From positions 496,001-560,000 of the forward strand of contig NC_007760.1 of assembly GCF_000013385.1 (NCBI RefSeq): 64,000 nt of DNA, written 5' to 3'. The DNA is from Anaeromyxobacter dehalogenans 2CP-C (GTDB lineage: Bacteria > Myxococcota > Myxococcia > Myxococcales > Anaeromyxobacteraceae). Position 1 is the first letter of the stretch. Each line of letters starts with the position of its first letter. Of this stretch, positions 1 through 64,000 are shown in pieces. The notes under the pieces are model-generated. The model was not told where the DNA came from and ran no database searches. It saw only the letters and a list, made by a program, of their open reading frames with translations. The translations under genes were made by a program, and so were the position numbers.

Positions 1-1586
1 GCGCCGCCGGCGCTCTCGCCGCTCGCGGCGGCGTGGCCCTTCTCGCGGACGACGTCGCCCTCGACCACCAGCTCGCCGCGCTCGGCGGCCTGCGCCAGCA
101 GCCGCTGGAACAGCCGCGGGTCGGTCACCGGCGGCAGCTTCCCGCGCAGCGCCTCGCGCCCCATGCCGGCGGCGAGCGGGTGATCGCGGTGGAACGCCGC
201 CACCGCCGCCGCCATGCGGCGGGTCAGCTCCTGCGCCACCGGCCCGGCCACGTAGGCGCGCCGCTCGCGGTCGAACAGCACCGCGCCGCCGCGCGCGCCG
301 AGCCGGTCGAGCGTGCCCTGCGCCGCCTTCGGGGAGAGCGCGGTGCGGCCCACCAGCGCGGGCAGGTCGAGGCCGGCGGGCCCGGCCATGGCGAGCACGG
401 TCGCGAGGCGCGCCTCGGGGTCGGGCCCAGCCAGCGCCGCGAGCTGCGCGAGCGACTCCGGCCGCCCGCGCCGGCGCTTCGGCGCCGCGACCGCGAGCAC
501 CCGCCCGCCGCCGACCGTCTTGCCGCGCCCCTCGAGCACCGCGAACCCGCGCAGGATGAAGCGCTGGCCCGGCAGCGCCGCGGCCGGCTCGGCCAGCCGG
601 AGCTGCGCGTGGGCGGTGGCGCCGGGGGCGAGCTCGGCGCGGTCGAGCAGCGAGATCACCGCGGGGACCTGGGTGGTGCCCACGTGCAGGAGCAGCTTGG
701 CGCGATGGCGGAGCGGCTTCGGCGCCGCCGCGAGCAGCGTCAGCTCCGCGTCGATGATCGAGGACGCCGGGACCACGCCCGGGTGGACCAGCACCTGGCC
801 GCGCCGGATGGCGGCGGGCTCGATGCCGGGCAGGTTCACCGCGGTGCGCTGGCCGGCGAGCGCGCGCGGGGTGGGCTTGCCGTGCACCTGGACCGAGCGG
901 ACCCGCAGGCCCTCGCCGCCCGCCGAGGCGGGCAGGAGCGCGGCCGCGTCGCCCTCGGCGATCTGCCCGGACAGCAGGGTGCCCGTGACGACGGTCCCGA
1001 AGCCCTTCATCGAGAAGGCGCGGTCCACCGGCAGGAACAGCGGGCCGTCGGCGGGTCGCTCCGGCACCTCGGCCGCGAGCGCCCCCAGCGCGGCGCGCAG
1101 CGCGTCCAGCCCCTCGCCGGTCGCGGAGGAGACCGGGACGATGGGCGCGCCCTCCAGGAACGTGCCGCGCGTCACCTCGCGCACGTCCTGCTCCAGGAGC
1201 GGCAGCCAGTCCGCGCCCAGCTCCGGCAGCAGGTCGGCCTTGGTCACGGCGACCAGCCCCCGCGGCACGCCCAGCAGCCGGCAGATGTCGAGGTGCTCGC
1301 GGGTCTGGGGCATCACCCCCTCGTCCGCCGCGATCACCAGCACCACGAGGTCGATGCCGCCCGCGCCCGCCGCCATGGAGCGGACGAAGCGCTCGTGGCC
1401 GGGCACGTCCACCACCCCCGCGACCGAGCCGTCGGGCAGCGCCAGGTGCGCGAAGCCCAGCTCGATGGTGATGCCGCGCCGCTTCTCGTCGCGCAGCCGG
1501 TCGGTGTCGATCCCGGTGAGCGCCCGGACGAGCGAGGTCTTCCCGTGATCGATGTGGCCGGCCGTGCCGATGACGACGCGCTTCAT
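1..1586 (-). CDS. selB: Selenocysteine-specific elongation factor SelB (3' end beyond window)
   Basis: GTPase that brings selenocysteinyl-tRNA to in-frame UGA codons followed by a SECIS hairpin. About 528 N-terminal residues are inside the window. The frame is still open at base 1, so the C-terminal winged-helix (SECIS-binding) end is cut off; the family is usually 600-650 residues. Visible are the P-loop GHIDHGKTS (residues 10-18), the G3 motif DVPGHE, the G4 motif TKAD, and a domain II strand [13 protein letters not shown] typical of SelB. The ATG at 1586 lies 23 bases after the stop of the phosphoribosyltransferase gene, so it is probably the last gene of an hslO-phosphoribosyltransferase-selB transcript. 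Its presence means the organism makes selenoproteins. Confidence 0.95.
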
Positions 1587-1609
1587 GGCTCTCCGGCGCC
1601 GCGGCCCGG

Positions 1610-2371
1610 CTAGACGCCGACCTCGCCCGGGTCCACGGCCGCGCCCAGCTGGTCGAGCTGGTAGTCCCAGGCGAACAGGATGAGCTCGTCGGTCTCGAAC
1701 GCGTGGAAGTCGGGCCGGGCGCCGCTCGGGCGCACTACCAGCACCGCGGTGCGCACCTCGCGCGCCCCGGCCTTGCGCGCCACCGCGCGCGCCTTCGCGA
1801 GCGTGGCGCCGGTGGCGGCCACGTCGTCCACCACCAGCACGCGCCGCCCGGTCAGCGCCGGCAGCTCGGAGGCGGGGCCGCCCGGGCCGCCGGCGTCGCG
1901 GCGGCGCTTCTCGATGCGGACCGGCTGGAACTCGGCGCCGAGCGCGGCGGCGAGCGCGCCGCCCACGAACACGCCGCCCTTGGCGATCCCCACCACCACG
2001 TCGGGCCGGAACGACTCGTGGATGCGCGCCGCGAGGCCCCGGGCCACCTCGCCGAACGCGGCCCAGCCGATCTCGCGCATGGCCTTCTTGGGCGCGCGGC
2101 GGAGCTGCGCCGGCGCGGCGAGCCGGTCCATGGCGAACCCGTCGGCGACGCCCATGCCGAGCGGCTGCTCGGGACGGCGCTTCACCCGGGCGCGGGGCGC
2201 GGCGCGCTTGCGGGGCGCGGCCTTGCGCGGCGCGGGGGCGCCGGCGCGCGCGGCCTTGCCGCGGGCGGGCGGGCGCCTGCGGACGGTCTTCCTCTTCTTG
2301 GCGGAAGCGATGGTGTCCCTCCGGGACTCGGGCCGCGAGCGGCCTGTGACGGGGCGCCCGAAATCTACCAC
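1610..2371 (-). CDS. Phosphoribosyltransferase with lysine/arginine-rich N-terminal tail
   Basis: PRTase fold enzyme of the type that transfers ribose 5-phosphate from PRPP to a base or related acceptor; substrate not predictable. The PRPP-binding loop VLVVDDVAATGATL and the upstream VVGIAKGGVFVG stretch are clear in the C-terminal 180 residues. The N-terminal part is a basic low-complexity tail (KKRKTVRRRPPARGKAARAG and onward) resembling histone-like tails, which suggests nucleic-acid contact but proves nothing. The start is uncertain: GTG at 2371 gives 253 residues but has no ribosome binding site. A good GGAGGG lies 5 bases before an ATC codon at 2311, and the first in-frame ATG is near 2157, just before the folded domain. 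It sits 21 bases downstream of hslO and 23 bases upstream of selB. Confidence 0.85.
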   Translation of the reverse strand: MVDFGRPVTGRSRPESRRDTIASAKKRKTVRRRPPARGKAARAGAPAPRKAAPRKRAAPRARVKRRPEQPLGMGVADGFAMDRLAAPAQLRRAPKKAMREIGWAAFGEVARGLAARIHESFRPDVVVGIAKGGVFVGGALAAALGAEFQPVRIEKRRRDAGGPGGPASELPALTGRRVLVVDDVAATGATLAKARAVARKAGAREVRTAVLVVRPSGARPDFHAFETDELILFAWDYQLDQLGAAVDPGEVGV

Positions 2372-2392
2372 GCGGCGGGGCGGATGGCGCCG

Positions 2393-3280
2393 CTACCCGC
2401 CCTGCGCGTCCCGCTCCGCCAGCCGCCGGGCGATGTCGCGGAGCTCCGCCTCGCCGATCACGTAACGCTGGCGGCAGAACTCGCAGGAGATGACCGCCTG
2501 CTTCTCCTCCGCGAGCACCTGCTCGATGCCCTCCCGCCCGAGCGCGGACACCGCCGCGCGGGCCCGCTCCGGGCTGCAGCCGCACCGGTACGCGACCTCC
2601 TCGTCGGCGAGCAGCTCGAAGCCGTCCCCCGCCACGTCGCGGATGACCTCCTGCGCGGTCGCGCCGCGGGCCAGGGCGGCCCGGAGCGCGCCCGCGGCGA
2701 GCCGCTCGCGCGCGGCCCCGATCGCGGCCGCGTCGCCGTCGGGCAGCTTCTGCAGGAGCAGCCCGCCCACCTCGGCGAGCGGCTCGCCGTCGCGCCCCAC
2801 CACCGCGAGGTCGAGCGCCGTCTCCACCTGCTCGCTCGCGGCGAACCAGCGCCGCAGGTCCTCGGCCACGTCGAGCGCCTCGAGCTCCACCGCGCTCCGG
2901 TAGTACTGGCCGCTCCCGGGGTCGCGCAGCACCGACAGGAACCCGGAGCCGCCCAGGGCGGCGCGCGCGGCGCGGTCCGGATCCCCCGGGAAGTGGACCG
3001 CCGGGCGGCGCACGTAGCCGCGCACGTTGCCGTCGCGATCGGCGTCCACGAACAGCCCGCCCACCGGGCCGTCGCACTCGATCTGGAAGTTCACGCGCCC
3101 CTGCTCCTTCTGCAGCGCGCCGAGCAGCGCCCCGGCCGCCAGCCCCTGGGCGAACAGGTGGGCGCTCGTCGGGTAGAGGCCGTGGAGCACCCGCGCCATG
3201 CGGGCGGTGTCGCCCACGCGGACGAAGACGGCGCGGAGCCCGCGCTGCGGGAGGAGGCCACGGCAGAGGCGGTCGGTCAT
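2393..3280 (-). CDS. hslO: Hsp33 redox-regulated holdase chaperone
   Basis: Cytosolic chaperone that is switched on by oxidation: its zinc-bound cysteines form disulfides and the protein then holds unfolded clients. At 295 residues it has the normal family length. The C-terminal zinc site is intact as CGC about 40 residues before CEFC, the CxC...CxxC signature of Hsp33. The N-terminal body (GYVRRPAVHFPG and the following region) matches the family. ATG start at 3280. It is the first gene of a minus-strand run with the phosphoribosyltransferase and selB, and a palindromic intergenic repeat lies upstream. Confidence 0.95.
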   Translation of the reverse strand: MTDRLCRGLLPQRGLRAVFVRVGDTARMARVLHGLYPTSAHLFAQGLAAGALLGALQKEQGRVNFQIECDGPVGGLFVDADRDGNVRGYVRRPAVHFPGDPDRAARAALGGSGFLSVLRDPGSGQYYRSAVELEALDVAEDLRRWFAASEQVETALDLAVVGRDGEPLAEVGGLLLQKLPDGDAAAIGAARERLAAGALRAALARGATAQEVIRDVAGDGFELLADEEVAYRCGCSPERARAAVSALGREGIEQVLAEEKQAVISCEFCRQRYVIGEAELRDIARRLAERDAQGG

Positions 3281-3322
3281 CGGCCCGATTGTGTTCGGAA
3301 AGCGCGCGGCGCGCCACCCCGT

Positions 3323-3445
3323 CCCTCGACTCCGCGCGGGATGAGCGGACGCGAGCGCTCACCCTGAGCGTAGGCGAGCCAGAGGCTCGCCGGAGTCGAA
3401 GGGGCCGGAGTCGAAGGGGGCGGAGTCGAAGGGTCGGGATGAGCG
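3323..3445. repeat. Intergenic palindromic repeat, family A, copy 1
   Basis: Fills most of the space between hslO and the next minus-strand gene. It reads CCCTCGACTCCG (3323-3334), a spacer containing GCTCACCCTGAGCGTA, a perfect hairpin GGCGAGCC-aga-GGCTCGCC (3373-3391), then CGGAGTCGAAGGG three times (3391, 3406, 3421). Outer arms are complementary apart from one base. Two more copies lie at 11420 and 62031. It resembles the widespread REP type built on TTCGAC...CTCAGGGTGAGCGG. Open frames across it are translations of the repeat and are not genes. Confidence 0.85.
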
Positions 3446-3460
3446 GCCGGCTCGAAGGCC

Positions 3461-4033
3461 TCAGCCGGCCATGGTCGCGAGCAGCGCCAGCGCGAGCTGC
3501 GGCAGCGGGGGCGGCTCGTTCGCGGCGTCGCCGATGAGCTGCACGGTGGCGCGGGAGCTCGACGGGAAGGACGCGCCGCGCCGCAGGCAGGCCGCGTCGC
3601 CGCGGAGCTGGCCCGGCGCCTTCAGGCGCTTCGCGTCCACGGTGCAGTCGCCGAAGCGCGCCGAGAGCCGCTTGCCGTCGAGGTCGAAGCGGAAGCGCAC
3701 GCCGTAGAACAGCCCCTCGCCGTGCGTCGCGGTGCCCTTCTGCGTGAGCACCAGGTTCACGTTCGCCCCGGAGAGCCGGCCCTCGCGGATCTCGAGCGAG
3801 ACGTTGCGGCCGGCGAGGTCGCCGGCCCAGGTGCCGTCCTCGCGCCGGGTGAGGTTCACGGTCGGCCCGACGATGCGTCCCTCGTCGAAGGCGGCGCTCG
3901 TCCCCATGGTGCCCCAGGCCAGGATGCGGACCTCGCCGGAGGGCTCGAAGGGCACGTCCTGGGCGCGCGCTGCGGCGGCCGCGAGCAGGCCGGCGCACAG
4001 GACCGAGAGGCGCAGCAGGGCAGGGGTACGCAT
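3461..4033 (-). CDS. Secreted protein of unknown function
   Basis: About 190 residues from ATG 4033, chosen because it begins directly with a signal peptide: MRTP, hydrophobic core LLRLSVLCAGLLAAAA, cleavage near ARAQ. An upstream in-frame start at 4108 would put 25 charged residues ahead of the signal and is unlikely. The mature part is beta-rich with alternating motifs (GTWAGDLAGRNVSLEIREG, LSGANVNLVLTQKG) and contains two cysteines in the C-terminal half (GDCTV, AACLR) that could form a disulfide. No enzyme motif recognised. The C-terminus (PLPQLALALLATMAG) is hydrophobic and could be a second membrane-contacting segment. It stands alone between a repeat and the epimerase gene. Confidence 0.7.
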   Translation of the reverse strand: MRTPALLRLSVLCAGLLAAAAARAQDVPFEPSGEVRILAWGTMGTSAAFDEGRIVGPTVNLTRREDGTWAGDLAGRNVSLEIREGRLSGANVNLVLTQKGTATHGEGLFYGVRFRFDLDGKRLSARFGDCTVDAKRLKAPGQLRGDAACLRRGASFPSSSRATVQLIGDAANEPPPLPQLALALLATMAG

Positions 4034-4059
4034 GGGGCGACGATAACGCCGCGCAACCC

Positions 4060-5007
4060 TCACAGCACGCTGCGGATGGTCTCGCGCATGGAGAAACGGG
4101 GGGCCCACCCCGCCTCCCGGGCGAAGCGCGAGCCGTCCACCACGCAGAGGTACTGGATGTGGTCCACCTCGTCCGGCGGGAAGCTGGTCAGGCGGGCGTC
4201 GAACAGCCGCCGGACGAGCGGGCGGATGATCGGGTGCGGGATCGGGACCGGCCCGCGCCCCAGCTCGCGCAGCACGGCCGAGAGCGGCACCTCACCCGGG
4301 CCGGACACGTTGAAGACGCCGCGCAGCCCGGGCCGGAGCGCGAGCACGAGCGCCCGGCAGACGTCCTCCTCGTGGATGAGCTGCAGCATCGGGTCGAAGC
4401 CCATCACCGTGAGCGGCGACTCGAGGCGCAGGTAGTTGCTGGGCGCGTTGCGCACGGTCGGGCCGACGATGTTCACCGGGCGCACGATCACCGTCTCGAG
4501 CTCCGGGTGCCGCCACATGAACGACTGCGCGTACATGTCCACCTCGACGAGGTCGCGCACGTCGCTGGCCCGGTCGGCGCCCATGAGCGGCGTCTCCTCC
4601 GGCAGGAAGTTCGAGTTCTGCGGGCGCGGCCCGTAGACGTTCGCCGAGGAGAGCACCACCACCTTCTTGACCCCGTGGCGCACGCACAGCTCGAGCAGCC
4701 GCTGCGTGCCCACCACGTTGAAGCTGTGGGCCTCGCTGAACGGCATGCGCGGGTCGTGCATGATGCCCATGTGGATCACCGCGTCCACGCGCCGGCGGCG
4801 GAACGCGTCCTCGGAGCGCGCCTTGCGCAGGTCCGCCTGGTGGTGGTCGATGTCCTTGGGCTTGCCGGGGAACGCGCGGCGGTCGAGCCCCACCACCTGC
4901 GCCTCGGTGTGCAGGTGCTTCGCGAGCGCGCGCCCCAGGTTCCCGGAGATCCCGGTGACGAGGACGGTGCGCGGCATGCCGGGGAACGTGACGGGGTCGG
5001 CGGGCAT
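4060..5007 (-). CDS. NAD-dependent epimerase/dehydratase (extended SDR)
   Basis: Extended short-chain dehydrogenase/reductase, 315 residues, acting on a nucleotide-activated or lipid-linked sugar or related substrate that cannot be named. The N-terminal Rossmann glycine motif is TGISGNLG. The central region has VVVLSSANVYGP, where the S...Y of the SDR active site would be expected, but the usual YxxxK appears as MYAQS, without the lysine three residues on. Activity is therefore not assured. ATG 5007 was chosen; MPRT at 4977 is an alternative immediately before the Rossmann strand. The upstream acyltransferase stops at 5013, only 5 bases away, so the two genes are almost certainly co-transcribed and may modify the same lipid. 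Confidence 0.8.
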   Translation of the reverse strand: MPADPVTFPGMPRTVLVTGISGNLGRALAKHLHTEAQVVGLDRRAFPGKPKDIDHHQADLRKARSEDAFRRRRVDAVIHMGIMHDPRMPFSEAHSFNVVGTQRLLELCVRHGVKKVVVLSSANVYGPRPQNSNFLPEETPLMGADRASDVRDLVEVDMYAQSFMWRHPELETVIVRPVNIVGPTVRNAPSNYLRLESPLTVMGFDPMLQLIHEEDVCRALVLALRPGLRGVFNVSGPGEVPLSAVLRELGRGPVPIPHPIIRPLVRRLFDARLTSFPPDEVDHIQYLCVVDGSRFAREAGWAPRFSMRETIRSVL

Positions 5008-5012
5008 GTTCG

Positions 5013-5867
5013 CTACCAGTAGACGTGCTCGCGCTCGGCCAGGCCGCGCGCGAGCAGCCCACGCACCGCCGCCTCCACCTGCGCCACCTTGCGCTCGAGC
5101 GCCTCGTCCTCCTCGTCGGGCGAGCCCTGGAAGCGCATGGGGGCGCCGAAGTGGATGTGGTAGCGCGAGGGCAGCGGGAAGGGCAGGACGGTGGGGGTGA
5201 TGGGGAAGGCCGGGAAGGAGAGCAGCTTCGCGAGCGGCTTCAGGTCGAAGAGCGCCGGCGCCTGCTCCTCCGCGCCCACCACGCCGATGGGCACCACCGG
5301 CGCGCCCGACTCGAGCGCGAGCCGCAGGAAGCCGGCGCCGAAGCGCTGCAGCTGGTACCGCTGGCTGAACGGCTTGTTGAGGCCGCGCACGCCCTCCGGG
5401 AACACCAGGATCGCCTCGTCCGCCGCGAGCAGGCGGCGGCAGTTCTCCGGCGTCCCGACGATCTGCCCGCAGCGGGCCATGAACGTGGAGACGAACGGGA
5501 GCGTCGGCACCCAGCGCTCCACCAGCGCCCGCACCGCGCGCGGCGGGTCGAGCTCGATGAGGCAGGCGACCTCGATCATGGCGGCGTCGAAGGGGAGCTG
5601 GCCGGAGTGGTTCGACACGAGCACCACCCGGCCCTCGGTCGGCAGGTGCTCGAGGCCGTGGACCTGGACGCGGAAGTACTTGCGGTACAGCCACAGCAGC
5701 GGCGCGATGGCGGCCACCGCGTACTCGCTGTCGAAGCCGTAGGGATCGACCCCGTACTCGTTGCGCGGCGGGGTGAGCTTCTCGAGCCGGCTGCGCGTCC
5801 CCGGGCCGCCGAGCGCGAACGTCCAGGCGCGGAGCCGTGCCTTGATCGCCTCGGACAGCTCGGCCAT
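5013..5867 (-). CDS. Lysophospholipid acyltransferase family protein (PlsC-like)
   Basis: Membrane-associated acyltransferase of the glycerophospholipid family, 284 residues. Motif I is present as NHSGQLPFD, with longer spacing between His and Asp than the HX4D of PlsC, as seen in the more distant DGAT/MGAT-like bacterial branch. Motif III is FPEGVRGLNK and motif IV is VVPIGVVG. A hydrophobic stretch AVAAIAPLLWLYRKYF precedes motif I. ATG start at 5867. It is co-directional with the epimerase, 5 bases upstream, suggesting a small lipid-modification unit. Confidence 0.88.
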   Translation of the reverse strand: MAELSEAIKARLRAWTFALGGPGTRSRLEKLTPPRNEYGVDPYGFDSEYAVAAIAPLLWLYRKYFRVQVHGLEHLPTEGRVVLVSNHSGQLPFDAAMIEVACLIELDPPRAVRALVERWVPTLPFVSTFMARCGQIVGTPENCRRLLAADEAILVFPEGVRGLNKPFSQRYQLQRFGAGFLRLALESGAPVVPIGVVGAEEQAPALFDLKPLAKLLSFPAFPITPTVLPFPLPSRYHIHFGAPMRFQGSPDEEDEALERKVAQVEAAVRGLLARGLAEREHVYW

Positions 5868-6008
5868 GCCCCGGTCCTATCACGTGCGCGGCCCCGACGG
5901 GACGGCGTCGGTGTCGCCTTGAATGGGGCGCGGGGGCGGTGTTACGGTCGCGAGAATCCTGGGGATTCCTGGATCCACACCACGAGCCCCGCTGCCCCGG
6001 ACGACGCC

Positions 6009-9000
6009 ATGAGGGTGACCTGCCCGCACTGCAACGCCGCGTACAAGATCGACGACGCGCGGGTCACGCCGGCCGGCGTCAAGGTCCGGTGTCCCAGATG
6101 TCACCAGTCCTTTCCGGTGCGCCGGCCCGACGAGGAGGGCGCGGCCGTTCCCCTGCCCGGGGGAGCCGCTGCCGCCGCCGGGGTCCCGCTCCCCGCGCCG
6201 GCGGCCCCGCCGCCCGCGGCGGCCACGGGGATCCCGCTGCCCCCGCCGCCCGGCACCGGCAGCATCCCGCTCCCGCCCCCCGACCCGGCCCCAGGCGGCG
6301 AGGACTCGCCGTTCGCGTTCGGGCCGGCGCCCGAGGCGCCGTCGCCGTTCGCGCTCGGCCCCGCGCAGGAGCCGGAGCCTGCCTTCACCGGTGCGTCCGG
6401 CGCGCGCGCGCCGGTGGAGCTGCCCGGCCCGGCCGCCGCGGACGACGCGCCGCTCGGCTTCGGCGAGGTGGACTTCCCGGAACCGCCCGCGGCGCCGCCG
6501 CCCGGCGCCACGCCCGAGCGGTTCGACGCCGGGCCGGCCCCGGTGGACGACGCGGACATCGTGGTGGACGAGCCCGGGGAGCCGGATCCGTTCGTGGCGG
6601 CCGCGTCCGAGCCCGCGTTCGACGCCGCGCCCGCGGGCGGCCCGGCGTTCGGCGGCCCGAGCGGCGCGGCGCGGGCCGGCGCGAGCGAGGAGCTGGAGAT
6701 GCTCTTCGGCGAGGGGGCGCGGCCCGCCGATGCGGCGGCCGGCGACGGCTACCGGGTACGCCGCCGCTCGGGCAAGGTGTTCGGCCCGTTCACCGAGGCG
6801 CAGATCGCCGAGATGCTCGCGAAGGGCGAGCTGCTCGGCAACGAGGACGTCTCCGCGGACGGCGCGACGTTCGAGGCCCTCTCGGCGGTGCCCGCGTTCG
6901 CGGCCGAGCTGGAGCGGCTCGCCGCGCAGGAGGCGGCGCACGCGCCCCCGCCCGCCGCGGCCCGCCCGCCCGGCGCGCAGCCGTTCGGCGACCGGATGGC
7001 GGCGGCCAAGGTGGTCGAGGGCGAGCGCGAGCCGCTGGCGCGGCGGCTCGCGAAGCCGCTCGCGGCCGGCCTCGCGGTCGCCGCCGTGCTGGCCGTCGGC
7101 CTCGGCGCCGGCCTCACCGGCCACGGCTGGTTCTTCACCGGGCACCTGCGCCGCGGCGACTCCAAGGTGGCCGTCCAGAAGCTCGCCGGCGCGCGCGCCG
7201 CGCTGGCCCGCGGCGACCACGCCTCGGAGCGGAGCGCGCTGGACCTCGCCGCCCAGGCGGTGGCGGCGGACGCCGGCTCGGCGGAGGCCGCCGCGCTGCA
7301 CGCCATGGCGGTCGCCGCGCTGGAGCGGCGCCACGCGGCCCCCCGCCCCGCGCTCGACCAGGCGCGCCGGGCGGCCGAGGCGCTGGAGCGCGACGACCCC
7401 GGCAGCCTGCCCGCGCTGGAGGCGCGGCTGGCGGTGGCGCTCGCGACCACGCCGGGCGCCGGCACCGCCGCGGCCGAGACCGCGCTCGCGGCGGCGCTCG
7501 CGAAGGCGAGGCCGGACCCGCAGGCGTTCGCGCTGCTCGGCGAGGCGGCGCTGGCGCGCGGCGACGCGGTGAAGGCGGCCGCGGCGTTCCAGCGGCTCGG
7601 CGGCCTGGAGCAGGGGCCGCGCGCGCCCATGGGGCTCGCGCGCGCCGCGCTGCTGCGCGGCAAGCCGGAGGAGGCGCGGTCCGTGCTCGAGAAGGTGGCG
7701 GCCGCCGACGCGGCCTACCTGCCGGCCCGGCTCGAGCTCGCGGCGCTGGCCGAGGCGGCCGGCGACGTGGACGGCGCGCGCACGCAGCTCGCGCCGGTGC
7801 TCGCCGACGCCGCCCAGCCGCGCCTCGCGCCGCTGGAGCGGGCCCGGGCGCGCATGGTCGAGGCGGCGCTGCTCGACCGCTCGGCGGCGACCGCCGCCGA
7901 CGCGGAGAAGGCGCTGCTCGCGGCGCTGGAGGCCGACCCGCGCCTGGCGGCCGCGCGCGCGGCGCTGGTGCGCCAGCGGCTGCGCCGGGGCGACGCGGCC
8001 GGGGCGGTGGCGGCCTCCGACCCGGTGGCGGCGGAGGCGGCGTCGGATCCGGCGCTGGCGGCGGCGCGGGTGCGCGCGCTGGCGCTCGCCGGGCGCGCGC
8101 TCGACGCGGCCCGGCTCGCCGACCAGGCGCTGGGGGTGGCGCCGGGGACGCCCGCGCTCCTCGTCGCGAAGGCGGTGGCGCTCTCCGCGGCCGGCAAGCC
8201 CCAGGAGGCGGCGGCTGCCTACGCCGAGGCGCTGGCGCGCGACGCCGGGGCGGTGGAGCCGCGGGTGGCGCTCGGGCGGCTCGCGCTCGCGCGCGGCGAT
8301 CTCCCGGCCGCGCGCGAGGCGCTGGCGCAGGCGGTCGAGAAGGGCCCGCGCGATCCCGCCGCGCACGCGGCGCTCGGCGAGCTCCGCGCCGCCGAGGGGG
8401 ACGCGGCCGGCGCCGAGGCGGCGTTCCGGGCCGCGCTGGCGCTGGACGCCGAGCACGCCGCGGCGGTGCTGGGCCTGGCCCGCCTCGCCCAGGCGCGCGG
8501 CGACGTGGCGGGCGCGCGGGCCGGCCTGGTCCGGGCGCTCGCGCTCGAGCCGCGGAGCGCCGAGGCGCAGCTCGCGCTCGGGACGCTGGAGTGGTCGGCC
8601 CGCGACCTGGAGAAGGCCGACGCGGCGCTCGCGGCCGCGGTGGACCTGCAGCCGCGCAACGCGGCCGCGCTCACCCGGCTCGGCGCGGTGAAGCTGGAGC
8701 GGGGCGACGCCGAGGCGGCGGTGAAGCTGCTCGGCGCCGCCACGAGCGAGGCGCCCGGGGCGGCCGACGCGCAGCTCTGGTTCGGGCGCGCCTTGCTCGC
8801 GCGCGGCGAGACGCCGGCGGCCCTGGTGCGGCTCCGCAAGGCGGTGGACCTCTCGCCCGGCGCGCCCGAGCCGCGGCTCCAGCTCGGCCAGGCGCTGGAG
8901 CGCTCCGGGGCGCTCCAGGAGGCGATCGAGGCCTACCAGGCGGCGGCCGCGGCGGCCCCGGCGCTGCCCGACCCGCACGAGCGGACGGCGCTGCTCTACA

Positions 9001-9428
9001 CCGCGAACGGCCGCTGCGACCTGGCGCTCGCGCCGCTCGCGCGCGCCATCGAGCTCGCCCCGCGCGCCACCCGCCTGCGCGTCGAGCTGGGCGAGTGCCA
9101 GGGCCGGCTGGGCAAGCACGCCGAGGCGGTGCGGACGCTCCGCGCCGCGCAGCGGGCCGACCCGGCGGCGGCGCAGGTGCTGTACCCGCTCGCCCGGGAG
9201 GTGCACCAGGCGGAGGGGGTGCGCGCCGCGCTGCCGCTCTACGAGCGGGCCGTGCGCGACGACCCGAAGAACGCGATGCCGCACTACTTCCTCGGGTACG
9301 CGTACAAGGAGCGCGGCCAGCGCGAGCGCGCGGTCCAGGCGTTCCGCGCGTTCCTGGCGCTGAAGCCGGACGCGCCGGAGCGCCGCGACATCGAGGCGGA
9401 GATCGAGGACCTGGGCGGCGCGCGCTGA
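6009..9428 (+). CDS. Zinc-ribbon / GYF / single-TM / TPR protein, 1139 aa
   Basis: A large modular protein. Residues 1-35 form an MJ0042-type zinc ribbon with cysteines 5, 8, 28 and 31. Residues 40-240 are proline-, glycine- and acid-rich linker. Residues about 247-300 are a GYF-2 domain (YRVRRRSGKVFGPFTEAQI). Residues about 351-374 are one transmembrane helix (AGLAVAAVLAVGLGAGLTGH). The rest to residue 1139 is a superhelix of about twenty TPR-like repeats placed outside the cytoplasm. In Myxococcus the same zinc ribbon, linker, GYF, TM order occurs in GltJ of the gliding machinery; here the periplasmic part is TPR rather than TonB-like. ATG 6009 follows a short leader. The likely role, an inner-membrane scaffold with cytoplasmic signal-reading modules, is inference. 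Confidence 0.88.
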   Translation: MRVTCPHCNAAYKIDDARVTPAGVKVRCPRCHQSFPVRRPDEEGAAVPLPGGAAAAAGVPLPAPAAPPPAAATGIPLPPPPGTGSIPLPPPDPAPGGEDSPFAFGPAPEAPSPFALGPAQEPEPAFTGASGARAPVELPGPAAADDAPLGFGEVDFPEPPAAPPPGATPERFDAGPAPVDDADIVVDEPGEPDPFVAAASEPAFDAAPAGGPAFGGPSGAARAGASEELEMLFGEGARPADAAAGDGYRVRRRSGKVFGPFTEAQIAEMLAKGELLGNEDVSADGATFEALSAVPAFAAELERLAAQEAAHAPPPAAARPPGAQPFGDRMAAAKVVEGEREPLARRLAKPLAAGLAVAAVLAVGLGAGLTGHGWFFTGHLRRGDSKVAVQKLAGARAALARGDHASERSALDLAAQAVAADAGSAEAAALHAMAVAALERRHAAPRPALDQARRAAEALERDDPGSLPALEARLAVALATTPGAGTAAAETALAAALAKARPDPQAFALLGEAALARGDAVKAAAAFQRLGGLEQGPRAPMGLARAALLRGKPEEARSVLEKVAAADAAYLPARLELAALAEAAGDVDGARTQLAPVLADAAQPRLAPLERARARMVEAALLDRSAATAADAEKALLAALEADPRLAAARAALVRQRLRRGDAAGAVAASDPVAAEAASDPALAAARVRALALAGRALDAARLADQALGVAPGTPALLVAKAVALSAAGKPQEAAAAYAEALARDAGAVEPRVALGRLALARGDLPAAREALAQAVEKGPRDPAAHAALGELRAAEGDAAGAEAAFRAALALDAEHAAAVLGLARLAQARGDVAGARAGLVRALALEPRSAEAQLALGTLEWSARDLEKADAALAAAVDLQPRNAAALTRLGAVKLERGDAEAAVKLLGAATSEAPGAADAQLWFGRALLARGETPAALVRLRKAVDLSPGAPEPRLQLGQALERSGALQEAIEAYQAAAAAAPALPDPHERTALLYTANGRCDLALAPLARAIELAPRATRLRVELGECQGRLGKHAEAVRTLRAAQRADPAAAQVLYPLAREVHQAEGVRAALPLYERAVRDDPKNAMPHYFLGYAYKERGQRERAVQAFRAFLALKPDAPERRDIEAEIEDLGGAR

Positions 9429-9471
9429 CCCGCGCCGCCCGGACGGGGCGGGCCCGCCCGCGACGCCGTCG

Positions 9472-9500
9472 TTGACAGCCGCGACGGTCCGCTCTAGGGA
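9472..9500 (+). promoter_or_regulatory. Sigma-70-type promoter for the marR-tolC operon
   Basis: A perfect -35 hexamer TTGACA (9472-9477), a 17-base spacer, and TAGGGA (9495-9500) in the -10 position. Transcription would begin about 9507, only a few bases before the ATG at 9510, so the message would be leaderless or nearly so. Confidence 0.6.
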
Positions 9501-9502
9501 TG

Positions 9503-9517
9503 CTCCGCAATGCGGAG
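9503..9517. promoter_or_regulatory. Palindromic operator candidate over the marR start codon
   Basis: CTCCGCA-A-TGCGGAG is a perfect 7-base inverted repeat around the first base of the ATG. It overlaps the expected transcription start, the usual place for autoregulation by a MarR dimer. Confidence 0.6.
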
Positions 9518-10052
9518 TACCCCCGCCCGCTCCGGCCCCGCCGCCGACGCCCGCCGCGTCCGCGAGCTGCTGGTCCGCCTGTCGCGGCACGGCTCGCTCC
9601 GCGATCCCATCGGCGGCAGCGGCCACGGGCTCGATCTCTCCCCGGTGCAGGTGCACGCGCTGCTCTGGCTCGGCATGGGCGGCGCGCTCACCATGGGTGA
9701 GCTGGCGCGGCACGTGGCCGTGACCGAGAAGACCATCACCGGCGTGGTGGACCGGCTGGAGCGGGACGAGCTGGTGCAGCGGGCGCGGAGCCGCGACGAC
9801 CGCCGGGTGGTGCGGGTCTCGCTCGCCGCGCGCGGCGAGGCGGCCTGGCGCGCGCTCGACGCGGAGATCTCGGCGCGGCTGGAGGGCCTGCTCGCGCTGC
9901 TCGAGCCGCGCGACCGGCGGGACCTGGTCCGCATCCTGGCGCGCCTCGACGAGCGGCTCCGGCCGGCGGCGGACGCCGCGCCCGGACCGGCGCGCGCGCG
10001 GGCGGCCCGCGGTGCCGGCGGAAGGCAACACGAACGGCGGGAGGACGCATGA
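9510..10052 (+). CDS. MarR family transcriptional regulator
   Basis: Dimeric winged-helix DNA-binding regulator, 180 residues. The helix-turn-helix and wing are clear: TMGELARHVAVTEKTITGVVDRLERDELV followed by the wing RARSRDDRRVVRVSL, the classic MarR DxRxxxVxL signature (residues about 65-110). The last 30 residues are alanine/arginine-rich and probably disordered. It overlaps the following tolC-type gene by 4 bases (ATGA), so the pair forms one operon. A strong promoter and a palindrome lie at its start, which supports autoregulation and control of the efflux gene in response to a small ligand. Confidence 0.92.
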   Translation: MRSTPARSGPAADARRVRELLVRLSRHGSLRDPIGGSGHGLDLSPVQVHALLWLGMGGALTMGELARHVAVTEKTITGVVDRLERDELVQRARSRDDRRVVRVSLAARGEAAWRALDAEISARLEGLLALLEPRDRRDLVRILARLDERLRPAADAAPGPARARAARGAGGRQHERREDA

Positions 10053-11416
10053 ACGCACTGATCACCGCGGCGCTGGCGCTGGCGCTGGCGCAGGCACCCG
10101 AGACCCCTTCGACGCCCACGTCCCCGCCCGCGCCCGAGGGCGCGCCGGCCGCCGCCCCCGGGCAGCCCGCGCCGGGCGCGCTGCCCGTGCTCACGCTCGA
10201 CGACGCGCTCGCCACCGCCGCCGCGCAGAACCTGGATCTCAAGGCCGCGCAGGCGCGGCTGCGCCAGGCGGACGAGCTCTCCTGGAAGGCGTGGTCGGGC
10301 TACCTGCCGCAGGTCACCGCCAGCGGCACCTACACGCGCAACGAGACCGAGGCGGTCCTGCCGGCCGGCTCGCTCGGGCCCGGCTCGCCGAAGATCACCA
10401 TCCAGGCGCAGGACCAGCTGAACGGGCTCGTCGAGGCGACGCAGGCGCTGCTCGCGCCGCAGCTCCTCTTCGCCATCCCCAACGCGAACCGCGGCGAGGA
10501 GATCGCCCGGCTGAACGTGGAGACGGCGCGGCGCGAGGTGCTGTTCGGCGTGGCGCAGGCGTACTACGGCGCGGCGTCGCTGCGGCGGGCCATGGAGGTG
10601 TCCGAGCGGCTGCTCGAGATCGCGGCGCGGCAGGAGAAGGACGCGCGCGTGCGCTACCAGGCCGGCGCCATCGCGAAGGTGGGCCTGCTGCGCGCCGAGA
10701 TCGACCGGGCCCGCGCCGAGCAGGACGTGAAGCGCTCGCAGAACGCGTTCGCCTCCGCGCGCATCGCGCTCGCGACGCTGCTCGACCGGCGGCCGGACTT
10801 CGACGTGGTCGATCCGCCCGAGCCGGTGCTGGCCGGCGACGCGGACGCGCTGGTCGCGGCGGCGCTGCGGGACCGGCCCGACGTGCAGGCGGCGCGCGTG
10901 AACGTGGAGCTGCAGCGCGGCGTCCGGAACCAGGCGGTGGCGCGCTACCTGCCCAACCTGGGCGCGTTCGGCCGCTACACGCTGGCGAACGAGGCCGGCT
11001 TCACCGGCACGAACCACGCCTGGGCCGCCGGCCTGGCGCTGCAGTGGAAGGTGCTCGACGGCGGCCTGCGCGAGTCGGACATCCGCGAGGCGAACGCGAA
11101 GATCGACGAGGCGAACGCGTCGAGCGCGAGCGCCGAGCTGAAGGCGCGGCAGGAGGTGGAGCAGGCCTACCTCGACATGGAGAGCGCCCGCGCCAACGCC
11201 GCCAAGGCGAAGGAGCAGCGCGACCTCGCCGCGGAGAACCAGCGCCTGGTGGACGTCGCCTTCCGGGCCGGCACCGCCACCGCGGTGGAGCAGGCGGACG
11301 CGACCGCCCAGCTCCGCACCGCGGAGGTCGGCCAGATCACCGAGTCGCTCACCGCCCAGCTCGCGGCGCTGCGGGTGCTGAAGGCGGCCGGCGCGTTCCA
11401 CCCGACCCGGCGGTAG
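10049..11416 (+). CDS. TolC-family outer-membrane efflux protein
   Basis: Outer-membrane channel of a tripartite exporter, 455 residues. A short signal peptide (MNALITAALALALAQA) precedes a proline/alanine linker. Then come two structural repeats of long helices: LTLDDALATAAAQNLDLKAA starts the first and DALVAAALRDRPDVQAARVNVE the second, both standard TolC/OEP landmarks. The start overlaps the marR stop by 4 bases. No inner-membrane pump or membrane-fusion gene follows, so its partner must be encoded elsewhere, or this operon tunes a shared channel. Confidence 0.92.
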   Translation: MNALITAALALALAQAPETPSTPTSPPAPEGAPAAAPGQPAPGALPVLTLDDALATAAAQNLDLKAAQARLRQADELSWKAWSGYLPQVTASGTYTRNETEAVLPAGSLGPGSPKITIQAQDQLNGLVEATQALLAPQLLFAIPNANRGEEIARLNVETARREVLFGVAQAYYGAASLRRAMEVSERLLEIAARQEKDARVRYQAGAIAKVGLLRAEIDRARAEQDVKRSQNAFASARIALATLLDRRPDFDVVDPPEPVLAGDADALVAAALRDRPDVQAARVNVELQRGVRNQAVARYLPNLGAFGRYTLANEAGFTGTNHAWAAGLALQWKVLDGGLRESDIREANAKIDEANASSASAELKARQEVEQAYLDMESARANAAKAKEQRDLAAENQRLVDVAFRAGTATAVEQADATAQLRTAEVGQITESLTAQLAALRVLKAAGAFHPTRR

Positions 11417-11419
11417 CCT

Positions 11420-11600
11420 CCCTCGACTCCGCGCCGCGCAGGTGAACGGTCCGCTCACCCTGAGCGTCCCTCGACTCCGCGCCGCGCAGGTGAACGGTCC
11501 GCTCACCCTGAGCGTAGGCGAGCCGAAGGCTCGCCGGAGTCGAAGGGTCGGGATGAGCGCCGGAGTCGAAGGGTCGGGACGAGCGGGCGGAGCCGAAGGG
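11420..11600. repeat. Intergenic palindromic repeat, family A, copy 2 (with internal duplication)
   Basis: Fills the gap between the tolC-type gene and the convergent GAF gene. A 48-base unit beginning CCCTCGACTCCGCGCC and ending CTCACCCTGAGCGT occurs twice in tandem (11420 and 11468). It is followed by the hairpin GGCGAGCC-gaa-GGCTCGCC (11517-11535) and by CGGAGTCGAAGGG at 11535 and 11561. Composition and order match the copy at 3323. It may also act as the terminator between the two converging genes. Confidence 0.85.
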
Positions 11601-12872
11601 CTACCGCGCCTCGTCGCGGAGCCGGGCGCGCTCCAGCGCCTGCGCCACGATCTGCGCCACCGTGAGCACGAAGCGCTTCTCGTCCGCGTCGAGGTCGCGC
11701 GGGTGCGGGAACCCGAGGCCCAGCGCGCCGACCGTGCGGCCGTCGCAGCGGAGCGGCACCGCCGCCCAGGCGCGGTCGCCCACCCGGAGCGCCAGCTCGG
11801 CGGCGTTGGGGTAGGAGTGCGCCAGCGCCTCCGGGCTGGAGACCCAGATGGCGGTCTGGATGCGGTAGGCCTCGGCGAGCAGCGCCGGCGCGTCGGCCCG
11901 CAGCTCGCGCAGGTCGATCGTCAGGTCGTCGGCCCAGCCCTGGCAGTGCAGCACCTCGAGCACGCTCGCGCCGGGCGCCGCGCGGACCACCATCGCGGTG
12001 GCCGGCTCCAGCACCGAGAGCCCGTTCTCCACCGCCACCCGCGCGATGGCCTGCGGCGCGAGCACCGACGCCAGGCTGGCCGAGACCGACTCGATCCGGC
12101 GCAGCCGCAGCACCCCGCGCTGCGCCTCCACGCGATCGTGCCGCTCGCGGTCCGCCTCCTCCAGCGCGGCCCCGCGCCCGGCCTTCTCGGCCTGGTACCA
12201 GCGGGCGTTGTCGAGCGCGAGCGCGGCCGGCTCGGCCAGCGCCTCGGCGAACACCATGTCGGCCTCGTCGAGGCCCGGGAGCATGTTCGAGCGGATGAGC
12301 GTGATGGACCCGATGACCCGGTCGCGCGCGACGAGCGGGACCGACAGCAGCGAGTTGGGCTTGATGGCGCGCAGCACCGCCAGGTGGCGCTCGCCGTGGG
12401 TGGCCCACTCCATCACCTCGGTCGTCACCTGCCGGAACAAGCGCGGGGCGCGGTCGCGGATGGTCTGCGCGCCGGGGGTGGCCCAGCCCGGCCCGAACGC
12501 GATCGAGCGCATCTCCTGGGCGAGCGGCGCCTTGGCCGGATCCCCGTGCGCGACCTCCACGCGGCGCGGGATCCCGTCCCCGTCGATGAGGTCCACGAAG
12601 CACCAGTCGGCGAACTTCGGCACCACCGCCGAGACCAGCACGCGGAGCGTCTGCCGGAAGTCGAGCGCCGCCTGCAGGAACGCGCGCTCGATGGGGATCT
12701 CCCGCTCGCGCCTGCCCTCGGCCAGCGCGCGCTCGGCGCGCTGCGCCTGCGTGAGGCTCGCCAGATCCGCCGGCGCAGGAGACGGCTCGTCGGCCACCGC
12801 CGGGACGTGGATCACCCCGCCAGCGTGGCCCGTCCCGCCCATCGCCGCCGCCCGCGCGTCGTGAGACCGCAT
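11601..12872 (-). CDS. Tandem GAF-domain protein without output domain
   Basis: 423 residues. After a disordered N-terminus and a short helix, residues about 65-215 form one GAF domain (DWCFVDLIDGDG, LLSVPLVARDRVIGSITLIRS). Residues about 265-420 form a second (ATAMVVRAAPG, AAVPLRCDGRTVGALGLGFP). A helix rich in Arg/Glu/Ala joins them. There is no kinase, GGDEF, HTH or phosphatase domain, so it probably senses a small molecule or light-type chromophore and signals through a partner. The FHA-GGDEF gene immediately upstream on the same strand is the obvious candidate partner. ATG 12872 has GGAGG ten bases upstream. Confidence 0.85.
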   Translation of the reverse strand: MRSHDARAAAMGGTGHAGGVIHVPAVADEPSPAPADLASLTQAQRAERALAEGRREREIPIERAFLQAALDFRQTLRVLVSAVVPKFADWCFVDLIDGDGIPRRVEVAHGDPAKAPLAQEMRSIAFGPGWATPGAQTIRDRAPRLFRQVTTEVMEWATHGERHLAVLRAIKPNSLLSVPLVARDRVIGSITLIRSNMLPGLDEADMVFAEALAEPAALALDNARWYQAEKAGRGAALEEADRERHDRVEAQRGVLRLRRIESVSASLASVLAPQAIARVAVENGLSVLEPATAMVVRAAPGASVLEVLHCQGWADDLTIDLRELRADAPALLAEAYRIQTAIWVSSPEALAHSYPNAAELALRVGDRAWAAVPLRCDGRTVGALGLGFPHPRDLDADEKRFVLTVAQIVAQALERARLRDEAR

Positions 12873-12912
12873 GATCTGGATGCCTCCGGCTCGCCGCCGC
12901 CCGGAGCCGTCG

Positions 12913-12938
12913 GGCGGCGCCGCTGAGCGGGCGCCGCC
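12913..12938. terminator. GC-rich hairpin between the two minus-strand signalling genes
   Basis: GGCGGCGCC (12913-12921), 8-base loop, GGCGCCGCC (12930-12938): a perfect 9-bp stem with no T-run. It lies after the FHA-GGDEF gene and before the GAF gene and may reduce read-through between them. Confidence 0.4.
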
Positions 12939-12990
12939 GGGCTCGCCGGGGAGCGGACCGGCGCGAGGATCGCAGGCCCTCCCCCCAGCG

Positions 12991-14007
12991 TCAAGGCGCC
13001 GCGCCGCCGCGCGTCATGGCCGCTTGCGCGGGATCAGGCCGCCCCTCCGCGGGCGCCATCGGGATCGCCACCACGGTGTTCCGGCCCGCCTGCTTCGCGA
13101 GCTGGAGCGCCCGCCCGGCCGACTCCATCACCTCGCGCTGCGTGCGCCCCTCGGCGACCTCCGCCACGCCCACCGAGACCTTCACGCCGATGGAGGCCGC
13201 CTCGCCGCCGCCCTCCGGCTGCCAGGCGCAGCGGCTCCGCGCCACCGCGCGCCGGATGCGCTCGCCGAGCGCCCGCCCGCCCGCGAGCGTCGTCTCGCGC
13301 GCGATCACGGCGAACGACGCGCCGCCGGCGCGCGCCAGCACGTCCTCGCGGCGGAGCGCGCCGCGGAGCACGAACGCGACCATCTTCAGCGCCTCGTCGC
13401 CGGCGGCCTGGCCGTGCGCCTCGTTCACGGCGCGGAACCGGTCCACGTCCACCAGCAGCACCGACATGGACCGGCCGTGCCGCTGCGCCGCGGCGAGCTC
13501 GGCGGCGAGCCGGTCGTCGAGGTGGCGGCGGTTGAACACGCCGGTGAGGGGATCGAGCAGCGCGATCTCGGCGAGCTTCATCTGCCAGCGCGCCTCGAGC
13601 TCGTCGGCCCAGGCGAACTTGAGCACGGTCGCGCCGCCCAGGCTCACCCGGCCGCCGTCGGCGAGCCGCACCTCGCCCTCGGCGCGCGCGCCGTCCACGT
13701 AGGTGCCGTTCGCGCTGCCGAGGTCGCGCAGCACCGCGCCCTCGCCCTCGACGCGGATGGCCGCGTGGCGGCGCGACACCCCGTCGTCGCGGATGGGGAG
13801 ATCGCAGTCGTCGCGCCGGCCGATGACGAGCTCGCGGTCGGGGGCGAGCGGGTAGATCTCCCCGAGCTGCGGGCCCGCCAGCACCAGGAGGAACGCGTGG
13901 CGCCGCCCCGCCGCGCACGGCGTGCTCGGCAACGTCGTCCAGGTGCGCTCGCTCCTCTGCTCGACCGGCAAGTGGCCTCCCGCGCCGGGGGCGGATTCTA
14001 CCCGCAC
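12991..14007 (-). CDS. FHA domain plus degenerate GGDEF domain protein
   Basis: 338 residues. The FHA domain (about 35-135) has the phosphothreonine-binding landmarks GRRDDCD, DDGVSRRHA and DLGSANGTYVDG. The GGDEF domain (about 145-310) has the LDPLTGVFNRR and VDVDRF elements, but the catalytic signature reads GGASF (228-232) instead of GG[D/E]EF, so diguanylate cyclase activity is unlikely. The c-di-GMP inhibitory-site motif RxxD is kept as RRED (219-222), exactly five residues before GGASF. This combination, a dead active site with an intact I-site, is known from c-di-GMP receptors such as myxobacterial SgmT. GTG start at 14007. It lies directly upstream of the GAF-GAF gene. Confidence 0.9.
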   Translation of the reverse strand: MRVESAPGAGGHLPVEQRSERTWTTLPSTPCAAGRRHAFLLVLAGPQLGEIYPLAPDRELVIGRRDDCDLPIRDDGVSRRHAAIRVEGEGAVLRDLGSANGTYVDGARAEGEVRLADGGRVSLGGATVLKFAWADELEARWQMKLAEIALLDPLTGVFNRRHLDDRLAAELAAAQRHGRSMSVLLVDVDRFRAVNEAHGQAAGDEALKMVAFVLRGALRREDVLARAGGASFAVIARETTLAGGRALGERIRRAVARSRCAWQPEGGGEAASIGVKVSVGVAEVAEGRTQREVMESAGRALQLAKQAGRNTVVAIPMAPAEGRPDPAQAAMTRGGAAP

Positions 14008-14040
14008 GCGGGTCCTCCCCCCGCGTCCCTTGGCCGCGGG

Positions 14041-14062
14041 TTGAACGGACGCTCACCCTGCG
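14041..14062. repeat. Remnant half-copy of repeat family A
   Basis: TTGAACGGACGCTCACCCTG matches the inner arm of family A (TGAACGGTCCGCTCACCCTGAGCG at 11441 onward) but lacks the hairpin and the outer arms. It lies just upstream of the DUF72 gene. Confidence 0.5.
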
Positions 14063-14075
14063 TTACGCGTCCGGC

Positions 14076-14972
14076 GTGATCCGCTACGGGCCGGCGGGCT
14101 GGGAGTACCGGGACTGGGCCGGCGTGGTCTACCCGCCGGGCGAGGGCAAGCGCTTCGATCGCCTGGCGTATCTGGCGCGCTGGTTCTCGACCGTGGAGGT
14201 GGACGCGACGTTCTACCGACCGTTCCCGGCGCCCGTGGCGGCGCGCTGGTGCGAGCGGGTGCGCGAGGTCCCCACCTTCCGCTTCGGCGCGAAGATCTGG
14301 CGGCGGTTCACGCACGAGCGCGAGGCGTACGGCGCCGAGGACGTCGCCCAGGCGCGGGCGGCGCTCGACCGGCTGCACGAGGAGGGCAGGCTCGGCGCGG
14401 CGCTCCTCCAGTTCCCGTGGTCGTTCAAGCGGAGCGAGGCGTCGGAGGAGTGGCTGCGCGGGCTGTTCCGCGCGTTCGCCGGCCTGCCGCTCGCGCTCGA
14501 GGTGCGCCACGCCTCGTGGGACGACCCGGAGGTCCTCGAGGAGCTGACCGCGGCGGGCGTGGCGCTCGTGAACGTGGACCAGCCGCGGTTCCAGCGGTCG
14601 CTCGCGCCGGCGGCGCGGGTCACGGCGCCGGTCGCCTACGTGCGCGTGCACGGCCGCAACTACCGCGACTGGTTCCGCAAGGGCGCGCCGCGCGACGCGC
14701 GCTACGACTACCTCTACGGCGCCGACGAGCTCGCGCCCTGGGCCGGGCGCATCGCCGAGATGGCGGCCTCGCCGCGCGCACCCGACGTGTACGTCGTCAC
14801 GAACAACCACTTCCGCGGCCAGGCGCCCGCGAACGCGAAGATGCTGGAGGCGATGGTGGAGCACCGCCGCGTGGCGGTGCCCCCGCCGCTCCTCGCCGCC
14901 TACGAGGCCGCGCTCGCGCCGTTCGCCGCGCCCGGGGACGGCGCCGGGAACTCGGCCACCACCGGCGCGTGA
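14076..14972 (+). CDS. DUF72 (YecE-like) family protein
   Basis: 298 residues of the TIM-barrel-like DUF72 family, whose biochemical role is not established. Family landmarks are GPAGWEYRDWAGVVYPP at the N-terminus, FSTVEVDATFYRPFP, LLQFPWSFKRS, LALEVRHASW, YVRVHGRN and the C-terminal VVTNNHFRGQAPANA. The GTG start at 14076 directly follows a repeat remnant and has no clear ribosome binding site. Its 3' end overlaps the convergent exonuclease gene by 73 bases. Confidence 0.9.
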   Translation: MIRYGPAGWEYRDWAGVVYPPGEGKRFDRLAYLARWFSTVEVDATFYRPFPAPVAARWCERVREVPTFRFGAKIWRRFTHEREAYGAEDVAQARAALDRLHEEGRLGAALLQFPWSFKRSEASEEWLRGLFRAFAGLPLALEVRHASWDDPEVLEELTAAGVALVNVDQPRFQRSLAPAARVTAPVAYVRVHGRNYRDWFRKGAPRDARYDYLYGADELAPWAGRIAEMAASPRAPDVYVVTNNHFRGQAPANAKMLEAMVEHRRVAVPPPLLAAYEAALAPFAAPGDGAGNSATTGA

Positions 14973-15688
14973 TCGCTCGTGCCGAAGTCGGCCAGCACCC
15001 GGCACCGCGTGGCGCTCGCCGCGAGCGGCGCGCTCGCCAGCACGTAGTCGATGCGCCAGCCGATGTTCCGCTGGCGCAGGTTGCGCCACGGCGCCCACCA
15101 GGTGAACAGCCCCTCGTTCGCGGGATCGAGCGCGCGGCCCACGTCCACCAGGCCGTGCGCCAGGATCCGCTCGAACAGCGCCCGCTCCTCCGGGAGCTGG
15201 CCGATCGCGCCCGCCTTTCGCTCCTTCGGGTGAACGTCCATGTCGGTGCGCGCGACGTTCAGGTCCCCGCAGAGCACCAGGGGACGCCCGGAGGCCTGCG
15301 CGTCGGCGGCGAACCGCTCCATCGCCTCGAGGAAGCGGAGCTTGGCCGCGAGGTCCTTGCCGCCGTTCGGCACGTAGATCGAGGCCACCGTGACGCCGCC
15401 CAGCTCGCAGGTGGCGACGCGCGTCTCGAGGTCGAACGGCGGGTGGACGAACGCCGGCCGCTCGGGTGCGATCGCCTTGCGCACCAGCAGCGCCACGCCG
15501 GAGTAGGCGGTCTCGCCGTGCCACAGGCACCAGTAGCCCTCGAGCTCGCACAGCGACGGAGGGACCTTCGACGGAGGCGCCTTGATCTCCTGCAGGCAGA
15601 CGACGTCGGGGCCCTCCCGGGCGATGAACTCGCCCACCTGCGCCTCGCGCGCGCGGATGCCGTTCACGTTCCAGGTGCCGATCTTCAC
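14900..15688 (-). CDS. xthA: Exodeoxyribonuclease III (AP endonuclease)
   Basis: DNA-repair nuclease that cuts 5' of abasic sites and trims 3' ends; 262 residues. All active-site motifs of the EEP family are present: WNVNGIRA, CLQEIK (metal-binding Glu), GDLNVA (Asp/Asn), RIDYVL, and the final SDHAPV (catalytic Asp-His). The GTG start at 15688 has a strong GGGAGGGG upstream. It is convergent with the DUF72 gene, and the last 73 bases are shared between strands. Confidence 0.96.
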   Translation of the reverse strand: MKIGTWNVNGIRAREAQVGEFIAREGPDVVCLQEIKAPPSKVPPSLCELEGYWCLWHGETAYSGVALLVRKAIAPERPAFVHPPFDLETRVATCELGGVTVASIYVPNGGKDLAAKLRFLEAMERFAADAQASGRPLVLCGDLNVARTDMDVHPKERKAGAIGQLPEERALFERILAHGLVDVGRALDPANEGLFTWWAPWRNLRQRNIGWRIDYVLASAPLAASATRCRVLADFGTSDHAPVVAEFPAPSPGAANGASAAS

Positions 15689-16015
15689 GCGGTCCCCTCC
15701 CGGCCTCCTGTCTAAGGGCCCGGCGGGCGGATGTCACCGGGCACGGGCGCGCTCCACCTGTGGCGGAGGGCGGCCGGGCGGGGCGGACAGCGCCGCCCAT
15801 TCGCGTAGAGCCCTGCTGCGGCGCACGCTGGCTGCCTGCGCCGGGCAGACTCGTCCCTGCGCTGCTCGACGTGCCTACGGGCACGCCTGCGCTGCTCGGT
15901 CCTCGTGTGCCCGGCTCGGCGACGCCATCGTGTGCCTCGCGACGGGCCCCACGCGAACGGGAGGCGCTATGAGATCCCGCCGCCGGACCTCGCCGCGCTT
16001 GATACACATGGAGGC
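15689..16015. other. Non-coding interval with a direct repeat around a small hairpin
   Basis: A 327-base divergent interval between xthA and the phosphatase/glycohydrolase fusion. It has no convincing gene. The sequence CCTGCGCTGCTCG occurs at 15856-15868 and again at 15886-15898, on either side of a small inverted repeat GTGCC...GGCAC (15871-15883). No standard promoter could be identified with confidence. Confidence 0.4.
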
Positions 16016-17875
16016 GTGACCGAGCTCGCCCGCGCCCTGGAAGCCGCCCTCCGCGCCGCCCGCGCCGCGGCCGACCTGCTGCGGGCGGAGCTGTTCCGGG
16101 CCGGCGGGCCCCGCGGCGAGCCGGGGCACTGCCCCGCGGACGAGGAGGCGGAGGATCTCATCCGCGCCATCCTCGACGCGGTGTTCCCGGGCGACGGCTT
16201 CGTGGGCGAGGAGCGGCCCGAGCGCAACCGGCCGCCGGCCCTTCCGGGCGGGCGGTGCTGGCTCGTCGATCCGAACGACGGGACCGCCGACTTCCAGCGC
16301 GGGCACCGCGGCGCCTCGGTGTCGATCGGCCTGGTGAAGGACGGCGTGCCGGTGCTCGGCGTGGTGCTCGCCCACACCGCGCCGCACGGCGGGGAGGACC
16401 TGCTCGCCTGGGCCGAGGGGGAGGGGCCGGTGCTGAGGAATGGCGCGCCGCTGCCGCCCATCTCCCGCGCGCCGCTCCAGGCCGGCGACGTGGTGCTCGT
16501 GTCCTCGTCGGCGGCGAAGCGGGCGCGCGGCAACGCCGAGGCGCTGCAGCCCGCGCGCTTCCGGCCGCTCACCAGCATCGCCTACCGGCTCGCGATGATC
16601 GCCACCGGCGAGGCGCGCGGCGCCGTCTCGCTGCACCGGCCGCGCGCGCTCGACGTCGCGGCCGGGCACGCGCTCGTCCGCGGCGCCGGCGGCGTGCTGC
16701 TCGACGAGGCCGGGCGCGAGGTGCGCTACGGGCCGTCGGGCGAGGGGCGGGTGGCGTTCTGCTTCGGCGGCGCGCCCGCGGTGGCCGAGCGGCTGGCGAC
16801 GCGGAGCTGGGTCGAGGCGCAGGCGTACGGGCCCGGGGCGCCCGGCCTGTGCGCGCCGCTCGCCGGGCGCGCCGTCCGCGACGACGGCCTGCTCCGCCGC
16901 GGCCAGGGCGCGCTGCTCGGGCAGCTCGCCGGCGACGCGCTCGGCGGGCAGGTGGAGTTCTCCGGCCGCGCGCGCATCGCCGCCGCGCACCCGCAGGGCG
17001 TCCGCGACCTCGCCGACGGCGGCCACTGGAGCACGCTCGCCGGCCAGCCCACCGACGACTCCGAGCTGGCGCTGGCGCTCGCGCGCACCGTGATCGCGTT
17101 CGGGCGCTTCGACGCGGCGCGGGTGGCGGAGGCCTACGCCGACTGGCTCGGCTCGGAGCCGTTCGACGTCGGCCGGACGGTGGACGCGGCGCTCCGGCCG
17201 GCGCTGCGCGCCCGGGCCGCGGGCGGCGGGGCCGAGCAGGTGGCGGAGGCGGCCCGCGCCGCCGCGCCGCGCGGGAGCCTCGCGAACGGCGCGCTCATGC
17301 GCGTGTCGCCGCTCGGGATCGCCGGCCACGCCGCGCCCGCGGCCGAGGTGGCCGCCTGGGCGCGCGCCGACGCCGCGCTCACCCACCCCGCCCCGCCGTG
17401 CCAGGACGCGAGCGCCGTGTTCGCGGCCACCGTCGCGTTCGCGATCGCGAGCGGCGCGCCCGCCGCCGAGGTGGCGGACCGCGGCGAGGCGCTCGCCGGC
17501 GAGCTCGGCTGCGGCCCCGAGGTGCGCGAGGCGCTCGCGGCCGCGCGGGCCGGCCCCCCCGAGGACTTCGAGGCGAGCGCCGGGCTCGTGACGATCGCGC
17601 TCCAGAACGCGTTCTTCCAGCTCCGCCACGCGCCGGATCTCGAGGCGGGGCTGGTGGACACCGTCGGCCGCGGCGGCGACACCGACACGAACGCGGCCAT
17701 CGCCGGCGCGCTGCTCGGCGCCGCGCACGGCGTGCTCGCCGTCCCGGAGCGCTGGCGCCGGGCGGTGCTGAGCTGCTGGCCCGTGGAGGGCGCGCCCGGC
17801 GTCCGCCGCCCGCGCCCGCCGGTCTGCTGGCCGGGCGACGCGCTCATCCTGGCGGAGCGGCTGCTGGGGCTGTGA
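16016..17875 (+). CDS. Inositol-phosphatase-family / ADP-ribosylglycohydrolase fusion
   Basis: About 619 residues with two complete enzyme domains. Residues 1-260 belong to the lithium-sensitive phosphatase (IMPase/CysQ) family: metal ligands GEE (64-66), DPNDGT (85-90) and LDVAAGHA (Asp 213) are all present. Residues 290-619 are an ADP-ribosylglycohydrolase of the DraG/ARH family with GDALG (306-310), TDDSE (346-350) and the binuclear-metal motif GGDTDTNAAIAG (about 553-564), so both active sites look intact. The GTG start at 16016 is the best fit to the phosphatase N-terminus, although GGAGG sits only one base upstream; other starts in frame lie in non-coding-looking sequence. A role in removing ADP-ribose from a target and then dephosphorylating the product is inference. 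Confidence 0.88.
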   Translation: MTELARALEAALRAARAAADLLRAELFRAGGPRGEPGHCPADEEAEDLIRAILDAVFPGDGFVGEERPERNRPPALPGGRCWLVDPNDGTADFQRGHRGASVSIGLVKDGVPVLGVVLAHTAPHGGEDLLAWAEGEGPVLRNGAPLPPISRAPLQAGDVVLVSSSAAKRARGNAEALQPARFRPLTSIAYRLAMIATGEARGAVSLHRPRALDVAAGHALVRGAGGVLLDEAGREVRYGPSGEGRVAFCFGGAPAVAERLATRSWVEAQAYGPGAPGLCAPLAGRAVRDDGLLRRGQGALLGQLAGDALGGQVEFSGRARIAAAHPQGVRDLADGGHWSTLAGQPTDDSELALALARTVIAFGRFDAARVAEAYADWLGSEPFDVGRTVDAALRPALRARAAGGGAEQVAEAARAAAPRGSLANGALMRVSPLGIAGHAAPAAEVAAWARADAALTHPAPPCQDASAVFAATVAFAIASGAPAAEVADRGEALAGELGCGPEVREALAAARAGPPEDFEASAGLVTIALQNAFFQLRHAPDLEAGLVDTVGRGGDTDTNAAIAGALLGAAHGVLAVPERWRRAVLSCWPVEGAPGVRRPRPPVCWPGDALILAERLLGL

Positions 17876-18051
17876 GGGGCGCCGCGCGGCAGGTCGTCGG
17901 TGCCGCCCTGCGCCGGGTCACCCTCGGCATGACTCGCGGTACACTCACGATGCGTTGAGCGAGCCGGGACCCCGAGTCACCGACCCGGGCCCGGTGTCTG
18001 GCAGAGGACGATTCGTGAGGATGCGCGCGGTCCCGAGCGGGAGGCGACCCG

Positions 18052-18432
18052 ATGCGTACGCAGCCAGCAGCCGGAACGACGTGGTTGCGAGCGACGCGCC
18101 AGCGGTGGAAGGTGGCGGTGTTCCTCGTCACCATGGGTGTGGGATGCGCGGCGTTCTCGGCTGCGATGCATCGAGCGCCGGCTGGCGCGAGCGACGACGG
18201 GCCCGTGTAGTGGCCGCTCGTCGGCGCGGTGCTCGTGCTGGCCGCCCTCGCGTGGTTGGCGCTGGCGCTGCGATGCCGGCGATGCGGAGCGAAGGTCGCC
18301 TGGAACCTCATCCGGCGATCACGCGCCGATGAGTGGTTCGTGCGAATCGTGACGCTGGAGTCCTGTCCGTCGTGCGGGGCCGGTGGAGGACGTCCCGGAG
18401 AGGATTCCGCTCCGGGCGCTCGCCGCCCGTAG
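18052..18432 (+). pseudogene. Small two-TM zinc-ribbon protein interrupted by in-frame TAG
   Basis: ATG 18052 has a good ribosome binding site (GGGAGG, about 7 bases upstream). It begins a frame giving a TM helix (VAVFLVTMGVGCAAFSAAM) and a short loop, then meets TAG at 18208-18210. The same frame continues at once with WPLVGAVLVLAALAWLALAL (second TM helix) and a zinc-ribbon-like pair, CRRCG and CPSCG about 30 residues apart, to the stop at 18430. Both halves fit one protein of about 126 residues, so the amber codon most likely reflects a point mutation (for example from CAG). Re-initiation at GTG 18229 could still yield the C-terminal half. Codon use in the first half is less GC-biased than in neighbours. 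Confidence 0.6.
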
Positions 18433-18449
18433 AAGCGCCGCCCGTCTCC

Positions 18450-21400
18450 TCACCGCTCCGGCACCACCAGGCGGCTGCGGCCGGCGGACACGCGCTCGAC
18501 CGTCACCTGCACGCCGATGCGCTCGTGCAGCTCGGGGACGTGGGAGATGACGCCCACGGTGCGGCCGGTCTGGCGCAGCCCCTCGAGCGCGGCCATGGCG
18601 TGCTCGAGCGTGTCGCGGTCGAGCGTGCCGAAGCCCTCGTCGATGAACAGCGTCCGCGCGTGCGCCGCGCGCGTGGAGAGCGAGGCGAGGCCGAGCGCGA
18701 GCGCGAGCGACACCAGGAACAGCTCGCCGCCGGAGAGGCCGTTCACGGTGCGCACCTCGTCGCCGAGGTCGTGATCCACCACCTGGATCTCGAGGTCGGC
18801 GCCGGGGACGCGCATCAGCTCGTAGCGCCGGGCGAGGTCGCGCAGGTGGACGTTCGCGGCCTCGAGCAGGCCGTCGAGCGCGAGCCCCTGCGCGTACCGG
18901 CGGAAGCGGCTGCCGTCGGCCGAGCCGATCACCTTGGCGAGCCGCTCCCAGCGGTCCGCCGCGGCGCGCGCGGCCTCGAGCGCGCCGGACACCTCGGCGT
19001 GCCGGGCGCGGGCGTCCTCGTCGCGCCGAAGCTCGAGCGTCACCTGCGAGTGCTCGTCGCCGAGCCGGGCCGCCTCCCGCTCCGCCTCCGCGTGGCGGGC
19101 GCGGGCACGCTCCGCGTCGCCGGCGGGGCGGCCGGCGGCGTGCGCCTCCACCTGCCGGCGGCGCTCGTCGCGCACCGCGGCGGCGGCCTGCGCCCCCCCC
19201 GCGCGGGCCTCGAGGTCGGCGCGCGCCCGCGCGGCCCAGGCGTGGCCGCGGGCGAGCCGGGCCTCCAGCGCGGACCGGCCGACGCCGAGCGCCGCGAGGG
19301 CGGCGGCGAGCGCCTCGCCGGCGCGGGCGGCCTCGGCCGCGGCGCCGTCGCGCGCGTCGGCGGCGGCCCGGGCGGCCTCCGCGGCGGCGGCGTGCGCGCG
19401 GTCGGCGTCCGCGCGCGCGGCGCGGGCCCGCTCGTGCGCGGCGCGGGCGCGGTCGAGCGCCTCGCGCAGCGCGCCCTCCACCTCGTCCGCCGGCTTCCCG
19501 GCGAGCACGCCGCGGCGCTCGGCCTCGGCCCGCTCGCGCGCGGCGCGGGCGCCGGCGGCGGCCTCCTCGGCGCGGGCGGCCCGGCCGGCCCGCTCGGCGG
19601 CGAGCGCCGCGGCCTTCTCCGCGCCGGCGGCGCGCGCGGCGACGTCCGCCGCGGCCGCGTCGCGCGCCCGGACCTGCGCGGCGTGCGCCTCGGCGCGCGC
19701 GGCGCAGCCGGCCCGGAACGCCTCGGGTCCTCGGCGCGCCGCCTCCGGCCAGTCCGGCAGGAACCCGAGCGCGGGGGCGAGCTCGGCCTCGATCCGCCCG
19801 AGCGCGGCCGCGTGGCGCGCGGCCGCGGCCTCGTGCGCCGTCACCGCGGCGGCGGCGTCGTCCCGGGCCTTCTCGAGCGCGCGCTGCCGCGCCCGCGCGG
19901 CCTCGTGCGCCTCGCGGGCCGCGTCCACCTCCGCGCGCGCGGCGCGCTCCGCCTCGGCGGCGCCGCGCGCCGCCTCCAGCGCGGCCTTCGCGGCCTCGAG
20001 CGCGGCCTTCGCGTCGCGCCCGCGGGCCTCGACGGCGGCGGCGGCCTCCTCGGCGCGCCCCGGCAGCTCGACGCCGCCGGCCGCCGGCGCCGCCAGCCGG
20101 GCGCGGAGCGCGTCGTACTCGGCCGCGTGGTGCGCGCGATCGACCTCGGCCTGCGCCTCGGCCCGCCGCTCCGCCTCGACGCGCGCCGCGAGCTCCGAGG
20201 CGCGCGCCGCGACCGCCTCGCGCTCGCGGGTGGCCGCGCGCACCGCCTCCTCCGCCTCGGCCGCGGCCGCGCGCTGCGCCTCGAGCAGCGCCGGGAGCGG
20301 CGCGCCGTGCGCGTACGGGTGCTCGGCGGCGCCGCAGAGCGGGCAGGGCTCGCCGTCCACGAGGTCGGCGCGCCGGTCGGCGAGGCCGAGCGTCAGCTCC
20401 ACCCGCCGCAGCGCCGCGCGGGCCTGCGCGGCCCCGGCCTCGGCCGCCTGCACCGCCGCCTCGGCCGCCGCGTGCGTGCGCTGCGCCGCCACCTGCTCCG
20501 CGCCGGCAGCGGCCGCCTCCGTTCGCGCCTGCTCGCGGCGGGCCGCCGCCACGGCCGCGGCCTGGGCCGCCTTGCACGCCTCGCCGAGGAGCGCGCGCAG
20601 GTCGCCGAGCCGGGCCACCTCGGCGGTGAGCGCCGCCGCGTCGGCGCCGGCGGCCGTCCGGGCGGCGTCCGCGAGCGCCGCGCCGGCCGCTTCGAGCCGC
20701 CGCGCCGCCGCCTCCGCGCCGCGGGCCTCCGCGGCGAGCGCGCGCGCCGCCTCCGCTTCGGCCTCGCGCGCGCCGCGCAGCCCGGCGTCGGCCTGCGCGG
20801 CGCCGGCGCACTCCGCCGCGTGCTCCGCGAGCCGCGCCGCCCACCGGTTCCACTCCGCCGCGAGCGGCGCCTCGGCCGCGTGCGCCGCGAGCCACGCCTC
20901 GGCCGCGTCGCGCGCCGTCGCCGCCGCCTCGCGGGCGCGCGCCGCCGCGTCCGCCCCGGCCGCCGCCTGCGCCTGCTCCGCGCGCGCGGTCGCGAGCGCC
21001 GCGCCCGCGTCCGCCTCCGCCCGGCGCGCGGCCGCGAGCGCCTCGTCCCGCCGGCGCGCCTCGGCCAGCTCCGGCCGCGCCCGCGCCTCCGCCCCGGCCG
21101 CCGCGTCGAGCGCCGCGCGCGCGTCCGCCTCGCCGCGCGCCGCCGCGGCGGCGTCCACCTCCGCACGCCCGAGCGCGCCCTGCGCCGCCGCCGCCCGCGC
21201 GTCCGCGCCCGCCCGCGCCTGCTCGGCGCGGACCGCCTCGGCGAGCGCCGCCCGGTGCGGCTCGGCCGCCTCGACCTCGTCCAGCTCGGCCCGCAGCGCC
21301 GCGCCGTCCTCCACCGCCCGCGCCGCACGGGCGCGCTCCGCCTCCGAGCGCTCCAGCCCGGCGCGCAGCTCCGCGTCCTGCGCGTGCCAGCGGACCTCCG

Positions 21401-22187
21401 CCTCGGCCGCGCGCACGGCCGCCCTCGCCTCGTCGAGCGCCCGCGCCAGCTCCGCCTGCCGCGCCTGGAGCGCCGCGCGCGCCTCCGCGTCGAGCACCTG
21501 CACGCCGCCCAGCTCGGCCTCGAGCGCCGCGCGCGCGGCCAGCTCGCGCCCGAGCCGCTGGTGCGCGGCCTGCGACAGCCGGCCGTAGACGGCCGTGCCG
21601 GTGACGCGCTCGAGGATGGCCGCGCGCACGTCCGCGTCGGCGCGCAGGAAGTTCGTGAACTCGAACTGCGGCAGGACCACCGCGCGCTTCAGCTCGTCGA
21701 AGGTGAAGCCGATGGCGGCCTCGTTGCGCGCCACGGCCTGCGTGACCTTCTCGGCCAGCACCTCGCCGGTGTCGAGGTCCTCGACCGTCATGGCCTGGGC
21801 CTGGAACGCGCCCTCGACCCGGTCGCGCGCGCGGCGCACGCGCCAGCGCGCCAGGTACCGGCGCCCGTCCATGCCCTGGTACTCGACCTCGGCCGAGGCC
21901 CCGGCCGTGCCGCGCGACACGAGCGCGCGGACGTCGTTCATGTCGAGGGTCTCGCCCTCCTCCGACCAGCCCACCATCACGCGCTTGCCGGCGGCGCGGT
22001 CGCGCAGGCGCGGGGTCTTGCCGTAGAGCGCCAGGCAGAGCGCGTCGAGCAGGGTGGACTTCCCCGAGCCGGTGGGGCCGGCGATCGAGAAGATGCCCGC
22101 GCCGGCGATGGGCGCGCGGTCGAGCCGCAGCTCGAACTTGCCGTACAGGCTGGCGAGGTTCTCGCCGCGGATGGCCAGGATCCTCAC
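18450..22187 (-). CDS. sbcC: SbcC exonuclease subunit (Rad50-like ATPase)
   Basis: ATPase/coiled-coil subunit of the SbcCD nuclease, which opens hairpins and processes double-strand ends. 1245 residues. The N-terminal Walker A is GPTGSGKST with the preceding FELRLDR strand. Long Ala/Glu/Arg-rich coiled coils flank a central zinc hook CPLC near residue 613, halfway along as expected. The C-terminus has the signature LSGGELFLVSLALALGL, Walker B (TLFIDEGFGTLD) and the H-loop VISHVPEL. GTG start at 22187 overlaps the sbcD stop by 4 bases. The extreme alanine content of the coiled coil is a product of genome GC, and the large antisense frame opposite it is a shadow. Confidence 0.96.
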   Translation of the reverse strand: MRILAIRGENLASLYGKFELRLDRAPIAGAGIFSIAGPTGSGKSTLLDALCLALYGKTPRLRDRAAGKRVMVGWSEEGETLDMNDVRALVSRGTAGASAEVEYQGMDGRRYLARWRVRRARDRVEGAFQAQAMTVEDLDTGEVLAEKVTQAVARNEAAIGFTFDELKRAVVLPQFEFTNFLRADADVRAAILERVTGTAVYGRLSQAAHQRLGRELAARAALEAELGGVQVLDAEARAALQARQAELARALDEARAAVRAAEAEVRWHAQDAELRAGLERSEAERARAARAVEDGAALRAELDEVEAAEPHRAALAEAVRAEQARAGADARAAAAQGALGRAEVDAAAAARGEADARAALDAAAGAEARARPELAEARRRDEALAAARRAEADAGAALATARAEQAQAAAGADAAARAREAAATARDAAEAWLAAHAAEAPLAAEWNRWAARLAEHAAECAGAAQADAGLRGAREAEAEAARALAAEARGAEAAARRLEAAGAALADAARTAAGADAAALTAEVARLGDLRALLGEACKAAQAAAVAAARREQARTEAAAAGAEQVAAQRTHAAAEAAVQAAEAGAAQARAALRRVELTLGLADRRADLVDGEPCPLCGAAEHPYAHGAPLPALLEAQRAAAAEAEEAVRAATREREAVAARASELAARVEAERRAEAQAEVDRAHHAAEYDALRARLAAPAAGGVELPGRAEEAAAAVEARGRDAKAALEAAKAALEAARGAAEAERAARAEVDAAREAHEAARARQRALEKARDDAAAAVTAHEAAAARHAAALGRIEAELAPALGFLPDWPEAARRGPEAFRAGCAARAEAHAAQVRARDAAAADVAARAAGAEKAAALAAERAGRAARAEEAAAGARAARERAEAERRGVLAGKPADEVEGALREALDRARAAHERARAARADADRAHAAAAEAARAAADARDGAAAEAARAGEALAAALAALGVGRSALEARLARGHAWAARARADLEARAGGAQAAAAVRDERRRQVEAHAAGRPAGDAERARARHAEAEREAARLGDEHSQVTLELRRDEDARARHAEVSGALEAARAAADRWERLAKVIGSADGSRFRRYAQGLALDGLLEAANVHLRDLARRYELMRVPGADLEIQVVDHDLGDEVRTVNGLSGGELFLVSLALALGLASLSTRAAHARTLFIDEGFGTLDRDTLEHAMAALEGLRQTGRTVGVISHVPELHERIGVQVTVERVSAGRSRLVVPER

Positions 22188-23446
22188 CGCGCCCCCTCCT
22201 CCGACTCCACCTCCTGCAGCAGCGCGCGGAAGGCCTCCAGCAGCGCGTCCGGCGGCGGGCCGCCGTAGTCGGCGTCGTACTTCCGCCGGAAGACGTCCTC
22301 CGGCACGAGGTCGCCGAGCGCGCGCCGCTCGCCGTCGCCCAGCGCGCGGCCGGTGCCGGCGAGCGTGGTGGCGATGCGCACGAGGCGCGCCTCCTTGCCC
22401 GCGAGCGCCTGGTCGAGCAGCGCGCGCAGCGCCGGCTCGGGCCGCTCCAGCCGCACCTTCACCTCGAGCAGCGGCCGCAGCGCGTCCGGCCCCTCGCCGC
22501 GCGCCGGCAGCGCCTCGAGCGCCGCGAGCACCTCCGGGAGCGGCGCCGGCGCCTCCCCGTCCGGCACCGAGACGAGCTCCACGAAGCGCGGGACGCGCAG
22601 CACCCGCTGCGCGCGCACCGCCTCGCCGTCCAGGTCGGCCACCACCACGCCGTGGCGGTAGCCGCGCTCGCCGAACGAGAGCGGCAGCGCCGAGCCCGAG
22701 TAGCGCACCGTCTCGCGCCCGCCCACCGCCTGCGCGAGGTGCAGGTGGCCGAGCGCGACGTAGGCGAGGTCGGCGGGGAACGCATCGGCGGGCACCGCGG
22801 CCTGGTTGCCCACCGCGAGCCGCCGCTCGGACAGCTCCGAGGTCTTCCCGCCCACCGCATAGAGGTGGCCGGTGGCGAGGAGCGCCTCGCCCGGCGCGCG
22901 CCTCGCCCGCGCCCGCTCCAGCGCCGCGGCGTAGAACCGGCGCGTCGCCTCGGCCGCGTCGGCGTCGGCGGCGCCCGCGCCCAGGTCGGCGGCGCGCAGG
23001 TACGGCACCGCCGCCACCCAGGCCGCCCGCCGGCCCGCCGCGTCTTCCAGCGGCACGAGCAGCTTCTCCAGATCGGGCGCGCCCGCGCCGCCGCGCGGCA
23101 CCCCGCCCACCACGTGCAGGCGGCCCATCTCGCGCAGGAGCGGATCCACCGCGTCGAGGCGCGAGGCGGAGTCGTGGTTCCCGCCCACCACCACGAGCTG
23201 CAGGCGCGGCAGGCGACGCCAGGCCTCGGCCAGGAACCGGTACCAGAGCGCCTGGGCGCCGGCGGGCGGGTTGGCGGCGTCGAACACGTCGCCGGCCACG
23301 ATCACCGCGTCCACCGCCTCGGCCTCGGCGGTGTCGAGCAGCCACGCCACGAAGCGCTCGTGCTCGGGGCCGCGGTCCACGCCGTGGAGCGCGTGGCCGA
23401 GGTGCCAGTCGGCGGTGTGGAGGATGCGGAGGGCCACGGACGCCAT
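22184..23446 (-). CDS. sbcD: SbcD nuclease subunit (Mre11-like)
   Basis: Mn-dependent phosphoesterase partner of SbcC; about 420 residues. The five phosphoesterase motifs are visible: DWHLGH, GDVFD, GGNHDS, TGHLY and GHLHLAQ. The start was placed at ATG 23446 (MASVALRILHTADWH), closest to the family N-terminus; ATG 23470 would add eight residues and is possible. The large frame extending further upstream is not supported by homology. It is translationally coupled to sbcC through a GTGA overlap. Confidence 0.94.
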   Translation of the reverse strand: MASVALRILHTADWHLGHALHGVDRGPEHERFVAWLLDTAEAEAVDAVIVAGDVFDAANPPAGAQALWYRFLAEAWRRLPRLQLVVVGGNHDSASRLDAVDPLLREMGRLHVVGGVPRGGAGAPDLEKLLVPLEDAAGRRAAWVAAVPYLRAADLGAGAADADAAEATRRFYAAALERARARRAPGEALLATGHLYAVGGKTSELSERRLAVGNQAAVPADAFPADLAYVALGHLHLAQAVGGRETVRYSGSALPLSFGERGYRHGVVVADLDGEAVRAQRVLRVPRFVELVSVPDGEAPAPLPEVLAALEALPARGEGPDALRPLLEVKVRLERPEPALRALLDQALAGKEARLVRIATTLAGTGRALGDGERRALGDLVPEDVFRRKYDADYGGPPPDALLEAFRALLQEVESEEGAR

Positions 23447-23674
23447 GGAGGATACGCGCCGGTCGGACATGCGCCGGCCCGGCGACCGCCGGCCGGGCCT
23501 GACGCGAAAGACCGTGTCGGCCGAGGTGCGCGAAGTGCGCCTTCCGCACGGCTCGTGCGGATCCGGGCGCGGTTCCGCACCGGACGTGTGCACCGGACGG
23601 AGCGGGGCCCGCGCGGACGTCACGCGCGCCCGGGCGCGGCGTTCCGTACTGGGTCGAGGGGGAGGAGGCAAGGC

Positions 23675-23950
23675 ATGGGTGCACGAGCGCGGACGAGGTC
23701 CGAGCGCCTGCGGCGGCGGCTGCAGGCGGAGCGGGTGCACCTCGTGATCGATTACGTGACGCTGGCCGACGGGTCCTGGGCCGCGCTCTGCGGCATGCCC
23801 GAGGCGATGGCGGTGGGGGCGACCTACGCCGAGGCGCGCGAGCGGCTCTGCGCGGTGCTCGGCGAGCAGATGGGCCGCGCCGCGCTCGAGGCGGCGACGG
23901 TGGTGGAGGACGTGCCCTTCGGCGCCGAGGAGCTGGGGATGGCATACTGA
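23675..23950 (+). CDS. Small HicB-like protein
   Basis: 91 residues from ATG 23675, which is preceded by a strong GGAGGAGG six bases away. After a basic N-terminus (RARTRSERLRRRLQAERV) the sequence VIDYVTLADGSWAALCGMPEAMAVGATYAEARERL resembles the strand-strand-helix HicB/UPF0150 fold used by antitoxins: a G-W-x-A strand, then a glycine turn and an amphipathic helix. No HicA/YcfA-like toxin gene is adjacent on either side, so a toxin-antitoxin role is not supported. It stands alone between sbcD and the rhodanese gene. Identity beyond the fold is unknown. Confidence 0.65.
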   Translation: MGARARTRSERLRRRLQAERVHLVIDYVTLADGSWAALCGMPEAMAVGATYAEARERLCAVLGEQMGRAALEAATVVEDVPFGAEELGMAY

Positions 23951-23986
23951 ACGGCGTGCGCCACCCTGCGTGAATGGGCGAACGGC

Positions 23987-24337
23987 CTAGCCCTTCACCT
24001 CGGGCAGGCGCGCGCCGCGCCAGGCGAGCATCCCGCCCGCGAGCTGCGCGGCCTCGAAGCCGCCGCGCTCCAGCAGGCGCACCGCGGGCACGCTGCGGTG
24101 CCCCGACAGGCAGACCGCCACCACCGGGCGGGCAGGGTCGAGCTTCAGCGTCGCCAGGCGCCCGCGCAGCTCCCCGATCGGCACGTTCACCGCCCCGCGG
24201 ATGCGTCCCTGCGAGAACTCGGCGGGGGTGCGGACGTCCACGAGCTGCGGCGCCGGGCGCCCGCGCAGCCGATCGTTCAGCTCGACGGCCGAGAGCTCGG
24301 GTACGCTGCCGAAGGGGAACCACCAGGGGAGCTTCAT
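23987..24337 (-). CDS. Single-domain rhodanese-like protein
   Basis: 116 residues of the rhodanese (sulfurtransferase) fold: LVDVRTPAEFSQGRIRGAVNVPIGEL is the standard CH2A-type beginning. The active-site loop is CLSGHRS with the catalytic cysteine present, so it could carry a persulfide; some homologues serve as sulfur carriers. ATG 24337 shares its CATG with the start of the divergent chromate transporter, so one of the two true starts must lie further in, or the two genes compete for a promoter. It is likely cytosolic, as no signal peptide is present. Confidence 0.88.
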   Translation of the reverse strand: MKLPWWFPFGSVPELSAVELNDRLRGRPAPQLVDVRTPAEFSQGRIRGAVNVPIGELRGRLATLKLDPARPVVAVCLSGHRSVPAVRLLERGGFEAAQLAGGMLAWRGARLPEVKG

Positions 24338-25730
24338 GGCGCGTGAGAGCCGCGGGCCGCCGCAGGGGTTCGGGCCGCGCGGCGGCGCGGACCTGCGGGG
24401 CGCCGGGAATCCCGCCGGCCAGGGCGGCGTTGGCCCGGGCGTGGACGCGCGCGCGACCCCCCCGCCCGGCGCGACGCCGGTGCCGCTCTCCCGGCGCCCG
24501 CGCCCGACGCTCCCCGCGCTCGCGCGCGCCTCGGCCTGGCTCGGCCTGACCGGCTTCGGCGGCGGCCTCTCGGTGCTCGGGACCATGCACGACCTGCTGG
24601 TCGAGCGCCGGCGCTGGCTCACCGAGCGCGAGTTCACCGTCACCGCCACCGTCTCGCAGATGCTGCCGGGCGGCGCGGCCGCGAACGCGCTCGCGTACAC
24701 CGGCCTGCGCTTCCACGGGCCCGCCGGCGCGATCGCGGCGTACGCCGCGTTCATCGCGCCGGGCGCGATCGTGGTCACCCTGCTCGCGGCGCTCTACGTG
24801 CGGCTCGGCGTGACGCCCACCGCGGCGCCGCTCCTCGCCGGCCTGAACGCCGCGGTCGTCGGCATCGTGGCCTCGATCACCTTGCAGATGCTCCGGGCCG
24901 GGGTCCAGCGCGCCTGGCAGATGGGCGTGGCGGCGGCGACGCTCCTGTTCTCGCTCGGCGCGGCCGCGTCGGCGGGCGAGATGGCGGCGCTCGGGATCGG
25001 CGCCGGGCTGGTGCTCGACCTCGGCGTGAAGCGGATGCGGCTCCTGCGGTTCCAGCGGCGGGCGCGCCGGCCGTCGCCGCCGGTGGCGCTGCCGGACGAG
25101 GGGACGCCCCTGCCGCCGCCGGTGCGCGAGGGCGAGGACGAGGCGCCGGCCGATCCCGCCGGGCCGCCGCGGCTGCCCGCGCTCGCGCTCCTCTCCGCGC
25201 CGGCGCTCGGCGCGCTCGGCGCCATGGCGCTCCTGTTCCTGCGCGCCGGCCTGGGCGCCTACGGCGGCGGCTTCGCCATCATCCCGCACCTCCAGGCCTC
25301 GGTGCTCGCCGAGCACTGGATCGGCCCGCGGCAGTTCGCCGACGCGGTCGCGATCGGCAAGCTCACGCCCGGCCCGGTGCTGCTGATGGCGACGTTCATC
25401 GGCTACCTGGTCCACGGGATCGCCGGCGCGGCGGTCGCCACCGCGGCGGTGTTCGCCGGCCCGCTCGCGCTCGTGCTGGCCGTGGGCGCGTGGCTGGCGC
25501 GCGTGCGGTCGCGGCGGCCGGTGCGGGCGGCGCTCCGCGGGCTCACGCCGGCGGTGGTGGGGCTCATGGCGGCGGCGGCGCTGGCGCTCGGGCGCTCGCT
25601 GGAGGGGCGCGTCGAGCTCGCCATCGCGGCCGCGTCGCTGCTCACGCTGGCGCGGTTCCGGGTGAACCCGGTGCTGGTCATGGCGCTCGGCGGCGGGATC
25701 CGGCTGGCGCTGTCACTCGCGGGGCTGTAG
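24336..25730 (+). CDS. chrA: Chromate ion transporter, two-domain CHR family
   Basis: Membrane transporter of the CHR superfamily (chromate efflux, sulfate-linked), 464 residues. Two homologous halves are visible. Each starts with a G-G-G motif helix: LGLTGFGGGLSVLG with WLTEREF in the first, GLGAYGGGFAIIPHLQ with WIGPRQFADAVAIGKLTPGP in the second. About ten hydrophobic segments are present, with a charged cytoplasmic linker near residues 230-280. ATG 24336 overlaps the divergent rhodanese start. The first 48 residues are low-complexity, and a GTG at 24480 just before the first helix is a plausible real start. Confidence 0.92.
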   Translation: MARESRGPPQGFGPRGGADLRGAGNPAGQGGVGPGVDARATPPPGATPVPLSRRPRPTLPALARASAWLGLTGFGGGLSVLGTMHDLLVERRRWLTEREFTVTATVSQMLPGGAAANALAYTGLRFHGPAGAIAAYAAFIAPGAIVVTLLAALYVRLGVTPTAAPLLAGLNAAVVGIVASITLQMLRAGVQRAWQMGVAAATLLFSLGAAASAGEMAALGIGAGLVLDLGVKRMRLLRFQRRARRPSPPVALPDEGTPLPPPVREGEDEAPADPAGPPRLPALALLSAPALGALGAMALLFLRAGLGAYGGGFAIIPHLQASVLAEHWIGPRQFADAVAIGKLTPGPVLLMATFIGYLVHGIAGAAVATAAVFAGPLALVLAVGAWLARVRSRRPVRAALRGLTPAVVGLMAAAALALGRSLEGRVELAIAAASLLTLARFRVNPVLVMALGGGIRLALSLAGL

Positions 25731-25810
25731 CCGCCACGCGCGACCACGTGCCGCGCACCCGGCCCGGGGGCCGGGGCCTACCATCGTCGGACCACCGACG
25801 GAGCCCTGCG

Positions 25811-26323
25811 ATGTCCCCCCTGCGACCCCTCGTCCTGATCGCCACGTTCGCCAGCCTTGCCACCCTGGCCGCACCCGCCGCCGCCGGCCCGGGCGCGCCC
25901 GCCGCCCCGGCCGCCGCGGCCGCGCCGGCGCCCGGCCCGAAGGACCGCTGCGCCGTCTGCGGCATGCTGGTGGCGAAGTTCCCGCAGTGGGTCACGTCGA
26001 TCCGCTACCGCGACGGCGAGGTGGCGTTCTTCGACGGCGTGAAGGACCTGCTCGCGTACTGGCACGACCTGCCGCGGCACGCGCCCGGCCGCGCGCAGGG
26101 CGACGTCGCCGCGATCTTCGTGACCGACTACTACTCGGCCCGCCCCATCGACGGCCGGGGCGCGTTCTACGTGATCGGCGGCGACGTGCGCGGGCCCATG
26201 GGCGCCGAGCTCGTCGCGTTCGCGCGCGAGGGCGACGCGAAGGCGTTCCTGGCCGAGCACCGCGGCGAGCGGATCCTGCGCTTCGACGACGCCACGCCCG
26301 CGGTGCTGGAGGCGCTGCGGTGA
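25811..26323 (+). CDS. NosL-like copper-binding exported protein, first gene of a five-gene operon
   Basis: 170 residues. The signal peptide (MSPLRPLVLIATFASLATLAAPAAA) is followed by an Ala/Pro linker and then CAVCGM (Cys 47, Cys 50, Met 52), the diagnostic copper site of the NosL family. The remainder (WVTSIRYRDGEVAFFDGVKDLLAYW, VTDYYSARPIDGRGAFYVIGG, GAELVAFA) matches NosL throughout. Unlike NosL of nitrous-oxide reductase clusters there is no lipobox cysteine at the cleavage site. GGAG lies 8 bases before ATG 25811. The next gene starts by GTGA overlap. The protein probably delivers or receives Cu(I) outside the inner membrane. Confidence 0.88.
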   Translation: MSPLRPLVLIATFASLATLAAPAAAGPGAPAAPAAAAAPAPGPKDRCAVCGMLVAKFPQWVTSIRYRDGEVAFFDGVKDLLAYWHDLPRHAPGRAQGDVAAIFVTDYYSARPIDGRGAFYVIGGDVRGPMGAELVAFAREGDAKAFLAEHRGERILRFDDATPAVLEALR

Positions 26324-26604
26324 GCCTCCGGCGCTCCGACCGGTTCCTGGCGGCGCTCGCCGTCGCGGCCGCGCTCGGGGCGGCGGCGCTCGCCGACGCG
26401 CGCGCGCGGCGGTCCGCGGCCCGGCCGGCGGCGGAGGAGCAGGCGCGCCTCGTGGCGCGGCTCGGGCTGACCGACCCGTGCCTGTTCAACGACGCGCGCT
26501 ACACGCGCCACCTCTCCCAGGCCGATCGCTTCGCGCCGTTCCAGGACCACCCGCGCGCGCTCGAGCACTTCCCGTCGGGCTCGCTCACCGCGGGGGCGCG
26601 GTGA
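26320..26604 (+). CDS. Small membrane-anchored protein linked to the NosL/ABC operon
   Basis: 94 residues beginning at GTG 26320, four-base overlap with the NosL-like gene. One N-terminal hydrophobic segment (about residues 8-25) is followed by a charged stretch. The C-terminal half is strikingly ordered for this GC-rich genome: Cys 54, FNDARYTRH, DRFAPFQDHP and ALEHFPSGSL. Such a run of Phe, His, Tyr and Asn residues implies strong purifying selection and probable metal or protein contact outside the membrane. I recognise the pattern as recurring near NosL and ABC genes in other bacteria but cannot name a family. Position and overlaps show it belongs to the operon. Confidence 0.8.
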   Translation: MSLRRSDRFLAALAVAAALGAAALADARARRSAARPAAEEQARLVARLGLTDPCLFNDARYTRHLSQADRFAPFQDHPRALEHFPSGSLTAGAR

Positions 26605-27749
26605 CGCTGCGAGGCGCGCTGGAGCGGCAGCGCTCGCTCCTCGACTTCGCGCTCGGCGCGCTCGGCCGCCGGCGCGGGAAGACCGCGGCGCTCGTGGCCG
26701 TGCACGCGCTGCTGGTGTTCGCGCTCGCCTCGGTGCTGCTGTTCACCGGCGGCCTGCGCGAGCAGGTGCGCGCCGCGCTCCGCGGGGCGCCGGACGTGGT
26801 GGTGCAGCGCATGGCCGCGGGGCGGCACGAGCAGGTGCCGGCCGGCTGGGTGGAGACGCTCGGCACGCTGCGCGGCGTCTCCGGCGCGCGCGGCCGGCTG
26901 TGGGGCTACTACTTCGAGCCGGTGAGCGGCGCGAACCTCACCGTGATGGTGCCCGACGGCGGGTGGGCGAGCCCGGGCGGCGCGGTGGCCGGGCCGGGCG
27001 TGGCGCGGGTGCTCGGGCTGAAGCAGGGCGACCGCCTCCCGCTGCGCACCTACGACGGCGAGGCGCTCGACCTCGGCGTCGCGGCGATCGCGTCGCCTGC
27101 GGTCGAGCTGGTCGCGTCGGATCTGCTGCTCGTCTCCGAGAGCGACTACCGCGCGCTGTTCGGCGCCGAGCCGGGGCGGTTCACCGACGTGGCGGTGGCG
27201 GTCCCGAACCCGGACGAGGTGACGAGGCTGGCCGAGAAGATCGTCCGCATGTTCCCGGACGCGCGGGTGGTGACGCGCGCCGAGATGATCCGCACCTACG
27301 ACGCCGTGCTCGACTGGCGGAGCGGGCTCGCCGCCGCGGTGCTCGCCGGCGCGGTGCTGGCGTTCGCGATCCTGGCGTGGGACCGGGCCAGCGGGCTCTC
27401 CGCGGAGGAGCGGCACGAGCTGGGCATCCTGAAGGCGCTCGGCTGGGACACCCGCGACGTGCTCGCGGCGAAGGCGTGGGAGGGGGCGGCGGTGTCGGTG
27501 TCCGCGTTCGCGATCGGGGCGCTGGCCGCCTACGCGCACGTGTTCCTGGGCGGCGCGGTGCTCCTCCGCCCGATCCTGGAGGGCTGGGCGGCGCTCTACC
27601 CGGACCTGCGCCCGGCGCCGCCCGTCCAGCCGCTGGCGCTCGCGACGCTGCTCTTCCTCACGGTGATCCCCTACGTCGCGGCGACGGTGGTCCCCTGCTG
27701 GCGGGCCGCCACGGTGGACCCCGACGCGCTCATGCGGGGCGACGCGTGA
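26601..27749 (+). CDS. FtsX/MacB-type ABC transporter permease
   Basis: 382 residues. The first TM helix is near residues 30-50 (AALVAVHALLVFALASVLLF) and a periplasmic domain of about 190 residues follows. Three further TM helices lie near 235-255, 290-315 and 345-365. The cytoplasmic coupling helix motif ELGILKALGWDTRDVLAAK sits between the second and third helices, as in FtsX/LolC/MacB permeases. This class does not import solutes but performs mechanotransmission or exports lipids and peptides. GTG start 26601 overlaps the previous stop, and the ATPase gene overlaps at 27746. Confidence 0.9.
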   Translation: MTLRGALERQRSLLDFALGALGRRRGKTAALVAVHALLVFALASVLLFTGGLREQVRAALRGAPDVVVQRMAAGRHEQVPAGWVETLGTLRGVSGARGRLWGYYFEPVSGANLTVMVPDGGWASPGGAVAGPGVARVLGLKQGDRLPLRTYDGEALDLGVAAIASPAVELVASDLLLVSESDYRALFGAEPGRFTDVAVAVPNPDEVTRLAEKIVRMFPDARVVTRAEMIRTYDAVLDWRSGLAAAVLAGAVLAFAILAWDRASGLSAEERHELGILKALGWDTRDVLAAKAWEGAAVSVSAFAIGALAAYAHVFLGGAVLLRPILEGWAALYPDLRPAPPVQPLALATLLFLTVIPYVAATVVPCWRAATVDPDALMRGDA

Positions 27750-28432
27750 TCCAGCTCCGCGAGGTCACCAAGGTGTTCGACGAGGGGCGGCCCGGCGCGC
27801 TCGCCGCGGTGGACCGGGTCACGCTGGAGGTGGCCGGCGGGGCGGTGACGGTGCTGGTGGGGCCGAGCGGCTCCGGGAAGACCACGCTGCTCACGCTGCT
27901 CGGCGCCATGGCCCGGCCCACCGAGGGACGCATCTTCCTCGACGGCCGCGAGCTCACCAGCCTGCCCGAGCGCTTCCTGGCGGCGCTGCGGCGGCGGACC
28001 TTCGGCTTCGTGTTCCAGCAGTTCCACCTCGTGCCCGCGCTCTCCGCGCTCGAGAACGTGATGCTGCCCGCCTTGCCCTCCGGCGAGCCGCGCCGCGACG
28101 TCGAGGCGCGGGCGCGGGCGGCGCTGGCGCGGCTCGGGGTGGAGGGCCGCGCCGGGGTCCGCGCCGGCCGGCTCTCCGGCGGCGAGGCGCAGCGGGTGGC
28201 GCTGGCGCGCGCGCTGGTGGACGATCCGAAGGTGATCGTCGCCGACGAGCCCACCGCGCACCTCGACAGCGCCCGGGCCCGCGCGCTCATGGAGATCGTG
28301 CGGGGGCTGAAGGCCGAGGGCAAGACCGTGGTGGTCGCCAGCCACGATCCCCTCGTGTACGCCGCGGACTGCGTGGACCGCGTGGTGCGCATGCGCGACG
28401 GCCGGATCGTGGCGCCCGGGGCCGAGCCGTGA
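27746..28432 (+). CDS. LolD/MacB-type ABC transporter ATP-binding protein
   Basis: 228 residues with complete ABC motifs: Walker A GPSGSGKTT, Q-loop FQQFHLVPALSALENVMLP, signature LSGGEAQRVALARAL, Walker B VIVADEPTAHLD and H-loop ASHDP. The sequence after the Q-loop and the THLD-type D-loop place it in the LolD/MacB/FtsE group, which pairs with FtsX-type permeases such as the gene directly upstream. GTG start by 4-base overlap; the next gene starts by the same overlap at 28429. Confidence 0.94.
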   Translation: MIQLREVTKVFDEGRPGALAAVDRVTLEVAGGAVTVLVGPSGSGKTTLLTLLGAMARPTEGRIFLDGRELTSLPERFLAALRRRTFGFVFQQFHLVPALSALENVMLPALPSGEPRRDVEARARAALARLGVEGRAGVRAGRLSGGEAQRVALARALVDDPKVIVADEPTAHLDSARARALMEIVRGLKAEGKTVVVASHDPLVYAADCVDRVVRMRDGRIVAPGAEP

Positions 28433-29421
28433 TCCTGAGCCCGCCGGTGCTGGCGCTGCAGGCGGGGGCGGCGGCGTCGAGCGGCTTCCTCCTCTATGCG
28501 CTCCGCTGGGCGGCGCCGGTGGTGCGCCGCTGGGATCCCTCGAGCGGGAGCCGCGCGCAGCTCCGCCTGGAGCGGCGGGCGCTGCTGGTGGGCGTGCTGG
28601 TGCGGACCGCGCTCGCGGTGCAGCTCGCGTCGCTGGCGCTGTTCGTCCACGCGTCCGACGCGCTCGCGCCCATGTTCACCGGCGCCATGTGCGCGGCGGG
28701 CACGCTCTCGGCGAGCCCGTACGGCTGGCCGGCGCTCGCGGTCCAGCTCGCGGCGACCGTGCTCGCCGGGGCCTGGCTCGCGCTCGACCGCGCCGACGGG
28801 CTCGCGCCCGACCAGCCGCTGGTGCGCGTGAAGCACGCGCTGCTCCCGGCGGTGGCCATCCCGGTCGTGGCCGGCGCGGCGCTGCAGGCCGCCCACTTCC
28901 TCGCGCTCCGGCCCGAGATCATCACCTCCTGCTGCGGGAGCCTGTTCGGGCGCGAGGGGCGCGGCGGGTGGGCGGGGCTGGCCTGGCTGCCCCCGCGCGC
29001 GGCCGGCGCGCTCCTGTACGCGGTCCCGGGCGCGGCCGCGGTGGCCGCGCTCGTCCTGCGCCGGACCGGGCGCGGCGCGTGGGCGGTGGCCGGCCTGTCG
29101 GCCCTGGCCGGGCCCGCGGCCGCCGCCGGGGTGATCGCCTGGGTGTCACCCTACGTGTACGAGGCGCCCGGGCACCGCTGCCCGTTCTGCCTGCTGCAGC
29201 CGGAGCAGGGCTGGGTGGGCTATCCGCTCCACGCGGCCCTCCTGGCCGGCTGCGTGGCCGGCGTGGCCGTGGGCGTGCTCCAGCCGTTCCGCCGCGTCCC
29301 GTCGCTGGCCGGCCCGCTCCCCGCGCTCCAGCGCCGCCTCGCGGGCGCCGCCGCGCTGGCCTGGATCGCGCTGCTCGCCGGCGCCGCCGCGCTGGTGGCC
29401 GCCTCCGGCCTCCGCGCCTGA
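28429..29421 (+). CDS. Eight-TM membrane protein with conserved-looking cysteines, last gene of the operon
   Basis: 330 residues with eight predicted TM helices. Cysteines sit at strategic sites: Cys 88 in MFTGAMCAAG after TM2, the pair Cys 168-169 in ITSCCGS after TM4, and Cys 251 and 254 in HRCPFCLLQ after TM6, with a following GYPLH. The CxxC-like and CC pairs suggest thiol chemistry or metal passage in the membrane, as in DsbB/VKOR- or CcdA-type proteins, but overall sequence fits none of these families that I know. ATG 28429 overlaps the ATPase stop. The 3' end is overlapped by a convergent frame for 276 bases. Confidence 0.82.
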   Translation: MILSPPVLALQAGAAASSGFLLYALRWAAPVVRRWDPSSGSRAQLRLERRALLVGVLVRTALAVQLASLALFVHASDALAPMFTGAMCAAGTLSASPYGWPALAVQLAATVLAGAWLALDRADGLAPDQPLVRVKHALLPAVAIPVVAGAALQAAHFLALRPEIITSCCGSLFGREGRGGWAGLAWLPPRAAGALLYAVPGAAAVAALVLRRTGRGAWAVAGLSALAGPAAAAGVIAWVSPYVYEAPGHRCPFCLLQPEQGWVGYPLHAALLAGCVAGVAVGVLQPFRRVPSLAGPLPALQRRLAGAAALAWIALLAGAAALVAASGLRA

Positions 29422-29988
29422 CCCGCCGGCCCGCCGCACCGCGCGCCCCACCGCCGCCGTCGCGCGCGGGCCGGTCATCGTCCGGTCCCGCAGGAGCGCG
29501 CGCGCGAGCGCCGCCACCGCGGTGCGCACCACCGGATCGTCGAGGACCCGCTCGACGCGGCGGCGCATGCGGCGCAGGTAGGCGCGCTGCGCGGCGGCGC
29601 CCCGGTGCAGGCGCGCGGTGAACCGGAGCGCGATGCGCGCGTCGTCCTCGGAGCCGGGGGCGAACGGCGCGAACGGGCGGCCGGTGCGCGCGTCCCCCGC
29701 CGCGAACCCGCGGCCCAGCGCGGCGGCGTCCTGCGCCACGCTCCCCGCGAGCGCCACCGCCACCGCGGCGCGCACGGTCCGGCCGACCGCCCGGCGGGAG
29801 CGCTGCGCGCGGGTGCGGTAGCGGTACTCGCACGAGCCGCCCACGTCGCCGCGGCGGGCGATGGTGACGCGGCGGAGCTCGAAGCCCTCGAGCAGCGCCA
29901 CCACCGCGTGCCCGGCCTCGTGCCACGCGCGCAGCTCGAGCGCGCCGGGCGGCGCGGGGCGGAGGTGGAGGGGGGACGCGGCGGTCAC
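29146..29988 (-). CDS. Small M41-type (FtsH protease domain-like) zinc peptidase
   Basis: 280 residues from GTG 29988. Residues 18-60 contain WHEAGHAVVALLEG followed by RRVTIARRG and GGSCEY, the same order as the M41 domain of FtsH (HEAGH, then KVTIIPRG, then GxT/GxS). The two metal-binding histidines (23, 27) and catalytic Glu 24 are present; an AAA domain and TM helices are absent. The core seems to end near residue 190. The last 90 residues (GGSGAEAGGGHQRGG and onward) are read antisense to the upstream membrane-protein gene and look like a low-complexity run-on. A free-standing M41 domain of this kind is of unknown function. Confidence 0.65.
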   Translation of the reverse strand: MTAASPLHLRPAPPGALELRAWHEAGHAVVALLEGFELRRVTIARRGDVGGSCEYRYRTRAQRSRRAVGRTVRAAVAVALAGSVAQDAAALGRGFAAGDARTGRPFAPFAPGSEDDARIALRFTARLHRGAAAQRAYLRRMRRRVERVLDDPVVRTAVAALARALLRDRTMTGPRATAAVGRAVRRAGGSGAEAGGGHQRGGAGEQRDPGQRGGAREAALERGERAGQRRDAAERLEHAHGHAGHAAGQEGRVERIAHPALLRLQQAERAAVPGRLVHVG

Positions 29989-30077
29989 GGGAGCCTCGCC
30001 GCCAGGATCGCACCGCGGCGGGCCGCGGTCGCGGGGGCCGGTGGGGGCGACGGGATGGCGGAGGGTCCGGCACGTCG

Positions 30078-30110
30078 AAGGGCCGCCGTGCGCCGTGGCG
30101 GCCCTTCTTT
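30078..30110 (+). terminator. Rho-independent terminator in a 345-base gap
   Basis: AAGGGCCGCC (30078-30087), 9-base loop, GGCGGCCCTT (30097-30106), then CTTT: a perfect 10-bp stem with a short T-run on the plus strand. The nearest plus-strand genes are those of the five-gene operon ending at 29421. The rest of the 29989-30333 gap holds no recognisable gene or promoter. Confidence 0.65.
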
Positions 30111-30333
30111 GCCCGGGGGTGCTTCCCGTGCCGCGCGTGCCGTGTGCGGGCCACGTCCTGGCGCCCGGACAGGAGGAGGGACGCCTCCTCGCTATCGGCC
30201 TTCACGGTGGGCCGTCGCGGTCCGGCGCGCGGTCCCCGAGCTGCGTCCATGCTACGCCGCCCCACGGGCCCCGGCGCCGGTCGTGCGGGCTCGCCCGTTC
30301 GCCCCGGATCCGACGTCGCAGGCGTCCGCGGTC

Positions 30334-30864
30334 TCAGGCCGCGCGGCCGGCGGCGGGGATCGACACGAGCTCCAGCTCGCCGCGCACGTCCAGCGGCCGC
30401 TGCAGCACGTCCAGCACCGGGCACTGCGCCTCCACCTGGCGGGCGAGCGCGCGGAGCCGCTCCAGCGGCTCGGGGGACGTGAGCCGGGTCCGGAACGTCA
30501 CGCGCTCGAACCCGGGCGACACCGGCGCCGCGCCCAGGAAGCCGCGCACGTCCAGCACCCCGGTCGCCACGACCTCGACGCGCTCGAGCTGGAGCCCCTG
30601 CGCCGCGGCGAGGGCGCGGTAGACGATGGCCTGGCAGCTCCCCAGCGCCGCGAGCACCGCCTCCACCGGGTTCGGCCCGGTGTCGGTGCCGCCGAGCTCG
30701 CGCGGCTCGTCGAGGGGCACCTCGAAGCCGCGCACCACCGAGCGGGTGGCGAGCCCCGCGCCCTCCGAGATCGTCGTCGCGCGGAACGTCGCGCGCGCCC
30801 TGTGCGGCTCCGCGGTCACCGCCGCCGCGAGCCCCTCGATCGCCGCCTTCACGTGCTGGGTCAT
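30334..30864 (-). CDS. OsmC family peroxiredoxin-like protein
   Basis: 176 residues. OsmC/Ohr proteins reduce organic hydroperoxides with a cysteine pair. The family signature GPNPVEAVLAALGSC carries the peroxidatic cysteine (Cys 77), and the second cysteine lies in QCPV (Cys 148), with the expected spacing. ERVEVVATGVLD follows the first cysteine helix, as is normal. ATG start at 30864. It is divergent from the CDF transporter; the 113 bases between contain AT-richer sequence (CTAGATAACGG) that could hold its promoter. Confidence 0.92.
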   Translation of the reverse strand: MTQHVKAAIEGLAAAVTAEPHRARATFRATTISEGAGLATRSVVRGFEVPLDEPRELGGTDTGPNPVEAVLAALGSCQAIVYRALAAAQGLQLERVEVVATGVLDVRGFLGAAPVSPGFERVTFRTRLTSPEPLERLRALARQVEAQCPVLDVLQRPLDVRGELELVSIPAAGRAA

Positions 30865-30977
30865 GGCGCCATCCTAGATAACGGACGAAGCTCCCGTCAA
30901 GCGGATAGCGGATGAACGTCCGGTATGGTGGACGCGGCGGCGGCGGCCCGGGCGCGTGGCGCTATACTCCCGCCCCC

Positions 30978-32018
30978 ATGCACCTCGAGGATCTCGGACC
31001 CTGGAAGCACGGACACGCGTTCGGCACGGCGGTGGAGGCGAGCGGCGAGCGGCGCACCCGCTGGGTGGTGGCGCTCACGCTCGCCATGATGGTCGGCGAG
31101 ATCGCCGCCGGCATGATGTTCGGCTCGATGGCGCTGCTCGCCGACGGCTGGCACATGGGGACGCACGCGGCGGCGCTCGGCGTGGCGGCGTTCGCCTACG
31201 CCTACGCGCGGCGGCACGCCGCCGACCCGCGCTACAGCTTCGGCACCGGCAAGGTCGGCGCGCTCGGCGGGTTCGCGAGCGCGGTCGGCCTGGCGGTGGT
31301 GGCGCTGCTCGTGCTCGGCGAGAGCGCCGTCCGGCTCGCCTCGCCGGTCGCGATCCGCTTCGACCAGGCGATCGGCGTCGCGGTGCTGGGCCTGCTCGTG
31401 AACCTGTTCAGCGCGTTCCTGCTGCGCGACGAGGACCACGGCCACGCGCACGGCCACGGCGATCACGATCACGACCACGACCACGACGACCACGACCACG
31501 GCCACCACGGCCATCACGCGCACCACGACGGCGAGCACGCTCACGCGCACCCCGACCACGGCCACGCCGAGCACCGGGACCACAACCTGCGCGCCGCCTA
31601 CCTGCACGTGCTCGCCGACGCGCTCACCTCGGTGCTCGCCATCGTGGCGCTGCTCGCGGGGCGGGTGCTCGGCTGGACCTGGATGGACCCGGTGATGGGG
31701 ATCGTCGGCGCGCTGGTGATCGCGCGCTGGTCGGTGGGCCTGCTCCGCGACACCGGCGCGGTGCTGCTCGACGCGGAGGTGGGGGAGGGACGGCGCACCG
31801 CCATCCGCGCCGCGCTGGAGCAGGGCGAGGATCGGGTGGCGGACCTGCACCTGTGGCGCGTGGGGCCGCGCCACCTCGCCGCGATCGTCTCGGTGGTCTC
31901 GACCGCGCCGCGCGCGCCCGCCGAGTACAAGGAGCGGCTGCGCGCGTTCCCGGACGTGGTGCACCTGACGGTCGAGGTCCACGCCTGCGAGCTGCCCGGC
32001 GCGCGGGCCGCGCGCTGA
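30978..32018 (+). CDS. Cation diffusion facilitator with histidine-rich loop (DmeF-like)
   Basis: Inner-membrane divalent-metal/proton antiporter, 346 residues. Six TM helices are visible. The metal-site motif LLADGWHMGTHA in TM2 and HVLADALTSVLA in TM5 give the HxxxD/HxxxD sites. Between TM4 and TM5 lies a loop of about 50 residues (about 155-205) made largely of His and Asp (HGHAHGHGDHDHDHDHDD), typical of Co/Ni/Zn-exporting DmeF-type members. The C-terminal cytoplasmic domain is present. ATG 30978 is only about ten bases after a TATACT box (30963-30968), so a leaderless message is possible; no -35 was found. Confidence 0.93.
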   Translation: MHLEDLGPWKHGHAFGTAVEASGERRTRWVVALTLAMMVGEIAAGMMFGSMALLADGWHMGTHAAALGVAAFAYAYARRHAADPRYSFGTGKVGALGGFASAVGLAVVALLVLGESAVRLASPVAIRFDQAIGVAVLGLLVNLFSAFLLRDEDHGHAHGHGDHDHDHDHDDHDHGHHGHHAHHDGEHAHAHPDHGHAEHRDHNLRAAYLHVLADALTSVLAIVALLAGRVLGWTWMDPVMGIVGALVIARWSVGLLRDTGAVLLDAEVGEGRRTAIRAALEQGEDRVADLHLWRVGPRHLAAIVSVVSTAPRAPAEYKERLRAFPDVVHLTVEVHACELPGARAAR

Positions 32019-32037
32019 GCCGCGGCCGGCCGCTCGA

Positions 32038-32577
32038 TCACCGCGGGCCGGACCGCGCCTCGGCCTGCTTCGCCGACTGCTCCAGCGCCGCCTCGGCGGT
32101 GCGCAGCACGCGCGGCCCGTCGTTGTACGCGGCCACCTTCACCGCGGGGTACGCGGCCATCCGCGCGACGAGCTCGTCCGCGCGGGCGGCGAGCAGCCCG
32201 TCGCAGGTGGCGTAGAGGCCGTCCGGCGCCTCCTCCAGCAGGTTGTGCGGGTCGAGGATCTTGCGGATCTCGGCCACCAGCGCGTGCGTCGGCGTGGGGA
32301 CGAGGAGCGAGGCGATGGCGCCGTGCTCGACGCGCAGGCGCCGCGCCAGCGGGAGCGGCTCGCCGCCCTGCGCCTCGCGCGCGGCCGGGAGCAGCACCTT
32401 CTCCTCCAGCGCGATGTGGCGCAGCAGGCCGCCGCGGAACGCGTCGTAGGGCCCGCGGTCGATGGCGGCCGGATCGGCGACCGCCCGGGCGAGGAGCCCG
32501 TGCAGGCGCAGGTGGTCGTCGGAGAGGAACCGCGAGATCGGACCTGCGTCGCGCGGACCCGCCTCTTGCGCGGTCAC
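32038..32577 (-). CDS. Hemerythrin-like (HHE) domain protein
   Basis: 179 residues. A four-helix HHE domain is indicated by DDHLRLHGLL (first His), RHIALEEKVLLP (HxxxE), VEHGAI and a later LDPHNLLEE, giving the His/Glu ligands of a diiron site. Such proteins bind O2, NO or iron. The C-terminal third (VARMAAYPAVKVAAYNDG) is additional helix. The GTG start at 32577 overlaps the upstream gene stop by 4 bases, so the two are translated together. The 3' end faces the CDF gene with a gap of 19 bases. Confidence 0.88.
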   Translation of the reverse strand: MTAQEAGPRDAGPISRFLSDDHLRLHGLLARAVADPAAIDRGPYDAFRGGLLRHIALEEKVLLPAAREAQGGEPLPLARRLRVEHGAIASLLVPTPTHALVAEIRKILDPHNLLEEAPDGLYATCDGLLAARADELVARMAAYPAVKVAAYNDGPRVLRTAEAALEQSAKQAEARSGPR

Positions 32578-33053
32578 GGCGCCTCCTCGTCATCGTCGTC
32601 CTCGTCGGACGCCTCGCCCATGAGCTGCCGGTGCTGCGCGTCGCGGACCATCCGGTCCACCAGGGGGAAGACCGCGCCGGCCAGCTCGGGGTCGTCGCGG
32701 CCGGCGTCGCCGTCGTGCCCGGCCGCGAGCAGGGCCAGCAGGAGCCACTCCTGCTCGGTGATGGGGAGGTAGGCCTCGGGCCGGTAGCCGTCCGCCGAGG
32801 CGCGGAACGGCTCGTTGTCGCCGTGAGCCGGGCGGAGCACCACGAACCGCCCGCGCGCGAGCTCGCGGTGCGCCTCGAGGAGCCACTCCCGGCGCGCCGA
32901 GTCGCGAACCCGCGCCGCCCCCAGCCGGCCGGCGTCGGGGCGGCCGAGGGCGGCCCAGGCGGCGGCTGCGTCGGGGGCGAGCGGCTTGCCGCTGGGATGG
33001 GTCGCCGCGCCGGCGGCGTAGCGGGTGACGATCTCGGCGGCAGGGGTGGGCAT
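32574..33053 (-). CDS. Uncharacterised protein coupled to the hemerythrin gene
   Basis: 159 residues, ATG 33053. I do not recognise it. It has no signal peptide or TM helix. Residues 60-120 alternate short strands and helices (RFVVLRPAHGDNEPFRASADGYRPEAYLPI then EQEWLLLALLAAG), and the C-terminus ends in a strongly acidic tail (EASDEDDDDEEAP). The 4-base overlap with the hemerythrin gene suggests a joint role, perhaps in iron or NO handling. A competing frame over 32590-33069 is arginine-rich and is rejected. Confidence 0.7.
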   Translation of the reverse strand: MPTPAAEIVTRYAAGAATHPSGKPLAPDAAAAWAALGRPDAGRLGAARVRDSARREWLLEAHRELARGRFVVLRPAHGDNEPFRASADGYRPEAYLPITEQEWLLLALLAAGHDGDAGRDDPELAGAVFPLVDRMVRDAQHRQLMGEASDEDDDDEEAP

Positions 33054-33117
33054 GCGGATCTCCGGACATCGCGCATCCGCGAGCGCCGCAGGGCGCCGCG
33101 GATGCGCGAACTGTCGC

Positions 33118-33837
33118 TTAGTGCGCGTGCTTCGCGTCCGCAGCCGGCTTCACGGGGGCCTTGGCGGGCGCCCGGCCGTGCGCGGCGTGCGGGTCGGCCG
33201 CGGGCGCCGCGTGGGCGGCGTGCGGATCCGCGGCGCCGGCCTGGGCGTGCCCGGCGTGGGCACCACCCTTCGTGGCGGCGGCGTTCACGCCCTCGGCCCA
33301 GTGCACGAGCGGCACGTAGGCGGCCACCCAGCGGCGGCCGGCGTTCACGTCGTCCGCGGGCGCCTTCTCGGCGGCCAGCCGGGTCCAGTGCTTCTCCAGG
33401 CCCTGGTGCACCGCCGCCTGGAGCAGCCGCTCCACCTCGGCCGGATCGCCCTTCGCGATGGCGCGGTCCATGGCGGCGACGGCGGGGTCGAGGTCGCCGC
33501 CGGCGGGCTTGAGGCCCGTGAACGGCGCGCCCTCGCCGGCGCGGTGCACGCGGACCAGCGTCTCGAGGAACCAGGTGTCGGCGACCTCGCGGGCGTCGCC
33601 GCCGGCCTTGCGCGCGGCGCGGGCCTTCGCGAACGCGGCCTTGATCTCGGCCTCGTCGGCGGGCTGCACCCACGCCAGCACGGGGGACAGCTTGCCGGAG
33701 TCGAGCGCGGCCTTCGCGGCCACCACCACCGGGCCGTCGAGGGTGTCGCAGTGCGCGCGGGCGCCGGTCGGGAGGAGCAGCGCGGCGAGCGCGAGGGAGA
33801 GGGGGGCGAGCAGCTTCTTCGGGTTCACGGGGATCAC
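33118..33837 (-). CDS. Exported DUF6448-like protein with His/Ala-rich tail
   Basis: 239 residues. The signal peptide (LLAPLSLALAALLLPTGARA) is followed at once by HCDTLDGPVV, a motif I associate with the DUF6448 family. The helical body (residues 35-165) contains HRAGEGAPFTGL and HQGLEKHW. The last 60 residues are repeats of the type ADPHAAHAAPAA, giving a histidine-studded tail suited to weak metal binding. The GTG start at 33837 overlaps the TetR stop by 4 bases, so its expression follows the regulator. Function is unknown; periplasmic metal sensing or buffering is a guess. Confidence 0.8.
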   Translation of the reverse strand: MIPVNPKKLLAPLSLALAALLLPTGARAHCDTLDGPVVVAAKAALDSGKLSPVLAWVQPADEAEIKAAFAKARAARKAGGDAREVADTWFLETLVRVHRAGEGAPFTGLKPAGGDLDPAVAAMDRAIAKGDPAEVERLLQAAVHQGLEKHWTRLAAEKAPADDVNAGRRWVAAYVPLVHWAEGVNAAATKGGAHAGHAQAGAADPHAAHAAPAADPHAAHGRAPAKAPVKPAADAKHAH

Positions 33838-34505
33838 CTTTCACCTGTCCGTCGGGTCCGGGGGGCCCGCGGAGGACGGCGCTCCGCGGCGGGCGCGCGG
33901 CCGTCGGGCCGGCGCATGAAGGTCTCGAGCGTGCGCCAGACACGCTCGACGAGCTCGGGGGGGCGGCTGGCCGCGCCGGGGGAGTGGGCCAGCGCGAGCA
34001 GCGCGCCGAGCACCAGCACCTGGGTCTCCTCGATCGCCGCCGCGGGCGAGAGCGCGCCCGCGAGGCTCGCCTCGACGAGGCAGCCGCGCACGAACGCGGT
34101 GGACCGGCGGCGGAACGCCTCGAGGCGCGCGGCCCCGGCGCCGTCGCCCACCAGGCCCACGTCGTCGGAGGCGAACACGCGCGCGATGGCCGGGTTGGCC
34201 CGGATGACCGCGACGCGCTGCCGGAAGAACGCGCCCAGCCGCGCCACGGGATCCGCCGCCTCCGGCGGGAAGCCCTCGAACAGCAGCTCCTCCATCCGGT
34301 CGATGGCGGCCGCGGCGATCGCGTCCTTGGTCGGGAAGTGGCGGAACAGCGCCGCGTCGGAGACGCCCACCTCGCGCGCGATGGCGAGCGAGGTGAAGTG
34401 GGCGGCGCCCTGGGCGGCGATCACGCGCAGGGCGGCGTCGGCGATCTCGCGGCGGCGATCCGGCGCGGGCTTGCGCGCGCTGCGTGGGGTGGAGGACCTC
34501 GGCAC
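33834..34505 (-). CDS. TetR family transcriptional regulator
   Basis: 223 residues from GTG 34505. The N-terminal helix-turn-helix is typical: RREIADAALRVIAAQGAAHFTSLAIAREVGVSDAALFRHFPTKDAI (residues 18-63). The ligand-binding C-terminal part is all-helical, and the last 30 residues are basic and disordered. The gene leads a two-gene unit with the DUF6448-like protein. A near-palindrome lies 10 bases upstream of the start and is a good autoregulatory site. Confidence 0.92.
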   Translation of the reverse strand: MPRSSTPRSARKPAPDRRREIADAALRVIAAQGAAHFTSLAIAREVGVSDAALFRHFPTKDAIAAAAIDRMEELLFEGFPPEAADPVARLGAFFRQRVAVIRANPAIARVFASDDVGLVGDGAGAARLEAFRRRSTAFVRGCLVEASLAGALSPAAAIEETQVLVLGALLALAHSPGAASRPPELVERVWRTLETFMRRPDGRAPAAERRPPRAPRTRRTGER

Positions 34506-34514
34506 CCGGCGTAT

Positions 34515-34534
34515 GTAAGTGAGTATCCACTAAC
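34515..34534. promoter_or_regulatory. Candidate TetR operator
   Basis: GTAAGTGAGTATCCACTAAC is an imperfect inverted repeat (six of eight outer pairs match) in an unusually AT-rich patch directly before the tetR start. Its size and AGTG...CACT core suit a TetR dimer. Confidence 0.5.
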
Positions 34535-34604
34535 ACGCAAGCGAACCGGCCGCGGCCCAGGAGGGCACCCCGCACCAGGTGACGCGGGTGAGCGGGCCGC
34601 GCGC

Positions 34605-35312
34605 CTACAGGTGCGCGATGCGGGGCGGCTCCTCGTCGTGGTGCGCCTCGTCGCGATCGCGCAGGCGCCGCTCCCACGAGCGCGTCACCACCTCGCGCGA
34701 GCCGAGCCCCACCGCCAGCGCCAGCGCCAGCACGATCCCTCCGAACAGGATCGAGAACGAGATGGTGACGAGCGCGCCGCCCACCCCGAGGTGCTGCAGC
34801 GCCATGGCGCCGCCCAGCACCGTCACCAGCCAGCGCGCGCCGGTGGCGAGCAGCCGGGCCGAGCGGATCTGCATGTTCACCGCGCTCACCAGCACGCTCG
34901 CCTCCACCCAGCGCGACAGCGCCACCGCCGCGGCGAACAGCACGCCCGCCACGATGACGCTGGGCGCGTAGGCGAGCACGCGCTCCGCGAGCGCGCTCGT
35001 CCAGCGCGACTCGACCGAGGTCAGGCTGAGCGCGAGGCCGATCGCGAACACGAGCCAGAAGGCGAAGCGGGTGGCGTAGGTGACGAGCGACGGCAGCCGG
35101 GCGCGGTCCTCGGCGGGCGCCCACCGGCGCAGGAGCCGGTCGAGCTGGACCGCCTTCAGGATGCGGCGCACCAGGCGCGCGCAGGCCCACGCGAGCGCGA
35201 GCGAGAGCAGCGCGAAGACCAGCGTGGCGAGCAGGCCGGGCACCAGCCGCGCGGCGTTGACGGCGAGCCGCTGGAACGACTCGCGGAACGTGATCGCGAC
35301 CGCTTCCCACAT
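34605..35312 (-). CDS. MscS-like membrane protein (TM domain only)
   Basis: 235 residues from ATG 35312, preceded by GGAGG. Four to five TM helices: LLATLVFALLSLALAWACARLV, FAFWLVFAIGLALSL, SVIVAGVLFAAAVALSRWV, WLVTVLGGAMALQHLGVG and ISFSILFGGIVLALALAVGLG. The last resembles the pore-lining helix of small-conductance mechanosensitive channels, but the cytoplasmic beta and cage domains of MscS are missing; the protein stops about 25 residues after the helix with a His/Asp-rich tail. It may be a small channel or accessory subunit. It is divergent from the trehalose gene (202 bases between them), which fits an osmotic-stress theme. Confidence 0.8.
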   Translation of the reverse strand: MWEAVAITFRESFQRLAVNAARLVPGLLATLVFALLSLALAWACARLVRRILKAVQLDRLLRRWAPAEDRARLPSLVTYATRFAFWLVFAIGLALSLTSVESRWTSALAERVLAYAPSVIVAGVLFAAAVALSRWVEASVLVSAVNMQIRSARLLATGARWLVTVLGGAMALQHLGVGGALVTISFSILFGGIVLALALAVGLGSREVVTRSWERRLRDRDEAHHDEEPPRIAHL

Positions 35313-35514
35313 GGTTCGGCCTCCTCTCGGCGGGGGACGACCACCGTAGCGCCCGGAGGGCGGCCGGTCAAAGCACCCCCGGTCCGCCTGCGCCCCGCGC
35401 GTGGATCGCTTGGGACACCAACGGACCGGGCTGATAGGATCGCGGCACCGCGACCGGTTGCCGCGCCCCGAGCGCGCCGGGCACGGATCTCCGGAACCTG
35501 CGAAGGAAGGTGCG

Positions 35515-37686
<2,172 letters not shown>

Positions 37687-37733
37687 CCCTCGCGGGGGTT
37701 CTGAGGGTCGATACCGCGACCGCGCGCGCGACC

Positions 37734-37798
37734 GGTGCCGGAGTCAGCGAGCGACCGGCGACCGGTGCCGGAGTCAGCGCGACCGGTGCCGGAGTCAG
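37734..37798. repeat. Repeat family B, three copies
   Basis: GGTGCCGGAGTCAG at 37734, 37764 and 37785, each preceded by ACC so that CCGGTGCCGG forms a small palindrome. It lies in the 218-base gap after the trehalose gene; nothing else was seen there. Confidence 0.8.
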
Positions 37799-37904
37799 AT
37801 GCCGCGCTGCGGCGCGAGACGCCCCATCCGCGGGTCTGCGCCGTGACACGCCCATCACACGCCCCCCATAGGCAAGTGGGCCTTCCCGACGACGAGGTGC
37901 CCAC

Positions 37905-38768
37905 GTGCTGTATCCCGAGCTGTTCAGGTCCCTGGAGCGCGCCCGCTGGAGCCTGGAGGACGACGTGCCGTGGGCGAGCTTCGACCCGGCCGCGCTCTCC
38001 GACGAGCAGGCGCTCACGGTGAAGATGAACGCCATCACCGAGTGGTCGGCGCTGCCCGCCACCGAGATGTTCCTGCGCGACAACCGGCACGACAGCGACT
38101 TCTCGGCGTTCATGTCGATCTGGTTCTACGAGGAGCAGAAGCACGCCCTGGTGCTCATGGAGTACCTGCGCCGCTTCCGCCCCGACCTCGTGCCCACCGA
38201 GGACGAGCTGCACGCGGTCCGGTTCGAGTTCGACCCGGCGCCCGCCCTCGAGACGCTCGCGCTCCACTTCTGCGGCGAGATCCGGCTGACCCAGTGGTAC
38301 CGACGCGCCGCCGAGTGGCACACCGAGCCCGTGCTGAAGCACGTGTACGGCCTCATCTCGCAGGACGAGGGGCGCCACGGGGGCGCCTACCTCCGGTACA
38401 TGCGCCAGGCACTCGAGCGGCACGGCGACGCCGCGCGCGCCGCCTTCGCGAAGCTGGGCGTGCTGATGGCGAGCAGCGGTCGCAGCGGCAAGCCGCTCCA
38501 CCCCACCAACCTGCACGTGAACCAGCAGCTCTTCCCGCGCGACACCGTGCAGAGCCGGCTGCCGGACCCGGGCTGGCTCGACCGCTGGCTCGACGGCCAG
38601 ATCCGGTTCGACGTGGCCTGCGAGCGGCGGGTGGTGCGGACCATGCTGCGCAGCCTCTCCGCGCTCCTCGGCGAGAGCTTCGAGACGGTCCGCGACCTGA
38701 ACCGCTACCGCAAGTCGCTCGCGGGCGCCTCGGCGCCGCCGGCGAGCTCCGCGGCGCTGCCCGCCTGA
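37905..38768 (+). CDS. Ferritin-like diiron protein (acyl-ACP desaturase-like)
   Basis: 287 residues, all-helical. Two diiron half-sites are visible: EEQKH at about residues 76-80 (EExxH) and DEGRH at about 153-157 preceded by a helix with Glu (CGEIRLTQWYRRAAEWH). This double ExxH arrangement is that of the ferritin-like superfamily, and the flanking SIWFYEEQKHALVLMEYLRRF most resembles stearoyl-ACP desaturase relatives. The substrate is unknown. GTG 37905 has only a weak GAGGTG upstream. It is convergent with the aldo/keto reductase gene, 10 bases apart. Confidence 0.82.
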   Translation: MLYPELFRSLERARWSLEDDVPWASFDPAALSDEQALTVKMNAITEWSALPATEMFLRDNRHDSDFSAFMSIWFYEEQKHALVLMEYLRRFRPDLVPTEDELHAVRFEFDPAPALETLALHFCGEIRLTQWYRRAAEWHTEPVLKHVYGLISQDEGRHGGAYLRYMRQALERHGDAARAAFAKLGVLMASSGRSGKPLHPTNLHVNQQLFPRDTVQSRLPDPGWLDRWLDGQIRFDVACERRVVRTMLRSLSALLGESFETVRDLNRYRKSLAGASAPPASSAALPA

Positions 38769-38778
38769 AGCGAGGCGA

Positions 38779-39744
38779 TCAGCGCCCGCCCGCACCCTCC
38801 AGCCGCGCCACGTCCTCCGCCGTGAGCGCGACCCGCACGGCGCTCGCCAGCTCCCGCACCTGCGCCGCGCTCGTCGCGCTCGCGATGGGCGCGGTGACCC
38901 GCGGGCTCTGCAGCTGCCACGCGAGCGCCACCTGCGCCACGGTGGCGCCGTGCGCCCGCGCCACCTCGCGCGCCGCGGCCAGCACCGCCATCGCGCCGGC
39001 GTCGGCGAGGAGCGCGTTCACCTTGCCGGCGCGGGCGGTGGGGGGCGGCAGGCCCGGGCCGTACTTGCCGGTGAGGAAGCCGGAGGCGAGCGCGTAGTAG
39101 GTGCACACGCCCAGCCCGCGCGCCGCGCACAGGTCGGCGAGCGCGCCCTCGTAGCCGCCGCGCGCGACGAGGTTGTACTCGGGCTGGAGCACCGCGAACG
39201 GCGCCCAGCCGGCGCGCGCCGAGAGGTCGAGCGCCGCGGCGAGCCGCGGCGCCGCGTAGTTGGAGGCGCCGAGGTGGCGCACCTTGCCCGCCCGCACCAG
39301 GCGGTCGAACGCCTCGAGCGTCTCCTCGAGCGGCGTGGCCGCGTCGTCGCGGTGCGCGTAGTAGAGGTCGATCCGCTCGACCCCGAGCCGCCGCAGCGAG
39401 CCGTCGCAGGCGCGCAGGATCTTCTCCGCGGAGAGGCCGGCCGCCGCGTCGGGGCCGCCCATCCCGACCTTGGTCGCGATCACCAGCTCGTCGCGGCAGC
39501 GCCGCTCCCGCAGCCACGCGCCGACGACCTCCTCCGACTCGCCGCCGCGGTGGCCGGGCACCCACGAGCTGTAGACGTCGGCGGTGTCCACGAAGTTGCC
39601 GCCCGCCTCGCGGTACGCGTCGAGCACGGCGACGCTGGCGGCGCGGTCGGCGGTCCAGCCGAACACGTTGCCACCCAGGCACACGGGGAAGACGGAGAGG
39701 TCGGTGGCGCCGAGCCGGCGCCGCTGCGGGATCGAGGAGGTCAT
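38779..39744 (-). CDS. Aldo/keto reductase
   Basis: NADPH-dependent oxidoreductase with a TIM barrel, 321 residues. The catalytic tetrad is visible: Asp and Tyr in NFVDTADVYSSW, Lys in LVIATKVGM, His in YYAHRDD. The cofactor-binding end is present near the C-terminus (TAPIASATSAAQVRELA). The closest group is the bacterial AKR family using sugar- or quinone-type carbonyls; the substrate is not predictable. ATG start at 39744. Confidence 0.93.
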   Translation of the reverse strand: MTSSIPQRRRLGATDLSVFPVCLGGNVFGWTADRAASVAVLDAYREAGGNFVDTADVYSSWVPGHRGGESEEVVGAWLRERRCRDELVIATKVGMGGPDAAAGLSAEKILRACDGSLRRLGVERIDLYYAHRDDAATPLEETLEAFDRLVRAGKVRHLGASNYAAPRLAAALDLSARAGWAPFAVLQPEYNLVARGGYEGALADLCAARGLGVCTYYALASGFLTGKYGPGLPPPTARAGKVNALLADAGAMAVLAAAREVARAHGATVAQVALAWQLQSPRVTAPIASATSAAQVRELASAVRVALTAEDVARLEGAGGR

Positions 39745-39824
39745 GGCGCGAGGGATCTAACGGCGAGCGGCCGCACGTTCACCCGCGCGTGACCGCGCAC
39801 CCGGGCGCGCGGACGGGGCGGCGA

Positions 39825-40499
39825 TCAGCCGCGCGCCGCCTCGAGCTCGTAGAACGGCAGGCCAGCCCGGCGCGCCGCCCACAGGCCCGCGCCCACCTGC
39901 ACGAAGTGCCGCGCGAGCCGCCGCCGGTACCACGCGCCGGTCCGCCGGTGCATGGCGGTGTCGGTGCGCTCGAGGTCCACCACCGTCTCGAGGTCGCCGC
40001 GCGTGATCACCTCCAGGTAGAGGAGCCCGCGGCACATCGCGCCCAGGTTGTCGATGGCCCGCGCCGCCGCGCGGTCGTCGAGGTAGTGCAGGACCCCGTG
40101 GCAGACCACGAGGTCGAAGCGCTCCCGCGCCCGCCACCGCGAGATGTCGCGCAACTCGTGCCCATATCGCGCGCAGGCGTAGGGCGACACGTCCACGGAG
40201 CGGTAGGCGACGGCGGGTCGGTGCCGGCGCAGCCACGACCGCCACAGCCCGGTGCCCGCGCCCACGTCGAGGACCGAGCGCACCTCCACCCCGAGCCAGC
40301 CAGCGAGCCCGCATACCCCGCTCGCGAGCCGCGCGATCTCCGCCGCCGAGTGGACGCGGTCCTTCCCGCGGTAATGGCGCCGGTAGTAGGCGGCGTCGAA
40401 GCGCCCGGGTGCGTCCGGGGACGCGCGGCGGGCTGACGTGGCCGTGGCGGACGGGTCGATGGAGCGGGCGGGGCGGCGGCGGGCGGCGCGGGGCGGCAT
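39825..40499 (-). CDS. Class I SAM-dependent methyltransferase
   Basis: 224 residues from ATG 40499; the in-frame extension to 40622 reads through intergenic sequence and was rejected. The SAM-binding motif I is VLDVGAGTGLWRSWL, followed by SVDVSPYACARYG (motif II) and FDLVVCHGVLHYLDD (motif III). A basic N-terminal tail (PPRAARRRPARS) precedes a family-like FDAAYYRRHYRGKDRVHS. The substrate is unknown. A small gene with a good ribosome binding site lies just upstream on the same strand and may be co-transcribed. Confidence 0.85.
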   Translation of the reverse strand: MPPRAARRRPARSIDPSATATSARRASPDAPGRFDAAYYRRHYRGKDRVHSAAEIARLASGVCGLAGWLGVEVRSVLDVGAGTGLWRSWLRRHRPAVAYRSVDVSPYACARYGHELRDISRWRARERFDLVVCHGVLHYLDDRAAARAIDNLGAMCRGLLYLEVITRGDLETVVDLERTDTAMHRRTGAWYRRRLARHFVQVGAGLWAARRAGLPFYELEAARG

Positions 40500-40543
40500 G
40501 GGCGAGAGAGAACGGCCGCCCCAGTGCGCCGTCAAGCGCGCCG

Positions 40544-40735
40544 TCACACGTCCAGCGTCGGCGCCCCGCGGTCGAGCAACGCCGCGATCATGCGGACGCG
40601 CCGCTCGGCGCGGCGGCGGCACGCGGGATCGAGCGAGCGGTCCAGGGCGGCCCGCACCTCGTGCACCGGGTCGCCCAGGCGGCGGTTTCCGGTGATGGGC
40701 CCGCAGGGGGCCGGGGTCTTCATCCGTTCGCGCAT
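40544..40735 (-). CDS. Small basic protein, 63 aa, unknown
   Basis: ATG 40735 is preceded by GGAGGTG seven bases upstream, one of the better ribosome binding sites in the window. The product is 63 residues with 2 cysteines (PAPCGPI, DPACRRRAE) and a helix-rich C-terminus (RRRAERRVRMIAALLDRG). No family recognised. It ends 45 bases before the methyltransferase start on the same strand. Much longer frames in the same phase extend upstream over the DUF3014 gene and are shadows. Confidence 0.6.
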   Translation of the reverse strand: MRERMKTPAPCGPITGNRRLGDPVHEVRAALDRSLDPACRRRAERRVRMIAALLDRGAPTLDV

Positions 40736-40846
40736 CGTTGCACCTCCATCATTCGACCTGAACGCAATATCAGGGGGGTCTGACATCGAGGTGCGCGCCT
40801 CGACGCGGGGCTGGCGCGCCCGGCCAAACGGAGCGATCCAGTTCAC

Positions 40847-41638
40847 ATGCCCGAGCCCACCCAGCCCGAGCGCCGCCCGCTGCGCGGCGGCGACGTCGCG
40901 GCCATCGTGCTCGCGCTGGCAGTGGCCGGCGCGATCGCCTACTTCTGGTTCCACCGTCAGCGCGCGCTGCCGCCGCCCTCGCCCGCGGTGCCGGAGCAAG
41001 CCGCCCCCGAGGCGAAGCCCCCGGACGCAGCCCTGCCGGCCGCGGTCCAGGCCGACCCGGCGCAGGTGAAGTCGCTCCTCGAGGCCGCCTCCGCGGATCC
41101 GGAGTACCGCCGCTGGCTCGCTGCGGGGGGCGACCTCGTCCGGCTCTGGGCGGTGCTCACGGACAACCTGGCCGAGGGCGTCTCGCCCCGGAAGCAGCTC
41201 CCGTTCCTGGTGCCGGAGCAACCGTTCTCGGTGGCAGAGCAGGGCGGCCGGCAGGTGATCGCCCCTGCGTCGTACGCCCGCTACGACCGCTTCGCCGACG
41301 CGGTGGCGTCGATCGACCCCAAGGCGACCGCCGCCGCCTACCGCGCGCTGCGACCGGCCGTCGAGACCGCCTACCGACTGCTGGGCTACCCCGACGCCGT
41401 GCTCGACCGCGTCACGGCGCGCGCGCTCCACCGGCTCGAGGCGGCACCGCGCCCGGCCGGGCCGGTGGCGGTCGTCCCGCACGCCGAGGCCGGCGCCGGA
41501 TGGGCCTACGCGGATCCGGTACTCGAGCACCTGGGGGCGGTCGAGAAGCACCTCCTCCGCATGGGCCCGCGGAATGCGGGGAAGGTGCAGGCGAAGGCGC
41601 GCGAGATCCGGGAGGCGCTGGGCCTCCGAGAGCGGTAG
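40847..41638 (+). CDS. DUF3014 family membrane-anchored protein
   Basis: 263 residues. One N-terminal TM helix (DVAAIVLALAVAGAIAYFWF) is followed by a proline/alanine linker. The globular part contains GGDLVRLWAVLTDNLAEG, YARYDRFADAVASIDPKA and AYRALRPAVETAYRLLGYPD, the DUF3014 landmarks I know. The family occurs in proteobacteria as an inner-membrane protein facing the periplasm; function unknown. ATG start at 40847. Family B repeats follow it. Confidence 0.85.
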   Translation: MPEPTQPERRPLRGGDVAAIVLALAVAGAIAYFWFHRQRALPPPSPAVPEQAAPEAKPPDAALPAAVQADPAQVKSLLEAASADPEYRRWLAAGGDLVRLWAVLTDNLAEGVSPRKQLPFLVPEQPFSVAEQGGRQVIAPASYARYDRFADAVASIDPKATAAAYRALRPAVETAYRLLGYPDAVLDRVTARALHRLEAAPRPAGPVAVVPHAEAGAGWAYADPVLEHLGAVEKHLLRMGPRNAGKVQAKAREIREALGLRER

Positions 41639-41641
41639 GGC

Positions 41642-41741
41642 GGTGCCGGAGTAAGCGCCTCCGCGAGGCGGTGCCGGAGTCAGGCGCGCGCCCGGTGCCG
41701 GAAGCTGCCGGTGCCGGAGCAACGTCCCGGTGTCGGACTCG
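41642..41741. repeat. Repeat family B, five degenerate copies
   Basis: Variants of GGTGCCGGAGTCAG at 41642 (GTAAG end), 41670 (exact), 41694 (GGTGCCGGAAGC), 41710 (GAGCAAC end) and 41729 (GGTGTCGGACTCG). Between the first two lies a small hairpin CGCCTC-cgc-GAGGCG. They fill the gap between the DUF3014 gene and the ABC importer operon. Confidence 0.75.
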
Positions 41742-41819
41742 CGGGTTTCACCCCGCTGACGGCCCCCGCGGGTCGCACGGACCTTGCCCGGCGGCCGATC
41801 CGCCACTACACAGCCCGGC

Positions 41820-43316
41820 ATGCCGCAGCGCCCGGAAGCCGCCCGCGCGGGTCCCGTCGCGGGGCCGGACGCCGCAAGCAAGCCGGCCCCCGGGCCCGCG
41901 CTCACCCTCCGCGGTGCCGGGCGCGCCTACGGGCCGGTGCGCGCGCTCCGGCCGCTCACGCTCGAGATCCGCCGCGGCGAGCGCGTCGCGCTGCTCGGCC
42001 CGAGCGGCGCCGGGAAGTCCACGCTGCTTCGCCTGCTCGACACCTCGCTCGCGCCGTCGGAGGGGACGGTGGAGGTGCTGGGCCAGCCCGTGGCCGACAC
42101 CGATGCGCGCCGCCTCCGCGCGCTGCGCGCGCGCATCGGGACCGTGCACCAGCAGCTGCTCCTCGTCCCGCAGGCCACCGCCATGCAGAACGTGGTGGCC
42201 GGGCGGCTCGGCCGCACCTCGCTCGCGCGCACCCTCGCCGCGCTCGTCTCGCGGCGAGAGGCGGCGCGCGTCCGCGCGGTGCTCGACGAGGTCGGCATCG
42301 GCGACAAGATCTTCGAGCGGGTGGACCGGCTCTCCGGCGGCGAGCAGCAGCGCGTCGCCATCGCGCGGACGCTCTACCAGGATCCGGAGCTGATCCTCGC
42401 CGACGAGCCGCTCGCCTCGGTGGACCCGGCGCGCGCCGCCGACATCGCCGCGCTGCTCGCGCGCGCGTTCGCCGGCCGGACGCTGGTCGTCTCCACCCAC
42501 CGCATCGAGCCGCTCCTCGCCCACGTGGACCGGGTGGTGGCGCTGCGGGAGGGGGCGCTCGCGTTCGACAAGCCGGCCGCGGCGCTCACGCTCCGTGACC
42601 TCGGCGAGCTGTACGAGGCCCGGCGCGGCGCCGCCGACCCGGCGCGCGCGCCCGCGGCCCGGCCGCCCTCCGATCCCGTGGTCGCGCCCGGGGGCACGCT
42701 CCGGATCGGCGCGTCCAGCACGCCCGGCGAGCACCTCCTGCCGTCGATCGTCCGCGCGTTCGCGCGCGCCTACCCGGGCACGCGGGTGAGCCTGAGCCTG
42801 AGCGACTCGGCGGCGGTGACCGCAGCGGTGCGCGACGGCGCGCTCGACCTCGGGTTCGTGGGCGCCCGCGACGACGACCCGGCGCTCGCCTACGAGGACG
42901 TGGCCCGCGACGAGATCGTGCTCGTGGCCGCGCCGGTGCTCGAGCTGCCGCCCGAGCCCATCACGCTCGAGGTCGCGGCCCGGCTGCCGCGGGTGGATCG
43001 CGAGCCCGGCTCCGGCACGCGCGCGGTGGTGGAGCAGCACCTCGCGAACATGGGCGCGGCGCTCGACCCGGCCGCGGTGGTGCTGGAGGCCGGCGCGCTC
43101 GTGGCGCTGAAGGCGGCGGTGGTCTCGGGCATGGGGGTCGCGTTCGTGTCGCGGCGCGCGGTCGAGGACGACCTGCGCGGCGGGCACGTGCGCACGGTGC
43201 GGGTGGAGGGGCTCTCGATCCCGCGCCACGTCTTCGCGGTGCTGCGGCGCAGCCCCGTCCCGAGCGCGGCGGCGCGGGCGTTCCTCGAGGTCGCGCGCGC
43301 CGAGGTGCCGCCGTGA
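41820..43316 (+). CDS. phnC: PhnC-type ABC ATPase fused to a LysR-type substrate-binding domain
   Basis: 498 residues. Residues 27-265 are a phosphonate-type importer ATPase: Walker A GPSGAGKST (60-68), Q-loop VHQQLLLVP, signature LSGGEQQRVAIART (171-184), Walker B LILADEP (191-197) and H-loop STHR. A Pro/Ala linker (270-290) leads into residues 291-495, which match the effector-binding domain of LysR regulators and not an HTH or a CBS domain: GTLRIGASSTPGEHLLPSIV, VRDGALDLGFVGAR, PRVDREPGSGTRAVVEQHL and ALVALKAAVVSGMGVAFVSRR. Such a domain on an importer ATPase would allow direct ligand gating. ATG 41820 was chosen. The permease gene overlaps by 4 bases. Confidence 0.9.
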   Translation: MPQRPEAARAGPVAGPDAASKPAPGPALTLRGAGRAYGPVRALRPLTLEIRRGERVALLGPSGAGKSTLLRLLDTSLAPSEGTVEVLGQPVADTDARRLRALRARIGTVHQQLLLVPQATAMQNVVAGRLGRTSLARTLAALVSRREAARVRAVLDEVGIGDKIFERVDRLSGGEQQRVAIARTLYQDPELILADEPLASVDPARAADIAALLARAFAGRTLVVSTHRIEPLLAHVDRVVALREGALAFDKPAAALTLRDLGELYEARRGAADPARAPAARPPSDPVVAPGGTLRIGASSTPGEHLLPSIVRAFARAYPGTRVSLSLSDSAAVTAAVRDGALDLGFVGARDDDPALAYEDVARDEIVLVAAPVLELPPEPITLEVAARLPRVDREPGSGTRAVVEQHLANMGAALDPAAVVLEAGALVALKAAVVSGMGVAFVSRRAVEDDLRGGHVRTVRVEGLSIPRHVFAVLRRSPVPSAAARAFLEVARAEVPP

Positions 43317-45043
43317 GCGCGGCCGCGCTGCACGAGCGCCCGCCGCTCCCGCTTCTGCTCCGCTGGCCTGGGCTCCTGCTCGCGGCGGTGCTGGGGATCG
43401 CGTGGCGCCTGTCGGAGGGGAACCTCGGGGCGCTGCTCGCCCCGGAGGCGCGCTCGGCCGTGGCCGACTTCGCGCGCGGGTTCTGGCCGCCGGCGCACTC
43501 GCCCGAGTTCCTCCGCTTCCTGGTCCGGCCGCTCGCCGAGACTGTCGCCATCGCGTTCGCCGGCATGACGCTCGCGCTCGTGCTCGCGGCGCCGCTCGCC
43601 TGGCTCGCCACCGCGCCCGGCGTCGCGCGCGCCGACGGCGACGCGCCGGGGACGCTGCGCCGGGCGGCGTGGATCGGCGCGCGCACGGTGCTCAACCTGA
43701 TGCGCTCCGTCCCGGAGCTGGTCTGGGCGCTCGTGTTCGTGCGCGCGCTCGGGCTCGGACCGGCCGCCGGCGTGGCGGCCATCGGCATCGGGTACGCCGG
43801 CGTGGTCGGGAAGGTGTTCGCCGAGATCTGGGAGTCCTCGCCGTGCGCGCCGGCCCGCGCGCTCGCCGCCGCCGGAGCGCCGCCGCGCCGCGCCTTCGCG
43901 CTGGCGGTGCTGCCCGGGTCGGCGCCGCTGCTCGCCTCCTACGCGCTCTACCGGCTCGACTGCGCGCTCCGCGCCTCGGCGGTGCTGGGGCTGGTGGGCG
44001 CCGGCGGCATGGGCGTGCAGCTCGAGCTTTCGCTGAAGATGTTCGCGTACGACGAGGTGGCGACGCTGGTGCTGGCGCTGTTCGCGGTCGTCGCCGCGGT
44101 GGACCTGCTCTCGGCCTGGGCCCGGCGGCGCCTCGCCGAGAGCCGCGGGCTCTTCCCGGCCGGCCCGGGCGCGCTCCGGTGGCGCGCCGCGATCCTGGGC
44201 ACCTGGCTCGCGCTCGCCGCCGGCGCGGCGGCATACCTCGAGCTGCCGCTCGGCGAGCTGTTCTCCGGGGGCACGCTCCGGAGCGCGGCCGGCTTCTTCG
44301 GCTCGATGTTCCCGCCCGACGTCTCGCCCGGCTTCCTGCGCGCGCTCGTCCCGGCGGCGGCCGAGACGCTGGCAGTGAGCATCCTCGGGAGCGCGATCGC
44401 GTCCGTGCTCGGGCTCGGCCTCGCGCTCGCCGCGGTCCACCCCGGCGCGCGGGGCCTGGCCGGCGCGCCCGGCGAATCGCGCCTGCGGTCCGGGGCGCGG
44501 CTCGCGCTCACGGCCGGAGCCCGCGGCGCCATGAACCTGCTGCGCACGCTGCCCGAGCTGCTCTGGGCCCTGCTCGTCATCTTCGCGGTCGGCCTCGGCC
44601 CGTTCGCCGGCGCGCTCGCGCTCGGCATCCACAACGCCGGCGTGCTCGGGCGGCTCTACGCCGAGGCGCTCGAGGAGGTGCCGCCCGGCCCGGTGGCCGC
44701 GCTCCGCAGCGCCGGGGGGCGCCCGCTCGCGGCGACGCTGCTCGGCGCACTGCCGCAGGCCTGGCCGCAGCTCGTCGCATACACGCTCTACCGCTGGGAG
44801 GTGGCGGTCCGCGCCTCGGCCGTGCTCGGCGTGGTGGGGGCGGGCGGCATCGGCGCGCTCCTGCACGTCTCGCTCAACCTGTTCCAGCACCACCGCACGC
44901 TCACGCTGGTCGCCGCCATCGTGCTGCTCGTCACCGCGGTGGACCTGTTCTCCGGCTGGCTCCGGGCCCGCATCCTGGCGGGCCCCGCGAGCCGCGCCGC
45001 GCCGCGCGCCGCCTGCGCGCCCGGGCTCGCGAACGCGACCTGA
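43313..45043 (+). CDS. phnE: Fused double PhnE-type ABC permease
   Basis: 576 residues containing two tandem permease domains. Each has the EAA-loop motif of binding-protein-dependent importers (first: GVVGKVFAEIWESSPCAPARALAAAGA; second: GVLGRLYAEALEEVPPGPVAALRSAGG) and five to six TM helices. Each half also repeats NLMRSVPELVWALVFV / NLLRTLPELLWALLVI and RASAVLGLVGAGGMG / RASAVLGVVGAGGIG, so the gene arose by duplication and fusion. It therefore supplies both transmembrane subunits of one importer. Start overlaps the ATPase stop by 4 bases; the binding-protein gene follows 38 bases later. Confidence 0.93.
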   Translation: MSAAALHERPPLPLLLRWPGLLLAAVLGIAWRLSEGNLGALLAPEARSAVADFARGFWPPAHSPEFLRFLVRPLAETVAIAFAGMTLALVLAAPLAWLATAPGVARADGDAPGTLRRAAWIGARTVLNLMRSVPELVWALVFVRALGLGPAAGVAAIGIGYAGVVGKVFAEIWESSPCAPARALAAAGAPPRRAFALAVLPGSAPLLASYALYRLDCALRASAVLGLVGAGGMGVQLELSLKMFAYDEVATLVLALFAVVAAVDLLSAWARRRLAESRGLFPAGPGALRWRAAILGTWLALAAGAAAYLELPLGELFSGGTLRSAAGFFGSMFPPDVSPGFLRALVPAAAETLAVSILGSAIASVLGLGLALAAVHPGARGLAGAPGESRLRSGARLALTAGARGAMNLLRTLPELLWALLVIFAVGLGPFAGALALGIHNAGVLGRLYAEALEEVPPGPVAALRSAGGRPLAATLLGALPQAWPQLVAYTLYRWEVAVRASAVLGVVGAGGIGALLHVSLNLFQHHRTLTLVAAIVLLVTAVDLFSGWLRARILAGPASRAAPRAACAPGLANAT

Positions 45044-45081
45044 GCCCTTCACCTCTTCACCCCGGATCCGGAGGTCTCACC

Positions 45082-45933
45082 ATGCACCGCCTCGCCGCCC
45101 TCGCCGTCGCCGCCGTCCTGCTCCTCCCGCCCGCCGCCCGCGCGCTCGACGCGCTCCGGGTGAGCGCCATCCCTGACGAGTCGCCCACCGAGCTGCAGCG
45201 GAAGTTCGAGCCGCTCGGCAAGTACCTCGGGAAGCAGATCGGCATCCCGGTGAAGTTCGTGCCGGTGACCGACTACGCCGCCACCGTGGAAGGCCTCGCC
45301 GCCGGCAAGCTCGACATGGTCTGGTACGGCGGCTTCACGTTCGTGCAGGCGCGGCGCCGCACCGGCAACGCCATCCCGCTCGTGCAGCGCGCCGAGGACG
45401 CCCGCTTCCACTCCAAGTTCATCGTGCCCGCGTCATCCAAGGCGCAGTCGCTGAAGGACCTGAAGGGCGCGAGCTTCGCGTTCGGCTCGGTGAGCTCGAC
45501 GTCCGGCCACCTCATGCCGCGCTACTTCCTGCTCCAGGCCGGCATCGATCCCGACAAGGACTTCGCCAAGGTGGCGTACTCCGGCGCGCACGACGTGACC
45601 GCGAAGTGGGTGGAGGCCGGCAAGGTGGACGCCGGCGTGGTGAACGAGTCGATCTGGCAGCGGCTCGTGGACGAGAAGAAGATCGACACCAGCAAGGTCC
45701 GCGTGCTGTGGACCACGCCCGAGTATCAGGACTACAACTGGACCGTCCGCGGCGACCTCGACCCGAAGCTCGTCGAGAAGCTCCGCGCCGCGTTCCTCGC
45801 GCTCGATCCGGCGAAGCCCGAGGACAAGGCCATCCTCGACCTGCAGCGCGCCAGCCGCTTCATCCCCACCTCGCCCGACGCCTACAAGAACATCGAGCAG
45901 GCCGCGAAGTCGGCGGGGCTCATCAAGGACTGA
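45082..45933 (+). CDS. phnD: Periplasmic binding protein of the phosphonate/selenate importer
   Basis: 283 residues with a clean signal peptide (MHRLAALAVAAVLLLPPAARA). The PhnD-family body includes SAIPDESPTELQRKFEPLGK, VTDYAATVEGLAAGKLDMVW, FAFGSVSSTSGHLMPRYFL and AYSGAHDVTAKWVEAGKVD. The IPDE-PTEL start and the GGFTFVQARRRTGNAIPLVQR segment resemble the subgroup annotated as putative selenate-binding; phosphonate or phosphite remain possible. GGAGGT lies 8 bases before ATG 45082. Order ATPase-permease-binding protein makes a complete importer. The presence of selB at the left end gives selenium uptake a use, but this is circumstantial. Confidence 0.9.
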   Translation: MHRLAALAVAAVLLLPPAARALDALRVSAIPDESPTELQRKFEPLGKYLGKQIGIPVKFVPVTDYAATVEGLAAGKLDMVWYGGFTFVQARRRTGNAIPLVQRAEDARFHSKFIVPASSKAQSLKDLKGASFAFGSVSSTSGHLMPRYFLLQAGIDPDKDFAKVAYSGAHDVTAKWVEAGKVDAGVVNESIWQRLVDEKKIDTSKVRVLWTTPEYQDYNWTVRGDLDPKLVEKLRAAFLALDPAKPEDKAILDLQRASRFIPTSPDAYKNIEQAAKSAGLIKD

Positions 45934-45972
45934 GGTGTCGGGTGGTCCGGGTGGACCACGCTGGATCCGGCG

Positions 45973-46518
45973 TCAACGTGCAGGCACCTCGATCCGCCCT
46001 CTCGCATAATCTAGGAACCGCAGCACGGTGTGCACGTCGGCGAAGGCCTCCAGAGACGCGTGGCTCAGCGCGACACGCATCACGCACCCGAGCTGCGCGC
46101 CGGCGGTATCAAGGGGACCATGGGCGCGGTCAAGTGCCCACCAACGCGGGCCACGCACGGCTGCCTCGAGTACGTCGATGCGTTCCTCGCCACCGAACGC
46201 CATCCAGACCGCCTCGGCCTGCCACGTATCGAGCAGCATCGCGAGTGCTGAGACGCTTCCCTCCGCGACCACGAAGCCGTCTCCGGCCACGGCAATCGCG
46301 TGAGACGCAAGGCGGCGCGCGACTCCCGTCGTTCGAACGAAAGCATTCTCGGCCACGCACGCGATCGGCTGACTCGTAGCGACTGCGACAACCAGGGACG
46401 CGAGGAACTCGGAGACGTGCGCGTCCGACGGCGCCGTGACCTGGAACCGAGCGCCACGCGGCGAGGCGCCAGGCGCGAGACCCGCGGGGCACCACTGAAC
46501 GTCAAGATCGAAACGCAT
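45973..46518 (-). CDS. Uncharacterised protein in accessory patch
   Basis: 181 residues from ATG 46518 (MRFDLDVQWC); longer starts read back through a repeat. Not recognised. It has no signal or TM helix and appears to be a mixed alpha/beta protein (QVTAPSDAHVSEFLASLVVAVA, MLLDTWQAEAVWMAFGGEERIDVLEAAVRG). Third codon positions are clearly less GC-rich than in the neighbouring phn genes, a sign of more recent acquisition. It faces the phn operon tail to tail and is divergent from the transposase. Confidence 0.6.
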   Translation of the reverse strand: MRFDLDVQWCPAGLAPGASPRGARFQVTAPSDAHVSEFLASLVVAVATSQPIACVAENAFVRTTGVARRLASHAIAVAGDGFVVAEGSVSALAMLLDTWQAEAVWMAFGGEERIDVLEAAVRGPRWWALDRAHGPLDTAGAQLGCVMRVALSHASLEAFADVHTVLRFLDYARGRIEVPAR

Positions 46519-46590
46519 GGTTTGGCGCTCGCCCGCGCTGGAGTTGTTGGTCACCAGGGGAGATGGATGTGATCGCCCTTGCCGACTAAC

Positions 46591-46800
46591 GGTGCCGGAG
46601 TCCGCGTAGCAAGCCAAGGGCGGTGCCGGAAGAGAGCAACGGTGCCGGAGTTGCGGTGACCACGTGATTGCGCGTGGCCTTGCTGCAGGCGGGAGCGAAA
46701 CGGCGCAGATGGTTCGCGCGGCGACCGCAGGTCCGTGCGGCGGACGGACCTATGCGGCGCTCGTGAGAACTGTCGCGCTCGGTCGTTGGTACCGGAATTG
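46591..46800. repeat. Repeat family B copies upstream of the REP-associated transposase
   Basis: GGTGCCGGAGTCCG at 46591, GGTGCCGGAAGAG at 46622, GGTGCCGGAGTTGC at 46641 and a more distant GGTACCGGAATTG at 46788. All share the orientation of the transposase gene and end 14 bases before its ATG. The 296-base gap holds no other gene. Confidence 0.75.
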
Positions 46801-46814
46801 CGTAGCGGGTTGGG

Positions 46815-47483
46815 ATGGCCCGCGTTCCCCGGTTCGCGCTCGTCGAGCGCGATTCGTCGAATCACTGCACCTGGCGGGCACACGACCTCGAGTTCGTCTT
46901 CGAGGAGCCGGGCGCGCGCGACAAGTTCCTGGAACTCGTGGGTCGGTACAAGGACCGCTACGGCGTCGAGATCCGGTCGTACTGCCTGATGGGCACCCAC
47001 CCGCACGTCACCTGCACGTGCCGCCAGGAGCAGGTGCAGTTCAGCCGCTTCTGGCAGGTCGTGAACGGGCAGTTCGCGCGCTGGTACAACAAGGTGAGGA
47101 ACCGACGCGGTCAGGTGGTGATGGAACGGATGCGCACGCCGCGCATCCAGGAGGGCGGCGCCCACCAGCTCACCGTCATGCGGTACGGCGACCTGAACCC
47201 GGTGCGCGCCGGGCTGGTGAAGAGTCCAAAGGACTGGAAGTGGTCGAGCTACCGCCACTATGCGTTCGGCGAGCCGAATCCACTCATCACCGATGCGCCT
47301 GAGTATCTGGCGCTCGGGAAGACCGCTCAGGAGCGTCGGAAGGCGTACCAGGCGCTGTTCGCGCTGCCGCTCTCCGAGTCACTTCGCACGCGCCGCGTCG
47401 AGCTCGTCAGTTTCCCGTTCGTCGGCGACGCGACCTGGGTGATGCGCCGGCTCGAGGCCGCCGGATTGTCGCCACCGGATTGA
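46815..47483 (+). CDS. REP-associated tyrosine transposase (RAYT, Y1 family)
   Basis: 222 residues of the single-strand Y1 transposase fold found beside REP repeats. Landmarks: SSNHCTWRAHD at the N-terminus, YCLMGTHPHVTCTC carrying the HxH metal motif (HPH), a helix with the candidate nucleophile in FARWYNKVRN, then MRYGDLNPVRAGLVKSPKDWKWSSYRHY, the conserved RAYT C-terminal block. Unlike IS200 elements there are no nearby terminal hairpins or a tnpB gene. The usual NHVH is changed to THPH, but both histidines remain. Copies of a 14-base repeat crowd around the gene. RAYTs are single-copy domesticated enzymes thought to move or maintain REP sequences. Confidence 0.88.
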   Translation: MARVPRFALVERDSSNHCTWRAHDLEFVFEEPGARDKFLELVGRYKDRYGVEIRSYCLMGTHPHVTCTCRQEQVQFSRFWQVVNGQFARWYNKVRNRRGQVVMERMRTPRIQEGGAHQLTVMRYGDLNPVRAGLVKSPKDWKWSSYRHYAFGEPNPLITDAPEYLALGKTAQERRKAYQALFALPLSESLRTRRVELVSFPFVGDATWVMRRLEAAGLSPPD

Positions 47484-47644
47484 GGCTATGAGCACGGCAT
47501 GGGCGGCGTCCGGCGGTGTTTCAGGTCGATGAGTCAGGCCAGCCTGATCAGTTTCGCGGGCTGCCGTCACAGGATAGGGCACGGGGATCGGTCGAGCACG
47601 GGTGCATGCGAGGCGGCCCGTGCGCCGCCTCGCCCCGGGCGGAA

Positions 47645-48220
47645 TCACGGCTCCTTCCCCGTTCGCCGGTCGGCCTCGTGGAGAGCCGCAGCGACCTCCT
47701 CCACGTAGCGCTCGCTCATGGGGTCGATCCCGGTGGAGATCACCTTGAAGCGCAGGATCGTTCGCATCGTGACGTTCGGCGTCCTGGTCATGCTCTCCGC
47801 GTACGTGAGGATGTCGCCGTTGTCTGGGAACGCGTCCCAATCGAGGAAGGGATACAGGAACGAGAGAATGAGCTGGTCGGCGCGATAGACGCGAAAGCGT
47901 TTCACGTGGGCGAACACGGCTGAACGCCTTACGCGCAGTTCTGGGTCGGGCCAGCGCACCTCGAACGTCCCGATGCGGAGCACGAGCTGTTCACCCGTGG
48001 AGTAGACCGCCATGAACACCCGTCGGCGCTGCCGAAAGTGGAGCTTTTGCCACGCGCCGAAGCCGACCACCCCTCGTTGCAGCGCGCCGGCCTCGGCCGC
48101 CGCCGGATCGACGGCGCGTGCCTCGGTCACCAACCCGGCGGCTGTGTCGAGGATGTAGCGCACCGGCGCGTTCCGGTAATCGGCCAGGAGGACGGTCGCC
48201 GTGTTCTCGAGCGGAACCAT
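47645..48220 (-). CDS. Uncharacterised protein in accessory patch
   Basis: 191 residues from ATG 48220 (a TTG two codons earlier is possible). Not recognised. The sequence is beta-rich in the middle (RRRVFMAVYSTGEQLVLRIGTFEVRWP) with a hydrophobic but charged segment near residues 110-125 (LILSFLYPFLDWDAF). No signal peptide. Codon use is less GC-biased than the surrounding housekeeping genes. The 47484-47644 gap before it holds nothing recognisable. Confidence 0.6.
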   Translation of the reverse strand: MVPLENTATVLLADYRNAPVRYILDTAAGLVTEARAVDPAAAEAGALQRGVVGFGAWQKLHFRQRRRVFMAVYSTGEQLVLRIGTFEVRWPDPELRVRRSAVFAHVKRFRVYRADQLILSFLYPFLDWDAFPDNGDILTYAESMTRTPNVTMRTILRFKVISTGIDPMSERYVEEVAAALHEADRRTGKEP

Positions 48221-48277
48221 GCTCAATGCCCCCCCGCGTACTCGTCAGTCGATCCCAGACCATTTACAGAGACAGCC

Positions 48278-48305
48278 GGTGCCGCGGCGGCGGGTGCCGG
48301 AATGC
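48278..48305. repeat. Repeat family B, one and a half copies
   Basis: GGTGCCG (48279) followed by GGTGCCGGAATGC (48293), in the 150-base gap between two minus-strand accessory genes. Confidence 0.5.
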
Positions 48306-48370
48306 TGCAGGGACGCCTCATGTCGTACTCCGTCATCGGGTATGCGGTGATCCACCCTTCGCCTCGGGAG

Positions 48371-48688
48371 TCAGCGCATCAGTTCCAGATAGAGGCCCAC
48401 GGCGAACCCGGTGAAGCCCGCGAGCGCGAGGACGGCGCCGAACACGGCCCCCCAGGCCGCCGACCAGCGGACCATGCCAGCCCAGTTCCTCGCGTCGCGA
48501 GGCACCCACACTGTGTAGCGCGGTACTCCGCGTGCCTCCAGGTTGCGCCGCCGCGCCTCGGTCGTGCCGACGGGATCGCGAAATGCGCGAACGCTGCTCC
48601 GGAACGCGGCGACGCCGATGGCGGCGACGACGCCGCCCAGGAGGACGAGCTTCCCTGCCTCCTGCACCAACGTCACCTCGTTCGGCAT
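48371..48688 (-). CDS. Small two-TM membrane protein
   Basis: 105 residues from ATG 48688, with AGGGA upstream. Helices are near residues 12-29 (GKLVLLGGVVAAIGVAAF) and 78-100 (AAWGAVFGAVLALAGFTGFAVGL), separated by a basic loop containing RRRNLEARGVPRYTVWVPRD. No known family. It faces the nickel permease gene across a 230-base gap in which I found no cobalamin or NiCo riboswitch signature and no convincing promoter. Confidence 0.65.
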   Translation of the reverse strand: MPNEVTLVQEAGKLVLLGGVVAAIGVAAFRSSVRAFRDPVGTTEARRRNLEARGVPRYTVWVPRDARNWAGMVRWSAAWGAVFGAVLALAGFTGFAVGLYLELMR

Positions 48689-48918
48689 GTCACGTCCCTT
48701 CGTCGACCGTCTGCACCGCCGCCGGGGAGGCGGCATCATACGCCGAGTGCACCGGCCGCGCCCGGATCGGCTGCGGCAAGGAGATGCGCAGGGAAGATGT
48801 GAATAGCTAGCGCCTATCAACAGGGTGGGAACGATGTATTGGAGGCCATCCTCACCCCGGCGCATCCTCCATGCGTCCCCGCGAGCTCGCTGGCCGTGTG
48901 GACGAGCGGAGGAACCCG

Positions 48919-49518
48919 ATGACCGTCGCCCTCACCGCCGCAGGTTTCGGCGCGCTGCACGCCGTCTCCGGTCCCGACCACCTGCTCAGCGTGGCGCCGC
49001 TCTCGGTGGGGCGCAGGCGCCAGGCCTGGCGCATCGGGCTGGTGTGGGGGCTCGGGCACGCCGCCGGCACGGCCGTTGCCGCGGCGGTGCTGCTCGCCCT
49101 CCTGTCCGGCGCCGGGCTGCACGTGGTGGACGCCTGGGCCGAGCGCGCGGCAGGCCTGGCGCTCGTGGCGATGGGCGCGGCGAACCTGCTGGCGCTCCGC
49201 CGCCGGCGGGGGATGGCGGCGGCGGGGGCGCGCGACGTTCGCCCGGCGGTCTTCTCGGTCGGCCTCGTGCACGGGGTCACCGGCGCGGCGGCGCTGCTGC
49301 TGGTGGTCCCGGCGGTGAATGCGGGCGCCTCGGTGAAGGTGCTCGCCATCCTTGGCTTCGTCGCGGGCAGCACTGCCGCCATGGCTGCGCTCACCGCTGC
49401 CATCGCCGCGCTCTCCGCGGCGGCCGCGCCCCGGCTCGCGCTCGCCACCTGGCGGCTCCCGGCGCTCGCCTCGGTCGTCTCGGTGGCGGTCGGGATCGGC
49501 TGGGCGATCGCGGCCTGA
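48919..49518 (+). CDS. NicO/UreH-type nickel-cobalt permease
   Basis: 199 residues, six TM helices. The N-terminal helix carries GALHAVSGPDHLLSVAPLS, the HxxxPDH motif of the nickel/cobalt transporter and UreH-like families. The second helix begins WRIGLVWGLGHAAGT with a further His, and the fourth VFSVGLVHGVTGAAA. ATG 48919 has GGAGG six bases upstream. Metal direction (uptake or efflux) cannot be told. Nickel users in the window (hypA/hypB, larA-like) make uptake attractive. Four inverted family B repeats follow its stop. Confidence 0.85.
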   Translation: MTVALTAAGFGALHAVSGPDHLLSVAPLSVGRRRQAWRIGLVWGLGHAAGTAVAAAVLLALLSGAGLHVVDAWAERAAGLALVAMGAANLLALRRRRGMAAAGARDVRPAVFSVGLVHGVTGAAALLLVVPAVNAGASVKVLAILGFVAGSTAAMAALTAAIAALSAAAAPRLALATWRLPALASVVSVAVGIGWAIAA

Positions 49519-49541
49519 CTCTGCGTCCGTAGCCTCCGGCC

Positions 49542-49651
49542 TGACTCCGGCACCATCGGCACCATCGGCGCGGCGTGACTCCGGCACCATCGGCCCGTCG
49601 GCCCCGGCCTGACTCCGGCACCATGGGCGGCGCCGGCCTGACTCCGGCACC
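49542..49651. repeat. Repeat family B, four copies in opposite orientation
   Basis: TGACTCCGGCACC at 49542, 49576, 49610 and 49639 (spacing 34, 34 and 29), and a degenerate one near 49516. They occupy the start of the 419-base gap 49519-49937. The rest of that gap is a long leader of the carboxylase operon with a run of seven T near 49828 and no recognisable gene. Confidence 0.8.
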
Positions 49652-49937
49652 AGGGGCGCTGGGGGCGCGTCGCCGTGGCGATCGCGGCATACGCGCAGCG
49701 TGAACCCGACGGCGGGCGGGCAGGCGAGCGGGCGTTCCCGACCGCATCGGTCGGTGTTTGACGCGGCGAGGCAAAAGCTGCGTCCCCCCTTGCTCGGGCG
49801 CGCCGACCTTGTCACACTTCTGCTCCTTTTTTTCCTGGGCGGGGTCCGCGCCGTGCGCTGCTCGATCCGAGCGCACTGCGGCAGTTCCGCGCAGGGCCGC
49901 AGTCGACGCCAGCCACTCCTCCTGGAGGTCCGTGCCC

Positions 49938-51662
49938 GTGACCACGAAGGCGATCAAACCGACCCTGACGAACCCGCTCGATCCGCCCGAGAAGGTGGAG
50001 TTCAACATCCCCGGCGAGATCGCCAGGGCCACCGGCGGCTACGAGGAGGCGATGCAGGAGGGCTGGGAGCTCATCCAGCGTCCCATCCGCTCGGTCCCGG
50101 TCGACCAGATCGAGAAGCAGCACATCAAGAAGCGCATGACGGTGTGGGAGCGGATCCGCGTCCTCTCGGACAAGGAGCCGATGGTCCTGTACCAGAACTG
50201 GGGCAAGAACCTCGACGGCGCCTCGCTCGTCACCGCCATCCTCAACATCGGCGGCCGCGACGTCGCCGTGTACGGGCACGACTTCACCGTCCGCGCCGGC
50301 TCGATGGACGCGACCAACGGCTCGAAGCTGGCGCGCCTGTTCCGCATGGCGGGCGAGAAGGGCATCCCGCTCATCGGCATGAACGACTCGGCCGGCGCTT
50401 ACGTGCCGGCGGGCGTCGGCGGCCTCGACGGCTACGCCGAGGCGTTCACCGCGCTCCGGCGGATCAGCGGCGTGGTCCCGTCGATCATGTGCATGTTCGG
50501 CTTCAACGCCGGCGGCGGCTCGTACCTCCCGCGCCAGGGCAGCTTCGTGATCCAGCCGGCCGACACGTTCTTCGGCCTCACCGGGCCGGGCGTGGTGAAG
50601 TCGGTGCTCGGCGAGGAGATCTCGCCGGAGGACCTGGGCGGCCCCAAGGTGCACGGCGCCTCGGGCGTGGCCGACCTCACCGTCATCGACGAGCTCGCCG
50701 CGCTCCGCCAGGCGGTGCGCCTGCTCAACTACGTCCCGGACAACAACCGGACGATGGCGCCGTTCCAGCAGACCAGCGACCCGCTCGACCGCAAGACCTG
50801 GGAGATCAACACGCTGCTGAAGAAGGCGTTCAACTCGCCGACCGGCTTCAACACGCCGTTCGACGTGTCGATCATCATCCAGCAGGTCTGCGACTACGGC
50901 GACTTCTTCGAGATCCAGCCCGACCGCGCCCGCGAGGTGGTCACGGCGTTCGGCCGCCTGGGCGGGCACGTGGTCGGCTTCGTCGCGAACAACAGCGCGA
51001 TCGGCTCCGGCCAGATCGACTGCGACACCGCGCTGAAGATCGCCAGGTTCGTGCGCTTCTGCAACATCTACAACATCCCCATCATCTTCATGGAGGACAC
51101 CACCGGCTTCCTCCCCGGGCGCGAGCAGGAGGCGCGCGGGATCGTGCAGGCCGGCCGCTCCATGCTCGACGCGATCGTGGACGTCCGCACGCCGCGCATC
51201 CTGCTCATCCTGCGCAACGCGTTCGGCGGCGCCTACGCCTCGTACAACAACTACCCGACCGGCGCCGACGTGGTGCTGGCGCTCCCCACCACGCGGCTCG
51301 CGGTGATGGGGCCGGCCGGCAAGGAGTTCGTCTACAAGGACGAGCTCCGCAAGATGCGCGGCGCCGCGGCGGAGCGCGCCAAGAAGGGCGCGCAGCAGCG
51401 CGTGGCCGCCGGGATGGAGGGCGAGGCCGCCCGCAAGGACGCCGAGAAGGAGGCGGCCGAGTGGCTCAAGGGCGAGGAGGCCGCGCTCGGGCGCCGCTAC
51501 GAGAAGGAGCTCATGAACCCGAAGGAAGGCCTGGCGCTCGGGTCCATCTCCTCGCTGGTGATGCCGACCGACCTCCGCAAGGTGCTCGGCCAGAACCTCC
51601 ACTTCCTGCTCCGCCACTACACGCCGTCGCCGATGAGCGGCCCGCAGCGCGAGTTCCACTAG
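49938..51662 (+). CDS. Acyl-CoA carboxylase, carboxyltransferase subunit
   Basis: 574 residues from GTG 49938, chosen over GTG 49932 because GGAGG ends 9 bases before it; longer starts run into non-coding leader. It is a PccB/AccD-like crotonase-fold enzyme that moves CO2 from biotin to an acyl-CoA. Landmarks are [69 protein letters not shown] and the C-terminal [23 protein letters not shown] with the two oxyanion glycine pairs. A charged helical insertion (residues about 475-525) is unusual. The biotin carboxylase gene follows 39 bases later. The acyl substrate (acetyl, propionyl or other) cannot be decided here. Confidence 0.92.
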
Positions 51663-51701
51663 GCCCCGCGCACCGGACCCGAGACCGGAGAACCGAACGA
51701 C

Positions 51702-54680
51702 ATGGCTTCCAACGTCGACCACTACCGGAACAACCCGCTCATCCACCGCGACCGCCGCCTGGGGAGCTCCCCCTCGGCGTGGGTGAGCTCCTTCGCGTGC
51801 GAGGACCTGAAGCCGCTCATCGTGTGCCGCGGCCCGATCCGCAAGGAGGCGATGGACGTCTTCGCCGAGATGGGCATGACGCACGTCGGGATCCTGCTCT
51901 CCGAGAAGGACTCGATCGTCTACGCGAACGCGCTCGCCCCCGAGCTGCGCCAGATCGCGGACCACGCGCGCGTCCACCGCGTGCCGGACTACACCGGCGC
52001 GACCAAGGAGGAGCGCGTCGAGCGGATGAACCAGATCGTCCAGATCGCGCTCGACAACGGCTACGACGCCGTCTTCGCCGGCTACGGCTTCATGGCGGAG
52101 GACGAGGAGTTCGTCGCCACCATCGAGCGGGCCGGCCTGAAGTTCATCGGCCCGAACTCGACCACCCAGGCGCGCGCCGGCAAGAAGGACGAGGCGAAGC
52201 GCACCGCGCTGGAGGTGAAGGTCAGCGTCACGCCCGGCGTGAACGACGTGGCGGCGCGCACGCTGCTCGCGAAGCACGGGACCCGCAAGCAGCTGCTCGC
52301 GCTGGTGGAGGCGGAGGGCCTCGCCTGCGATGCGAAGGTGCTGGCGGACGCGAAGGTGGAGCTCCCGGCGCTCGCCGAGCACGTGCTCCAGGCGTCCTAC
52401 GCCAAGGGCATCGACCTCTTCACCATCGACGAGCTGGGCGCGCAGGTCCAGGTCGAGGTGGCGGAGATGTTCCGCAAGTACCCGCGCAGCCGCGTGCGCC
52501 TGAAGGCGATCGGCGGCGGCGGCGGCAAGGGCCAGCGCATCCTGGGGGCCTCGCTGCTCACCGCGAAGGACCCGGACGAGAAGGCCGTCGCGGCGGCCGC
52601 GGCCGAGGCGCCCGCCATGGTGCGCGAGGTGCTCGCCGAGGTGAAGGCGACCGGCGTCGGCGACAACAAGAACGTCCTCATCGAGCTCAACATCGAGCAG
52701 ACGCGCCACAACGAGATCCAGCTCCTCGGCAACGGGGAGTGGTGCGTGTCGCTGGGCGGCCGCGACTGCTCGCTGCAGATGCACGAGCAGAAGCTGCTCG
52801 AGGTCTCGGTGACGCAGGAGGCGCTCGCCGCGACGATCGAGCGGGCGAAGAAGAACGGCAAGCCCGTCCGCGCCAAGGCCCTGGAGGTGGACCTCGAGAT
52901 CCTGAAGCGGATGGAGGACGACGCCGCCCGCTTCGGCCAGGCGGTGGGGCTCGACTCCGCCTCGACGTTCGAGTGCATCGTCGATCGCGACCGCTACTAC
53001 TTCATGGAGGTCAACACCCGCATACAGGTGGAGCACCGGGTGTCCGAGCTCTGCTACTCCCTCGAGTTCGCGAACCCCGACGATCCGTCCGACACGTTCG
53101 TGGTCGAGTCGCTGGTCGAGGCCATGGCGCTGCTGGCGCGCCACAAGCAGCGCCTGCCCAAGCCCCGCCGCATCCCGCGCTTCGGCGCGGCGGTAGAGGC
53201 GCGCCTCAACGCCACCGACGCCTCGCTCTCGCCGCACGCCGGCGGCGTGATCCGCTACTGGTCGAAGCCCATCGAGGGCGAGATCCGCGACGACCAGGGC
53301 ATCAGCATGCCGAACCCCGACACGCGCATGTTCATGCGCTACAAGGTGGCCGGCGCGTACGACTCCAACATCGCGCTGCTGCTCACCAAGGGCGACCGGC
53401 GGCTGGAGAGCTACAAGCACCTGGCGCGCGTGCTGGCGCGCATGGAGCTGCGCGGCACCACCCTCGCCACCAACATGGAGTTCCACTACGGCCTGGTGAA
53501 CTGGTTCCTGGGCCAGAGCGTGAACGCCAAGCCCACCACCCGGTTCGTGGTGCCCTACCTCACGCTGGTCGGGATGCTGAAGGACGAGGCGAACAAGCTC
53601 GACACGGCCTACGCCTTCGGCGAGATGAAGAAGCACTACGCCAAGCTGATGGCCACGGAGAACCCGGGCGACGCGGCGGCGCAGAAGGCCATGGTCGAGG
53701 TGCTCGATCGCAAGGTGACGCTGCTCACCCGCGTGATCGACCGCTTCCTCGACGACCCGCACCTGTTCGCCGGCTGGCTCAGCATGAACCGCCGCCACTA
53801 CCGGATCGAGAACGGCAAGCTGCTCTGGATCCGGAACCCGCTGGGCGTGCTCAACGACGCCTACGCCTACCTCAACATGGCGTTCCACCCGCGGCGCCCC
53901 GCGGCGCAGGTCATGTGGGAGCACGACCACGAGCTGCTGACGAAGTCGCTGCGGTTCTACGTGGCGCTCCGCGAGCGCTTCGGCCTGAAGCGCGAGGAGT
54001 ACTACAAGCTCAACGAGATCCTGCAGAAGGAGGAGCCGCAGGACGGCTTCGACGCCGAGACCTGGACGAAGATCCGCTCCGCCCACCTCGGCTACGAGGC
54101 CGGCAACGAGCTGCTCGGCCTGCTGTTCATGGTCGCGGAGTCGGTGCGCTTCTTCGACTTCAAGGTCGAGGACGACCTCGAGGTCACCATCCCCGAGCAC
54201 TTGCACGATCCGGAGCTGCAGGCGCGCATGAAGAAGGTGCTGTGCCCGCCGCCGGCCACCAAGGCGGACGAGCTGGTGGCGCCGTTCGGCGGCATGTTCT
54301 ACCGGCAGGAGGCGCCGGGCCGGCCGCCGTTCGTCGAGGAGGGCCAGCACTTCGACAAGGGGCAGCCCCTCTACATCATCGAGGTGATGAAGATGTTCAA
54401 CACGGTGCGCGCGCCGTTCTCCGGGACCATCGAGAAGGTCCTGATGCAGGGCGCGGACGGCACCGTGGTGCAGAAGGGCCAGCCGCTCTTCAAGATCACG
54501 CCCGACGAGAAGTTCGTCCCCGTCGATCCGAAGGCGGTGGAGCGCGAGCGGCGCACGCGGACCCAGAAGCACCTCGAGGGCGTGCTGATGACGTTCGCCG
54601 AGAAGTTCACGACCGTCGAGCCCGTCCGCTTCGAGGAGCCGGAGGAGGAGGTGGCCTGGGCCGGGGTCGAGGCCGTCTAG
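51702..54680 (+). CDS. Acyl-CoA carboxylase, biotin carboxylase plus biotin carrier subunit
   Basis: 992 residues, much longer than the common 450-670 residue forms. N-terminal ATP-grasp biotin carboxylase: FAGYGFMAEDEEF, FIGPNSTTQARAGKKDEAKRT, RLKAIGGGGGKGQRIL and the catalytic FMEVNTRIQVEHRVSELC. A family-specific insertion (about residues 185-250) precedes the glycine loop. A long central region (about 520-850) of unknown function leads to the C-terminal biotinyl domain, whose lysine lies in EVMKMFNTV (canonical AMKM has become VMKM). Downstream is a strong hairpin terminator. Together with the preceding gene it forms a complete two-subunit carboxylase. Confidence 0.92.
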   Translation: MASNVDHYRNNPLIHRDRRLGSSPSAWVSSFACEDLKPLIVCRGPIRKEAMDVFAEMGMTHVGILLSEKDSIVYANALAPELRQIADHARVHRVPDYTGATKEERVERMNQIVQIALDNGYDAVFAGYGFMAEDEEFVATIERAGLKFIGPNSTTQARAGKKDEAKRTALEVKVSVTPGVNDVAARTLLAKHGTRKQLLALVEAEGLACDAKVLADAKVELPALAEHVLQASYAKGIDLFTIDELGAQVQVEVAEMFRKYPRSRVRLKAIGGGGGKGQRILGASLLTAKDPDEKAVAAAAAEAPAMVREVLAEVKATGVGDNKNVLIELNIEQTRHNEIQLLGNGEWCVSLGGRDCSLQMHEQKLLEVSVTQEALAATIERAKKNGKPVRAKALEVDLEILKRMEDDAARFGQAVGLDSASTFECIVDRDRYYFMEVNTRIQVEHRVSELCYSLEFANPDDPSDTFVVESLVEAMALLARHKQRLPKPRRIPRFGAAVEARLNATDASLSPHAGGVIRYWSKPIEGEIRDDQGISMPNPDTRMFMRYKVAGAYDSNIALLLTKGDRRLESYKHLARVLARMELRGTTLATNMEFHYGLVNWFLGQSVNAKPTTRFVVPYLTLVGMLKDEANKLDTAYAFGEMKKHYAKLMATENPGDAAAQKAMVEVLDRKVTLLTRVIDRFLDDPHLFAGWLSMNRRHYRIENGKLLWIRNPLGVLNDAYAYLNMAFHPRRPAAQVMWEHDHELLTKSLRFYVALRERFGLKREEYYKLNEILQKEEPQDGFDAETWTKIRSAHLGYEAGNELLGLLFMVAESVRFFDFKVEDDLEVTIPEHLHDPELQARMKKVLCPPPATKADELVAPFGGMFYRQEAPGRPPFVEEGQHFDKGQPLYIIEVMKMFNTVRAPFSGTIEKVLMQGADGTVVQKGQPLFKITPDEKFVPVDPKAVERERRTRTQKHLEGVLMTFAEKFTTVEPVRFEEPEEEVAWAGVEAV

Positions 54681-54706
54681 CGCCCCGTTCCCACGCCGAG
54701 GTCCCC

Positions 54707-54743
54707 GGGACCCCGCCTCGCCCGAGGCGGGGTCCCGCCGTTT
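54707..54743 (+). terminator. Strong hairpin terminator of the carboxylase operon
   Basis: GGGACCCCGCCTCG (54707-54720) and CGAGGCGGGGTCCC (54723-54736) form a 14-bp perfect stem around two bases, followed by GCCGTTT. It lies between the convergent carboxylase and doxX genes and can serve both. Confidence 0.8.
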
Positions 54744-54754
54744 CCGGCCGGTCC

Positions 54755-55216
54755 TCAGGTCCGGGTCGGGGCCGCGTGCGCCGCCGTCGGCTGCGGCTCG
54801 ACCGCCCCCGCCGGCCGCCGGGCCCGGTGCGGCTCGTGGACCGCCGCGAGCCGCGCCAGCGCGAACGCGGCCACCGCCATGACCGCGTCGCGAGCGGCCA
54901 CGTCGAGGAACGCGCCGCTCGCGACGAGGTTGAGCGCGATGGCGGCCAGCCACGCCATGGCGATCCAGCCGAACGTGCGCGCCCGCCCGGCCAGGATCCC
55001 GATGCCCACGATCACCTCGATGACCCCCGCCGCCCGCATGAAGGCGGCCGGGCTCACCGGCAGCAGCCGCACCGCCAGCGGGCTCAGGTACCCCGCCCAG
55101 TCCGCGAGCAGGTTGGTGAACTTGTCCAGCCCCGCCACGATCGGCACCACGCCGAGCGCGATGCGGAGCGCCCAGTACGCGGGAGCCGTTCCGTGGATCT
55201 CTTCCCTGTCGGCCAT
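54755..55216 (-). CDS. DoxX family membrane protein
   Basis: 153 residues with four TM helices: WALRIALGVVPIVAGLDKF, PAAFMRAAGVIEVIVGIGIL, TFGWIAMAWLAAIALNLVA and DVAARDAVMAVAAFALARL. The GLDKFTNLLADWAGYLSP and AAGVIEVIVGIGIL features are typical of DoxX/DoxD-like proteins, which act in thiosulfate/quinone redox chemistry or as redox partners. ATG 55216 has GGAGG six bases upstream. It is divergent from an ECF sigma factor across a 99-base region with two inverted repeats, which suggests common control. Confidence 0.88.
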   Translation of the reverse strand: MADREEIHGTAPAYWALRIALGVVPIVAGLDKFTNLLADWAGYLSPLAVRLLPVSPAAFMRAAGVIEVIVGIGILAGRARTFGWIAMAWLAAIALNLVASGAFLDVAARDAVMAVAAFALARLAAVHEPHRARRPAGAVEPQPTAAHAAPTRT

Positions 55217-55235
55217 GTGAACCTCCTTGGCCGTT

Positions 55236-55291
55236 GGATGCGCCGTGCGCGGCGGCGTTACGCCGGTAACGATCCGCCCGCCGGCGCATCC
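55236..55291. promoter_or_regulatory. Nested inverted repeats between doxX and the ECF sigma gene
   Basis: The outer repeat is GGATGCGCC (55236-55244) and GGCGCATCC (55283-55291), a perfect 9-base pair. Nested in it is CGTTAC-GCCG-GTAACG (55256-55271), a perfect 6-base pair. It lies in the divergent control region; the inner site is a likely operator or paired ECF promoter element. Confidence 0.6.
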
Positions 55292-55315
55292 GATGACGGC
55301 AGGCCAGGAGGAGCC

Positions 55316-56005
55316 ATGACCGTGCAGGCGAGCAGCGTGCGCGGGGTGCCCGCGCGGGCTCCCTCGGATTCGGACGTGGTGGCGCGGGTCCTCGAGGGGG
55401 ACGTCGCGCTGTTCGAGGTGCTCATGCGGAGGCACAACCCGCGGCTGTATCGCGCCATCCGCTCGGTGCTCCGCAACGAGGCCGAGGTGGAGGACGCGAT
55501 GCAGCAGGCGTACCTCCAGGCGTACGCGCACCTGGGCGACTTCCAGGGGCACGCGGCGTTCTCCACCTGGCTGGTGCGCATCGGCGTGAACGAGGCGCTC
55601 ATGCGCCTGCGCGGGCGCGAGCGGCTGGTGCCGCTCCTGGACGAGCGGGAAGACGGCGGCATCGGACGGGAGGAAGAGCGCGTGGCGGATCCCAGCCCAG
55701 AGGACGCGGCGGCGGCGCGGGAGGCGAGGGTGCTGCTCGAGCAGGCGGTGGACCGGTTGCCCCTGCACCTGCGGACCGTGTACGTGCTCCGCGAGATCGA
55801 GCAGCTCTCGACGGCCGAGGTGGCCGCGGCGCTCGACCTGGGCGAGGAGGCGGTGAAGGTCCGCCTCCACCGCGCCCGCCTCGCGCTGCGCGGCCTCATC
55901 GCCGAGCGCGTCGGCCAGGGCGCGCCGGAGGCGTTCGGGTTCCTCGCGCCGCGCTGCGATCGCGTGGTCGCCGCGGTGCTCGCGGCGATCGCCGCGCGGT
56001 CCTGA
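55316..56005 (+). CDS. ECF-type RNA polymerase sigma factor
   Basis: 229 residues. Region 2 is LFEVLMRRHNPRLYRAIRSVLRNEAEVEDAMQQAYLQAYAHLGDFQGHAAFSTWLVRI (about 32-90) with the DA-QAYLQAY core. Region 4 is LPLHLRTVYVLREIEQLSTAEVAAALDLGEEAVKVRLHRARLALR (about 142-190). Both lie about where sigma-E-like factors have them. AGGAGGAG lies 5 bases before ATG 55316. No anti-sigma gene is adjacent, so activity may be set by transcription or by a domain in the 30-residue C-terminal extension (FLAPRCDRVVAAVL), which includes one cysteine. Confidence 0.94.
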   Translation: MTVQASSVRGVPARAPSDSDVVARVLEGDVALFEVLMRRHNPRLYRAIRSVLRNEAEVEDAMQQAYLQAYAHLGDFQGHAAFSTWLVRIGVNEALMRLRGRERLVPLLDEREDGGIGREEERVADPSPEDAAAAREARVLLEQAVDRLPLHLRTVYVLREIEQLSTAEVAAALDLGEEAVKVRLHRARLALRGLIAERVGQGAPEAFGFLAPRCDRVVAAVLAAIAARS

Positions 56006-56006
56006 A

Positions 56007-56043
56007 CGTCCGCCCGCCCCCGCGAGCGCGGGGCGGGCGGACG
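56007..56043. terminator. Bidirectional hairpin between sigma factor and cupredoxin genes
   Basis: CGTCCGCCCGCCCC (56007-56020) and GGGGCGGGCGGACG (56030-56043) form a perfect 14-bp stem without T-runs. A partial copy of the right arm (GGACGGGCGGACG) follows at 56051. Placed between convergent genes. Confidence 0.7.
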
Positions 56044-56070
56044 AAGCGCAGGACGGGCGGACGACCGCAG

Positions 56071-56571
56071 CTAGTAGCCGCCGCCTCCGCCGCCCCCACC
56101 GCCACCGCCGCCGCCGCCACCGCCCGGCGGCGGGGGTGGCGGACCCGGCTGGGCGGCCGGGTCGATCGTGATGCTGCCGTTCGGCGTGACCATGCCGCCG
56201 AGGTGCGTGGAGCAGTAGTACGGGATCACCGTGCCCTGCGCGGCCGCCGCTGGGATCGTGAAGGTCCGGACGCCGTTGAAGGCGTGCGTGTCGAAGGTGA
56301 CGCCGTCCACCCCGCCCGGCGTGTAGGCGCCCGGGGTCGCCTCGCTGGTCACCGAGTGCGCCATCGAGTCGTCGTTGATGACGGTGACCGTCGCGCCCGC
56401 CGGCACCTTCAGGTCGAGGGGCGAGAACTTCATCCCCGAGATCTCGATGTAGTAGCCGGCCGCCGTCGGGCGCGTGCTCGCGCCGCTGTCCCCGCCGTTG
56501 TCCGAGCCCCCGCAGGCGGCGCCCGCGATCGCCGCCGCCGCGCCCATCCACCAGATCCTGCCGTGTCCCAT
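56071..56571 (-). CDS. Cupredoxin (plastocyanin-like) lipoprotein with polyglycine tail
   Basis: 166 residues from ATG 56571, chosen because it gives a signal sequence ending in IAGAAC (Cys 20), a lipoprotein-like site. The blue-copper fold is clear: GMKFSPLDLKVPAGATVTVINDDSMAHSV with His 72, then YYCSTHLGGM with Cys 120, His 123 and Met 127, the complete type 1 copper ligand set. The C-terminus is extraordinary: PGPPPPPP, then sixteen consecutive glycines, then a final tyrosine (bases 56074-56124 are GGN codons). The role is probably electron transfer at the outer face of a membrane; the partner is unknown. Confidence 0.88.
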   Translation of the reverse strand: MGHGRIWWMGAAAAIAGAACGGSDNGGDSGASTRPTAAGYYIEISGMKFSPLDLKVPAGATVTVINDDSMAHSVTSEATPGAYTPGGVDGVTFDTHAFNGVRTFTIPAAAAQGTVIPYYCSTHLGGMVTPNGSITIDPAAQPGPPPPPPGGGGGGGGGGGGGGGGY

Positions 56572-56706
56572 GGTGCACCCCCGCTGCCGGGCCGCGCGGC
56601 GTGCGCGGCCACCTCCAGCGCAGCATTCGATGTTCCAGGACACCGGAGCGTTTCCGGGTGGCACAGGGGCGCCCCGTCCGGCATCCGGCGCCGGCGAGGC
56701 GCGACC

Positions 56707-59376
<2,670 letters not shown>

Positions 59377-59488
59377 CGGGCCCCCGGCTGCCTGCGTGAT
59401 CGCGCCCAGTGTACGGCCCGGGCGCCGGCCCCGCGCCGGAAACCGGGCCCTGCGGCCGGGCGCCGCGCGGGTGCGGTAGGATGGGCGC

Positions 59489-60682
59489 ATGAGCGCGCCC
59501 GCGTCCGCCCCCGTCCTGCTCGGCTACGGCACCCGCCCGCTCCCGTTCCCGGCCGGCGTGCCGGCGCGCGTGCTCGCCGCCCCGCCCGCGCCGGCGGTGG
59601 CCGACCTGCCCGCCGCGCTGGACGCGGCGCTCGCGCACCCCGAGGGCGCCCGTCCGCTGCCGGAGGTGGCCGGCCCGCGCACGCGGGTGCTGGTGATCGT
59701 GAGCGACGCCTCGCGCGACGAGCCGCGCGCCGAGCTGTTCGCGGCGGTCCGGCGTGCGCTCGCGGTGGTCCCCGACGACCACCTCACGCTCGCGGTCGCG
59801 AACGGCACGCACGGGCCCGGGCCGCTCGAGGCGCTCGGGCTGCCGGACGACGTGCTCCGGCGCCACCGCGTGGTGAACCACGACGCGCGCGACGAGGCCT
59901 CCATGGTGGAGATGGGCCGGACCAGCCGCGGCACGCGCCTGCGGGTGAACCGGTGCGTGGCGGAGAGCGACCTCGTCGTCACCACCGGCCGGGTGAAGCC
60001 GCACTACTTCGCCGGCTGGGGCGGCGGCGCCAAGGGGATCTTCCCCGGGCTCGGCCACGACGACGACATCCGGCAGAACCACAAGCTCAAGGCCGACCCC
60101 GCCTCCAGCCTGGGCCGGGCCGACGGCAACCCGTGCCGCGAGGACCTGGAGGAGGCGGTCCGGCGGCTCGGGCGCGACACGTACATGCTGAACGTGGTGG
60201 AGGCGGGCGGGGTGGTGATGGGGGCGGTGGCGGGCGACGTGCTCTACGCGCACCGCGCCGGCGTGCGCATGGCGCGGCCCTGGTGCGAGGTCGCCGCCGA
60301 GCCGGCCGACGTGGTGGTGGTCTCGGCGCCGCTGCCGGTCTCCGGCAGCCTCTACCAGGCCTCGAAGCTGGTCCCGCCGGCGGGGATGCTGCTGCGGGAG
60401 GGCGGCGTGGTCGTCGTCTGCGCCGAGTGCCCCGGCGGCGTGGGGCCGCTCCGGACCGTCAACGAGGGCATCTTCCAGCTGGGCGTCCGGCGCTTCCTGC
60501 CGGAGCGGTACACGCTGCTCCTCGTCTCGGGCATGCCCGAGGCCACCGTGCGCGAGACCTACGCGGCGTTCGCGCCCTCGCTCGAGGCGGCGCTGGCGAG
60601 CGCGCGGGAGATCGTCGGCAAGCCCGAGCCGGACGTCCTCGTCCTTCCGGACGCCGGCGACCTCGTCCCGCGGCGGCGCTGA
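59489..60682 (+). CDS. larA: LarA-family (DUF2088) protein, lactate-racemase-like
   Basis: 397 residues. LarA enzymes use a nickel-pincer nucleotide to racemise or epimerise 2-hydroxy acids. Family landmarks present: VIVSDASRDEPRAELF, VANGTHGPG, VVTTGRVKPHYFAGWGGGAKGIFPGL (conserved His and Lys region) and the C-terminal VVVVCAECPGGVG. It may be a 2-hydroxyacid racemase other than lactate; no larB, larC or larE cofactor genes are in the window. ATG start at 59489. The aminotransferase gene follows 34 bases later on the same strand. Confidence 0.85.
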   Translation: MSAPASAPVLLGYGTRPLPFPAGVPARVLAAPPAPAVADLPAALDAALAHPEGARPLPEVAGPRTRVLVIVSDASRDEPRAELFAAVRRALAVVPDDHLTLAVANGTHGPGPLEALGLPDDVLRRHRVVNHDARDEASMVEMGRTSRGTRLRVNRCVAESDLVVTTGRVKPHYFAGWGGGAKGIFPGLGHDDDIRQNHKLKADPASSLGRADGNPCREDLEEAVRRLGRDTYMLNVVEAGGVVMGAVAGDVLYAHRAGVRMARPWCEVAAEPADVVVVSAPLPVSGSLYQASKLVPPAGMLLREGGVVVVCAECPGGVGPLRTVNEGIFQLGVRRFLPERYTLLLVSGMPEATVRETYAAFAPSLEAALASAREIVGKPEPDVLVLPDAGDLVPRRR

Positions 60683-60716
60683 TCGCCTCGCGGGCGCGTG
60701 GTAATCTCGCGCTCCC

Positions 60717-62015
<1,299 letters not shown>

Positions 62016-62030
62016 GGCGCCCGCCGGGTG

Positions 62031-62079
62031 CCTCGACTCCGGCCCGCACCGGGTGCGGGCCTACGCTCGGCATGAACGG
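62031..62079. repeat. Intergenic palindromic repeat, family A, copy 3 with altered hairpin
   Basis: CCTCGACTCC (62031-62040), hairpin GGCCCGCACC-g-GGTGCGGGCC (62041-62061), then CTACGCTCGGCATGAACGG. This is the reverse orientation of the copies at 3323 and 11420. Both hairpin arms differ from those copies yet pair perfectly. It sits between the convergent aminotransferase and hypB genes. Confidence 0.75.
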
Positions 62080-62087
62080 GCCCGGCG

Positions 62088-62933
62088 CTAGTGCCGGTGC
62101 CCGTGGTCGTGCCCGTGGCCATGGGCATGGCCGTGGGCGTGATCGCCGGCGTCGTGCGCGTGCGCGTGGGTCGTCCCGTCCGCGTGCGTGTGCTCGTGGC
62201 CGTGGTCGTGCCCGTGGGCGTGCGTCCGCGGCTGCGCCGGCTTCACGATGGGCCGCCGCAGCTCCTCCAGCCACGCGATCCACCGGTCCATGCCCTCGCC
62301 GGTGCGGGCGGACAGCTCGATCACCTTCGCGGTCGGCATGACGTGGGCGATGGCGTCGCGGAGCTTCGGCAGGTCCACGTCGAGGTGCGGGACGAGGTCC
62401 ACCTTGGAGACGAGCACCAGGTCCGCCGCCTTGAACATCACCGGGTACTTGAGCGGCTTGTCCTCGCCCTCGGTGACCGAGAGCACCACCACGTTCGCCG
62501 CCTGCCCCAGGTCGTAGATGGCCGGGCACACCAGGTTGCCGACGTTCTCGATGAAGAACACGTCGGTGTCGCGCCAGGGGAAGTCGTGCAGGCTGCGGTG
62601 CACCAGCTCGGCGTCGAGGTGGCATGCCTGGCCGGTGGTGATGGCCTTCGACGGGATGCCCGCCTTCTCGAGCCGGCGCGCGTCGTTGTCGGTGGCGAGG
62701 TCGGCGGAGACCGCGCCGAGCCGCCAGCCCTTCGAGGCCGCGGCCTTGGCGGTCGCCTCGAGCACGCCCGTCTTGCCGGCGCCGGGGGAGCCCATGATGT
62801 TGAGCGCGAGGACGCCGGCCTCGAGGAAGTGCTCGCGGTTGTGGCGGGCGGCGCGGTCGTTGCCGGCCAGGATCTTCTCGTGCAGCTCCACCGGGACGAG
62901 CTCGGGGTCACCGCAGCCGCAGGTCGTGCACAT
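62088..62933 (-). CDS. hypB: Hydrogenase maturation nickel GTPase HypB with C-terminal histidine-rich tail
   Basis: SIMIBI-class GTPase that, with HypA, inserts nickel into [NiFe]-hydrogenase large subunits. 281 residues. The N-terminus MCTTCGCG is the high-affinity nickel site. P-loop is GSPGAGKT, followed by TTGQACHLDAELV, the Walker B-like FIENVGNLVCP and VSKVDL (NKxD equivalent). The last 45 residues are almost wholly His with Gly, Ala, Asp and Thr (HAHGHDHGHEHTHADG and onward), whereas histidine stretches in most HypB proteins lie near the N-terminus. ATG 62933 overlaps the hypA stop by 3 bases. Confidence 0.97.
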   Translation of the reverse strand: MCTTCGCGDPELVPVELHEKILAGNDRAARHNREHFLEAGVLALNIMGSPGAGKTGVLEATAKAAASKGWRLGAVSADLATDNDARRLEKAGIPSKAITTGQACHLDAELVHRSLHDFPWRDTDVFFIENVGNLVCPAIYDLGQAANVVVLSVTEGEDKPLKYPVMFKAADLVLVSKVDLVPHLDVDLPKLRDAIAHVMPTAKVIELSARTGEGMDRWIAWLEELRRPIVKPAQPRTHAHGHDHGHEHTHADGTTHAHAHDAGDHAHGHAHGHGHDHGHRH

Positions 62934-63277
62934 CAGGGCACCTCCATGTCGATGCTGTCGAGGGTGAGCGCGTCCGAGCCCTCGTCGAGCCGGGCCGGGA
63001 CGTCGCAGGTCGGGCAGCGCAGCACCGCGCCGCGGGCGATGGGGGCGCGGCAGGCCGGGCAGGACCAGCGCGCCTCCAGGCGCTTCAGGGTGAGCGGCGT
63101 CTCGGCGCACAGGCTGCCGGCGCGGAACGTCTCGTAGGCGGTGCGGAACAGCTCGGGGTCCACGCCGGAGAGCTCGCCCACGCTCACGGTGAGGCCGCGG
63201 ATCGCGAGCGCCTGCCGGCGCCGCGCCTCCTGCTCCACGCGCCTGACCAGCGCCTCCACCAGGGAATACTCGTGCAT
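62933..63277 (-). CDS. hypA: Hydrogenase maturation nickel chaperone HypA
   Basis: 114 residues, normal length. The N-terminal MHEYSLVEAL provides the nickel ligand His 2 and the conserved Glu 3. The zinc site is two CxxC motifs, CPAC and CPTC, 13 residues apart. ATG 63277 lies 13 bases after the hypE stop, and its own stop overlaps the hypB start (ATGA), so hypE-hypA-hypB are one transcript in that order. Confidence 0.97.
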   Translation of the reverse strand: MHEYSLVEALVRRVEQEARRRQALAIRGLTVSVGELSGVDPELFRTAYETFRAGSLCAETPLTLKRLEARWSCPACRAPIARGAVLRCPTCDVPARLDEGSDALTLDSIDMEVP

Positions 63278-63290
63278 GCGGCTCGCCTGC

Positions 63291-64000
63291 CTAGCAGATG
63301 CGCGGCAGGAGCTCCCCCTCGGGCTCGGCCAGCATGCGCTTGCCGAAGCCGGTGTCGAGGATCACCGCGCCGGGCCGCTCGGCGATGGCGCGCGCGAACA
63401 CGGTGGCCCGCGCGCCGAGGGGATGGGCGCGGAGCGCGGCCAGCACCTTGTCGGCCGAGCGGGCCCGCACGCCGATGACGGCCTTGCCCTCGTTCGCCAC
63501 GAGCAGCGGGTCGATGCCGATCATCTCGCCGGCGGCGCGCACCTCGTCGTTGATGGGCAGCGACGGCTCGTCCACCACGATGCCGACGCCGCCCTTGGCG
63601 GCCATCTCGTGCAGCACGCCCGCCACGCCGCCGCGGGTCGGGTCCTTCATCGCGACCACGTCCTCGCCGCCGGCGGCGAGCGCCGCGCGCACCAGGCCGT
63701 TGATGGGCGCGACGTCGGAGCGGAGGTCGCCCTCGAGGCGCAGGTCGTGCCGGCGCGCCATCACGGCCATGCCGTGGTCGCCGATCGAGCCGGTGACGAC
63801 GAGCAGGTCGCCGGCGCGCAGCCCGGCGTCCGAGACCACCCGGTCCGCCAGCGCCACGCCGGTGGTGTTGAGCACGAGGCCGTCCACCTGGCCCTTGCCC
63901 ATCACCTTCGTGTCGCCGGTGACGAACGGCGCGCCGGCCTCCTTCGCCGTCTCGCGCATCGAGGCCACCACCCGCTCCAGGTCGGCGCGCGGGAAGCCCT
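63291..64000 (-). CDS. hypE: Hydrogenase maturation protein HypE (5' end beyond window)
   Basis: C-terminal 236 residues of HypE, the PurM-like enzyme that converts a carbamoyl group on its own terminal cysteine to thiocyanate for the CN ligands of the NiFe site. The terminal PRIC ends in the essential cysteine. Also visible are TGDTKVMGKGQVDGL (ATP/metal loop), VTGSIGDHGMAVMARR, MKDPTRGGVAGVL and GIDPLLVANEGKAVI. The frame is open to base 64000, so the start and probably further hyp or hydrogenase genes lie to the right. Confidence 0.97.
   Translation of the reverse strand, partial: GFPRADLERVVASMRETAKEAGAPFVTGDTKVMGKGQVDGLVLNTTGVALADRVVSDAGLRAGDLLVVTGSIGDHGMAVMARRHDLRLEGDLRSDVAPINGLVRAALAAGGEDVVAMKDPTRGGVAGVLHEMAAKGGVGIVVDEPSLPINDEVRAAGEMIGIDPLLVANEGKAVIGVRARSADKVLAALRAHPLGARATVFARAIAERPGAVILDTGFGKRMLAEPEGELLPRIC

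Follow-up and report, generated by a model that had tools for sequence, protein, structure and literature searches.

A compact operon of five genes in the window (the whole stretch of 64,000 nucleotides analysed here, from Anaeromyxobacter dehalogenans 2CP-C) recurs intact in ten genomes from three families of Myxococcota, and this recurrence exceeds what chance would produce. Copper is the best-supported cargo of the products encoded, and probably the right one, being favoured by the proposed Cu(I) ligands of the NosL protein, by conserved cysteines and a histidine predicted to lie on one face of an eight-helix membrane protein, and by an MbnP/MbnH neighbour in one relative. The fuller reading, in which the five genes would encode a single NosL-linked machine for handling Cu(I) in the cell envelope, has about as much for it as against it. 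The genes are listed in Table 1 and are referred to below by their order.

Table 1. The five genes of the operon, with positions in the window
Gene	Predicted product	Length (aa)	Positions	Strand	Basis
1	NosL family protein	170	25811..26323	+	PF05573; 7osf_H match; invariant Cys/Met
2	N-terminal TM segment (about 9-27) with short periplasmic tail	94	26320..26604	+	Alignments
3	FtsX-type permease	382	26601..27749	+	PF02687; hydropathy; weak YtrF/LolF profile matches
4	LolD/MacB-type ABC ATPase	228	27746..28432	+	TIGR02211; PDB LolD/MacB matches; motifs
5	8-TM protein of a family without a name	330	28429..29421	+	AlphaFold2 model; conservation; loop charge

The genes are tightly packed: all four junctions in the window are 4-base overlaps, as an earlier note on this DNA had recorded, although every one of them reads GTGA and none the ATGA that it had also given. 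In six relatives with full coordinates the junctions are likewise mostly -4, a few falling between -1 and +29. The host genome is a single contig of 5,013,479 bases, and elsewhere the window encodes a chromate transporter, along with a CDF-like protein rich in histidine.

Across 195 Myxococcota genomes, the order NosL, gene 2, FtsX-type permease, LolD-like ATPase and 8-TM protein is kept in ten, drawn from three families. The profile of gene 5 finds matches in ten of the 195, and that of the permease subfamily (E 1e-30) picks out the identical ten, with a NosL-type gene at the head of the unit in every case. Gene 2 was detected by its profile in eight of the ten operon genomes, each time within the operon and nowhere else among the 195; in G025 and G114, the remaining pair, its position is filled by a short, weakly similar open reading frame with one hydrophobic segment. 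For G032, a single contig could be shown to carry, in order, NosL and genes 2, 3 and 5. Two features of the sampling govern how these counts should be read. Firstly, eight of the ten operon genomes come from one family, that of the window, within which the operon has a patchy distribution (8 of 24 genomes), so that the ten are not independent cases, with three families represented. Secondly, the profiles of gene 5 and the permease were built from operon loci and most of their matches arise by construction, the informative result being the absence of the parts elsewhere. Given the same order in ten genomes together with strict co-occurrence, the five genes are, as judged from sequence, one system, which bears out the suggestion in the earlier note that these families travel together. 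That note had held that the idea would fail if genes 2 and 5 occurred mostly outside NosL/ABC neighbourhoods, or if gene 5 belonged to a characterised family; in Myxococcota neither was the case. Plasmid searches with genes 2, 3 and 5 gave no match, and no relatives were found in the viral contigs searched.

The product of gene 1 scores 104.9 bits against PF05573 (gathering score 24) and matches the P. stutzeri-type NosL chain of the NosDFYL structure (7osf_H) with an E value of 1.6e-13. Anchoring of NosL to the membrane by a lipobox cysteine is usual in the family without being universal. The window protein has a Sec-type signal region and no cysteine before residue 47, and hence no lipobox cysteine; one is present, in the sequence LAAC, in the NosL of G025. 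Its CXXCXM motif comprises Cys47, Cys50 and Met52, with Met130 as a second conserved methionine, and these four residues are invariant across eight NosL sequences and are the sole cysteines and methionines of the mature protein, the start methionine aside. In clade II NosL, Bennett and colleagues identified CXXCXM and one more absolutely conserved methionine as the likely Cu(I) ligands (PMC6530538). Gene 1 is taken to encode a putative periplasmic Cu(I) chaperone.

The assignment of genes 3 and 4 to an ABC pair of the FtsX/LolD type, already made in the earlier note, holds. The FtsX C-terminal domain (PF02687) occurs in all nine gene 3 members, with weak profile matches to YtrF and LolF, and the predicted layout is that of a transmembrane segment near residues 30-48, a periplasmic domain of about 190 residues and then C-terminal transmembrane segments. 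Type VII permeases have four transmembrane segments, the large periplasmic domain falling between the first two; here hydropathy peaks lie at 30-48, about 241-259, 304-322 and 346-364, with one more at roughly 160-178 inside the expected periplasmic domain. A search of that domain for a conserved cluster of cysteine, histidine or methionine found none. Gene 4 most resembles LolD and MacB (PDB LolD 2pcj, 2.7e-47; MacB 5lj9, 1.3e-45) and has its Walker A, signature, Walker B and H-loop motifs all intact; it scores 198.8 bits with TIGR02211, under the cut-off of 307.75, and the score with the LolCE equivalog is likewise under its cut-off (18.7 bits against 362.45). From the FtsX domain, the LolD/MacB-type ATPase and the lack of a conserved Cys/His/Met cluster, it follows that genes 3 and 4 supply an ABC motor of type VII, as opposed to a metal-binding unit. 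In type VII systems it is established, for MacB, LolCDE and FtsEX, that ATP binding and hydrolysis by a LolD-like dimer moves the periplasmic domains of an FtsX dimer.

Gene 5 matches no family in Pfam or NCBIfam, and neither sequence nor fold searches of the PDB returned anything significant. Its AlphaFold2 model (pLDDT 87.4, pTM 0.85) has eight long helices. The cysteines placed by the earlier note at 168, 169, 251 and 254 are indeed at those positions and conserved, the last in nine of ten sequences (it is the second cysteine of the CxxC pair and is replaced by Phe in G025); that list was nevertheless incomplete, since Cys88 and His249 are, like Cys168, Cys169 and Cys251, invariant in all ten. 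Cys88 lies in loop 2/3, Cys168-Cys169 in loop 4/5, and His249, Cys251 and Cys254 in loop 6/7; in the model each site adjoins a short helix and the three loops share one side. Loops 1/2, 3/4, 5/6 and 7/8, on the other face, carry a mean of 1.6 to 3.1 Arg/Lys, against 0.5 and 0.9 in loops 2/3 and 6/7, and in the long loop 4/5 a mean of 2.6 Arg/Lys is offset by 2.7 Asp/Glu. By the positive-inside rule, the cysteines therefore probably face the periplasm.

Gene 2, similarly, matched no family in Pfam or NCBIfam. Its tail holds the aligned block LTD..ARYxRHxSQADRFAxFQDHPxxLxHFPSG, whose histidines are residues 64, 77 and 83, correcting the 63, 78 and 83 given earlier. As to the conservation that had been proposed for them, His64 is invariant in the eight aligned sequences, but His77 and His83 are conserved within the family only; in the two most distant operons the tail as a whole is poorly conserved and these two histidines are not kept, which means that the system does not generally require them. 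Modelled alone, the tail reaches no confident fold (pLDDT below 50) and the model is informative for the N-terminal helix only, which would suit a docking peptide, and many other things besides.

Further signs of copper come from the surroundings of the operon in relatives. Apart from the operon copies, every NosL gene detected in this family lies in a nosZ cluster or belongs to a second type, NosL2 (CxHCGMD), which is found in six of the eight operon genomes of the family and in none of the other 16 (Fisher p 2e-4, kinship ignored). G018, G035 and G050 each have NosL2 immediately upstream of the operon and G047 has it nearby, and in G060 it bears a Met/His-rich tail. In G035 an MbnP/MbnH pair (TIGR04052, 249.6 bits; TIGR04039, 430 bits) stands beside the operon, divergent from NosL2; in G050 the pair is on a different contig from the operon and its upstream gene is unrelated. 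MbnP/MbnH have been tied to copper homeostasis through gene context (PMC3621798, PMC9426467), and the single G035 neighbour is consistent with a copper role.

Membership of the NosL family raises the question of nitrous oxide reductase, and one alternative is that the operon encodes an accessory or replacement machine for assembly of its CuZ site, parallel to NosDFY. The earlier note had reported neither nosZ nor NosDFY, which is true of the neighbourhood, the operon itself lacking NosD and a NosFY-type ABC pair, but not of the genome: a full clade II nos cluster lies away from the operon at C1:2.705-2.711 Mb. The presence of nosZ in the host would suit a CuZ role, as would the apparently identical gene order found between nosL and nosY in the nos cluster of Sulfurospirillum cavolei (PMC4794192). 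Against it, that host cluster already supplies, beside nosZ, its own NosD (TIGR04247, 392.5 bits), ABC ATPase and permease genes (NosF and NosY) and NosL. Moreover, the 24 genomes of the family divide into three with operon and nosZ, five with the operon only, six with nosZ only and ten with neither (odds ratio 1.0, p = 1), and G025 also has the operon and no full nosZ. Because operon and nosZ are independent within the family, dedicated NosZ maturation is ruled out as the general role there, and a part in CuZ assembly of any kind is quite unlikely. Copper export or detoxification, whereby the ABC unit and gene 5 would rid the membrane or periplasm of surplus Cu(I) while NosL served as its acceptor or as a sensor, is unlikely too. 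It would sit well with the chromate transporter and CDF-like protein of the window and with the extraction of substrates from the outer leaflet that is generally known to be frequent in type VII ABC systems (YbbAP, PMC12646458). Adjoining the operon, however, no gene was recognised for an outer-membrane factor or an adaptor, nor for a regulator or P-type ATPase specific to copper; the NosL of Paracoccus is important for N2O reductase when copper is limited (PMC6530538), and the MbnP/MbnH pair adjoining one operon suggests acquisition.

That the same architecture handles another metal (nickel, cobalt or iron) appears improbable, despite a cluster downstream of the operon in G035 that encodes a nickel/cobalt transporter of the ECF type, its subunits including NikL- and DUF4198-type proteins, and despite the pairing of FtsX/LolD proteins with iron at the P19 locus of Campylobacter: the ECF neighbour was seen in a single genome, and NosL has the very ligands that have been proposed to bind Cu(I). 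A role in delivering heme, thiol or cytochrome c, for which the cysteines of gene 5 would form a redox relay, is very improbable. The CC and CxxC pairs would lend themselves to it, and CcmF (6zmq) is among the weak structural matches of gene 5 (VIA Z 10.8, rmsd 5.0, 206 residues aligned), but a helical bundle gives such a Z by chance, the Foldseek E value of 0.30 is not significant, there is no conserved heme-binding motif, and the second CxxC cysteine is the one replaced in G025. The earlier proposal of periplasmic delivery of copper or of heme and thiol by an FtsX-type ABC unit thus keeps its copper half, through the NosL ligands and the gene 5 cysteines; no support was found for the other. 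Equally far-fetched is LolCDE-like transport of lipids or lipoproteins to which NosL would be incidental, for whilst gene 4 is nearest to LolD/MacB and gene 3 weakly matches LolF, scores fall well under the LolD and LolCE equivalog cut-offs, and the operon of every genome includes NosL and the Cys-rich gene 5.

No target enzyme that co-varies with the operon emerged among the candidates tested. Genes like ccoN are near-universal in the family, and copper nitrite reductase never passed its cut-off. Octaheme cytochromes of the tetrathionate-reductase type are present both with and without the operon, and MbnP is widespread in Myxococcota genomes that lack it. A further possible target that was considered is the octaheme sulfite reductase MccA, a copper enzyme which in Wolinella depends on a homologue of NosL.

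In the Cu(I)-handling machine proposed here, NosL would act as the periplasmic Cu(I) chaperone, and genes 3 and 4 would form a type VII complex that converts ATP hydrolysis in the cytoplasm into motion of the periplasmic domain. Gene 5 would hold Cu(I) at its cysteine cluster on the periplasmic face of the membrane; gene 2, an anchored peptide, could use its conserved tail to dock NosL or another partner onto the complex; and the ABC motor would power the passing of Cu(I) between NosL and the gene 5 protein, in one direction or the other. NosL, joined in most relatives by the second NosL, might then supply with copper at least one periplasmic cuproprotein, either in place of nitrous oxide reductase or besides it. 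We infer the copper cargo, the periplasmic orientation of gene 5, the formation of a complex and the handover itself. Taken as a whole, the idea that a type VII motor has been recruited to drive the transfer of Cu(I) between a new 8-TM, Cys-rich family and NosL, with gene 2 as docking arm and in the service of cuproenzymes other than N2O reductase, is a tentative one. A copper machine is disfavoured by the FtsX domain, which has no conserved Cys/His/Met cluster, by a gene 2 tail with no confident structure and poor conservation in the two most distant operons, by the want of any recognised gene 5 relative of known function, by the frequency of MbnP in genomes that lack the operon, by the failure of the candidate target enzymes to co-vary with it, and by the capacity that NosL proteins could have to bind another metal.

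Among type VII ABC systems, FtsEX-EnvC, LolCDE, MacAB and YbbAP-TesA likewise combine an FtsX-like permease and a LolD/MacB-like ATPase with dedicated periplasmic or membrane partners, but here a copper chaperone would fill that place, together with the short anchored peptide of gene 2 and the Cys-rich 8-TM protein of gene 5, and we know of no type VII ABC system assigned to copper delivery. The P19/cj1658-cj1663 iron uptake locus of Campylobacter places FtsX-type permeases and a LolD-type ATPase beside a periplasmic metal-binding protein; it differs from the operon in handling iron, in having P19 instead of NosL, and in its Ftr1 permease and two FtsX proteins. The other near relation is NosDFYL, in which the gene for the Cu(I) chaperone NosL is linked to those for an ABC permease and its ATPase and copper is relayed to a periplasmic partner (PMC13068155, PMC6530538; 7osf-7osj). 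The operon here departs from it in having an FtsX/LolD-type pair instead of NosFY, no NosD beta-helix, no linkage to nosZ, two additional unnamed families and, in the window though not in G025, a NosL that lacks the lipobox cysteine. On haloarchaeal plasmids, NosL stands beside NosD and NosFY-type ABC genes with nosZ not nearby, and the same combination in Parageobacillus, again with nosZ not nearby, has been proposed to supply copper to a different recipient (PMC13068155). Copper delivery by NosL together with an ABC motor is therefore already known as a kind; the class of motor, the missing NosD and the two unnamed families are what differ here. The earlier statement that no described system has this set went too far, given the nos cluster of S. 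cavolei, which runs NosL, hypothetical, ABC permease, ABC ATPase, hypothetical, hypothetical, NosY (PMC4794192). That insertion of five genes between nosL and nosY (OA34_06690, 10365, 10360, 10355, 06670), compared by order alone, follows the operon but for one extra hypothetical gene; it sits inside a nos cluster and was never characterised. If its hypothetical genes are homologous, the module also serves N2O respirers, and its target may vary by host.

The routing of copper to periplasmic enzymes in bacteria is only partly understood. To our knowledge, NosDFYL, which serves nitrous oxide reductase, is the ABC-driven copper assembly machine known in structural detail. Anaeromyxobacter dehalogenans 2CP-C is in culture, and the proposal may therefore be directly testable. 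If it is true, two families missing from Pfam and NCBIfam would gain an assignment and type VII ABC systems would acquire a role in copper handling; a second, independent architecture built on another ABC class would then suggest that ATP-driven copper handover is perhaps a general strategy.

Within the family of 24 genomes, a second type of NosL protein (NosL2), bearing the motif CxHCGMD, is restricted to the genomes that carry the five-gene operon, and the copy in G060 ends at its C-terminus in a Met/His-rich repeat tail. In G035, NosL2 and the operon are adjoined by divergently oriented genes for MbnP and MbnH, and farther downstream of the operon lies a nickel/cobalt-like transporter of the ECF type, whose subunits include NikL and DUF4198. 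In G047, two genes precede NosL2, one for a protein that contains the segment SCCGGGGGG and one for a thioredoxin-fold protein of the AhpC/TSA type, and a lipoprotein gene, whose product has Met/His-containing segments, lies 25 bases upstream of the operon's NosL. Octaheme cytochromes also occur in such neighbourhoods, with no correlation to the operon across the family. The cation diffusion facilitator-like protein of the window has a very His-rich loop.

Coordinates of NosL2 genes, neighbouring genes and the nosZ cluster
Feature	Position	Remark
NosL2	L012 (G035):14779-15117	
NosL2	L013 (G018):12470-13378	
NosL2	L014 (G047):about 15731-16063	
NosL2	L076 (G060):3878-4504	
NosL2	L077:2371-2922	
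MbnP (copper-binding protein), MbnH (di-heme enzyme)	L012 (G035:C171):15490-17409	divergent
SCCGGGGGG-segment and AhpC/TSA-type proteins	L014:12412-15641	divergent from operon
Octaheme cytochrome, tetrathionate reductase family-related	L013:3356-4774	near operon
Octaheme cytochrome, tetrathionate reductase family-related	L076:1332-3608	adjoins NosL2
Chromate transporter	window 24201-25730	upstream of operon, 80-base gap
Cation diffusion facilitator-like	window 30912-32018	1.5 kb downstream of operon
Complete clade II nosZ cluster	G000:C1:2705754-2710820 (L022)	

The nosZ cluster of the window's genome lies away from the operon and has NosD, an ABC ATPase, an ABC permease and a NosL of its own. 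Two haloarchaeal plasmid loci (L090, L094) combine NosL with NosD and NosFY-like ABC genes, with no nosZ found within the 10-kb stretch, and some plasmids carry paired NosL genes. The draft assembly of G050 has two partial copies of gene 5 that differ slightly (L018, L019), each at a contig end, and this probably reflects a strain mixture.

Follow-up and report, generated by a model that had tools for sequence, protein, structure and literature searches.

REPtrons combine an HUH enzyme with a cognate repeat (PMC2817692, PMC8266576), and the REPs concerned are palindromic, headed by GTAG and usually abundant genome-wide. Nunvar 2010 described REPs that accumulate locally around rayt genes in three marine gammaproteobacteria and in Thauera (PMC2817692), so that locality as such is not new; the mechanisms of REP dissemination are called poorly understood in the abstract of PMC8266576. 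TIRYTs are defined by flanking inverted repeats unrelated to REPs (Di Nocera 2013, PMC3733652). For subclasses 2.1 and 2.3 of the TnpA-Y1 proteins, Quentin 2018 found no REP-like sequence, according to the part of the paper available (PMC6006769). The present analysis concerns a RAYT-type gene of Anaeromyxobacter dehalogenans 2CP-C and the short repeats around it, in a window of 64 kb (bases 496001–560000 of a single-contig genome of 5,013,479 bases, hereafter G000). An earlier reading of the same DNA had noticed this association, and its observation stands with corrections; the tag-and-truncation anatomy of the arrays, a second RAYT family and copies inside coding sequences were not part of it.

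Comparison with described systems

The locus had been likened to a REPtron. A RAYT-type gene surrounded by a cognate family of short repeats in short direct arrays is indeed present, but the REPtron label is not supported: the repeats form no hairpin, GTAG is not a constant part of them, and their number in the genome is low. In common with REPtrons, an HUH enzyme is paired with a cognate repeat, yet none of the three REP properties listed above is found and locality is tighter (PMC2817692, PMC8266576). The resemblance to IS200/IS605 transposases and rolling-circle Rep proteins resides in the HUH chemistry, with a 5′-phosphotyrosine and a 3′-OH able to prime or attack. Here, by contrast, there are no hairpinned IS ends and the products are tandem copies rather than excised circles; in place of multiple near-identical copies with subterminal hairpins, G000 has two gene copies of 86% identity and no hairpin.

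Among described systems the TIRYT/TIRtron (RAYT group 1, subclass 2.1) comes nearest; in it a Y1 tyrosine transposase gene is likewise flanked by inverted repeats other than GTAG REPs and repeat copies are single, dimeric or grouped (PMC3733652). Flanking inverted repeats, with upstream + and downstream − copies within 10 kb, were found in 17 of 23 RAYT loci, and in the window the nearest downstream − copy lies 2.1 kb from the RAYT gene. The differences are that the GGGGWSAS motif, common to some but not all TIRs, is replaced by a core reading GGTGCCGGA, that copies occur almost only within ~10 kb, and that private 6-nt tags and 3′-truncated copies are seen, of which the available text of PMC3733652 makes no mention. 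TIRYT-like GGGGACRG repeats are present in more distant Myxococcota relatives (L137); around the distant RAYT relatives of that phylum (L137, L141, L144) lie scattered single copies of GGGGAC[AG]GAG or GGGACGGAG, the former fitting the published TIRYT consensus GGGGWSAS when in the GGGGACAG form.

By our reading of motifs, rather than from a tree, the window RAYT would belong to subclass 2.1. It shares with that subclass the class-2 signature Y---NP, a length near 238 aa and an SS motif past the core domain, and the subclass is prevalent in epsilon-, beta- and deltaproteobacteria (PMC6006769). It differs in having HPH instead of NHVH or NH[YF]H, and in possessing a cognate repeat where the available text of PMC6006769 gives none for subclasses 2.1 and 2.3.

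The repeat and its copies in the window

The 14-mer first proposed as the repeat, GGTGCCGGAGTCAG, occurs in the 64-kb window as seven exact and three one-mismatch copies, and 38 matches with at most three mismatches are found where 17.2 are expected. The common core is shorter (GGTGCCGGA), and 17 of its 21 window copies fall between 37.7 and 49.7 kb. Clusters at 37.7, 41.6, 46.6, 48.3 and 49.5 kb were located where the first-pass annotation had put them (Table 1). Two of its statements need correcting: the bases preceding GGTGCC are a tag private to each array, so that the proposed CCGGTGCCGG core is wrong, and not all copies are intergenic, since the predicted gene 40847–41638 contains those at 40987 and 41209. 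Arrays A–C on one side and array F on the other all point towards the RAYT gene; the lone + copy at 48293 breaks the pattern. A sequence resembling the degenerate gene-proximal copy also precedes the RAYT gene in L048–L051.

Table 1. Repeat copies and RAYT genes (positions in the window unless a genome coordinate is given)
Feature	Position	Strand	Description
Array A	37728..37798	+	3 copies with tag GCGACC; RAYT gene 9 kb downstream
Coding copy	40987..40999	+	GGTGCCGGAGCAA, in variable linker of gene 40847-41638
Coding copy	41209..41221	+	GGTGCCGGAGCAA, in gene 40847-41638; clustered substitutions, same length versus orthologues
Array B	41636..41723	+	4 copies in the gap between two genes; RAYT gene 5 kb downstream
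Array C	46585..46654	+	3 copies of GGTGCCGGA, each with preceding 6 nt, upstream of the RAYT gene
Degenerate RAYT-proximal copy	46788..46805	+	GGTACCGGAATTGCGTAG, ends 9 nt before the start codon
RAYT gene	46815..47483	+	RAYT-like Y1/HUH protein, 222 aa; THPH motif, YGDLNP tyrosine motif
Site E	48293..48301	+	Single core copy and degenerate neighbour
Array F	49541..49657	-	4 copies, just past the stop codon of gene 48871-49518
Family II RAYT loci	G000:C1 ~2437727-2438607 (L150 9730-10608), 249748, 361791, 4604422		

Several known identities for the repeats were considered and rejected. When four arrays were folded as DNA, none was clearly stabler than its shuffles (z-scores −0.96, 0.53, −0.30 and 1.22), which speaks against a REP hairpin. 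The GT[AG]G foot tetranucleotide of REPs is absent from the core in the arrays listed; GTAG does occur in the copy at 46788–46805 and in one array C suffix. A known RNA element was dismissed on the lack of any Rfam match within 36.0–50.5 kb, and array C was not retained as a promoter or terminator, there being no promoter-like site and a single terminator-like site outside the array.

The RAYT gene and its surroundings

The Y1/RAYT assignment of the gene at 46815 is upheld by the Pfam Y1_Tnp model, whose gathering cut-off of 23 bits is passed with 23.5 bits, and the RAYT family profile matches the E. coli TnpArep structure PDB 4er8 (E 1.6e-5). The equivalog cut-off of NCBIfam REP_Tyr_transpos (80 bits) is missed, the window protein scoring 50.9 and six proteins 42.6–55.6. 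The catalytic motifs H62-P63-H64 and Y124...N128-P129 are invariant among 16 homologues, and the protein thus displays both the HUH motif and the class-2 Y---NP tyrosine motif of RAYT/TnpAREP proteins. The HUH motif is usually defined as His-hydrophobic-His; its middle residue here is proline, not a hydrophobic residue, and this counts against the explanation favoured below. Structure prediction with four sequences gave a mean pLDDT of 46 and was set aside.

The small genes 45973–46617 and 47645–48226, on either side of the RAYT gene, exchange sides in G006 (L051/L099) and neither aligns at the RAYT in G001, so that even close species differ by rearrangement of the RAYT flanks. In G009 and G017, several contigs (L072–L077) end inside RAYT genes, as though near-identical internal segments recur, which may reflect gene conversion of the RAYT gene or its recent duplication. 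At locus L065 of G011 (G011:C1:3220300–3240299), a RAYT and 23 cores adjoin genes reading as yidC, dnaA, dnaN and recF, judged from sizes, order and two proteins, and from these neighbours the RAYT perhaps adjoins the replication origin.

Association of the repeat with the RAYT gene across genomes

The 12-mer GGTGCCGGAGTC has 14 copies in the 5.01 Mb of G000, far from the >100 genome-wide copies expected of a REP/REPtron: nine in the window, two immediately in front of the one close RAYT paralogue (G000:C1:1192938, 86% identity) and three single copies elsewhere. Copies within 10 kb of a close RAYT gene amount to 11 of 14 in G000, and to 26 of 31 and 12 of 16 in G001 and G006, two congeners where the RAYT concerned is either of the two orthologues. 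The first-pass annotation held that equal abundance in relatives lacking the gene, or a different repeat beside the gene in relatives, would speak against the association; neither is seen. The RAYT-less congeners G003, G004, G005, G007 (a genome of 66% completeness) and G008 have 4, 5, 2, 4 and 5 copies, and no two of these 20 copies lie within 1 kb of each other. These congeners are collinear with the window only at the operon at ~41.9–45.9 kb, the flanks being non-collinear. A sixth congener, G002, has a RAYT at 56%, a motif with a different 3′ form and five scattered GGTGCCGGAGTC copies.

Of 23 family loci, 21 keep GGTGCCGGA beside the RAYT gene within the stretch retrieved, and five of six genera are represented among them; it is missing at the loci of G022 and G018b (the latter on a contig of 5.9 kb), which counts against the favoured explanation. 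RAYT fragments at contig ends in G009 and G017 were kept out of this set of 23; three of them enter the extra-tag count given below. In other genera of the family the continuation after the core differs (CATG, CGT, GG, GGAC) and is again concentrated at the RAYT: the single RAYT-bearing contig holds 15 of the 19 GGTGCCGGACRT copies of G014, 17 of the 26 of G015 and 23 of the 36 of G016. The motif faces the RAYT gene in 191 of 244 cases across the 23 loci. For the density comparison only, a broad pattern was used, GGTGCCGGASRY, a poor choice that omits the GTC form and takes in coding background: its density is 9.4–29.7 per Mb in 14 RAYT-positive and 9.1–17.6 per Mb in 10 RAYT-negative genomes, overlapping ranges that differ with a Mann–Whitney p of 0.0013. 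A contig scan with one protein as query gave four loci only. The link between repeat and RAYT gene is stronger than the first-pass annotation could know.

Two explanations in which the enzyme does not make the repeats bear on these comparisons. Minisatellites or recombination-prone DNA, with the RAYT a mere neighbour, would agree with arrays that are short, GC-rich and of fast turnover between species; this is very improbable and strongly disfavoured, because one core recurs at several separate sites in five genera near RAYTs of the window type, the five RAYT-less congeners have no clusters, and the pattern recurs with a second RAYT family and another motif (see below). Somewhat less remote, though still improbable, is a host regulatory or nucleoid-protein site maintained by selection and only used by the RAYT. 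Several single copies do occupy constant positions in G013–G016, some of them coding, whereas the orthologous arrays at sites A, B, C and F vary in copy number, tag and suffix among G000, G001 and G006, the motif is concentrated in RAYT neighbourhoods, and Rfam is silent on the region, as stated above. At site F of G001, the units include the last part of the neighbouring gene.

A second RAYT family of G000

Control regions proved to hold a different RAYT family, of 25–29% identity to the window RAYT and with the repeated word ACCCAGAGT. The motif of this family II, CCSRACCCAGAGT, has 38 copies in G000 and none in the 64-kb window; 35 of the 38 lie within 26 kb of four family II RAYT genes (Table 1), the other three being at 417.6 kb (one copy) and 4.733 Mb (two copies). 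One cluster, at 2.41–2.44 Mb, lay where preceding searches had given no RAYT, and because it pointed there an unseen member was found, the stretch beneath it encoding a RAYT of 54–61% identity to three family II members. Five inverted pairs of CCSRACCCAGAGT, 100–190 bp apart and with unrelated interiors, look like MITEs or REPINs.

Anatomy of the arrays

Arrays were defined as at least two cores within 90 nt on the same strand, giving 38 arrays and 100 adjacent unit pairs. Identity between adjacent units is 0.66–0.85 at positions −1 to −6 relative to the core and falls to 0.54 at −7 and 0.38 at −8, while between arrays of one genome it is 0.24–0.45 at −1 to −6; the shared core is thus preceded by a private tag of ~6 bases. 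The mismatch hazard is 12/136 at −4 to −6 versus 33/81 at −7 to −9 (Fisher 6e-8, the pairs not being independent). Tags such as GCGACC, GGACCT, GCTGCC, GGCCTC and GCCGAC start with G in 28 of 38 arrays and end with C or T in 32 of 38. Past the core, identity falls off gradually, leaving ragged 3′ ends. Exactly native 3′ sequence followed by the tag makes up 23 of 100 spacers (mean 0.5 and maximum 3 in 200 null draws of units from other loci); the other 77 are not accounted for by the simplest form of the model and count against it. In addition, among the 24 arrays with a tag common to at least two units, untagged arrays being dropped, 47 extra tags without an intact core were counted versus 2.99 expected, many of which enter the core for a few bases and then stop. 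Family II arrays are likewise tag-first with truncated copies (L086). A clear tag is missing at G002, G011 and part of G014–G016, and tags are poor in arrays B and C of G000, which again counts against the model. An unrelated 21-nt tandem repeat with the word CAGCGACTCG is present in 19 copies at the G057 locus (L136 8931–9561).

Judged from these alignments, the signature is that of copying with a fixed start 6–7 nt before the core and an end that may fall anywhere. An ordinary TIRtron is the principal competitor: short TIR-bounded pieces would be moved, preferentially nearby, by IS200/IS605-like single-strand excision and insertion, and arrays would grow enzyme-free by unequal recombination or slippage. 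The inverted copies that flank RAYT genes, with the motif mostly directed towards the gene, the MITE- or REPIN-like pairs of family II and the published accumulation of REPs near rayt genes (PMC2817692) all agree with it. Slippage or recombination should, however, neither halt 6–7 nt before the core in arrays that have only the core in common nor leave surplus tags cut off within the core, and an ordinary TIRtron is rated as rather unlikely. A fixed 5′ start could also result from replication slippage at a protein roadblock, and this weighs against the favoured explanation of enzyme-driven copying.

Copies inside genes

Cores inside genes near the RAYT are found in G014–G016 as well as in the window. 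Compared with orthologues at other loci, some are insertions in variable linkers, as at the first site of a UvrD-like protein and in the M23-like peptidase of G016 (the protein names are our own reading). In this peptidase (L067 16165–17217), SGT units repeat in an in-frame linker whose coding DNA is the motif's reverse complement; the G014 and G015 orthologues have one there. Other copies leave the length unchanged: in place of FATGDV and LASPKV an aminotransferase-like protein has FPVPDV and LAVPDV, and in place of IPDL or IEGL the UvrD-like protein has VPDI or VPDV. The window copy at 41209 reads CTGGTGCCGGAGCAA in G000 and G001 versus CTCGCCCCGGAGCAG in G006, and the motif is absent from the other eight orthologues too.

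Such copies, being substitutions and not insertions, speak against the ordinary TIRtron. Clustered substitutions that rebuild a 9–13-nt motif beside its enzyme suggest overwriting, from the comparison of three genes. Common Val-Pro-Asp codons may explain part of the coding copies of G013–G016; as the sole cause they were rejected, the local excess of GGTGCCGGAC in L067 (23 seen versus 0.6 expected) arguing against it. At the UvrD-like site, VPDL is likewise present in the RAYT-less G021, where different codons specify it.

Proposed mechanism

Taken together, the RAYT-linked distribution and its locality, the core-and-tag anatomy with fixed 5′ and ragged 3′ ends, and the coding copies without indels make it fairly probable, as far as sequence comparison can tell, that a TIRYT-like HUH/Y1 RAYT recognises single-stranded GGTGCCGGA with a few locus-specific 3′ bases and multiplies this motif near its own gene. 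The enzyme would bind the core and cut one strand 6–7 nt to its 5′ side, frequently in front of a G, which would leave a 5′-phosphotyrosine and a 3′-OH. Synthesis from the latter would run for varying lengths across the tag, the core and what follows, whereupon the enzyme would seal the 5′ end bound to it onto the 3′ end just made, creating an extra copy that starts at the nick and ends anywhere. After repeated cycles the copies would form direct arrays in which the 6-nt tag is private, the core constant and the 3′ ends ragged. That the 3′-OH left by HUH enzymes could prime synthesis or attack, either serving REP dissemination, was put forward by Corneloup 2021 (PMC8266576).

The old tag is not inherited by new arrays, so that the seeding of sites needs a separate process, for which overwriting is a candidate: new nearby sites may arise, at least partly, when the motif is written over near-matching sequence. 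In its fullest form the proposal is more tentative, and on balance doubtful: the RAYT would create a cis-acting zone of ~10–25 kb in which the motif is written both by 5′-anchored nick–extend–religate duplication at existing copies and by overwriting of near-matches without change of length, coding sequence included, perhaps by means of short single strands that the enzyme releases and that anneal at the replication fork.

Novelty and meaning

No paper joining Anaeromyxobacter with RAYTs was found in the literature search, where the term TIRYT is rare, and the accessible text of the RAYT, REP and TIRYT literature searched does not describe the array anatomy. What looks new within that literature is a core that is not palindromic and is tightly confined, truncated copies alongside private tags, and overwriting inside genes. 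Since the arrays record each event by a private tag, a fixed 5′ end and a ragged 3′ end, the question of how such repeats spread becomes one of a defined nick position; the build of the repeats hints that the enzyme nicks just before the repeat, allowing serial copying, and offers a testable answer to it. If the proposal is true in its fullest form, the RAYT would be a locally acting, sequence-writing transposase and not a cut-and-paste element. If the overwriting of coding sequence is real, the neighbours of RAYT genes would evolve under a directed substitution bias that may be misread as selection in sequence analyses.
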